A DNA stretch of 40,072 nt, taken from NCBI GenBank assembly GCA_947630955.1, contig CANRJK010000003.1:1-40072 (forward strand), written 5' to 3'. The DNA comes from an uncultured Bacilli bacterium. GTDB taxonomy: Bacteria; Bacillota_I; Bacilli_A; RF39; UBA660. This document shows, in pieces, positions 1 to 40,072 of this stretch (positions are counted from its first letter, which is position 1; each line of letters starts with the position of its first letter). Both the position numbers and the translations under genes were made by a program. The notes below the pieces were generated by a model that saw nothing but the letters and a program-made list of their open reading frames with translations, did not search any database and was not told where the DNA came from.

Positions 1-85
1 ATTTAACTTATTATACTCTTAATCAGACTTATTTCCGTTTTTTTATTAAAAACGGAATTTCAAATGAAAATTAACGTAAAAGATA

Positions 86-116
86 ATAGCTAATAGTATC
101 CTATTGGCTTTTTTTT
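86..116 (+). terminator. Rho-independent terminator of a gene upstream of the window
   Basis: AGCTAATAG (88-96) / CTATTGGCT (101-109) hairpin followed by a run of T. Confidence 0.7.
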
Positions 117-152
117 AAATTTATGATACTATTAGAATACGGAGGGTTCAAT

Positions 153-935
153 ATGAATGATGTTCCAATAATAGTTAATGGAGATTTAAATATGGGGAAA
201 GAACCTAAGAAAAAAGAGCCAGAAAAACTTCCTCAAAAAAGGTTTGGTTTTATGGATTTATTTTTAACACTTATTGGTTTAGTATTAATTATTTATGGTA
301 TTACTAGTTTAACTGCTAAAAAAGAAAAAGAAGAACCAGATAATGATATGTATAAAAAGCAAGTTAATATTAATACTGTTACTAACTATGTTATTTTACC
401 ATTAGAAGAGTTTAATAATTTATATACTAGTGATGATATTAAAGCAATGAAAGATGGTCTTTTAGTAAATAATCTTTCAAATAACGCTAAACTAGCTTTA
501 GCGAATCGTATAACTGTTCAACATAATATTAATAACGAAGTATATGTTGAAGAAAAAGATTTAGATGCTAGTATGAAAAAGATATTTGGTAGTAATATCG
601 ATTATATTAAACAAGCTTTTTCTTATGGTAATAGAGTATATACTTATAATCAAGCTACTAAAAGATATTATTTATTAGATGATAGTCAAAAAGTTAATTT
701 TGATTATCGCAAATTTAGTTATACGAAAGATGATTTAAAAGATGATAATTTGCTTATCAAAGAATATATTGCTTATACGGATAAAAATGGTAGTTGGACT
801 TTAGATGATACGAAGTTAGATCTTATTATTGATGATGATAATATTGAACAAAATTATCAGCTTCTACATTATTTTGAATATACGTTTAAAGAAAATAAAA
901 CAGGATATGAACTTATTAAAATAACAATTAAATAA
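153..935 (+). CDS. Hypothetical single-pass membrane protein (paralog of the next gene)
   Basis: ORF; ATG at 153 preceded by ACGGAGGG RBS; TM segment FGFMDLFLTLIGLVLIIYGITSL; ORF-track start at 123 is less likely. Confidence 0.75.
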   Translation: MNDVPIIVNGDLNMGKEPKKKEPEKLPQKRFGFMDLFLTLIGLVLIIYGITSLTAKKEKEEPDNDMYKKQVNINTVTNYVILPLEEFNNLYTSDDIKAMKDGLLVNNLSNNAKLALANRITVQHNINNEVYVEEKDLDASMKKIFGSNIDYIKQAFSYGNRVYTYNQATKRYYLLDDSQKVNFDYRKFSYTKDDLKDDNLLIKEYIAYTDKNGSWTLDDTKLDLIIDDDNIEQNYQLLHYFEYTFKENKTGYELIKITIK

Positions 936-944
936 GGTGATATT

Positions 945-1730
945 ATGAAGAAAAAAAGGGAACATAATTATGGATTATTAGTCTTAGCTTTTTTACTAGT
1001 TAGTGCGGTTATTTTCTTTATTAATTATGAAAAACAATTAAATAAACCTGTCAAAAAAGAAGAATTAAAAGAGAAAGTTACCCATACTGATGAAGAGATA
1101 AAAAGTTTATATGATTCAGTTAATTTAACATATAGTGAAGATCAAGTTATGACTAGCAATGATTTAAAGTCTTTAGAATCAGTTTTACAAGTAAAAGATT
1201 TTTCTAATCAATTAAGAATTATTTATGGTCTTAAAAATCAACCAAAAAAAAATTTTGGTACAGAGGGTAATTATACAGGGAATAATGCGGTTGTTGATAA
1301 AGATGGCTATAAGTATAGTGGTAAATATATTAAAGCTAGTTTTGTTAAAGATCGTTTACAACATGTTTTAGGTCCAATAACCTATACAGATCAATCGATA
1401 ACTTTACCAACGATTAAGTATGTTTATAGTAAGAATATGGATATTTATCGCCTTTTTGTCAAAGAGATCAAAGATATTCCACAAAAAGTAACTTATATTG
1501 AAAGTAGTTATGATGATAACAATATCTATATAACGGAATATATGGCTTATACTAGAGTTATCGATGGCTTTAAAACTAGTTATACTAGACATACTAAGTT
1601 ACTTCCTATTGGTATTACAAATAAAAATATAACTGAAAATTTAGATTTAATTGATAGATATCAATATAAATTTACTTATAATAAAGATGTTAAAAAATAT
1701 TTTTTAGCTAGTATTACTTATTTAAAATAA
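945..1730 (+). CDS. Hypothetical single-pass membrane protein, paralog of the upstream gene
   Basis: N-terminal TM (YGLLVLAFLLVSAVIFFINY); similar layout and C-terminus (YQYKFTYNKDVKKYFLASITYLK vs HYFEYTFKENKTGYELIKITIK). Confidence 0.75.
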   Translation: MKKKREHNYGLLVLAFLLVSAVIFFINYEKQLNKPVKKEELKEKVTHTDEEIKSLYDSVNLTYSEDQVMTSNDLKSLESVLQVKDFSNQLRIIYGLKNQPKKNFGTEGNYTGNNAVVDKDGYKYSGKYIKASFVKDRLQHVLGPITYTDQSITLPTIKYVYSKNMDIYRLFVKEIKDIPQKVTYIESSYDDNNIYITEYMAYTRVIDGFKTSYTRHTKLLPIGITNKNITENLDLIDRYQYKFTYNKDVKKYFLASITYLK

Positions 1731-1783
1731 ACTTTAATGTTTATTTTCTTTTTTTTTGCATAAATTTTACTGGGAGGTTTGTT

Positions 1784-2986
1784 ATGTTTAAGAGAGTATT
1801 TAAAAATTATGGTTTTCCTTTAATTTTACTTATCTCAATTATTATTGGTAGTCTTATTGGTGTTATTTTTAAAGATAAAGCTACTGTTTTAGAACCATTT
1901 GGTAAAGTCTTTATTAATATGTTGTTTGTTATTGTTATACCCCTTGTTTTTTCAACTATAGCTGGTAGTATCGCTAATATGGGAAGTTTAAAAAGATTGG
2001 GAAAAATATTTAAGTACATGCTGCTAATTTTTATTATAACTAGTTTTATGGCAAGTGTCTTTATGTTGCTTGGTGTTTTAATTTTTAAACCATCAGCTAG
2101 TATTGTTGAAAGTTATGAATATACTAAAGAAAGTATTAATATTGGTGAACAAATTGTATCGATGTTAACAGTAAATGATTTTAGTAATCTTCTTTCTAAA
2201 AGTAATATGTTGCCTTTGATTATTTTTTCAATTTTATTTGGTTTTAGTGTCCGTTTATGCCAAAAGGAAGCTAAGGGTATAGCTCGTGGTTTAGTTAGTT
2301 TATCACATGTTATGCTTAAGATGATTAATTTGATTATGTATTATGCACCAATTGGTTTATGTGCTTATTTTGCTAGTTTAGTAGGAACTTATGGTCCAGA
2401 ATTAATTGGTAGTTACGCCAAAAGTTTTATTCTTTATCTGATTATGGCTTTACTTTATTACATTATTTTTTATTCCTTATATGCTTATATGAGTTATAAG
2501 AAAAAAGGCATTAAAGTTTTTTATCGCCATATTTTGCTTTCGACTATTACTTCTTTAGGTACTTGTTCTTCACTAGCTAGTTTACCAGCTAATATTAGTA
2601 CTTGTGAAGAAATGCAGTTACCAAAAGATGTCAGTGAAGTTGTTTTACCAATTGGCGCTACTATTCACATGGAAGGATCTAGTATGGCATCAATTCTTAA
2701 AATAGCTTTCTTATTTTCTATTTTTGGACGTTCTTTTTCTGGCGTTAGCGACCTTTTAATTGCACTTGTTGTAGCGGTTTTAAGTGGCGTTGTTATGTCA
2801 GGTATTCCAGGTGGTGGTTTAATTGGTGAGATGTTAATTGTATCTTTATATAGTTTTCCAACTAGAGCTTTTCCAATGATTGCAACTATCGGATGGTTAG
2901 TTGATGCTCCAGCAACTTGTCTAAATGTCGTTGGCGATATACCTAGTACAATGTTAGTATCTAAAATGGTTGACGATGAAACATGA
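1784..2986 (+). CDS. Dicarboxylate/amino acid:cation symporter (DAACS/SDF family)
   Basis: Polytopic; family-like segments GKVFINMLFVIVIPLVFSTIAGSIANMGSLKRLGKI, TSLGTCSSLASLPANI, LPIGATIHMEGSSMASILKIAFLF, GIPGGGLIGEMLI. Confidence 0.9.
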   Translation: MFKRVFKNYGFPLILLISIIIGSLIGVIFKDKATVLEPFGKVFINMLFVIVIPLVFSTIAGSIANMGSLKRLGKIFKYMLLIFIITSFMASVFMLLGVLIFKPSASIVESYEYTKESINIGEQIVSMLTVNDFSNLLSKSNMLPLIIFSILFGFSVRLCQKEAKGIARGLVSLSHVMLKMINLIMYYAPIGLCAYFASLVGTYGPELIGSYAKSFILYLIMALLYYIIFYSLYAYMSYKKKGIKVFYRHILLSTITSLGTCSSLASLPANISTCEEMQLPKDVSEVVLPIGATIHMEGSSMASILKIAFLFSIFGRSFSGVSDLLIALVVAVLSGVVMSGIPGGGLIGEMLIVSLYSFPTRAFPMIATIGWLVDAPATCLNVVGDIPSTMLVSKMVDDET

Positions 2987-3031
2987 AGATAATATTATCA
3001 ATATAGATGCATAAACTTAATTGGTGATATT

Positions 3032-3526
3032 ATGGAATGTAAATTAAATAAACCTTATCCACCAATCAAAGTTGAAAAACCAAACTTAAAATATGCAGAA
3101 ATTTTACTTGATGCTTATGCTGGAAGTGGTGGTGAGGATACAGCTATACATGAATATCTTTTTCAAAGTTTAATAAAAAAAGATATAAGTAATACTTTAA
3201 AAGAAATAGCTAAAGTAGAGATGCACCATTTATATATTTTAGGAGAGTTAATTACACTATTAGGTGGTAAACCCTTTTTCTGTACAGAAGTAAAAAATGA
3301 TGAATGTATTAAGCCTTGGACGAGTGAATATATAAATTATACGATGAATTTTAAAAAGATGATTATAAGTGATATTAAAAAGGAAGAACAAACGATTAAA
3401 AGATATGAAGAAGATATTGTAGCGATTAATGACCAATATATTCAAAATATTTTAAGAAGAATTATTGAAGATGAAAAATTACATATTGTTTGTCTAAAAG
3501 ATATATATAGAAAATTAAGTATTTAA
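3032..3526 (+). CDS. Ferritin-like / rubrerythrin-like four-helix protein
   Basis: Two ExxH motifs (EMHH in helix 2, EKLH in helix 4) with acidic residues in the intervening helices; AGSGGEDTAIHEYLF. Confidence 0.7.
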   Translation: MECKLNKPYPPIKVEKPNLKYAEILLDAYAGSGGEDTAIHEYLFQSLIKKDISNTLKEIAKVEMHHLYILGELITLLGGKPFFCTEVKNDECIKPWTSEYINYTMNFKKMIISDIKKEEQTIKRYEEDIVAINDQYIQNILRRIIEDEKLHIVCLKDIYRKLSI

Positions 3527-3532
3527 TTATAT

Positions 3533-3569
3533 AAAAAAGATACAAATTTTAAATTATTGTATCTTTTTT
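3533..3569. terminator. Bidirectional terminator between convergent genes
   Basis: AAAAAAGATACAA / TTGTATCTTTTTT perfect inverted repeat. Confidence 0.85.
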
Positions 3570-4567
3570 ATGGATTCATGGAAAAAAATTTTCTTTTTTC
3601 CAATCCCAAAGTAAGAATCAATTAAGTTATTAGCTCCATCTTGGTATTTCATCGGTCTTGTTTGAAGATTAAGCAGGGCTTTTATTTGTTCATCATCATA
3701 GCTATTAAGGCACATACTAATTAGATTATCTAAGATAGAAACATTATCCGTAATTAGGATATCTTTTACTTGTTTTATTTTATTAAACATATCATAATCT
3801 AGCTTTTGCATTAACATTCCTTTTTGGATGACTACCTCGCGGGTATCATCATTTCCTACTTTTGTTGGATATTCATTGATAAGATTTAATTGTTTATCCC
3901 AATTTGTTTCTAATAAAAAGACATGTAGTTTATGATCATTTTCTTTACCAGCTGCAAAGATACCTGCATACTTTCGGTACTCATGTTGGTATCTTTCACG
4001 GTTATATTCGCCATTTGTAATTACATGTTTGATAAAACCATTTATTTCGTCAAAAGGCATTATTTCAATCGTTTCATGATAATTATCTTTTTTGATATCA
4101 AGTTCAAATATGCAGCCATCTCTTAACAACTTCAAAGTAACATTTCCACTAGGTATTTGAAAATTTATTATGGGGTGAACGCGACATGAAACACCAAATT
4201 CTGTATCCATAGAACTTTTAATTAATATTTCACCAGTTAAAGTTGGTAGATTTTGTCTTATAAGTTCAAAAGAGATATTACTAGACCATTCACCAAATAA
4301 ATCTATTTTTTCCTCGATATCGATGAGACTATAGGCTTTAGCAAGATTAAAATGTGCATTTAATATATTACCATTATAATTAGCATGCATATTAACTACT
4401 CCATCACTAAAAGAGGTAATACCAACTTCTTGCATCTTATCATCAAATATTTTTATCTTAGAAAATTGGTTAATATCACTAACATTTTCTAAAATAAGTC
4501 CTAGGGTATTTAAAAAAATTCTAGCTGCACATGTATTTTGTGCAAGAGTTAAAAATTGTTCTTCCAT
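3554..4567 (-). CDS. Hypothetical protein (337 aa), no family recognised
   Basis: Long ORF on - strand with AAGGAGT RBS upstream of ATG. Confidence 0.7.
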   Translation of the reverse strand: MEEQFLTLAQNTCAARIFLNTLGLILENVSDINQFSKIKIFDDKMQEVGITSFSDGVVNMHANYNGNILNAHFNLAKAYSLIDIEEKIDLFGEWSSNISFELIRQNLPTLTGEILIKSSMDTEFGVSCRVHPIINFQIPSGNVTLKLLRDGCIFELDIKKDNYHETIEIMPFDEINGFIKHVITNGEYNRERYQHEYRKYAGIFAAGKENDHKLHVFLLETNWDKQLNLINEYPTKVGNDDTREVVIQKGMLMQKLDYDMFNKIKQVKDILITDNVSILDNLISMCLNSYDDEQIKALLNLQTRPMKYQDGANNLIDSYFGIGKKKIFFHESIKKIQ

Positions 4568-4654
4568 TTTAAGACTCCTTCTTGGCGAATTATTATAACA
4601 TACTTTTAATAAATATGGTTTATAAATTTATCTAAAAAATATCTAATTTTTTAA

Positions 4655-4683
4655 TTGACAATAAAGTAATTAAAGTGTTAAGA
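4655..4683 (+). promoter_or_regulatory. Sigma-A-type promoter for the acyl-CoA ligase fusion gene
   Basis: TTGACA-N17-TTAAGA. Confidence 0.5.
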
Positions 4684-4736
4684 TAGTTGCATATTGCAAA
4701 TATTTATAATAAAAAATACTGATAGGAAGTGAGTTT

Positions 4737-7211
4737 ATGAACATTGGCTTTGATATTGATGGTGTTCTTACGAAAATTGATGAGTATCAATTAAAAATAG
4801 GTAGAGAATTCTTTAAGAAAAAATATGACCGTGATATTATTAATCCTAATGGTTTTAGTATTCGCGAAATTTTTGATGCGACAGATGAGGAATTTATGGA
4901 TTTTTGGTCATCTCATTTACTTTCTTATTCTATTAATGAATTATCACGTACAGGCGCTAGTGAATATATTAAAAAATTAGTTGAAGAGGGTAATAATATT
5001 TTTATTATTACGTCAAGAGAGTTTACGACTAAAAATAATGCTTTAGGCTTAATTATGCGTCATCTTGTTAAAGCCTGGCTTAAAAAGGAAGGAATTCCTT
5101 ATGATGGTATAACTTTTTGTGATGAAGATAAAATTGAAGAAATTAAGAAAAATCAAATTCAAATAATGGTTGAAGATAATCCTATTAATATTAAAAAGAT
5201 GAGTAACTATATTGATGTTATTTGTATGGATGCCCCATATAACCGTGATTTAAAATTACCACGTGTTACGCATGTTACAGATTTTAAAGGTGTTTATGAT
5301 TCTGTTAATGATATACGTAAAAGAGTAAAGCAATCTTTAACAGATCCCGTTGGTGTAAAAACTAATCTTATGTCATTAGACCGTGTATTTCAAAAATTTT
5401 ATAATGAAAAACAAGCTAATTTATTTTTAACTGATGAGTCAATGTACGAATATATATATCGTAATAATAAAGATAATTTAGATGCTTTAGCAATTGACTA
5501 TTATGATAAAAAATTTACTTTTAGACAGTTTTTTAATAAAATTGAACAATGTGCGAAAGCTTTAAAGGCAAATGGAGTTAAAAGAAAAGATATTGTGTCT
5601 GTTTGTATGCCAAATACCCCAGAAGCGATAATTATGGTTTACGCTATAAATAAAATAGGAGCGGTTATACATATGATTCATCCTTTAAGTGGGGAAGAAG
5701 AAATTAAACATTATTTAGTTAAGACTAAATCAGAGTTTGTTTTAACTATTGATATGGCTGTTGATAAAATTAAAAACATTATTTCTGAAACTTCTTTAAA
5801 AAAAGTTGTTGTTGCAACCCCTGGTAATTATATGCCTTTTGCGAAAAGACATGGGTATAAAATTTTAGCGTTTATGAAAAAACATAAATTGATAGAAGTA
5901 TTAGATGATGTATCAAAGAAAATTATTAAGGGTTTAAAATTAGAAAGAAAAGATTTTTCTTTAGTTCCAAATAGTGTTCGTAAACAAATGAAAAGCGTTT
6001 CAGCTCCTTATTACGAGGGACCAACTTTTACAAGTTGGCAGTCTTTTTTAGCTAGTGGTAAGTCTTATAAGAACGAAACTTTTGCTAAATTTGAACCTAA
6101 TGAAATGGCTGTTATTTTACATACTGGTGGTAGTACTGGATATCCAAAAGGGGTTAAACTTTCTAATGAGAATATCAATGCTAATACCATTCAATTAAAA
6201 TATTCAATGCCACCATATAAAATTGGTGATAAGATTTTAGCTGTAACACCAATTTTCCATGGCTTTGGTCTTGTCGATTGTATTCACAATGCTTTTGCAG
6301 TTAATATGTCAGTTTTATTGTTAGCTAGTTTTGATATGCAAAGTTATGCAAGAGCTATTTCTAAAAAACCTTTCTTAGTTATTGGAGTTCCAACTTTATT
6401 AGATGCAACTATTAATTTACCATCTTTAGAAAAGGTGGAACAACCATTTGAAGTCTTTATTTCTGGTGGTTCACCATTATATAAAGAAAAAGAAATGGCT
6501 GCTAATGCTTTTATTAGAAAACATCATGGTAAATATGATGTTAGCAAGGGTGGAGGAATGACAGAAACCGTAGCGGCTTTCTCATATACGATGCCTGGAG
6601 CTAATCGCCTAGAAAGTGTTGGCGTACCACTACCACTTACGAATATAAAAATAGTTGATCTTAAAACAAATAAGGAATTAAAACCAAATGAAGAAGGGGA
6701 AATATGTATTAATTCTCCTACCGTCATGTTAGGTTATTATGATGATGAAGAAGAAACTAAAAAAGCCTTAAGAGTTCATGAAGATGGTAAGTTATGGTTA
6801 CATACTGGGGATATTGGTTATTTTGACCAAGATGGATTATTATACTATAGTGATCGTATTAAAAGAATGATCATTACGAATGGTTATAATGTTTATCCAC
6901 AGCGTATCGAAAAAGTTATTATGAAACATCCTGAGGTGATAGATACGGTAACGATTGGCTTACCAGATGAAAGGAAAGGTCAGGTTGCTAAAGCATTTAT
7001 CATTGTAAAAGATGGTGCTGATGAGCAAAGAGTAATTAAAGAAGTATATGATATATGTTCAAAATATTTATCAAAATTTGCTATTCCTGTTGATATTGAG
7101 GTAGTTAAAGAACTTCCTAAAACGTTATATAATAAAACCGATTTTACTAAGGTTGAACAAGATGAATTAGCAAAGATGAAGCAAAAAACACTTGGTAAAG
7201 GAGGCTTTTAA
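4737..7211 (+). CDS. Fusion: N-terminal HAD/5'-nucleotidase-like domain + AMP-dependent acyl-CoA synthetase/ligase
   Basis: HAD motifs FDIDGVLT, ITSRE, MVEDNP; adenylate-forming motif ILHTGGSTGYPKGVKLS, WLHTGDIGYFDQDGLLYYSDRIKRMI, late Lys region KTLYNKTDF. Confidence 0.88.
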   Translation: MNIGFDIDGVLTKIDEYQLKIGREFFKKKYDRDIINPNGFSIREIFDATDEEFMDFWSSHLLSYSINELSRTGASEYIKKLVEEGNNIFIITSREFTTKNNALGLIMRHLVKAWLKKEGIPYDGITFCDEDKIEEIKKNQIQIMVEDNPINIKKMSNYIDVICMDAPYNRDLKLPRVTHVTDFKGVYDSVNDIRKRVKQSLTDPVGVKTNLMSLDRVFQKFYNEKQANLFLTDESMYEYIYRNNKDNLDALAIDYYDKKFTFRQFFNKIEQCAKALKANGVKRKDIVSVCMPNTPEAIIMVYAINKIGAVIHMIHPLSGEEEIKHYLVKTKSEFVLTIDMAVDKIKNIISETSLKKVVVATPGNYMPFAKRHGYKILAFMKKHKLIEVLDDVSKKIIKGLKLERKDFSLVPNSVRKQMKSVSAPYYEGPTFTSWQSFLASGKSYKNETFAKFEPNEMAVILHTGGSTGYPKGVKLSNENINANTIQLKYSMPPYKIGDKILAVTPIFHGFGLVDCIHNAFAVNMSVLLLASFDMQSYARAISKKPFLVIGVPTLLDATINLPSLEKVEQPFEVFISGGSPLYKEKEMAANAFIRKHHGKYDVSKGGGMTETVAAFSYTMPGANRLESVGVPLPLTNIKIVDLKTNKELKPNEEGEICINSPTVMLGYYDDEEETKKALRVHEDGKLWLHTGDIGYFDQDGLLYYSDRIKRMIITNGYNVYPQRIEKVIMKHPEVIDTVTIGLPDERKGQVAKAFIIVKDGADEQRVIKEVYDICSKYLSKFAIPVDIEVVKELPKTLYNKTDFTKVEQDELAKMKQKTLGKGGF

Positions 7212-7212
7212 A

Positions 7213-8049
7213 ATGAAAGAATATAATGATAAAAAATATAAGTTTGGTCGAGCTATTAGTGCTTTAGTTGTTAATACGACACTTAAACCTCAAATGTTTG
7301 GTTTAAATAAAATACCTAAAGAAGGACCAATTATTTTCTGTGGTAATCATTTGCACGTTTGGGATCAGTATCCGGTTATGTGCGCTACTAAACATACCAT
7401 TCATTGGTTAGCTAAAAAAGAATATTTTGAAGGAAAGCTAGGTCCCGTTTTCTCATTCATGGGATGTATTGAGGTTGACCGACAGAATAATCCTCATGCT
7501 TCTAAACAAGAGGCTATTGAGTATTTAAAAGCAGGTAGTAATATTGGGCTTTTCCCTGAAGGAACACGTAATTGTCTTAAAGGTAATGATATTAAAACAG
7601 CTTATGATTTTCTTTCAAAATATGGTGAAGATGTCAATTCTTTTGAAGAGTTTGCTCAAGATGTTAGTGTCTATCAACCACGTTTATCCCAAGTTAATGT
7701 TATCCGTAATTTAGTTGATAATAAAGTAATCGATGCACATTTTATGTATAATCATTTACTAAAAGCTGATGTCTTTTTGCGTAATTTATTTAGTATGCAA
7801 GTTATTGATGAGAAAACTTACCAAGATAGTTTATTATTACCTTTTAGATATGGTGCTGTATCGATGGCACAACAGACTGATGCTAAGATTGTCCCTTTTG
7901 CCGTTACAGGTAAATATAAAATTGGTAATGATGATTTAATGGTTAATTTTGGTGAACCTTTTAAAGTTGGTGAAAGTAGTATTGAATCAGCAAATAATGA
8001 GTTAAAAGCCAAAGTCTTAAAATTATTATTAGAAAATTATGAAAGATAG
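7213..8049 (+). CDS. 1-acyl-sn-glycerol-3-phosphate acyltransferase-like (PlsC family) with internal insertion
   Basis: NHLHVWD (HX4D) and FPEGTRN motifs; C-terminal LLPFRYGAVSMAQQTDAKIVPFAVTGKYK; ATG at 7213 preceded by AAAGGAGG. Confidence 0.85.
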   Translation: MKEYNDKKYKFGRAISALVVNTTLKPQMFGLNKIPKEGPIIFCGNHLHVWDQYPVMCATKHTIHWLAKKEYFEGKLGPVFSFMGCIEVDRQNNPHASKQEAIEYLKAGSNIGLFPEGTRNCLKGNDIKTAYDFLSKYGEDVNSFEEFAQDVSVYQPRLSQVNVIRNLVDNKVIDAHFMYNHLLKADVFLRNLFSMQVIDEKTYQDSLLLPFRYGAVSMAQQTDAKIVPFAVTGKYKIGNDDLMVNFGEPFKVGESSIESANNELKAKVLKLLLENYER

Positions 8050-8067
8050 GTTATATTGCCTATCTTT
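8042..8067 (+). terminator. Terminator-like hairpin
   Basis: AAAGATAGG / CCTATCTTT. Confidence 0.6.
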
Positions 8068-8142
8068 TAGTATATTTTTTTATCATTTTGTGTTATACTT
8101 TAGTTGATAATAGTTAAAAAATGTAAGTTTTGAGGTGATGAT

Positions 8143-10386
8143 GTGACCAGTACCTTTTTTCAAATATGCAGTCTTTTTTATGTGGTAATGCTTACTTTAC
8201 AGTATTATTCTCGCAAACGTATTAATAATATTGAAAATAAGATTTATTCTTGTTTAATTATTAATGTTTTAGTTGAACTTATTCTTGATATTTTAAGTAT
8301 TATAACGATTAGAAATGCTGATAAAATACCTTTTTTAAATCAATTTGTGGCTAAAGCTTATTTAGCGAGTTTAATTAGTTGGCTATCTTTTTTTACACTA
8401 TATATATTAACCATTTCTATTAAGCATAGTAAAAAAGATATAGATGATAATATTTTAAGGGAAAAAGCAAGGCTTTATGCAGGTGTTTTAGGCCTTATTT
8501 ATGCTTTTTATATTGTTTTACTTTCTATTTTAGAATTACAATTCGTAAGTAATCAAAATGGAATCTATTCTTGTGGACCAGCGGCGGAGTTTTCTTATGC
8601 TGTAGCTGGGTTATTAATTCTTATTTCTGTTGTTAATGTTTTAAGAAGAATTAAAACGATTCCTCGTAAAAAAACAATACCGGTTTTCATCTTTGTTTTT
8701 GTCGGGTTAATTGCTATTACAATACAAATGAGTAATCCAAATATTTTACTTATATCTGCTGTTGATGCTTTTATTACTTTCCTTATGTATTTTACGATTG
8801 AAAATCCTGATGTTAAAATGATTGAAGCTTTAAATTTAGCTAAAGATCAAGCTGAAAAAGCTAATCGCGCTAAAACAGATTTTTTATCTAGTATGTCACA
8901 CGAAATAAGAACACCACTTAATGCGATTGTAGGATTTAGTCAAGGCTTGTTAGAAGAAGATCTACCAGCTGATACGAAGGAAGAAGTAAAAGATATTATT
9001 GATGCTTCTGATAGTTTGCTGCAAATTGTTAATGGTATTTTGGATATTTCAAAGATTGAAGCTAACAAATTAGAAATAGTTAATACGGAATATAATTTTG
9101 AAAAGATTTTTAAAGAATTAGTAGCGTTATCTAAAGGAAGAATAGGAGATAAACCTTTAGAGTTCCGATATAGCTGTGATAAGACAATACCACCTGTTTT
9201 ATATGGTGATTATGTTAGAATAAAACAAATTGTTTTAAACTTACTTACGAATGCGATTAAATATACTAAACAAGGATATGTTGATTTTACTGTTAACTCT
9301 GTTTGTAAAGATGATGTATGTCGTTTAATTATTTCTGTTACTGATACCGGGATTGGTATTAAAGAAGAAAATATCGATAAGTTATTTAATAAGTTTGAAC
9401 GACTTGATTTAGAAAAAAATATTACAATTGAAGGAACAGGCTTAGGTCTTGCTATTACTAAAAAATTAATTGATTTTATGCATGGTAATATTGTTGTTCA
9501 AAGTAAATATGGTGAGGGTTCAAAATTTACAGTTGCTTTAGACCAGCGAATTATTCCTAAAGAACTTGATGAGTTAAATATACCTGCTATAGAAGATGAT
9601 AATAAACCATTTGTTAGTAATGGTGGAAAGATTTTAGTAGTCGATGATAATAAAATTAATTTAAAGGTTGCGGCTCGATTACTTCGGGCATATAATGTCG
9701 ATGTAACATTAGTAACAAGTGGCCAAGAATGTATTGATGAAATATTAGATGGTCATAAATATGATTTAATTTTATTAGATGATATGATGCCTAAAATGAC
9801 GGGTGTTGAAACGCTTTTAAATTTAAAGAAGATAATTGGCTTTAATACGCCAACGGTTGCGCTTACCGCAAACGCTATTTCTGGAATGAAAGAAAAATAT
9901 TTAGAAAATGGTTTTGATGGCTATTTATCTAAACCAATCGATAAGGTTGAACTGGAAAATATTTTAAGAAAATATTTAACTGATATGGATACGAAAACAG
10001 AGGTTCCTCCTAAAGAAGATAAGTTAGAAGATATATCTTATTTGAAAGATAATGGAATTGATGTTGATGCAAGTATCGAACTATTAGGAGATAAACAAAC
10101 TTTTTTAAGTACTTTAAATGACTTTTTAGAAGAAACTAGTGAACGCCTACCAAAGATGGAACAATATAGAAAAGATAATGATATGGCAAATTATGCTATT
10201 TTAGTTCATGCGATGAAAAGTGATGCTAAATACTTAGGATTAACGAAGTTGGCTGAGCTTTCATACAATCATGAGATGGCAAGTAAAAAAAATGACAAAG
10301 ATTATGTTGATGAACATTATTCACAGTTAATAGATGAACTAAATCATATGATTGCGATAATAAAAAAATATTTAGGAAAGGAATAA
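8143..10386 (+). CDS. Hybrid sensor histidine kinase (multi-TM sensor, HisKA, HATPase, REC, Hpt)
   Basis: TM-rich N-terminus; FLSSMSHEIRTPLNAIVGFSQ; NLLTNAIKYTKQG; TDTGIGI; GTGLGLAI; REC ILVVDDNKIN...LLLDDMMP...KP; Hpt-like VHAMKSDAKYLG; GTG start. Confidence 0.9.
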   Translation: MTSTFFQICSLFYVVMLTLQYYSRKRINNIENKIYSCLIINVLVELILDILSIITIRNADKIPFLNQFVAKAYLASLISWLSFFTLYILTISIKHSKKDIDDNILREKARLYAGVLGLIYAFYIVLLSILELQFVSNQNGIYSCGPAAEFSYAVAGLLILISVVNVLRRIKTIPRKKTIPVFIFVFVGLIAITIQMSNPNILLISAVDAFITFLMYFTIENPDVKMIEALNLAKDQAEKANRAKTDFLSSMSHEIRTPLNAIVGFSQGLLEEDLPADTKEEVKDIIDASDSLLQIVNGILDISKIEANKLEIVNTEYNFEKIFKELVALSKGRIGDKPLEFRYSCDKTIPPVLYGDYVRIKQIVLNLLTNAIKYTKQGYVDFTVNSVCKDDVCRLIISVTDTGIGIKEENIDKLFNKFERLDLEKNITIEGTGLGLAITKKLIDFMHGNIVVQSKYGEGSKFTVALDQRIIPKELDELNIPAIEDDNKPFVSNGGKILVVDDNKINLKVAARLLRAYNVDVTLVTSGQECIDEILDGHKYDLILLDDMMPKMTGVETLLNLKKIIGFNTPTVALTANAISGMKEKYLENGFDGYLSKPIDKVELENILRKYLTDMDTKTEVPPKEDKLEDISYLKDNGIDVDASIELLGDKQTFLSTLNDFLEETSERLPKMEQYRKDNDMANYAILVHAMKSDAKYLGLTKLAELSYNHEMASKKNDKDYVDEHYSQLIDELNHMIAIIKKYLGKE

Positions 10387-10390
10387 AAAT

Positions 10391-10894
10391 ATGAAAGAGT
10401 TATTAGAAAAAATTAATGAAATTTTTGATAATAGTATTGAATCAGCTAATGAACAAACGTCTCTTGAACTTAAAATATTAAAAGGAAATATTAATACTTT
10501 ATTTAGTGAGGCTATGAATAGTAATTCAGATAATACTAGTAAGAAAAAAATATTGGTTGTTGATGATTCTAGTATTATTAGAAATTACATAGAAAAGGCT
10601 TGTGCATCTAAGTATGATGTTGTTATGGCAAGTGGTGGTAATGATGCGATTAATTTATTAAGTAAAGATAATTTTGACTTACTTTTATTAGATTTAATGA
10701 TGCCTAGTGTTGATGGTTTTGCAGTACTTGATTATTTAAAAAACAATAATAATATGGTTCCAACTATCATTATTAGTGGTGATACAACAAAAGAAACGAT
10801 TGACCGTGCTTTTAAATATAATGTTGTTGATATGGTCGAAAAACCTTTTTCAGAAAAGAATATTATTGAAAAAATTGACCGCGTTTTAGAATAA
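10391..10894 (+). CDS. Stand-alone response regulator (REC domain, no DNA-binding output)
   Basis: ILVVDDSSIIRNYIEKA...LLLLDLMMPSVDGF...IIISGDT...VEKPF; C-terminus ends with REC. Confidence 0.88.
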   Translation: MKELLEKINEIFDNSIESANEQTSLELKILKGNINTLFSEAMNSNSDNTSKKKILVVDDSSIIRNYIEKACASKYDVVMASGGNDAINLLSKDNFDLLLLDLMMPSVDGFAVLDYLKNNNNMVPTIIISGDTTKETIDRAFKYNVVDMVEKPFSEKNIIEKIDRVLE

Positions 10895-10913
10895 GAACTT
10901 TATGTTCTTTTTT
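10893..10913 (+). terminator. Rho-independent terminator
   Basis: AAGAAC / GTTCTT followed by T run. Confidence 0.6.
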
Positions 10914-10967
10914 GTTGGTATAAACCTTATAAAAATGCTATAATGATATAGATGAGTGAGGGATACT

Positions 10968-12242
10968 ATGTTTATTGATGAAGTTGTGATTGAATTAATA
11001 GCTGGTAATGGTGGTAATGGTTGTATGGCTTTTCGCCATGAAAAATATATCGAAATGGGTGGTCCTTATGGCGGTAATGGTGGACATGGTGGTAATATCG
11101 TGTTTAAAGCTGATGAAGGGCTCAATACTTTAATTGACTTAAGATATAGTAAACGTTATAAAGCTAAAAATGGTGAACATGGTGAGGGAAAAGGTAAAAA
11201 TGGTGCTAATGCTAAAGACTTAGTTATTAAAGTACCTTTAGGAACAGTTGTAACGGATTTAGAAACTAATTTTGTTTTGGCTGATTTAATTCATAAGGAT
11301 GATGAGGTTGTTGTCGCATATGGTGGTCGTGGAGGTCGTGGTAATATGGCCTTTGTAACACCTAAGAATAAAGCTCCAGAATTTGCTGAAAATGGTGAAC
11401 CTGGTGAGGAAAAGAAGGTTAAAGTTGAACTTAAACTTTTAGCTGATGTTGGTTTAGTTGGACTTCCTAGTGTTGGAAAAAGTACGATTATAAGTAAAAT
11501 ATCAGCTGCTAAACCTAAAATTGCTGAATATCATTTTACAACGTTAAAACCTAATTTAGGTGTTGTAAAAACCAGAGATAATCGTTCTTTTGTTGTTGCA
11601 GATTTACCAGGACTTATTAAAGGCGCATCTAAAGGTGAAGGCTTAGGTGATAAATTTTTAAAACATATTGAAAGAACAAGAGTTATTGCTCATGTTATTG
11701 ACATGGGTTCGGAAGAAGGAAGAAATCCTTACGATGATTATGTTACGATTAATCAAGAATTAGAAAATTTTAATACTAAGTTACTTGATAAACCACAAAT
11801 TGTTATCGCTAATAAAATGGACCTTGAAAACGCTAAAGAAAATTTAGAAAAATTTAGACAAAAAACAGATGTTAAGGTATATGAAGTATCTGCAAAAGAC
11901 AATCAAGGTTTAGATGAAGTTTTAATTGCTTTAGCCGATTTATTAGATAAAATTCCTAAACAGCCACTTTATGAAGAAGAACGTTTTGAAAGTCATATTT
12001 TATATCGCTTTAAAGAAAAGCAACCATTTACAGTTACGATTGATAAAGATGGTGTTTATGTAGTTAAAGGTGAAGAAATAGAAAAAATTTATAAGATGAC
12101 GTGGTTTGTTACGGATGAAGCATTTAGACGTTTTTCTGATAAATTACGAAAATTAGGTATCGATGATAAATTAAAAGAAATGGGTATTAAAGATGGCGAT
12201 ATTGTAAGAATTATGGATTATGAATTTGAGTATCGAAATTAG
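10968..12242 (+). CDS. obgE: GTPase ObgE/CgtA
   Basis: Glycine-rich OBG domain MFIDEVVIELIAGNGGNGCMAFRHEKY; G1 GLPSVGKST; DLPGLIKGA; NKMD; OCT domain. ATG at 10968 preferred over GTG at 10956. Confidence 0.97.
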   Translation: MFIDEVVIELIAGNGGNGCMAFRHEKYIEMGGPYGGNGGHGGNIVFKADEGLNTLIDLRYSKRYKAKNGEHGEGKGKNGANAKDLVIKVPLGTVVTDLETNFVLADLIHKDDEVVVAYGGRGGRGNMAFVTPKNKAPEFAENGEPGEEKKVKVELKLLADVGLVGLPSVGKSTIISKISAAKPKIAEYHFTTLKPNLGVVKTRDNRSFVVADLPGLIKGASKGEGLGDKFLKHIERTRVIAHVIDMGSEEGRNPYDDYVTINQELENFNTKLLDKPQIVIANKMDLENAKENLEKFRQKTDVKVYEVSAKDNQGLDEVLIALADLLDKIPKQPLYEEERFESHILYRFKEKQPFTVTIDKDGVYVVKGEEIEKIYKMTWFVTDEAFRRFSDKLRKLGIDDKLKEMGIKDGDIVRIMDYEFEYRN

Positions 12243-12263
12243 CTATAGAAATATAGCTTTTTT
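12241..12263 (+). terminator. Rho-independent terminator
   Basis: AGCTATA-GAAA-TATAGCT-TTTTT. Confidence 0.75.
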
Positions 12264-12347
12264 AATGACTTTTAAAATTTAAAAAATTTAAAAAATTTAT
12301 TAAGCAAATACGAAATAATTGTGTTAAAATAATATTAGGTGACTCTT

Positions 12348-13073
12348 ATGGTATATCGTTCTTTAGACAATAAAAAAATTAAACAAATAAAAAAATTACG
12401 ACAGAAAAAGTATCGTGATGAGACTAATCTATTTTTAGTTGAAGGAGAACATATTATCGAAGAAGCATTAAAAAGTAATTGTTTAAAGAGTGTTATTATT
12501 GAGGAAAATACTACTTCTAAGATTACAAAAGATAATATATATGTTAGTGATAAAGTTATGAAGCATTTATCTGAGTTAGATAATTATTATCCGATGATAG
12601 GCATTTGCTTTAAACCAAAAAAGCAAAAAATAGGTAAAAGAGTTTTAGTCTTAGATAATATTCAAGACCCAGGTAATTTAGGAACGATTATTCGAAGTGC
12701 GGTAGCTTTTAATTTTGATACTATTATTTTAAGTCCAGATACCGTTGATTTATATAATAGTAAGGTTATAAGAGCTAGTCAGGGAATGTTATTTCATCTT
12801 AATATTATAATTAATGATCTTTTTTTTGAGGTAACAAAGTTAAAAGAACAAGACTATAAAATTATTGGGACTAAAGTTGATGTTGGAACTGATATAAGTG
12901 AGTTTAGTAAGTTAGATAAATTAGTTTTAATTATGGGTAATGAAGGTCAAGGAGTAAAAGAAGAAGTTTTATCTTTATGTGATTTTTATGCTCATATTAA
13001 AATGAGCAATAGTTGTGAGAGTTTAAATGTTGCGATTGCGACAAGTATTATGTTATATGAATTAAGTAAGTAG
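12348..13073 (+). CDS. TrmH/SpoU-family RNA 2'-O-ribose methyltransferase
   Basis: RLFLVEGEHIIEEAL-like N-term; VLDNIQDPGNLGTIIRSAVAF; LIMGNEGQGV; SCESLNVAIATSIMLYEL; ATG at 12348 with TTAGGTGA RBS. Confidence 0.92.
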   Translation: MVYRSLDNKKIKQIKKLRQKKYRDETNLFLVEGEHIIEEALKSNCLKSVIIEENTTSKITKDNIYVSDKVMKHLSELDNYYPMIGICFKPKKQKIGKRVLVLDNIQDPGNLGTIIRSAVAFNFDTIILSPDTVDLYNSKVIRASQGMLFHLNIIINDLFFEVTKLKEQDYKIIGTKVDVGTDISEFSKLDKLVLIMGNEGQGVKEEVLSLCDFYAHIKMSNSCESLNVAIATSIMLYELSK

Positions 13074-13083
13074 GTGAGTAGTT

Positions 13084-13575
13084 ATGAATTACATATTTAT
13101 TGGTGATGTTGTTAATACCCATGGCTTGAAAGGAGAAATTAGAATTGTCAGTGATTTTAAATTTAAAAATCAGGCTTTTCAAAAGGGGATAACTTTTTAT
13201 ATAGGTAAAGATAAGAAAAAAGAAATTGTGGATACTTACCGTATTCATAAGAATTATGATATGGTTACTTTTGAAGGAAAGAATCATATTGATGATGTTA
13301 TTATTTATAAAAACGAACCCGTTTATGTTAACCGTAGTGATTTAGTTTATGATGGTTATTTAGATGAAGATTTAATTGGTTTAGACGTTTATTGTAATGA
13401 CAAACATATTGGTAATGTTGCCTCTATTTTAAAGACTAATGCTCATGAAATATTAGTCGTTAAAAATGGCAGTAAGCATATGATACCTAATGTTGATGAG
13501 TTTATTAAAAAGGTTGATTTAGAAAATAATCGTCTTGATATTAACTATATGAAGGGATTATTAAATGAAGATTGA
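13084..13575 (+). CDS. rimM: 16S rRNA processing protein RimM
   Basis: [23 protein letters not shown]-barrel-like C-terminus; directly upstream of trmD. Confidence 0.93.
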
Positions 13576-14236
13576 TATATTAACTTTATTTCCACATATG
13601 TTTGATGGCTTTTTAAATGAATCAATTATTAAAAGAGCTATTAGTGGTGGCTATGTTGAAGTTAAAATCCATAATTTCCGAGATTATTCTAAGGATCCCC
13701 ATCAAAAAGTTGATGATTATGGCTTTGGTGGTGGGCCTGGTATGGTTTTAATGCCTCAACCAATTTATGATGCAGTTGATGCTTTAAAAACTAAAGATAG
13801 TAAAGTTATTCTAATGACACCTCAAGGTGTAACTTACTCACAGAAAATGGCTTATAAACTTAAGGACGCATCTCATTTAATTTTTATTTGTGGTCATTAT
13901 GAGGGGTTTGATGAAAGAATTCGTCTTTTAGCTGATATGGAAATAAGCATTGGCGATTTTGTTTTAACCGGTGGCGAAATTCCTAGTATGGCTATTTGTG
14001 ATAGCATTATTCGTCTTTTGGATGGTGTGATTGATAATGATTCTAAAGAAGAAGAATCATTTAATCATAATCTTCTTGATTATCCTGTTTATACACGACC
14101 TGCCAATTTTAGAGGGATGAAGGTTCCCGATGTTTTACTTAGTGGTCATCATGAAAATATAAAAAAGTGGCGTCTTAATGAACAAATTAAAAAAACAGAA
14201 GAAAGAAGACCTGATTTATTAGAAAGAGTTGATTGA
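13565..14236 (+). CDS. trmD: tRNA (guanine-N1)-methyltransferase TrmD
   Basis: [58 protein letters not shown]. Confidence 0.97.
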
Positions 14237-14696
14237 TATGGCTAATAATTATTACTATGTTGTAAGAAAAAGTAACCATTATGATAAAGTTATTATCGAT
14301 TATAGTAAGTTAATGGGCTTTGATGTAACTCCTAAAAATAATATTGATTATGGAGGTATCATAGTAAATAGATTAGTTATTATCAAAAAATGTTTTATTG
14401 AAAAAATATTAAAAAAGAAAATTAAACGAAAATTAGAAGTTTATTTACAATTTATAATTGATTATATCGATAGTGAAGAAGAAAGTGGGGGTACTTTAAA
14501 CGAGGTATTAAGTGATTTAACAAGATATAAAGATATCGTTAACTATCGTTATAGAAAATATTTAGGAAATAGATATATTGATTTATTACTGCGAAAGATT
14601 AATTTATTAGAACATGAATTTAAAGTTAAACTATATGAGTTATCTTTAAAACAAAATACGTTAGGTGAAAATAATCTTGGTAGTAAAAGTAGATAA
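14229..14696 (+). CDS. Hypothetical protein (155 aa)
   Basis: ORF overlapping trmD stop; no family recognised. Confidence 0.6.
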
Positions 14697-14716
14697 TTTT
14701 TAGGGGTGGTGGATAA

Positions 14717-17314
14717 ATGGATTTAAAAAAGGAAAAATTAAAAAAGACATTTAACCATACACTCCTAGTTTATTTACTTGTCATTGGACTAGGGCTTGTT
14801 ATTACTCTAGTTTTTTGTTATTTAACGAAAAATGATGTTATTTATCTATATGATGATAATATTAGTGTTAATTTAAATTCAACTTATAAAATTAATGTTA
14901 TTACTAATTATAAAGATAGTGACCTTTCTTGGTCAGTTGAAAATAATAAGATTGCGACCATTGATAAACATGGTAAGATATCAACCCATAAATTAGGTGA
15001 AACAAATATTATTGTTAAATCAAAATATGGATTGTTTAAAAAAATTATAAAGTTACGAGTATCACAATTTAATGTTTATTCAATTGTTTTTGATGAAGAT
15101 AATATTAAACTTGATATTAATGAAGAAAAAATGTTGCTTCCTATTTTAAATAATGATAGTAATGTAAGAAGTAATTTAAGTTTTAAAAGTAGTGATGATG
15201 AAATTGTTAAAGTAGCAAGTAATGGTAAGATAAAAGGTTTAAAAGAAGGATTTGCGACCATCACGGTAACTGATAAATATACTAATTTAGCTACTTCCAT
15301 TAATATTAATGTTAATGTAGATAGCGCTATAACCGTTTTTAAAGAAGAAGCCATTGATCCTTTAGAATTAGAGCAAGAAATGATTGAAAATATTACTTTA
15401 AATACTAATCATTTAGATATGTATGTTGGAAGTACAAGAAAAATTAGTGCGACGATTTATCCGACTAATATAAAAAAGGAGAAAATTCAATATGAAAGTA
15501 GTGATAATTCTATAGCGACTGTTTCCCAAACTGGTATAGTAAAAGCTCATAAAAAAGGTGTTTGTAATATTTTTGTTACATCAGAAGATCGAAGTGTTAG
15601 TGCTTCAGCAATTGTTAAAGTGGCTGGTAGTGAAATTAAAATTAATAATCTTTCATTTAAAGAGAAAAATTTAACTTTAGATATCGGTGAAAATTATGTT
15701 TTAACACCAATTATTACTCCTAGTAATGCTAGTAATAAAAAATTAACTTATACTAGTAGTAATAAAGAGGTAGCTACTGTTAGTGAAGATGGTCAGATTA
15801 AAGCTCAAAAAGCAGGGACGACGACCATTGTTGTTATTAGTCAAAATGAACGTCAAACAGCTTCGGTTAATGTTAAAGTAACTGATAAAATGATTTCAGA
15901 TAGTAATTTAGATAAATTAGAATTAACTAATTTTAAAAATTCGATGGTCGTTGGACAGACTAATAAGATTAATGTTAAAGCGTTAAACAAAGAAAATAAT
16001 CAAATTAAAGTTAATTTAACGACATCTAGTCGTGATGTTATATCGGTAGATCAAACAGGTAATATTATTGCTAATGCTCCAGGTATTGCTTCTATTCAGG
16101 TTTCAACGATTGATGGAAAATATGTAGAAAAGAAAATAATTACAGTTTTACCAGAGAAAATTGGCGCTGAATTAGTTTATGTTAATAAAAATAGTTTGCA
16201 GTTAGTAAAGGGAGCAGAAGACACTTTAATTGCGACAGTTATTCCTTTTAATGCCGAAGATAAAACATTAATATGGAAAAGTAGTAATCCAAAGATTGTT
16301 AGTGTTTCTGATGGTAAAGTAAAAGGTGTTGGTATTGGAACCGCTCAAATAACAGTACAAGTTGCCAAAACAGGTGTATCACGGACTATTAAAGTCGCGG
16401 TTGTAGATTTAGAAAAGTTAATCGATGTTCGAAGACAAAGTTTAAAACCATATTATCAAAATTTAGTTGTTTATGATGAAGGTACGAAAGTAAAAAGAGC
16501 TATGCAAAATTTTGCAATTGCTAGAATTGGTCAAAAAAATGAAACCGTTTATTTGTCATTTCCAAGTCAATCAACTGTACCGAAAAAGACAAAATTAACT
16601 AAAGATTTAAAAAATAGTTTGACTAGAACGGTTATTGCAAGAATACCTAAAACAGAAATAAAAAGTCCATCTTCATCAAAGCGCACTTACATGTATCTAA
16701 ATAATAGTGGTCACGGCCAAGCTTTAGACTTAGATTATAATACTAATTATCTTTGGAGTAATGGTGGTGGATATACTTTTAAAGATAGTAAGGGAACAAC
16801 TTGGGGTAGTAATCATTATCTTGTAAGAACAAAGATTATTAAAAATAAAAGTACTTCTAAGTATAAAGCTACTAATAAAATAGTCATTAAAAATAATGGA
16901 GTTAGTTATAGTAATTGTGAAGTAGCTTTTGATTGGGATCAAAATTTAGCAGCCGTAAGGTCAGGACGAAATGTTTTCATATATAAAGCAACAGATTTTC
17001 GTAAGGGTAAATTAACTTTATTATATAATTTTGTCTTATCAAATAAATTAATAGATGGAAATAATTATCCTCGCCAAGGACATGATTTAGCAAACGGCTA
17101 TTATTATCAATATCGTGGTTATATTGGTTCTAAACTTTATATCGAAGCATATAATTACGTAGGTCAATTACAATATACTTATATTTTTAATCCTAATTTT
17201 AGTGGCAAAGAAGCTGAGGGCCTTAAAATATACCAAAATAAAATATATATTGGTTTTTCTGCTAATTGCCCTAATTGTGCGGGAAAAGTTAATAATATTT
17301 ATTATTTTAAGTAA
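14717..17314 (+). CDS. Membrane-anchored/secreted protein with multiple BIG2 (bacterial Ig-like group 2) repeats and a C-terminal, possibly beta-propeller (helveticin-like) domain
   Basis: N-terminal TM; repeated 'L.i..g....l.....P......l.w.SSn..ivsV...G.ikg...G.a.Itv' pattern; C-terminal ~270 aa with GHGQALDLDYN and EAEGLKIYQNKIYIGFS. Confidence 0.85.
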   Translation: MDLKKEKLKKTFNHTLLVYLLVIGLGLVITLVFCYLTKNDVIYLYDDNISVNLNSTYKINVITNYKDSDLSWSVENNKIATIDKHGKISTHKLGETNIIVKSKYGLFKKIIKLRVSQFNVYSIVFDEDNIKLDINEEKMLLPILNNDSNVRSNLSFKSSDDEIVKVASNGKIKGLKEGFATITVTDKYTNLATSININVNVDSAITVFKEEAIDPLELEQEMIENITLNTNHLDMYVGSTRKISATIYPTNIKKEKIQYESSDNSIATVSQTGIVKAHKKGVCNIFVTSEDRSVSASAIVKVAGSEIKINNLSFKEKNLTLDIGENYVLTPIITPSNASNKKLTYTSSNKEVATVSEDGQIKAQKAGTTTIVVISQNERQTASVNVKVTDKMISDSNLDKLELTNFKNSMVVGQTNKINVKALNKENNQIKVNLTTSSRDVISVDQTGNIIANAPGIASIQVSTIDGKYVEKKIITVLPEKIGAELVYVNKNSLQLVKGAEDTLIATVIPFNAEDKTLIWKSSNPKIVSVSDGKVKGVGIGTAQITVQVAKTGVSRTIKVAVVDLEKLIDVRRQSLKPYYQNLVVYDEGTKVKRAMQNFAIARIGQKNETVYLSFPSQSTVPKKTKLTKDLKNSLTRTVIARIPKTEIKSPSSSKRTYMYLNNSGHGQALDLDYNTNYLWSNGGGYTFKDSKGTTWGSNHYLVRTKIIKNKSTSKYKATNKIVIKNNGVSYSNCEVAFDWDQNLAAVRSGRNVFIYKATDFRKGKLTLLYNFVLSNKLIDGNNYPRQGHDLANGYYYQYRGYIGSKLYIEAYNYVGQLQYTYIFNPNFSGKEAEGLKIYQNKIYIGFSANCPNCAGKVNNIYYFK

Positions 17315-17350
17315 AATAAAAAAAGGGCTTTTAATTTTAAAAGATTGTGA

Positions 17351-17356
17351 TATAAT
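17351..17356 (+). promoter_or_regulatory. Extended -10 promoter for rpsB
   Basis: TGATATAAT (TGN-TATAAT) about 108 bp upstream of the rpsB start. Confidence 0.6.
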
Positions 17357-17379
17357 ATTATTGGCTTTTTTAAAAAACA

Positions 17380-17436
17380 CACTTATGGATTTAAATGTCT
17401 AGTGCCTGATGGTGATGTTTAAAGTTGATATAAGTG
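17380..17436 (+). ncRNA. Candidate structured 5' leader of rpsB (possible S2 autoregulatory leader)
   Basis: CACTTAT (17380-17386) pairs with ATAAGTG (17430-17436) enclosing a ~43-nt internal region; sits between promoter and RBS. Confidence 0.45.
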
Positions 17437-17463
17437 GAAGAATAACGAAAAGGAGGAATGTAA

Positions 17464-18534
17464 ATGACAGTTGTGTCAATGAACTTATTGTTAGAAGCTG
17501 GTGTTCATTTTGGTCATCAAACAAAAAGATGGAACCCAAAAATGAAAGAGTATATTTTTACTTCAAGAGATGATATCTATATAATTGATTTACAAAAGAC
17601 AGCTAAGAAGATTGATGAAGCTTATGCTGCATTATTTGAAATAGCTAAAAACGGTGGTAAGGTTATTTTTGTAGGAACAAGAAAACAAGCTCAAGAAGCA
17701 ACTAAAGAAGAAGCTATGAAAAGTGATTCTTACTATGTTACTGAAAGATGGTTAGGTGGAACCTTAACAAATTTTAAAACAATTAGAAGAAGAGTAAAAA
17801 GATTAGAAGAAATTGAAAAGATGGAAGCTAATGGAACTTTTGATGTTTTACCTAAGAAAGAAGTCGTTGGACTTAAAAAGGAATATGATAAACTTAATAA
17901 GATTTTATGTGGTATCCGTAATATGGAAAAATTACCACAAGCAATGTTTATTGTCGATCCAAGCAAAGAAGAAATTGCTATTAGAGAAGCTCGTAAATTA
18001 AATATTCCTGTCTTTGGTATTGTCGATACAAACTGTGATCCTGATATGGTCGATTATGTTATTCCAGCTAACGATGATGCAATACGTGCTGTTAAGTTAA
18101 TTATTGGTGTTATGAATAATGCAATTATCGAGGCTAATGGAGGACATATTACTGATTATAGTGGTAAGGCAGATGAAAATGGTAATGACATTATGAAAAA
18201 GGCTGTTGAATCAGTAAGAAGAAAAGAAGATAAAAAACCATTTGATAAAAAATCTTTTGATAAGAAAAATTTTAAAAAATCATTTAATAAAGTAGAAAAA
18301 GAAGTAAAAGAAAACCCAACTGAAAAAAAGAATTCAGATACTATTGCTGAAGCAAAAGAAGAAAAGAGTGAGTCTAAGAAGACTAACTCAGAAACTGTTA
18401 ATTCTAAAAAAGCCACTGTTAAAGAAGATTTAACAACTAAAACAGTTTCACAACTTCGTCTTTTAGCGAAAGAACAAGGTGTTAAGGGTTATTCAACAAT
18501 GAAAAAAGCAGACTTAATAGATGCTTTAAAATAA
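17464..18534 (+). CDS. rpsB: 30S ribosomal protein S2 with Lys-rich linker and C-terminal Rho_N/SAP-like domain
   Basis: [67 protein letters not shown]-term [34 protein letters not shown]. Confidence 0.97.
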
Positions 18535-18541
18535 AATACTT

Positions 18542-18566
18542 AAGGATGATTTATCATCCTTATTTT
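18542..18566 (+). terminator. Hairpin/terminator or attenuator between rpsB and tsf
   Basis: AAGGATGA-TTTA-TCATCCTT followed by ATTTT. Confidence 0.6.
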
Positions 18567-18583
18567 AATAGAAGGAGGATTAT

Positions 18584-19462
18584 ATGGTAACGGCAAGTTT
18601 AGTTAAAGAGTTAAGAGAAAAAACAGGTGCTGGAATGCTTGATTGTAAAAAAGCTTTAGAAGCAACTAATGCAGATATTGATGCTGCTATTGATTGGTTA
18701 AGAGAAAAAGGTATTTCCAAAGCAGCTAAAAAAGCAGATCGTATTGCAGCTGAAGGTGTAGCTGCCATTAAAATAGATGGTAATGTAGCTGCTATCGTTG
18801 AAGTTAATTCAGAAACTGATTTTGTAGCTAAGAATAAAGAATTTACTTCAATGGTTGATACAATTTTAGATTCTATTATTGCTAATGATGTTAAAACTTT
18901 AGATGATGTTTTGAACCTTCAAGTTGAAGGTGGAACTATAAATGACCTAATTATTAGTAAAACAGCTACTATTGGTGAAAAATTAAGTCTTCGTCGTTTT
19001 GAACGTGTTATTAAAGATGATGATGAAGCTTTTGGTGATTATATTCATATGGGTGGAAAGATTGCTGTTTTAACAGTTGTTAAAGGTGCTTCAAGTGAAG
19101 TAGCTAAAGATGTTTCAATGCACGCAGCTGCAATGCGTCCTACATATGTTAAATCAACTGATGTTCCAACTGAGGTTTTAGATAAAGAAAAAGAAATAAT
19201 GAAAGAACAACTTCTTAATGAAGGAAAACCAGCTGATCGTATTGAACAAATATTAGTTGGTAAAGTTAATAAATACTATGAAGAAGTATGTTTAGAAAAT
19301 CAAATCTTTGTTAAAGCTGAAAATAAGGAAACAGTAGCTAAGTTTGTTGCTAATAACGGTGGAACAATTTCAAAGATGATTAGATTTGAAGTTGGTGAAG
19401 GAATGCAAAAAAGAGAAGAAAACTTTGCTGAAGAAGTTGCTAAACAAATGAAAGCTAATTAA
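18584..19462 (+). CDS. tsf: Elongation factor Ts
   Basis: VKELREKTGAGMLDCKKALEAT; VEVNSETDFVAKN; MHAAAMRP. Confidence 0.98.
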   Translation: MVTASLVKELREKTGAGMLDCKKALEATNADIDAAIDWLREKGISKAAKKADRIAAEGVAAIKIDGNVAAIVEVNSETDFVAKNKEFTSMVDTILDSIIANDVKTLDDVLNLQVEGGTINDLIISKTATIGEKLSLRRFERVIKDDDEAFGDYIHMGGKIAVLTVVKGASSEVAKDVSMHAAAMRPTYVKSTDVPTEVLDKEKEIMKEQLLNEGKPADRIEQILVGKVNKYYEEVCLENQIFVKAENKETVAKFVANNGGTISKMIRFEVGEGMQKREENFAEEVAKQMKAN

Positions 19463-19464
19463 AT

Positions 19465-19491
19465 AGAATGGTTAAGTCCATTCTTTTTTTT
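19465..19491 (+). terminator. Rho-independent terminator after tsf
   Basis: AGAATGG-TTAAGT-CCATTCT-T7. Confidence 0.9.
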
Positions 19492-19606
19492 ATAAATAAT
19501 TGTATTTTGGTTATATTAACTATAGGAATTATATGAAAAATAGTGATAAAAAATATCTCATATGTGACATAATTAGAAAAAATTTTTTGTTTTTTGACAA
19601 AAATGG

Positions 19607-19636
19607 TTGCAAAAACAATAGGTTTTATTATATAAT
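19607..19636 (+). promoter_or_regulatory. Putative promoter of the secreted-protein array; long ~150-nt 5' UTR follows
   Basis: TTGCAA-N18-TATAAT; a second candidate extended -10 (TGGTATGAT) ends at 19657. Confidence 0.45.
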
Positions 19637-19791
19637 TCTTATAGGGTATGGTATGATATAGTGATATATTTAAATCGTAAGGTAATAACTTATGAAAATA
19701 TCCGGTTGTGAAAGAGGTGTTGAATGAGAAGTTAAAATTTTAATATGCTAGATTAGTATAGACTTTATTAAGATTATAGGTGGTGATATAG

Positions 19792-20415
19792 TTGCGAAAA
19801 CGAAGTATGTTATTTGGTATGATTGGTGTTTTATGTTCATTAGTTTTAGTTATGGGTGTTGTTTATGCAACGCTTAATACCGTTTTAAATATAAATTTCG
19901 GTAGCAGTTCGTCTTCAGCTGTTGTACAGAAAGGTTCAACTTGGGATATCAGTTTTCTTACAGGAGCCGATAATTTGACGATTACTAAGACTGGTGGGAA
20001 TGAGTCAACAACTGATGTTTACTGTAATGATGGCCCAAATATGAGTCAACCAACTATTACAGGAACAGAGATTAGTGGAATAAATATTCAACTAACAAAA
20101 AAAGGTGATCAATGCTCTTACGCTTTTAAAGTAAAGAACAATGGTACTTTGAAAGCTAAGTTAAATGCTATTTCATTAACTAAACCTAATACAGCTTGTA
20201 CTACACCTAGTGTTAGTAGTATGGTATGTGGTAACATAACATATTCATTAAAATATGACAGTGCTTCTGGAACAGCACTTACAGCATCTGATACATTAGA
20301 TAATGGTATTACGAAAACAATCGTTTTAACAGCTGCATATACTGGGAGTGCAACTGTTAGTAGTGATATTGCTTATAATGGATTTGGTGCTACTTTAAAT
20401 TATATTCAAAATTAA
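19792..20415 (+). CDS. Secreted surface protein, TasA/camelysin-like leader, paralog 1 (divergent)
   Basis: Leader ...LVLVMGVVYATLNTVLNINFGSSSSSAVVQKGSTWDISF; TTG start after GGTGGTGA; shared motif GDQCSYAFKVKNNGTLKAKLNAISLTKP. Confidence 0.8.
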   Translation: MRKRSMLFGMIGVLCSLVLVMGVVYATLNTVLNINFGSSSSSAVVQKGSTWDISFLTGADNLTITKTGGNESTTDVYCNDGPNMSQPTITGTEISGINIQLTKKGDQCSYAFKVKNNGTLKAKLNAISLTKPNTACTTPSVSSMVCGNITYSLKYDSASGTALTASDTLDNGITKTIVLTAAYTGSATVSSDIAYNGFGATLNYIQN

Positions 20416-20433
20416 AAGGAAGGAAATGATAAA

Positions 20434-21027
20434 ATGAAAAATAAGAAAACTTTAACTTTAGTAGTAGTAGCTTTAGTAGCTGTAGTTGTTGGATTAACAA
20501 TTGTTTATGCAACATTAAGCACTAATTTATCAATTACATTTGGTTCAAGTGCTGACGATGCAATTACACAAAAAAGCGCTACATGGGATGTAAAATTTGA
20601 TGCAACACAATCAACTGTAACAGGAACAGCAGCTGGTTATAGTGGAGTAAAATGTGGAGACGCTACAGTAACTGATTTAGGTGTTACAATTGGAAAAACT
20701 GAATTTTATACACAAGGAGATTCTTGTACATGGAGTAATATAACTATTAAAAATGGTGGTACATTAAATGCTAAATTAAATAGTTTTACATGGACACAAC
20801 CAACAGGAGGAGAATGCTCAGGTAGTACAAATGGTACTTATGTATGTGGACCTATTACTTACAAAATCTTAGATGCTTCAACAAGTTCTGAATTAGCAGT
20901 TAATAAAACACTTGATAACCAAAAAGATATAAAAGTTAATGTTAAAGCTGAATTAACTCAAGCAAACAGTGGTTCAGATATATCACAATATGGTGGTAAA
21001 GTGCAACTTAACTGGATACAAAATTAA
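20434..21027 (+). CDS. Secreted surface protein, TasA/camelysin-like leader, paralog 2
   Basis: GLTIVYATLSTNLSITFGSSADDAITQKSATWDVKF...GDSCTW...KLNSFTWTQP...VCGPITY...GGKVQLNWIQN. Confidence 0.85.
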   Translation: MKNKKTLTLVVVALVAVVVGLTIVYATLSTNLSITFGSSADDAITQKSATWDVKFDATQSTVTGTAAGYSGVKCGDATVTDLGVTIGKTEFYTQGDSCTWSNITIKNGGTLNAKLNSFTWTQPTGGECSGSTNGTYVCGPITYKILDASTSSELAVNKTLDNQKDIKVNVKAELTQANSGSDISQYGGKVQLNWIQN

Positions 21028-21054
21028 TTTTTGAAACTTTAAGGAGAACTTAAA

Positions 21055-21645
21055 ATGAATAATAGAAAAAAATTAACAACTATTTTATCAGTGTTAATTG
21101 TTGCTGTTTTTTGCTTAACGGTTGTTTTTGCAGCATTAGGACAAAATTTAATTTCTACTTTCGGTAGTGGATCATCTGCAGCTATTGTTCAAAAAGGAGC
21201 AAGCTGGAATGTAGGTTTTGAAACAGCTAGTTCTGTAACTGCGACAAAGACAGGATATAGTGGCGTTACTTGTGGTAACGCTACTGTATCAGCTACCGCT
21301 GTAACTATTCCAAGTGTCGCTTTATATACACCAGGTGATTCATGTACTTGGAACGTAACAATAAAAAATACAGGTGGTTTAAAAGCAAAATTAAAAAGCT
21401 TTACATGGACGCAACCAACTGGTGCGACATGTACAAGTAGTAGTACTGGAACTTATGTATGTGGTAATGTTACTTATTCTGTTTTAAAAGGTGATGCTGT
21501 TCTTGCTGTTGGTGAACAACTTCCGGCTTCAACGGGTAGTGTTGCTGTTAAAATAAAAGTAGAAATACCTTCAAATAAGTCAATCAGTTCAAGTGATGTG
21601 ACACATTATAATGGTAAAGTGCAACTAAATTGGGAACAAGATTAG
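21055..21645 (+). CDS. Secreted surface protein, TasA/camelysin-like leader, paralog 3
   Basis: VVFAALGQNLISTFGSGSSAAIVQKGASWNVGF...GDSCTWNVTIKN...SFTWTQP...GKVQLNWEQD. Confidence 0.85.
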   Translation: MNNRKKLTTILSVLIVAVFCLTVVFAALGQNLISTFGSGSSAAIVQKGASWNVGFETASSVTATKTGYSGVTCGNATVSATAVTIPSVALYTPGDSCTWNVTIKNTGGLKAKLKSFTWTQPTGATCTSSSTGTYVCGNVTYSVLKGDAVLAVGEQLPASTGSVAVKIKVEIPSNKSISSSDVTHYNGKVQLNWEQD

Positions 21646-21667
21646 TAAAAATATAAGGAGGACTTGT

Positions 21668-22255
21668 ATGAAAAACCAAAAAAATTTAACAATTGCTTTA
21701 ACAGTGTTGATTGCTGTTGTTGGTTTAACAATCGTTTATGCAGCTTTGAGCCAAAACTTATCAATTACTTTTGGTAGCAGTGCATCTTCAGCTGTTGTAC
21801 AGAAAGGCTCAACTTGGGATATTGGGTTTGATACAGAAACTGCAACAGTAAATGGAACAAAGACTGGATATAGTTTAGCTACTTGTGGTACTGCAAGTGT
21901 TACTAAAGAGGGTGTTACAATATCTTCAGCAACTTTATACACACCAGGCGATTCATGTACTTGGAATGTTAAAGTTAAAAATAATGGTAATTTAAATGCT
22001 AAATTAAATAGTTTTACATGGACACAACCACAAGGTGGAACTTGTGATGAAAGTAGTAATAATACTTATACTTGTGGTAATATTAAATATAGTGTTTTAA
22101 AAGGTACTGCTGCACTAGCTGCTAATGAAAAATTAACTGGTGGTGCAAGTGTTGATCTTACTATTAAAGTTGAAATTCCAGCAGATAAAAATCTTTCTGG
22201 TACTGATGTATCTCAATATAATGGTAAGGTACAACTTAACTGGGTACAAGATTAA
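21668..22255 (+). CDS. Secreted surface protein, TasA/camelysin-like leader, paralog 4
   Basis: GLTIVYAALSQNLSITFGSSASSAVVQKGSTWDIGF...GDSCTWNVKVKNNGNLNAKLNSFTWTQP...GKVQLNWVQD. Confidence 0.85.
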   Translation: MKNQKNLTIALTVLIAVVGLTIVYAALSQNLSITFGSSASSAVVQKGSTWDIGFDTETATVNGTKTGYSLATCGTASVTKEGVTISSATLYTPGDSCTWNVKVKNNGNLNAKLNSFTWTQPQGGTCDESSNNTYTCGNIKYSVLKGTAALAANEKLTGGASVDLTIKVEIPADKNLSGTDVSQYNGKVQLNWVQD

Positions 22256-22277
22256 TAAAAGTATATAGGAGGATATA

Positions 22278-22874
22278 ATGAAAAACAAAGATAAAAAGAA
22301 TTTAACTATTGTTGCTGTAACATTAGTTGTTGCTGTTTTAGGCTTAACTATTGTTTTCGCAACATTAAGTACAAACTTATCAATTACTTTTGGTTCTGAT
22401 TCTGATAATGCAATCACTCAAAAGGGTGCTCAATGGAAAATTGCTTTCGATACAACTAGTCCAACAGTAGATGGTACAAAATCAGGATATAGTGCTGTAA
22501 CTTGTGGTACTGCAAATGTTACTGAAGAAGGAGTTACATTGTCTTCAGTAGCTTTATATACACCAGGTGATTCATGTACTTATAGTGTTAAAGTTAAAAA
22601 CGATGGTGACTTAAACGCTAAATTAAATAGTTTTACATGGACAAAACCAGAAGGTGGTGCATCATGTACTGAAAGTACTACTAACACTTATAAATGTGGT
22701 GATATAACTTATAGTGTTTTAAAAGCTGGTTCTGCACTTGAAACTAATGAAAAATTAGCATCTAAAGGTAGTGTTGACCTTACTATTAAGGTTTCTTATG
22801 ATGGTGCTAGTGTTAGTGCAAAAGAAGTAAAACGATATAATGGTAAAGTACAACTTAACTGGGTACAAGATTAG
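22278..22874 (+). CDS. Secreted surface protein, TasA/camelysin-like leader, paralog 5
   Basis: GLTIVFATLSTNLSITFGSDSDNAITQKGAQWKIAF...GDSCTYSVKVKNDGDLNAKLNSFTWTKP...GKVQLNWVQD. Confidence 0.85.
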   Translation: MKNKDKKNLTIVAVTLVVAVLGLTIVFATLSTNLSITFGSDSDNAITQKGAQWKIAFDTTSPTVDGTKSGYSAVTCGTANVTEEGVTLSSVALYTPGDSCTYSVKVKNDGDLNAKLNSFTWTKPEGGASCTESTTNTYKCGDITYSVLKAGSALETNEKLASKGSVDLTIKVSYDGASVSAKEVKRYNGKVQLNWVQD

Positions 22875-22919
22875 TTTGAATTATTTATTATTTAATAGGA
22901 ATGAAAAAAGGGTGAAGTT

Positions 22920-24065
22920 ATGAAAAAAGAGTCACAACGTATTTTATTAGTAGAAATTTTGCTTATTTTGGTTTCTTTTGTTCAATTTTTCATCATAAGA
23001 AGATTTTCTCTTTGGATTTATTTAATTCCTATTTTAGCTATTGCAATTTTTAGTTATTTCTTTATTGGCTTGCCAAAACGAGCTGAAAGAGGGTCAAAAG
23101 ATGTTTTGTTAGTACTAATAATTGGATGTATTAGTTACTATCTTCTCATTTATTTTATTGGATTTTTTTCTGGCTTTTTGATTACTGGTTACGGACATAC
23201 CCCTTTAACACTTTTTCAGAATATTTTTCCACACTTGGTATTTATTATACTTATTGAGTATATTAGATCGATGGTGGTTAAGAAAGGAAAGTTTGATAAA
23301 AAGATTATAATTTTATCAGTATTTGCTTTCTTCTGTGTTGATGTGGCCCTTAAATTTTCTCTATTGCAGGTTGATTCTAGAGAAGCGGTATTAAAGGTTA
23401 TTCTTAATGCCATAATTCCAACTTTGATAAAAACAGCTTTACTTACTTATATAACATATACTACTGAAGCTAAAAATAGTATTGTTTATCACTGTTTGAT
23501 GGAGCTTCCCGTTTATATTATCCCTATATTCCCAGATTTAGGTGATTATATTTCCAATATTTTCTTAATCGTACAGCCAATGCTGATGATAGTATTTATC
23601 TATAAGATTTTATATGATAAAAGAGAAAAAATTGAAAATAGTAGGCGGACGGTTAAATTCAATAAATATCAAAGAATTTTACAAGCATTTTTAGTTTTAT
23701 TACTTGTCGTAGTTGTTGTCTTAGTAAGTGGAGTTGGACGTTATGTTGCTTTAGCGATTGGTTCAGAATCGATGACAGGTACAATCGATAAAGGTGATGT
23801 TATTGTTATCGATAAAAAAGATAAAAATTATAAAGTAGGAGCAATAATTGCTTTTGAATATGATGGTCGTGTCTTAGTACATAGAATTATGGAAATAAAC
23901 GAAACTGAAAAAGAAGTTAGTTATCAGACTAAAGGTGATTACAACAAAGATAAAGATGCATGGGTAGTTAAACCAGAGACAATTATTGGCGTAGTAAAGT
24001 TTAGATTATGGGGGATTGGTTGGCCAACAGTCAAATTAAGTGAATGGATGGAAGGTGATCGATAA
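22920..24065 (+). CDS. ER-type (S26B, SipW-like) type I signal peptidase with N-terminal polytopic membrane region
   Basis: Catalytic Ser box GSESMTGTIDKGDVIVID; His-type box VLVHRIMEI instead of the Lys dyad; QTKGDYNKDKDAWVVKPETIIGVV; ~240 aa hydrophobic N-terminus. Confidence 0.88.
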   Translation: MKKESQRILLVEILLILVSFVQFFIIRRFSLWIYLIPILAIAIFSYFFIGLPKRAERGSKDVLLVLIIGCISYYLLIYFIGFFSGFLITGYGHTPLTLFQNIFPHLVFIILIEYIRSMVVKKGKFDKKIIILSVFAFFCVDVALKFSLLQVDSREAVLKVILNAIIPTLIKTALLTYITYTTEAKNSIVYHCLMELPVYIIPIFPDLGDYISNIFLIVQPMLMIVFIYKILYDKREKIENSRRTVKFNKYQRILQAFLVLLLVVVVVLVSGVGRYVALAIGSESMTGTIDKGDVIVIDKKDKNYKVGAIIAFEYDGRVLVHRIMEINETEKEVSYQTKGDYNKDKDAWVVKPETIIGVVKFRLWGIGWPTVKLSEWMEGDR

Positions 24066-24066
24066 A

Positions 24067-25467
24067 ATGAATGAAGATGGAAAAAAAGGTAATTTAGATT
24101 CAGATAAAATCTCTTCTATTAGTGATATTATAGATTTTGATTTAGATGATGAATCTTTAGATGATGAATTGATAAGCAAAGATTCAATTACAAAACCACT
24201 TACTTCCACTGATGATACTTTTAATAAAGAAAAGTTGGGTTCTACTCTTAAAAGGGAAGAATCAGCTAATCCTAAAAGTGTTAGCAAATCTCACTCGCCA
24301 ATAGATCAAAGTAGTTCAGTAAAAAACACCAGTAAAAGTAGTACACAAGGTTCTATTTTAGATGCTGTTAAAGAAGAACAAAAGAAGAATCAGTCACCTG
24401 ATGAAAATACTCATAAGGAACCTACTTATTCTAATAAAAAATCACTTATTAGAGCTCATATAAGTTTTGGAACAAGATTATTCTTTATGATGCTTGGTAT
24501 TATTATCTTCATCGTAGTAGCTGGTTTATCTATTTATGAGGCTTTTCGCTATGACCATAGTGAAACAGTTATCTATAATGAATCAGCAAATATTAATTAT
24601 CAAGTATGTTTAGGTAAAAATGATTTCTATGATGTTTCTTGTCTAGAAGAAGGTATGGAATATATTTCAATGATTACTAATCGTATTCCTATTGAATTCC
24701 AATACACTTCAAGTTATAGCAAGGAAATGGAATATAACTATGAATATTATGTTTCTGGTAAGTTAAAGATTTATGATCGTGATGATCCATCTAAAATTTT
24801 GTATAAAAGAACTGATGTTTTAGTTGATAATAAGCCTTTAAAAGGTAAAGGAAGTGCGATTGATTTATCAACTAAAGTAGATTTAGATTATAAGAAATAT
24901 AATGATTATGTTAATACTTATAAGAGTAAATATTTACTTAGTTCTGATGGTGTTATCGAAGTTTCTCTATATTTGAAAGGTGAAAATGAAACTAAGAGTG
25001 TAGCTACCATTTCTATACCATTATCTCAACAAACTTATGGTATAACAAAAGATACCGTAAATTCTGACGATCAAATGATGCTTGTTCGTGTTGGAAAATG
25101 GAATGAGACAAACTATGTTTGTATGGGAATTGGAATTCTTAGTCTATTGATATGTATTTTGATTTTTGTTCAAATGTTTGGTTTAATTAACAAAGGATCA
25201 GGAAGAAAAAGTAAATATCTTCAAACCTTAAATAAAATTTTAAGAGAATATGACCGTGTTATTGTTGTAGCTAAGACACCAGTTGAAGCTGATGACAGTA
25301 AAACAGTAATCCGCGTTGATTCTTTTGAAGAATTATTGGATGCTAGAGATAGTTTAGAAAAACCAATTATTTATTCAAAAATAAATGATGTTAAATCTGA
25401 ATTTACAGTAGAAGATAATGACAGAATATTTAAATATGTCATGAAAGAAGCAGATTATATAAATTAA
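24067..25467 (+). CDS. Two-TM membrane protein with extracytoplasmic domain, possibly DUF5305-like
   Basis: Acidic/Ser-rich N-terminus, TM TRLFFMMLGIIIFIVVAGLSIYEAF, extracellular region, TM ICMGIGILSLLICILIFVQMF, C-term VDSFEELLDARDSLEKPIIYS; ATG at 24067 preferred over 24040. Confidence 0.7.
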   Translation: MNEDGKKGNLDSDKISSISDIIDFDLDDESLDDELISKDSITKPLTSTDDTFNKEKLGSTLKREESANPKSVSKSHSPIDQSSSVKNTSKSSTQGSILDAVKEEQKKNQSPDENTHKEPTYSNKKSLIRAHISFGTRLFFMMLGIIIFIVVAGLSIYEAFRYDHSETVIYNESANINYQVCLGKNDFYDVSCLEEGMEYISMITNRIPIEFQYTSSYSKEMEYNYEYYVSGKLKIYDRDDPSKILYKRTDVLVDNKPLKGKGSAIDLSTKVDLDYKKYNDYVNTYKSKYLLSSDGVIEVSLYLKGENETKSVATISIPLSQQTYGITKDTVNSDDQMMLVRVGKWNETNYVCMGIGILSLLICILIFVQMFGLINKGSGRKSKYLQTLNKILREYDRVIVVAKTPVEADDSKTVIRVDSFEELLDARDSLEKPIIYSKINDVKSEFTVEDNDRIFKYVMKEADYIN

Positions 25468-25480
25468 TAATTGCAAAAAG

Positions 25481-25509
25481 AAAAATCCTTTTAAAGGGAT
25501 TTTTTTTTT
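25481..25509. terminator. Bidirectional terminator
   Basis: AAAAATCC / GGATTTTT with T run; lies between convergent genes. Confidence 0.8.
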
Positions 25510-26098
25510 ACTTTTTTTCTTTAATTAATATATCTTTTAAAACATTAAATGATAAAAGATAGGGTTCTAATTGCTTTATTACTTTATCATCTTTAGGTAT
25601 TTCGATAAGGTAGGTAATAACACTTTCATATTTTTTATTTTTAATTTTATAATCTTTTAATAAGTAATCTATTTTTTTTAAATTATCGTAGGTAAATTTA
25701 ATTTCGATTTCTTTTCCATCAATAAGATAGATAATATCTGCTTTGTCTAAACACTGCATTACACTGTCAAAGTAGGCTCTAACAAGTCCATTAGCGCCTA
25801 ATTTTATCCCACCGAAGTATCTTGTAACAATCGCTAAGACATGGTCTAATTCATTAATTTCAAGCGCTTTTAAGATAGGAAAGCCTGCTGTTTTGCTTGG
25901 TTCTTTATCATCACTAGCTTTTTTATATTCATCATAGATATAAGCATAACAGTTATGAGTAGCGTCCTTATAATCATTTTTAGTTTTATCAATGATTATT
26001 TTTATTTCGTCTATACTATTAATAGGATATAGGTGACAAATAAATTTAGAATTTTTTATTATCAATTCACTTGTCACTATTTTGTCTATTGATTTCAT
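25508..26098 (-). CDS. yigZ: YigZ/IMPACT (UPF0029) family protein
   Basis: SKFICHLYPI; THNCYAYIY; DDKEPSKTAGFPILKAL; VTRYFGGIKLGANGLVRAY. Confidence 0.93.
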   Translation of the reverse strand: MKSIDKIVTSELIIKNSKFICHLYPINSIDEIKIIIDKTKNDYKDATHNCYAYIYDEYKKASDDKEPSKTAGFPILKALEINELDHVLAIVTRYFGGIKLGANGLVRAYFDSVMQCLDKADIIYLIDGKEIEIKFTYDNLKKIDYLLKDYKIKNKKYESVITYLIEIPKDDKVIKQLEPYLLSFNVLKDILIKEKK

Positions 26099-26172
26099 GT
26101 TATCACCACGTAAATTATAACTTATTCTTCTTCTTTTTTCAATTATATGGTAAAATTGAGTTGTGATGAATT

Positions 26173-27210
26173 ATGGTTGAAGAATTAAATACTTATTTAA
26201 ATAAATTAGTTAATAGTGGCGTTTTTCCAGGATGTAATTATGGTATTATAGTAAATGATGAAATTTTTTTTGGTAGTGTTGGTTATAAATCGTTAATACC
26301 AAAAAAGGCCAAAAATGATGTCGATAATCTATATGATATAGCTAGTTTATCAAAATTATTAGTTACTAATGTATTAATAACTTTTCTACTTCGTGATGAG
26401 AAAATAAAATTAGATGATTATGTTTACAAATATATTCCAGATTTTAAATATGATGATGTTAAAATAATTCATTTATTAACCCATTCATCAGGTATAAACC
26501 CAGCTTTTAATAAGTTTAATTTAAAAGATAAGGAAGAATTTATAAATAATACCAAGAAAGTTTTTGAAGCTGGTAGTAATGTTTATTATACGGATATTAA
26601 TTTTATTTTACTAGGTTTTATTATTGAAAAAATTTATCAAAAGCCATTAGATGTTTTAGCGCAAGATTTGATTTTTAAGCCTTTAGGTATGAATGATACC
26701 TCATATAATCCCAAAGATAAAAAAAGATGTGTTCCAATGGAATTAACATCTGATCGTGGTTTAGTATGTGGCTTTGTTCATGATGAAAAAGCATATTTTT
26801 TAAATGGTGTAGCTGGTAATGCAGGTGTTTTTAGTACAGTTAAAGATTTAAGTCATTTTGCGCAAATGATTTTAGATGATGGTTATTATAATCATCAACC
26901 ATTTCTTGATTTATCGCTCATTGATATGTGGTTTAAACCTTTATTTATTAATGAAGATGGTCTAAGAAGAACCCCAGGTTGGATTTATGGTAAAAGTAGT
27001 CCACTATGTAGAGATTATTGTAGTGATGATACAATTATTCATACTGGTTTTCCAGGTCATCATCTTTTAATTGACCGTGGTAATAATCTAGCAATTATCT
27101 TTTTATCTAATAGTATTCATCCATCTAGAATGAATGAAAAATTAGTTATTAGTAGAGAAAAAATAAATAAAAAAATATATGATTTATTAAGAAAATATGA
27201 CAAAATATAG
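26173..27210 (+). CDS. Serine hydrolase, class C beta-lactamase/S12 family
   Basis: SLSK (SxxK), YTD-N region, LLTHSSGI, HTGFPGHHLLID. Confidence 0.9.
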   Translation: MVEELNTYLNKLVNSGVFPGCNYGIIVNDEIFFGSVGYKSLIPKKAKNDVDNLYDIASLSKLLVTNVLITFLLRDEKIKLDDYVYKYIPDFKYDDVKIIHLLTHSSGINPAFNKFNLKDKEEFINNTKKVFEAGSNVYYTDINFILLGFIIEKIYQKPLDVLAQDLIFKPLGMNDTSYNPKDKKRCVPMELTSDRGLVCGFVHDEKAYFLNGVAGNAGVFSTVKDLSHFAQMILDDGYYNHQPFLDLSLIDMWFKPLFINEDGLRRTPGWIYGKSSPLCRDYCSDDTIIHTGFPGHHLLIDRGNNLAIIFLSNSIHPSRMNEKLVISREKINKKIYDLLRKYDKI

Positions 27211-27221
27211 TAGGTGAGTTT

Positions 27222-29000
27222 ATGGATAAAATAAAAGAAAAATTATCATTATTACCAATGTTACCTGGTTGTTATTTAATGAAAAATAAAGATGGTAACA
27301 TTATATATATTGGTAAAGCTAAGAAACTAAAAAATCGTGTTAGTTCATATTTTCGTGGCAAACATACAGGTAAAACGGCTCGTTTAGTTAGTGAAATAGC
27401 TGATTTTGAATATATTACTGTTGGTAGTGAGATAGAATCATTAATTTTAGAAATAAATTTAATAAAGAAACATAATCCTAAATATAATATCTTACTAAAA
27501 GATGATAAAAGTTATCCTTATATTGAATTAACTGGTGATAAAGTACCAAGATTAAAAGTTGTACGAGTTTTAAATCGCAATAAAAAAAGAAAATATTTAT
27601 ATGGACCTTATCCTAATGTCACAGCTGCTCGTAATGTAGTTAATTTATTAAATAGGCTGTATCCCATTAGAAAATGTAATACCTTCGCTACTAAACCTTG
27701 TCTATATTATCATATTGGTCAATGTTTAGGTTATTGTACTAAAGATGTAGATTATAAAAAAGTTGAAGATATGCGTCAAGAGATTATTCGTTTTTTAAAG
27801 GGTGATCATAGTTTAATTACTGATAAAATAAAAAAAGAAATAAGTGAACACAGTGAAAAATTAGAGTTTGAAAAAGCTTTAGAATTAAAGAAGATGCTAG
27901 ATTATATTACGATTACTTTAACACATCAACAAGTTGAGACAAAAGATAATATTGACCGTGATGTTATTGGTTATTATGAAGAAAAAGGTTATCTTAGTAT
28001 TCAAATTTTCTTTATTCGTGGTTCTAAAATAGTTGAAAGATATTCGAAGATTATTCCTTTAATTGATGAAGTAGAAAGTGAATTAACACGCTATATTGCT
28101 AATTTCTATCATAATATGATGTTACCAAAAGAAATATTAGTTCCAGATATTTTAAATGCTGAAGTCCTTAGTGAATATTTAAAAACAAATGTTAAAATAC
28201 CTCAAAAAGGTGATAAACATAAGTTAGTAGAGATGGTGTGTGAAAACGCTAAAATCGCGCTTAATGAAAATTTTGAATTGATAAAACGTGATGAAGCTAA
28301 GACTCTTGATGCTAATTGTGAACTTAAAAACTTATTAGGCTTAGAGAAATTAGATCGCATTGAAATCTTTGATAATGCTCATTTGTTTGGTACTTATAAT
28401 GTTTCTGGTATGGTTGTTTTTATAGATGGTCGTAAAGCTAAAAATGAGTATCGTAAATATAAAATAAGTGTCGATAGAAATGATGATTACGAAACGATGC
28501 GAGAAGTTATATATCGTCGTTATTTTAGGGTTTTAAAAGATAATTTAGTTCGTCCAGATTTAATTATTGTGGATGGTGGTTTAGGACAAATAAATGCCGC
28601 TAAAGAAGTTATTCAAAGCTTAGGGATGGATATTTTAGTCGTTGGTCTTAAAAAAGATGATCGTCATGCAACTAATAAACTATTAACTAGTGATGAGGAA
28701 TTTGATATTGATCGTCGTAGTAATTTATTTTACCTATTAGAAAGAATGCAAGATGAAGTTCATAATTTTACTATTAATTATCATAAACAAATTCGAAGTA
28801 AAGGGTCTTTATCAAGTATTTTAGATAGTGTTGAAGGAATAGGAAGTAAGAGAAAAAAAGAGTTATTAAGAAAATATCGGACAATTACTAAGATGAAAGA
28901 AGCTGAAATTCAAGAACTTGAAGAGATACTACCTAAAAATGTGGCTCAAAATCTTTATCAATTTTTAAAAGAATATCATTATGATGTTTCAAATAAATAA
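27222..29000 (+). CDS. uvrC: Excinuclease ABC subunit C
   Basis: GIY-YIG domain LPMLPGCYLMKNKDGNIIYIGKAKKLKNRVSSYF; CLYYHIGQCLGYC; DGGLGQINAA; HhH C-terminus. Confidence 0.97.
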   Translation: MDKIKEKLSLLPMLPGCYLMKNKDGNIIYIGKAKKLKNRVSSYFRGKHTGKTARLVSEIADFEYITVGSEIESLILEINLIKKHNPKYNILLKDDKSYPYIELTGDKVPRLKVVRVLNRNKKRKYLYGPYPNVTAARNVVNLLNRLYPIRKCNTFATKPCLYYHIGQCLGYCTKDVDYKKVEDMRQEIIRFLKGDHSLITDKIKKEISEHSEKLEFEKALELKKMLDYITITLTHQQVETKDNIDRDVIGYYEEKGYLSIQIFFIRGSKIVERYSKIIPLIDEVESELTRYIANFYHNMMLPKEILVPDILNAEVLSEYLKTNVKIPQKGDKHKLVEMVCENAKIALNENFELIKRDEAKTLDANCELKNLLGLEKLDRIEIFDNAHLFGTYNVSGMVVFIDGRKAKNEYRKYKISVDRNDDYETMREVIYRRYFRVLKDNLVRPDLIIVDGGLGQINAAKEVIQSLGMDILVVGLKKDDRHATNKLLTSDEEFDIDRRSNLFYLLERMQDEVHNFTINYHKQIRSKGSLSSILDSVEGIGSKRKKELLRKYRTITKMKEAEIQELEEILPKNVAQNLYQFLKEYHYDVSNK

Positions 29001-29069
29001 TTTTGCTTATTTTACAAATTAATAAAATAATGGTAATATATTTGTGGCAAAAGAAAGGACGGGATAATT

Positions 29070-30005
29070 ATGAATTATTTTGATTCATCATATCCTTCAG
29101 ATTATAATCATTTAATTTATTATTTTTGTAGAAAGTTAAACTTAGATGCTAAATTTGCTTTTACTTTAGTTTATGATCAAAAATATAAAGAATTAAGTAA
29201 AAAACAAAGCATTATTAAAAATAGTTTTCTTGTTATTTTAAACAAATATAACAATGGTTTAGTATCTAGTAAAGTTTTAGAAGATGCGAAAGCTTCTTAT
29301 CAATTTTTAGAAAGCTATTTAAATATAATGAAAGAACAATCAAATGTTGATAATAACAAAGTTATGACTCCTTTAAATAAAGATGATAACGAATCTTTCT
29401 TCAGTGCTTTAGAACAAATTAGTCAGATGTCATTTTGTTTTTATGATGGAATGATTAAAATTATCGAAGAGAAAATAAGTCAAACATTAAATGAGGCTGA
29501 CCAAAAAATCTTTGATGAATTTTTTAAATTATTTTTAGATTTTTGGCAATATGCCTATAATGACATATGTACTTTTGAATTTCAACATCTAACAAAAAAA
29601 GACATAACAATGCTATCTAATAAATATAATATGAATTATGTCGTTGGGGTTGATGAGATTATTAAAAACAAAGCTATTGACGGAGCAAATCTTATAAGAC
29701 TGAGTACATATTTTTCAAAAAAGAGACCGAATATGGAAGCTACTTACTTATTAACTACCTTTTTAAAGATATTTGCAAAATTTCATTATATTGATTTTAG
29801 TTTAGATGAATTTAATGATGTCGTTATTTATTCTTTTGATGCAACTTCACGTCTTTTAAAAATAAAAGAAGAATATTTGTATAAATTTGGTTATGAAGTA
29901 AGACATAATCTTCGCAATTCACCATTAGTTGATGTAGATGAAATGCTTGATTATACCGAAAAGAGAATATCTTTATACAATAAGAAAGTTAATCCTGAAA
30001 AATAG
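29070..30005 (+). CDS. Hypothetical protein (311 aa), no family recognised
   Basis: ORF with GAAAGGACGGG RBS. Confidence 0.65.
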   Translation: MNYFDSSYPSDYNHLIYYFCRKLNLDAKFAFTLVYDQKYKELSKKQSIIKNSFLVILNKYNNGLVSSKVLEDAKASYQFLESYLNIMKEQSNVDNNKVMTPLNKDDNESFFSALEQISQMSFCFYDGMIKIIEEKISQTLNEADQKIFDEFFKLFLDFWQYAYNDICTFEFQHLTKKDITMLSNKYNMNYVVGVDEIIKNKAIDGANLIRLSTYFSKKRPNMEATYLLTTFLKIFAKFHYIDFSLDEFNDVVIYSFDATSRLLKIKEEYLYKFGYEVRHNLRNSPLVDVDEMLDYTEKRISLYNKKVNPEK

Positions 30006-30013
30006 TTTATTTT

Positions 30014-30038
30014 AAGACCATAAAAATGGTTTTCTTTT
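30014..30038 (+). terminator. Terminator-like hairpin
   Basis: AAGACCAT-AAAA-ATGGTTTT (G-U pair) followed by CTTTT. Confidence 0.5.
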
Positions 30039-30145
30039 GTGTATTTAAAATTATCTTAACGAATCACGTGTTAAAGTTATAATTATATATGTTTTTAAAT
30101 ATAATTATGATATAATTAATTTATAAAATCTAAGGAAGTGATTAG

Positions 30146-31228
30146 GTGCGAGTTATCATTAGTGCTGGTGGCTCAGGTGGGCATATTTATCCAGCTTTAG
30201 CGATTATAAATAAAATTAAACAACATGAGGCTAATAGTGAGTTTTTATATATAGGAACGCATAATAGAATGGAAAAAGATATTGTTCCTAAACAAGGTAT
30301 TCCTTTTGAAACTATTAAAATTTATGGCTTTGACCGTCATCATTTACTTAATAATTTTAAAGTGGCTTATTATCTATTTAAAAGCTGTAAAAAATGTCGT
30401 AAATTAATTAAAAAATTTAATCCAGATGTCGTTATTGGAGTTGGGGGATATGTAACGGTTCCTGTTTTAATGAGCGCTAAAAAGTTAGGTTATAGAACTT
30501 TTATTCATGAACAGAATAGTATCCCTGGTAAAGCTAATATTTATATATCTAAATTTGTCGATAAAATTGCTGTTTCCATGAAAGGTTCAACCAAGTATTT
30601 TCCTCAAGATAAAGTTGTTTTTACAGGTAACCCTTGTAGTGAAGATGCAATTAATACATTGCAAGTTGATAAGAAAAAGTTTGGTTTAACTAACAGTAAA
30701 AAACTGGTTTTAATTGTTATGGGTTCTCAGGGCGCTACAACAATTAATGATTTAATGGTTAAAGTATTACCTAAAATGGCTAAAGAAAGTTACGAAGTTG
30801 TTTTTGTAACAGGAACGAAAGATTATGAGCAAATAAGTAAAAATACTTTCCCAAGTAATATTAAAATTGTTCCTTATATCGATGGAATGACTGGTTTAAT
30901 GAAAAAAACAGATTTAATGATTACAAGAGCTGGAGCTTCTACTTTAAGCGAGATTATTGCGCTTAAAATACCATCTATTTTAATTCCTAGTCCATATGTT
31001 CCAAATAATCATCAATATTTAAATGCGATGGATTTAGTGAATGAAGATGCAGCTGATATAATTGAAGAAAAAGACTTAAATGAGGATATTTTAATTGAAA
31101 AAGTAAATAATCTTTTGTATGATTATAAAAAGTTAGATAAAATGAAAAAAAATTTGGAAAAATTTGTCGTAAAAGATAGTGGGGAACTTATTTATCACAC
31201 TTTACAAGAACTAATAGAAAGAAAATGA
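30146..31228 (+). CDS. murG: UDP-GlcNAc:undecaprenyl-PP-MurNAc-pentapeptide GlcNAc transferase MurG
   Basis: SAGGSGGHIYPALAI; GVGGYVTVPVLMSA; HEQNSIPGKANI; GSQGATTIND; RAGASTLSEI; GTG start. Confidence 0.97.
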   Translation: MRVIISAGGSGGHIYPALAIINKIKQHEANSEFLYIGTHNRMEKDIVPKQGIPFETIKIYGFDRHHLLNNFKVAYYLFKSCKKCRKLIKKFNPDVVIGVGGYVTVPVLMSAKKLGYRTFIHEQNSIPGKANIYISKFVDKIAVSMKGSTKYFPQDKVVFTGNPCSEDAINTLQVDKKKFGLTNSKKLVLIVMGSQGATTINDLMVKVLPKMAKESYEVVFVTGTKDYEQISKNTFPSNIKIVPYIDGMTGLMKKTDLMITRAGASTLSEIIALKIPSILIPSPYVPNNHQYLNAMDLVNEDAADIIEEKDLNEDILIEKVNNLLYDYKKLDKMKKNLEKFVVKDSGELIYHTLQELIERK

Positions 31229-32127
31229 ATATGAATTTAATAGAAAAAATAAAGAAACTTAATATTGGTGAAATAATTGAAAATGCTGATTTAAAAAAAT
31301 ATACCACTTACCATGTTGGAGGGCATGCTTTAGCGGTTGTTTTACCAGATGATATTTATGGTTTAATCGAATTAATCAAATTGTTAAAAAAAGAAAAAGT
31401 TAAGTATAAAGTTATTGGGCGTGGCTCTAATTTAATCTTTAAAAGTGGATTATATAATGGCATTTTAATTAAACTAGATCATTTTGACTCTTTAAAAATT
31501 GAGGGTAATGAAATTACGGTTGGTGCTGGTTTTCAATTAATTAAACTTGCAACGCGCTTATCACGACTTGGTTATACTGGTATTGAATTTGCAACTGGTA
31601 TTCCAGGAACAGTTGGTGGAGCTATTTTCATGAATGCGGGAGCTTATAAAAGCGATATGGGGTATATTGTTAAAAGTGTTAAAGTTTTAACTCCTGATTT
31701 GCGTGTTGAAGAGTTAACTAACTATGATTTAGATTTTCATTATCGCACCTCTTTTTTACACCAACATCGCGATTATATTTGTTTAGAAGCTACCATTATT
31801 TTAAAACGTGGTGATGCTGATTTAATTATGCAACTAGTAGAAGATCGTAAAAAAAGACGACTTGAAACACAACCTTTGGAATACCCAACTGCTGGGTCTG
31901 TTTTTAGGAACCCCGATGGTGATTATGCTGGCCGCCTTATTGAAGAAATAGGCTATAAAGGACATGTTCAAGGTGGAGCTATGGTAAGCACTAAACATGC
32001 TAATTTTGTTATTAACTATAACAATGCTACCGGAGAAGATATTGAAAAATTAATTTTAGAAATAAAAAAACGAATTAAGGAAAAATATGATATAGATTTA
32101 AAAATAGAACAAGAATTTGTGGAATAG
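31225..32127 (+). CDS. murB: UDP-N-acetylenolpyruvoylglucosamine reductase MurB
   Basis: LKKYTTYHVGGHA; GRGSNLIF; GIEFATGIPGTVGGAIFMNAGAY; PTAGSVFRNP. Confidence 0.97.
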   Translation: MNMNLIEKIKKLNIGEIIENADLKKYTTYHVGGHALAVVLPDDIYGLIELIKLLKKEKVKYKVIGRGSNLIFKSGLYNGILIKLDHFDSLKIEGNEITVGAGFQLIKLATRLSRLGYTGIEFATGIPGTVGGAIFMNAGAYKSDMGYIVKSVKVLTPDLRVEELTNYDLDFHYRTSFLHQHRDYICLEATIILKRGDADLIMQLVEDRKKRRLETQPLEYPTAGSVFRNPDGDYAGRLIEEIGYKGHVQGGAMVSTKHANFVINYNNATGEDIEKLILEIKKRIKEKYDIDLKIEQEFVE

Positions 32128-32135
32128 AGGTTATT

Positions 32136-32813
32136 ATGAATAAACAAAAGAAAAAGAAAAGAAAAATAAAATATAAAAATATTTTTATCTTTATATTTAT
32201 TGCTATATTGCTTTTTATTTGTATTTATTTTGTTTTAGATTCAAAAATAACGAATATCTATATCAAGGGTAATAGTTTTTTAACTGACCAACAAATTATT
32301 GATGAAGCGGGTTTAAAAAATTATCCTAAAATATCGGCTGTTAATACAAAGAAAATTAGTAAAAAATTAAAAGAAAATATTTATATTGAAAACGTCAATA
32401 TAACGCATCATCATTTTTTCCGTGAAATAACAATTGAAATTACGGAAAATAAACCTATTTTATATTATGCTTATGATGAGGTTAGCTTGTTAGCTGATGG
32501 GCGTGAAGTAAAACAGTCATATACATTACCAACTTTAATTAATCAGACACCAGAAGATATTTTAAAAAAATTACTTAAGAAATTAGATGAATTAGATGGA
32601 GATATTTTAACTAGAATTTCCGAGATACGTTATGCTCCAACTAATGTAGATGAACAATTATTCTATCTAACAATGGATGATGGAAATGACGTATATATTA
32701 ATTTTAATAGTTTTTCTAAGTTAAATAACTATATTGATATTGTTAGAAGTTTTAATAATAAAAAAGGAACAGTTCATCTTGATAGTGGTGATTATTTAGA
32801 AATTAATAAGTAA
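32136..32813 (+). CDS. divIB: Cell division protein DivIB/FtsQ
   Basis: N-terminal TM, POTRA-like ITNIYIKGNSFLTDQQIIDEAGL; position between murB and ftsA. Confidence 0.9.
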   Translation: MNKQKKKKRKIKYKNIFIFIFIAILLFICIYFVLDSKITNIYIKGNSFLTDQQIIDEAGLKNYPKISAVNTKKISKKLKENIYIENVNITHHHFFREITIEITENKPILYYAYDEVSLLADGREVKQSYTLPTLINQTPEDILKKLLKKLDELDGDILTRISEIRYAPTNVDEQLFYLTMDDGNDVYINFNSFSKLNNYIDIVRSFNNKKGTVHLDSGDYLEINK

Positions 32814-32820
32814 TTATTGT

Positions 32821-32846
32821 AAGAAACGTCTCTCGTTTCTTTTTTA
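32821..32846 (+). terminator. Rho-independent terminator between divIB and ftsA
   Basis: AAGAAACG / CGTTTCTT followed by T run. Confidence 0.85.
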
Positions 32847-32928
32847 ATCTTTAGAACAATTGATAAAAGCTTTTACATTTTTTATAAATTATAGTATAAT
32901 TAACTTATAGGCTATAGGAGATGATTGT

Positions 32929-34170
32929 ATGAAACATATTTATACTAGTCTTGACATTGGTTCTGATAGTATAAAAATTGTTGTTTGTGAGTTATACAAA
33001 AATAAGTTAAACTTATTAGCTTGTGCTTCATACAAATCAAAGGGCATCAAGAAGGGGTTAATTGTCGATGTAGATGCTGCTTCTTCAAGTATTAGAGGCG
33101 CAATTATGCAAATTGAAAATATTCTTGGTGTCAAAATTGATAAAGTTATTGCTTCTGTACCTAGTTATTTAGCTGAATATTCAGTTATTAAAGCTGTTAT
33201 TGACGTTCCTTCTAAAATAGTAACAAAAAAAGATATTTTAGATGTTATCGACAAAGCTATTGCTTCTAAAACGTTAGAAGATAAGGAAGTTGTTACAGCT
33301 TTACCTGTTGATTTTAAGTTAGATAATGGTATAAGCATCAAAGATCCTTTAAATATGGAAACCCAAAAATTAGGTGTTCGAGCTGTTTTAGTAACCACAC
33401 CTAAGAAGAATATTTACTCTGTCGTAGGTCTTTTAGAAAGTATGAACATAACAACGGTTGATATATCTACTAATGGTATTGGGGACTTTTATGCCTTTAA
33501 AAATAAAGAAATAACTAAAGGTGTAAGCGCAATTATTAATATTGGTAGTGAAATAACTAATATTTCATTATATAATCGAGGAATAATTGTTAAGAGTTCT
33601 ATTATTAATATGGCTGGTAAAAATATCGATAAAGATATTTCTTATATGTATAAAACAGATCGTGAGACTTCTGAAAATCTTAAAATACATTTTGCTTTAG
33701 CTCATAAACATAATGCTAGTACTAGTGATATGTGTGATATAAAAACATCTTTAGATGATGAACTTCGAATCAACCAATTTGAAATATCAGAAGTTGTTTC
33801 TTCAAGAATTGAGGAAATCCTTAATTTGGCTAAAAAAGAACTTAATATATTGACAAGTAAAAAAATTGATTATATTATTATAACAGGGGGTACAAGTAAT
33901 ATGGCTGATATCGAGTATGTTGCCAGTGATGTTTTTGGTAAAGATATTCGCATTGGAAATATTAGGTTAGTTGGTATCCGTGATAATAAATATTCGTCAT
34001 GTGTGGGAAATGTTGTTTATTTTATCAGTAAGCTTAAATTAAAAGGACAAGATTATTTAATGTTTAGTGCTGATGACATTTCTAGATTGTCTAGTATTAG
34101 AAAGAGTTATCAAGAAATAGATAATGAGAAGATGTTAGGAAATTTGATGGAATATTTTTATAGCGAATAG
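32929..34170 (+). CDS. ftsA: Cell division protein FtsA
   Basis: SLDIGSDSIKIVVCEL; actin-like fold pattern; IIITGGTSNM; adjacent to ftsZ. Confidence 0.93.
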   Translation: MKHIYTSLDIGSDSIKIVVCELYKNKLNLLACASYKSKGIKKGLIVDVDAASSSIRGAIMQIENILGVKIDKVIASVPSYLAEYSVIKAVIDVPSKIVTKKDILDVIDKAIASKTLEDKEVVTALPVDFKLDNGISIKDPLNMETQKLGVRAVLVTTPKKNIYSVVGLLESMNITTVDISTNGIGDFYAFKNKEITKGVSAIINIGSEITNISLYNRGIIVKSSIINMAGKNIDKDISYMYKTDRETSENLKIHFALAHKHNASTSDMCDIKTSLDDELRINQFEISEVVSSRIEEILNLAKKELNILTSKKIDYIIITGGTSNMADIEYVASDVFGKDIRIGNIRLVGIRDNKYSSCVGNVVYFISKLKLKGQDYLMFSADDISRLSSIRKSYQEIDNEKMLGNLMEYFYSE

Positions 34171-34183
34171 GAGGATATAATGT

Positions 34184-35269
34184 ATGTTTGGATTAGAAAT
34201 GGATCAAATAGCGAAAATTAAAGTTATCGGTGTCGGTGGTGGTGGAAACAACGCCGTTAATCGTATGATAGATTCTGGGGTAAAAGGAGTAGAATTTATA
34301 GTTGCTAACACAGATTTACAAGTTTTAAATTGTTCTAAGGCACCTGTTAAAATACAAATAGGAGAAGCTTTAACTGGTGGTCGTGGAGCTGGTGCTAAAC
34401 CAGAAATAGGTAGAGAAGCAGCTATGGAAAGTAAAAAAGAGATTGAAGATGCCTTAAGTGGAGCCGATATGGTTTTTATAACTTGTGGTATGGGTGGTGG
34501 AACAGGAACTGGTGCAGCCCCTGTTATTGCACAAATAGCTCAAGAATTAGGTGCTCTTACTGTTGGTATTGTCACTAAACCATTTTCTTTTGAAGGAAAA
34601 AGAAGAATGGAACAAGCTATCTCTGGATTAGAAGAATTAAAAAAGAATGTTGATACTTTAATTGTTATTCCAAATGATCGTTTAAGAGAAATTATCGATA
34701 AAAAGACCCCATTACTTGAATCATTTAGAGAAGTTGATAATGTTTTACGTCGTGGTGTTCAATCTATTTCCGATTTAATTGCTGTAGCTGGTTTAATTAA
34801 TTTGGATTTTGCTGATGTTAAAACAGTTATGGAAAAACGTGGTAACGCTTTAATTGGTATTGGTATAGGACAGGGCGAAAATCGTGCTACTGAAGCTGCT
34901 CGTCAAGCTGTTGCCAGTCCCTTACTTGAAACAAGTATTAGTGGTGCTACAGATGCTATTATCAATGTAACTGGTGGTAGTAATTTAACTTTATTTGAAG
35001 TAGAAGAAGCAGCAGAAGTCATCCGTACAAGCGCTAATACTGATATGAATGCTATCTTTGGTGCTGTAATTAATGAAAACCTAAATGATGAAATTATTGT
35101 AACTGTTATTGCTACTGGTTTTGAAGAAAATAGTGAACCATTATACCATTCTTATTCTCATCAAGAGGACGAAGAAGAAAAACACCATGTACCAGATATT
35201 GATGAAGATGATGACGACGACGATGATAGTGGTATTCCAACTTTCTTAAGAAAAAGAGGAGGCTTTTAA
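34184..35269 (+). CDS. ftsZ: Cell division protein FtsZ
   Basis: [30 protein letters not shown]-terminal peptide IPTFLRKR. Confidence 0.99.
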
Positions 35270-35284
35270 GTCAAGCCTTTTTTG
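35260..35284 (+). terminator. Terminator overlapping ftsZ stop
   Basis: AGGCTT / AAGCCT followed by T run. Confidence 0.6.
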
Positions 35285-35289
35285 ATAAC

Positions 35290-35323
35290 AAAAAAATGTC
35301 TAGATTATTTTGACATTTTTTTT
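35290..35323. terminator. Bidirectional terminator
   Basis: AAAAAAATGTC / GACATTTTTTT. Confidence 0.7.
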
Positions 35324-35691
35324 GCTTTTTCCTCATTAAGCAATTGGTTGTAATATATATTACCATAATATTGCCTAGCTTCCAAAAGGGCCTTTCTTCT
35401 ACTAAAGGTCTTCTTCTTTTTACCATTTTGTGTATAATATTTACTTAATGGCTCAGTATAATTTACCACATAACTTATCGTATTTAAATCTCGGGTATGT
35501 GAAATATTTCGATGCATATTTTCTAAATCAATATATTTATCTCCAACTTTTCTTAAAATAGTTGTATAACCATAACCAGAAATACCCATTACTAACATAT
35601 TACCAACATTTAAACCACTCATATCATTATCAGGATAGTAAACATCAATAGTTGCTAAAAATAAATCATTAATATCATATTTTTCAAACAT
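35305..35691 (-). CDS. Hypothetical protein (~128 aa)
   Basis: Internal Met (MFEKYDINDLF) near 35691 preceded by AAAGGAGT is the likely start; ORF-track start 35739 less likely. Confidence 0.6.
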   Translation of the reverse strand: MFEKYDINDLFLATIDVYYPDNDMSGLNVGNMLVMGISGYGYTTILRKVGDKYIDLENMHRNISHTRDLNTISYVVNYTEPLSKYYTQNGKKKKTFSRRKALLEARQYYGNIYYNQLLNEEKAKKMSK

Positions 35692-35820
35692 ATCTAAAAC
35701 TCCTTTCCAATATAATACATCAAAAATATTAAAAGTCAATCAAATAAGATAAATATTATCCAAATAGAAAAAACGACATAAAAATTTATGTTCTTTTTTT
35801 ATAATGATTTTGGTGATAAG

Positions 35821-36597
35821 ATGAAAGTTTATTTAGATCTAATTTTAATTTTAAATTTCTTTCTTGATTTTTTTCTTCTTTTAACACCAGGAATTATTTT
35901 AAAAAGAAATATTAATATTAAATTAATAACGACAAGTGCTTTTATTGGTAGTTTAACTATCTTAATTCTTTTTTTTGATATGACATCTTTATCACTTTTT
36001 ATCATTAAATTAATATTAAGTATTATTATGATTATTGTAGCTTATCCAAAGAAAAATCTTAAATATTTTTTTTATAATTTACTCCTTTTTTATATTGCAA
36101 GTCTTTTCTTAGGTGGAACTTTGTACATGCTAAATATTAATTTATCATATAAAAATAATGGTGTTATCTTTTATCACCATGGACTAGGAATTAATTTTCT
36201 TATGCTTATCTTTTTAGCGCCTTTAATCTTAATATTTTATATTAAAGAACAAAAAATTATTAAAAATAAATATAATAATTATTATAAGGTAAGCATAAAT
36301 ATTAATGAAAGGCAAATAAAAGGAACAGGTTATATTGATAGTGGGAATAATTTAACTTATAAAAGAAGACCAGTTATTTTAATTGATAAAAGAAAGGTTA
36401 TCTTTTTAAAAGAAGAATATAGGATAATTCCCTATAAAGTTGTTAATAAAACATCATTTTTAAAAATATATAAGTGTGATTATGTAAAAATAAATAATAA
36501 AATTATTAAGAACATTTATCTTGGAATTAGTGATGATTCTTTTAATATTGATGGAGTTGATATTCTTTTAAATAATAAATTAATGGAGGACATATGA
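35821..36597 (+). CDS. spoIIGA: SpoIIGA-like sigma-E processing peptidase
   Basis: Five-TM-like N-terminus MKVYLDLILILNFFLDFFLLL; aspartic protease motif GTGYIDSGNNL; immediately upstream of sigE and downstream of ftsZ. Confidence 0.9.
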   Translation: MKVYLDLILILNFFLDFFLLLTPGIILKRNINIKLITTSAFIGSLTILILFFDMTSLSLFIIKLILSIIMIIVAYPKKNLKYFFYNLLLFYIASLFLGGTLYMLNINLSYKNNGVIFYHHGLGINFLMLIFLAPLILIFYIKEQKIIKNKYNNYYKVSININERQIKGTGYIDSGNNLTYKRRPVILIDKRKVIFLKEEYRIIPYKVVNKTSFLKIYKCDYVKINNKIIKNIYLGISDDSFNIDGVDILLNNKLMEDI

Positions 36598-37271
36598 TTA
36601 GAAAAATAATAACTTTTATTAGAAACTTATTTCTTAAAAACATTTATTTTGTTGGTAGCTTAGATAAATTACCAGAACCTTTAACAAAAGAAGAAGAAGT
36701 CTTTTACGTAAAAAAAGGAACAAAAGAGGCTAAAAATAAATTAATCGAACATAATCTTCGACTTGTTGTTTTTTTAGCTAAAAAATATGAAAATACTGGC
36801 GTCGATTTAGAGGATTTAGTTAGTATTGGAACAATTGGTTTAATTAAAGGTGTTGAAACTTATAATTTAGATAAAAACATTAAACTTGCAACGTATGCAT
36901 CAAGATGTATTGACAACGAAATATTAATGTATTTAAGAAAAAATAAAAAAAGACGTGGTGAGATAAGCTTTGAAGATAGTTTAAGTTATGATTCAGAGGG
37001 GAATGAACTTCATTTAGAAGATATTTTGGGTACAGATGATGATATTGTTACAAGAAATTTAGAAAGAGAAACAGAAAGGAAACTACTTTATGAAGAAATT
37101 GAAAAGTTAAATAAACGAGATAAAGAAATTATGATTATGCGTTATGGTTTAAATAATCAAAAAGAATTAACCCAAAAAGAAGTAGCGCATAAACTAGGAA
37201 TTAGTCAATCTTACATATCACGTATTGAAAAAAAAGTAATTAACAGATTACAGGTTTTAAATAGATATTAG
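36594..37271 (+). CDS. sigE: RNA polymerase sporulation sigma factor sigma-E (pro-sigma-E)
   Basis: Pro-sequence then LIEHNLRLVVFLAKKYENTGVDLEDLVSIGTIGLIKGVETYNLDKNIKLATYASRCIDNEILMYLRKNKK; LGTDDDI; ISQSYISRIEKK. Confidence 0.95.
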   Translation: MIRKIITFIRNLFLKNIYFVGSLDKLPEPLTKEEEVFYVKKGTKEAKNKLIEHNLRLVVFLAKKYENTGVDLEDLVSIGTIGLIKGVETYNLDKNIKLATYASRCIDNEILMYLRKNKKRRGEISFEDSLSYDSEGNELHLEDILGTDDDIVTRNLERETERKLLYEEIEKLNKRDKEIMIMRYGLNNQKELTQKEVAHKLGISQSYISRIEKKVINRLQVLNRY

Positions 37272-37332
37272 TTAACTAACTAATATTTTTTTATGTTATA
37301 ATACATATGTAACTTTAATAGGAAGTGATTTT

Positions 37333-38922
37333 ATGTTAATTACCGAAAATGTTGGTTTAAGATTTGGGAAAAGAATCTTATTTGAAAATGTTAATTTGAA
37401 GTTTGAAAATGATAATTGTTATGGAGTAATTGGTGCTAATGGAGCAGGGAAATCAACTTTTCTTAAAATATTAAGTGGTCAGATAGAATCAACTAGTGGA
37501 CAAGTTATTACTGGTAAAGATGAGCGAATATCTTTTTTGATGCAAAACCATAATGCTTATGATGAATACAATGTTATTGATACAGTTATAATGGGTGATA
37601 AACAACTATATGATATAAAAACAGAAAAAGAACAACTTTATATGAAAACTGACTTTACAACCGAAGATGGTATGCGTGCTGGTATTTTAGAAGATTTATT
37701 TCTTAAAAAAAATGGATGGCAAGCTGAAAGTGATGCTGCTATTTTATTAAGTGGTTTAGGAGTAAATATATCTTTACATAACCAAATGATGAAAGATTTA
37801 AAGGAAATAGATAAAGTAAAAGTCATGTTAGCTCAAGCTTTATTTGGTGATCCTGATATTTTACTTTTAGATGAACCTACCAATGGACTTGATTTAGATA
37901 GTAAAAACTGGCTAGAGGAATTTCTTTTAGATTTTAAAAACACAGTTATTGTTATATCTCATGACCGTCATTTTTTAAATAAAATATGTACACATATGGT
38001 TGATATTGATTATGAAAAAATAACTATGTTTGCTGGCAATTATGACTTTTGGTATGAATCTAGTAAATTAATTCAAAAACAAATGCGTGAATCTAATAAG
38101 AAAAAAGAAGAACGTATAGCTGAACTACAAGACTTTATTAGACGCTTTAGCGCTAATGCTTCCAAATCTAAGCAAGCTACAAGTCGTAAAAAGTCATTAG
38201 AAAAAATTAAATTAGAAGAAATTAAGCCAAGTAGTCGTAAATATCCTTATATTAATTTTGAACCAGAAAAATATTTAGGTAAAGAGGGTATTTATTTAGA
38301 TAAAGTTAATAAAAAGATTGATGGTGTTGAGGTCATCAAAAATATGCGTTTAAATATCAAACCAGGTGATAAAATTGCCTTAATTGGAAATAACGAACTT
38401 GCTAAAACAACGCTTTTACGTCTTTTAGCTGGAGATCTAACACCAGATAGTGGGGAAATAAAAATAGGTACGACAGTTACTAGATCTTATTATCCTAAAA
38501 ATAGTGATGCTTATTTTAAAAAAGATATTAATATGATTGAGTGGTTAAGAGAATACTCAGAAAATAAAGATGAAACCTTTGTTAGAAGTTTTTTAGGGAG
38601 AATGTTATTTTCTGGTGATGAAACATTAAAAAAAGTAAGCGTCTTATCAGGTGGTGAAAAGGTACGCTGTATGCTTTCTAAAATGATGTTAGAACATGCT
38701 AATCATCTATTTTTAGATGAACCAACTAATCACTTGGACATGGAATCCATATCGGCTTTAAATGAAGGACTGCAGCATTTTAAAGGTAGTATTGTTTTTG
38801 CCACCTTCGATCAACAATTAATTGAAACTTTAGCGACCAGAATTATTGAAATAAAAGAAGATGGTTCTTATATTGATAAAGAATTAACTTATGAGGAATA
38901 TATGAAACGTTATGGAAAATAG
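37333..38922 (+). CDS. ABC-F family ATPase (YkpA/YbiT-like)
   Basis: Two ABC domains: GANGAGKSTF, LLLDEPTNGLD, VSVLSGGEKVR, LFLDEPTNHLD; second Walker A degenerate GNNELAKTT. Confidence 0.93.
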   Translation: MLITENVGLRFGKRILFENVNLKFENDNCYGVIGANGAGKSTFLKILSGQIESTSGQVITGKDERISFLMQNHNAYDEYNVIDTVIMGDKQLYDIKTEKEQLYMKTDFTTEDGMRAGILEDLFLKKNGWQAESDAAILLSGLGVNISLHNQMMKDLKEIDKVKVMLAQALFGDPDILLLDEPTNGLDLDSKNWLEEFLLDFKNTVIVISHDRHFLNKICTHMVDIDYEKITMFAGNYDFWYESSKLIQKQMRESNKKKEERIAELQDFIRRFSANASKSKQATSRKKSLEKIKLEEIKPSSRKYPYINFEPEKYLGKEGIYLDKVNKKIDGVEVIKNMRLNIKPGDKIALIGNNELAKTTLLRLLAGDLTPDSGEIKIGTTVTRSYYPKNSDAYFKKDINMIEWLREYSENKDETFVRSFLGRMLFSGDETLKKVSVLSGGEKVRCMLSKMMLEHANHLFLDEPTNHLDMESISALNEGLQHFKGSIVFATFDQQLIETLATRIIEIKEDGSYIDKELTYEEYMKRYGK

Positions 38923-39604
38923 ACTATTTATTAAAAATAATATTGAGCGAATAAAAAAGGGAAGTTATACAGTCTTTCTAGATCCTATCCAAAGAAAAGA
39001 AATAATTAATGTCTTAAGAAAAAATAATATTTTTTATGAAGAATTTATTCCATTTGAAGATGCTACTAAAACAATAATATATAGTAAAGCAAAACCAGTA
39101 ATTAGTTTATTAAAAATAAATAGTAAGCATTCTTTTAAACATAATGAAATATTAGGGACTTTATTTAGTCACAATATATCACCAACTAAATATGGTGATA
39201 TTATTGTTAGTGATGAAAGCTATTTAATAGTTTTAGATTCAATTAAAAACTATCTTATCTTAAATTTTAATCTTATTGGTAGATATAAAGTTAATCTTGA
39301 AGAAGTAAACCTCAGTATTATTAAAGACTATCATATTGATTACATTGAATTGACCATTTTAACTAATAGTTTAAGATTAGATACAGTTATTTCATCATTA
39401 ATTAATACCAGCAGAAAGAAAACAGAAGAATTGTTAAGTAATAAATTAGTTTTAGTTAACTATAGTATTAACAATAAAAAAGATTATCTATTAAAAGATA
39501 ATGATATTATTAGTATTAGAAAATATGGCAAATACCTTTTTAAAGGCCTTATTAATACAACTAAAAAAGGTAAATATCTAATTAAAATATTAAAATATAA
39601 ATAA
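38912..39604 (+). CDS. ylmH: S4-domain RNA-binding protein, YlmH-like
   Basis: HNISPTKYGDIIVSD; C-terminal S4 LRLDTVISSLINTSRKKTEELLSNKLVLVNYS. Confidence 0.85.
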   Translation: MENRLFIKNNIERIKKGSYTVFLDPIQRKEIINVLRKNNIFYEEFIPFEDATKTIIYSKAKPVISLLKINSKHSFKHNEILGTLFSHNISPTKYGDIIVSDESYLIVLDSIKNYLILNFNLIGRYKVNLEEVNLSIIKDYHIDYIELTILTNSLRLDTVISSLINTSRKKTEELLSNKLVLVNYSINNKKDYLLKDNDIISIRKYGKYLFKGLINTTKKGKYLIKILKYK

Positions 39605-39634
39605 AACAAAACATCAAGAAAAATGTTTTGTTTT
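39603..39634. terminator. Bidirectional terminator after ylmH
   Basis: AAAACAAAACAT / ATGTTTTGTTTT perfect 12-bp stem; T-rich on either side. Confidence 0.85.
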
Positions 39635-39644
39635 TCGTCTTTCA

Positions 39645-39828
39645 GTCCTTAAGTTATTTACTTAAGTTCTCATAATTCTAATAAAATAATATCATTTTTT
39701 ATATGAATTGTAAAGCTTTTTTGTTTTCATAAAAGCAATATAAAAAGACTATTTTTATTTTCTATTATTTCTTATATACCCTTTTAATTTCAACAAAGTA
39801 GTTGTCCTTAAGTAAATAACTTAAGGAC
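39645..39828. repeat. Candidate invertible element: 22-bp perfect inverted repeats flanking 140 bp
   Basis: Left arm 39645-39666 GTCCTTAAGTTATTTACTTAAG; right arm 39807-39828 is its exact reverse complement. Confidence 0.8.
39686..39714 (-). promoter_or_regulatory. Promoter inside the candidate invertible element, reading leftward
   Basis: On the - strand: TTTACA-N17-TATTAT. Confidence 0.6.
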
Positions 39829-39844
39829 ACATTTGGAGGGCAAT

Positions 39845-40072
39845 ATGAAACGAGTAAAAAATAAAAATATGATGGTGTTAATAGTAATTGTTATAGTAAC
39901 GTTAACAAGTAGTATAGGGTATAGCGCTTTACAGTCAAATTTAAAAGTAACAGCTGATTTAAATGTCTTAAAAGACTATATACCAGATGGGACACTATAT
40001 GATATGATGCATCATATATCAGAAATGGATAATGCAAGTAGTAAATATGTAAGTAATCCTAGTGGAGTAGAT
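39845..40072 (+). CDS. Secreted surface protein with TasA/camelysin-like leader, truncated by window end
   Basis: GGAGGG RBS at 39835; open frame to the window end: MKRVKNKNMMVLIVIVIVTLTSSIGYSALQSNLKVTADLNVLKDYIPDGTLYDMMHHISEMDNASSKYVSNPSGVD; absent from the supplied ORF track because it runs off the edge. Confidence 0.85.
   Translation, partial: MKRVKNKNMMVLIVIVIVTLTSSIGYSALQSNLKVTADLNVLKDYIPDGTLYDMMHHISEMDNASSKYVSNPSGVD

Follow-up and report, generated by a model that had tools for sequence, protein, structure and literature searches.

A five-subunit, surface-fibre-like operon of an uncultured gut bacterium as a probable variant of TasA and archaeal bundling-pilus operons

Introduction

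What is made by an operon that joins five tandem secreted paralogs to a signal peptidase and a membrane protein? The question is raised by a gut bacterium of the Bacilli, in which the genes S1 to S5, the S26B signal peptidase gene PEP and a DUF5305 gene follow one another on the (+) strand. They lie within the window, the whole 40,072-nucleotide stretch of DNA analysed here. The locus is best read as a new variant of the TasA and archaeal bundling-pilus operons, and it probably exports, processes and assembles a thin multi-subunit donor-strand surface fibre.

Organisation of the locus

The operon and its boundaries comprise the following features:
19465..19484 (+), upstream boundary, a rho-independent terminator behind tsf (fold z -2.95)
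19607..19636 (+), TTGCAA-18-TATAAT, a promoter-like site within the 330 nt that precede S1 (consensus match only; chance alone would give as many)
19792..20415 (+), S1, the most divergent of the secreted, fibre-subunit-like paralogs (207 aa, TTG start)
20434..21027 (+), S2, secreted paralog, 4 Cys (197 aa)
21055..21645 (+), S3, secreted paralog, 4 conserved Cys (196 aa)
21668..22255 (+), S4, secreted paralog, 4 Cys (195 aa)
22278..22874 (+), S5, secreted paralog (198 aa; AF2 beta-sandwich, mean pLDDT 90.7)
22920..24065 (+), PEP, S26B signal peptidase domain preceded by a fused 8-TM domain (residues 1-250)
24067..25467 (+), DUF5305 membrane protein (PF17231 match; predicted folds)
about 25475..25510 (+), terminator-like hairpin and U-run after the DUF5305 gene, downstream boundary (fold z -4.61)

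The ORF list and the gaps agree with the initial annotation, which described five co-directional ORFs of 195-207 aa with individual RBSs and gaps of 18-27 nt; in order, the gaps measure 18, 27, 22 and 22 nt, with a purine-rich RBS at each. It had also seen no obvious terminator between the array and the downstream genes, and indeed none was found within the unit from S1 to DUF5305, the 45 nt between S5 and PEP being free of hairpins. For the DUF5305 protein, ATG 24067 (466 aa), 1 nt past the PEP stop, is a more likely start codon than GTG 24040.

The secreted paralogs

Five neighbouring homologous ORFs at 31-65% identity cannot be a chance array. Their leaders had been called near-identical, which overstates a pairwise identity of just 27-65%. 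The first 12 mature residues are 42-100% identical and the remaining mature part 31-64%, with S1 as the outlier (33-36% overall). All five paralogs share four cysteines, which probably form two disulfides; a search of the genome (88% complete) for VKOR as a disulfide-forming partner found none.

All 60 homologs have a typical cleavage site, [YF][AS], at the end of the leader, and the same 60 sequences have consistently hydrophobic residues within the first 12 mature positions only at S5 positions 30, 34 and 36. This segment is the proposed donor strand:
22362..22397 (+), S5 residues 29-40 (TLSTNLSITFGS), first mature residues, putative donor strand

In TasA the donor strand comprises residues 28-38, F29 and I32 being among the key residues (PMC9674648). 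Over residues 29-40, S2 and S5 show 0 nonsynonymous and 5 synonymous differences, a synonymous divergence that argues against recent gene conversion. The arrays at loci L061 and L062 pair mostly ortholog by ortholog, so the subunits of an array are differentiated. Dependence of S1-S5 on a sortase was considered and rejected, no sortase being present among the window genes read; sortases do occur elsewhere in the genome.

Likeness of the subunits to TasA, camelysin and AbpX was sought at the level of profiles and folds. None of the five S proteins passes the Pfam M73 (PF12389) or NCBIfam TasA models, and membership of the camelysin family was therefore rejected; 18 of 60 subunit homologs match M73 weakly (best 2e-4), and DUF11, DUF7507 and CARDB-type Ig domains are matched by members as often. 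The subunit profile does align with camelysin/TasA (hhalign, 92.8%, E 3.9e-7, 83 columns), with the overlap limited to the leader and a KPGD...N-x-G block, and its top PDB profile matches are AbpX (E 0.0074 and 0.056). Among the top fold matches of the S5 AF2 model, which includes the signal helix, are pilin domains (PapG, Fim and FimI), the TasA fibre 8aur, the thread 7pnb and the Tafi pilus 9p0a; cellulose-binding modules also appear. The TasA fibre (8aur_A) ranks 13th, with E 0.024 and TM 0.30. As Foldseek returned no match at E<0.001 (all E>=0.002) and TM-scores reached at most 0.46, the fold match is suggestive. The TasA/camelysin likeness originally proposed thus survives in weakened form, as a suggestive distant similarity of the sequence profiles to TasA/camelysin and AbpX together with a pilin-type predicted fold, and fails as family membership.

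The peptidase and its membrane partner

The initial annotation named PEP an ER-type signal peptidase, and the class holds: PEP scores 70.6 bits against TIGR02228 (cut-off 51.85), which makes it ER-type (S26B), and SEC11A/C are its closest PDB relatives. With the SipW equivalog NF046067 it reaches 48.9 bits, below the cut-off of 190. The catalytic pair, in which His replaces Lys, lies at two positions:
23769..23771 (+), catalytic Ser284 (SESM)
23880..23882 (+), catalytic His321 (VHRI)

S284 and H321 are invariant in 43 PEP homologs; the PEP of one relative (G010, L051) lacks both, and nearly all others keep both. Beside PEP the genome (88% complete) has no other clear S26B peptidase, a second TIGR02228 match being weak and LepB-sized.

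PEP is not a plain signal peptidase, since its S26B domain follows an N-terminal part of about 250 residues in which 8 TMs are predicted. This part has no Pfam match and contains the conserved residues E113, R116 and P205. Its alignment with CPBP/Rce1 proteases is weak (hhalign, 41%, E 2.8e-4, reversed controls 0.2-0.3) and places E113xxR116 near their EExxFR motif, a resemblance of sequence that is only suggestive.

The two-TM membrane protein reported downstream is present and matches DUF5305 (PF17231) at 4e-15, with 56.2 bits against a gathering cut-off of 29, over positions 1-217 of 217. Its predicted layout runs from a disordered N-terminus of ~130 aa, cytosolic and additional to the PF17231 family, through a TM, an Ig-like ectodomain and a second TM to a cytosolic alpha/beta domain. 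The ectodomain maps as follows:
24559..25089 (+), predicted external beta domain of the DUF5305 protein (residues 165-341)

A Sec11-like partner suggested that DUF5305 could be a prokaryotic SPC22/23; the idea was dropped, with no SPC22 (PF04573) match in the organism's own genome and no SPC22/23 among the 50 fold matches listed for the ectodomain. DUF5305 most likely sits next to PEP and serves as an anchor in the membrane, as a chaperone or as a platform for assembly.

Conservation of the module

In 66 loci picked solely by similarity to the long PEP, from sampled MAGs that are related to each other, DUF5305 lies within 2.6 kb and on the same strand at 60. The initial annotation had set the retention of the peptidase beside the subunits in relatives as its test beforehand, and the test came out in favour: the two were found together at 53 of the 66 loci (50 with DUF5305 as well), the other 13 holding no subunit recognised by the profile used. 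Shorter PEP ORFs are accompanied by DUF5305 in 3/13 cases, all three resembling pieces of a long PEP (Fisher p 1e-6 versus long). The same gene set, namely subunit-like genes, a multi-TM S26B peptidase and DUF5305, occurs in two crenarchaeal MAGs, from Sulfolobales and Desulfurococcales (loci L113 and L127), and DUF5305 is absent from the four Bacillus-type short-peptidase loci (L128, L129, L133, L136). Subunit, multi-TM peptidase and DUF5305 are a widespread module. The peptidase architecture that had seemed unusual is a genuine 8-TM fusion, but it is the norm of this module and no local oddity. The multiplicity of subunits is equally real but not general: one recognised subunit is the state of 42/66 loci, and S2-S5 are a lineage-specific expansion.

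A same-leader family with putative invertible promoters

The S-type leader also heads ~29 other genes in the genome, mostly encoding DUF6273 proteins of ~660 aa. One of them begins at the window's end, behind a putative promoter segment (39647-39828) that is tied to the operon by the shared leader alone:
39647..39666 (no strand), CCTTAAGT-TATTT-ACTTAAG, left site of a putative invertible promoter
39804..39828 (no strand), right site GTCCTTAAGT-AAATA-ACTTAAGGAC, with a core reverse-complementary to that of the left site
39845..40072 (+), large same-leader surface protein, start only (cut by the contig end)

A palindromic upstream site is found at 27 of the ~29 genes, and promoters were placed between paired sites by consensus match. 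The 5-bp cores, of about 17 different kinds, are reverse-complementary in 26/26 analysable site pairs, which is the mark of invertible promoters, and all copies of the segments have the same (OFF) orientation in the assembly. The same-leader surface proteins look individually switchable. Paired repeats are lacking upstream of the large same-leader proteins of relatives (L047, L049, L059, L064, L066, L068), so the switch is not general. No inverted sites were found upstream of S1 or PEP, and phase switching of S1-S5 themselves was rejected on that ground.

Only the same-leader family resembles the invertible promoters of Mycoplasma penetrans mpl and of Bacteroides. Shared with the mpl-type system (PMC2268961) are a dispersed surface-protein family, whose genes each have an inverted-site promoter segment of their own (putative here), and the presence of a tyrosine recombinase in the genome (here at L212:741-1832). 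The putative inversion described here differs in a 5-bp core that varies between loci while being matched within each pair (26/26).

Discussion

Since the gene set stays together in bacterial and heat-loving archaeal relatives, the operon most likely builds a thin fibre of the TasA/bundling-pilus type. S1-S5 would be synthesised as precursors with a Sec-type leader, which the adjacent PEP would cut after [YF]A, exposing A/T-L-x-x-x-L-x-I, the conserved segment of the mature N-terminus. This segment may be the donor strand that inserts into the incomplete beta-sandwich of the following subunit, in the manner of TasA and the archaeal bundling pili. The different paralogs could form a heteropolymer or stack in zones, with S1, the first and most divergent, as a candidate tip or initiator, and DUF5305, with its external Ig-like domain, would stand beside PEP as anchor, chaperone or assembly platform.

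Like the window locus, tapA-sipW-tasA of B. subtilis and sipW-calY of B. cereus combine TasA-type secreted proteins with an S26B peptidase of the same operon; donor-strand assembly has been proposed there and, by analogy, may apply to S1-S5. Two co-polymerising paralogs are known from the TasA-CalY heterofilaments of B. cereus (PMC13082335). The differences are five diverged four-Cys paralogs that fail the M73 model, a peptidase with an extra 8-TM domain unlike that of SipW loci, and DUF5305 in place of TapA, which is absent from the window locus. With archaeal bundling pili (AbpA/AbpX) the likeness lies in the AbpX profile matches and in the gene set at L113/L127, loci that we do not equate with published abp loci; the difference is that subunit and subunit-like archaeal sequences barely align (hhalign 38%), the window proteins being known from sequence and model. 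The expanded tapA-sipW-tasA analogue of the initial annotation consequently keeps its ER-type peptidase and distant TasA similarity and loses its exclusiveness: judged by the AbpX matches and the shared gene set, archaeal bundling-pilus-type loci are no more distant from the module than tapA-sipW-tasA is.

Other readings of the same genes have to be weighed. S1-S5 could be secreted beta-sandwich proteins that are processed by PEP without polymerising and serve in the matrix, in binding or in adhesion, as DUF11/CARDB/choice-of-anchor-like proteins; we hold this to be unlikely, if far from negligible, for the equally frequent Ig-domain matches and the cellulose-binding modules in the fold list have to be set against the patterned hydrophobic positions of the mature N-terminus, the TasA/AbpX similarity, the pilins heading the same list and the constant link of the subunits to the peptidase-DUF5305 pair. 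It is less probable still that the paralogs are membrane-tethered or form an S-layer-like wall coat, with PEP and DUF5305 as a quality-control or sensing complex that assembles no fibre. The large, weakly CPBP/Rce1-like membrane domain of PEP with its conserved E113, R116 and P205 would suit such a complex, as would the relative that retains PEP without catalytic Ser and His; nearly all other PEPs keep both residues, however, and typical cleavage sites end the leaders of all 60 homologs.

That the array is an antigenic-variation reservoir, its paralogs recombining or being expressed alternately, appears very improbable. A large, putatively phase-variable same-leader family in the genome speaks for it, whereas the lack of inverted sites before S1 and PEP, the co-directional genes with their own RBSs and no internal terminator, and the synonymous divergence of the conserved segment speak against it. 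A more speculative proposal, which we regard as doubtful, widens the fibre reading into a shared processing and assembly hub, where the five-subunit fibre would also export, and perhaps carry, one of the ~29 DUF6273 (C-type-lectin-like) proteins, each switched by its own promoter inversion, and where peptidase-8TM, DUF5305 and subunit would form an ancient fibre-export machine of Bacteria and Archaea. With 5-bp cores private to a locus or shared by few, the promoters of such a hub would flip mostly singly and rarely recombine with each other.

Under the preferred reading, that of a donor-strand fibre, a third form of the fibre operon familiar from Bacillus and crenarchaea is widespread among uncultured Bacilli and Clostridia of the gut, and DUF5305, so far a family without an assigned function, gains a likely role as partner of a fibre-processing peptidase. 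Five diverged subunits make the assembly of a heteropolymer free of sortase and usher testable. The design of the recombination sites, with cores matched in a locus and varying between loci, can be tested directly from reads, and the same-leader family would give a commensal with a very small genome a large repertoire of surface proteins.

Subunit array and predicted fold

The unit lies after tsf and its terminator and is closed by a terminator-like hairpin. Its components are, in order:

19792-22874 (+), S1-S5, five tandem secreted fibre-subunit-like paralogs
22920-24065 (+), PEP, a multi-transmembrane (TM) domain fused to an S26B (ER-type) signal peptidase
24067-25467 (+), DUF5305 gene, a two-TM membrane protein (PF17231)

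The five co-directional tandem ORFs of the initial annotation are present (195-207 aa), followed by PEP and the DUF5305 gene. Just upstream of rpsB-tsf, 14717-17314 encodes an 865-aa protein with an N-terminal anchor and six Big_2 domains, which is not part of the fibre unit.

Every S protein combines a short basic N-terminus, a single hydrophobic helix, a [YF]A site and a beta-rich remainder. The leaders, previously described as near-identical, share only 27-65% identity, below the 42-100% of the first 12 mature residues, which together with a KNxGxLNAKLNSFTW block are the most conserved parts. With leader and N-terminal segment excluded, S2-S5 are 50-64% alike and S1 about a third. In the segment of the first 12 mature residues, S2 and S5 differ by 5 synonymous and 0 nonsynonymous changes, a pattern that indicates selection and not recent copying. 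Four cysteines are common to S1-S5 and certain remoter subunits (locus L072) retain just the last two, at aligned positions, which suggests two disulfide-type pairs, 1-2 and 3-4. The subunit tree groups S2-S5 in a clade of window members only (support 100/100), with S1 separate, and pairs most members of two related arrays (L061 and L062) as orthologs; judged by this pairing, subunits within arrays are differentiated rather than interchangeable copies.

An AF2 model of S5, with 60 homologs as input, reached a pLDDT of 90.7. Its upper Foldseek matches in the PDB include the donor-strand-completed pilin domains PapG, FimA and FimI, the TasA fibre, the Sulfolobus thread, the Natrinema Tafi pilus and CBMs; none was at E 0.001 or better, and TM-scores were low, which is due in part to the inclusion of the signal helix in the model. 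In a PDB sequence search with the subunit profile AbpX ranked first, hhalign of subunits to camelysins gave 92.8%, and 18 of the 60 homologs matched M73 weakly. At the proposed mature N-terminus, positions 30, 34 and 36 are hydrophobic in 95-100% of these homologs and their neighbours mostly polar, a pattern compatible with a donor strand. In TasA the donor strand spans residues 28-38, and its key contacts include F29 and I32 (PMC9674648).

Peptidase and membrane partner

PEP ends in an S26B signal peptidase domain of ~125 residues that scores above the TIGR02228 cut-off. Its nearest relatives of solved structure are human SEC11A/C, and Ser284 and His321 are invariant across 43 homologs. PEP is the sole clear S26B peptidase of its genome (88% complete), a second TIGR02228 match, on C13, being weak and LepB-sized. 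The N-terminal ~250 residues, with about seven or eight TMs, matched no Pfam family; their invariant E113, R116 and P205 suggest a function. Kinship to CPBP/Rce1 proteases is only suggestive (hhalign 41%, weak; reversed controls 0.2-0.3). In a relative (G010), L051:6679-7839 encodes a PEP homolog whose catalytic Ser and His are now Ala and Asp, adjoining a shortened DUF5305 gene and two subunits; it is possibly a pseudo-peptidase retained for an assembly role.

The DUF5305 protein is predicted with high confidence except for its disordered first 130 residues, as a TM, an external domain of long beta strands and one helix, a second TM and a cytosolic alpha/beta domain. Foldseek returned generic Ig-like sandwiches. 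An identity as an SPC22/23-like subunit of the signal peptidase complex found no support among the 50 fold hits listed or in a homology search of the same genome. No mention of DUF5305 was found in the literature covered, which did not extend to the primary archaeal bundling pili paper.

Conservation of the module

Of 27 related genomes, 13 contain members detected with the subunit profile. A peptidase search across GTDB genomes, in which loci were chosen by peptidase similarity and neighbours ignored, gave 80 loci, chiefly from Bacilli and Clostridia MAGs, also from Peptostreptococcus canis and archaea. Among those with a long PEP, DUF5305 lies on the same strand within 2.6 kb in 60/66, a recognised subunit occurs in 53/66 and both in 50/66. 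Shorter peptidase ORFs have DUF5305 in only 3/13 (L079, L105 and L113), and these three look like truncated or split versions of the long PEP (Fisher p 1e-6 for long versus shorter, on a crude length split and phylogenetically non-independent loci). One subunit is the usual state (42/66 long-PEP loci); arrays of four or five occur in L059, L061 and L062, all of four-Cys types. In archaea, L113 (Sulfolobales) carries two subunit-like genes, a split PEP and DUF5305, and L127 (Desulfurococcales) subunit-like genes, a 430-aa PEP and then a weak DUF5305 match (19.1 bits, under cut-off) in a gene interrupted by the contig end.

Several loci carry further genes. At L059:12657, L068:10495 and L047:7162, the gene immediately 3' of DUF5305 encodes a large secreted protein (Gly_rich_2, fn3) whose leader is similar, a candidate tip adhesin. 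The relative G019 (L047, L048, L049) matches TIGR02228 nine times and has several camelysin-like proteins as well as several loci of fibre type, two of which have 672-802-aa proteins of similar leader beside them. In some Clostridia (L125, L122, L132) the module adjoins genes that, read from sequence, look like a sensor kinase and a response regulator, together with one for a 337-346-aa protein whose leader is of camelysin type. These neighbours suggest that expression is regulated.

Same-leader family and putative invertible promoters

A leader-only profile identified 27 ORFs besides S1-S5 in the same genome (an extra match at E 1.2 was disregarded), and two genes interrupted by contig ends (C24, C33) were recognised by their sites. 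The family (L196-L215, L231-L233 and window 39647-40072, where one gene begins at 39845) thus totals about 29, a count that is approximate because it breaks contigs in an incomplete MAG of 83 contigs. Full-length members (653-674 aa, 60-76% alike) share a GVRPV motif and match DUF6273 weakly. The common leader and the genome's single S26B peptidase are what links them to the operon.

Every family gene apart from those on C47 and C42 is preceded, 25-38 bp ahead of its start, by a right-hand site, GTCCTTAAGT-N5-ACTTAAGGAC. This genome contains the pattern 27 times, and it is absent from 56/56 related genomes. A left site, picked by a distance filter that ignores the core, lies about 155 bp farther upstream. 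The N5 cores are reverse complements in 23/23 scored pairs, among which the right core takes 16 different forms; when the pairings were shuffled 20,000 times, core matches had a mean of 1.9 and a maximum of 8. Three additional pairs read by eye were concordant, one with a new core, bringing the analysable pairs to 26/26. A promoter-like stretch, TTTACT-17-TATTAT, is conserved between the sites on the strand directed away from the gene, in identical orientation in every copy of the assembly. The likeliest reading is that these are putative promoters, each invertible on its own like those of the M. penetrans mpl genes (PMC2268961), and all OFF in this assembly. A 363-aa tyrosine recombinase (PF00589, 8.5e-24; L212:741-1832), immediately upstream of the C47 copy, the one regular family member that lacks sites, is a candidate invertase.

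Proposed mechanism

S1-S5 would be exported by Sec and cut by PEP after [YF]A, steps that follow from the domain classes. Cleavage would free the donor strand, and we infer that the subunits could then polymerise head-to-tail into a mixed fibre, with DUF5305 beside PEP as anchor or platform. The B. cereus paralogs TasA and CalY, which co-polymerise (PMC13082335), offer a precedent for such a mixed fibre. More speculatively, the same-leader family proteins might be carried on it.
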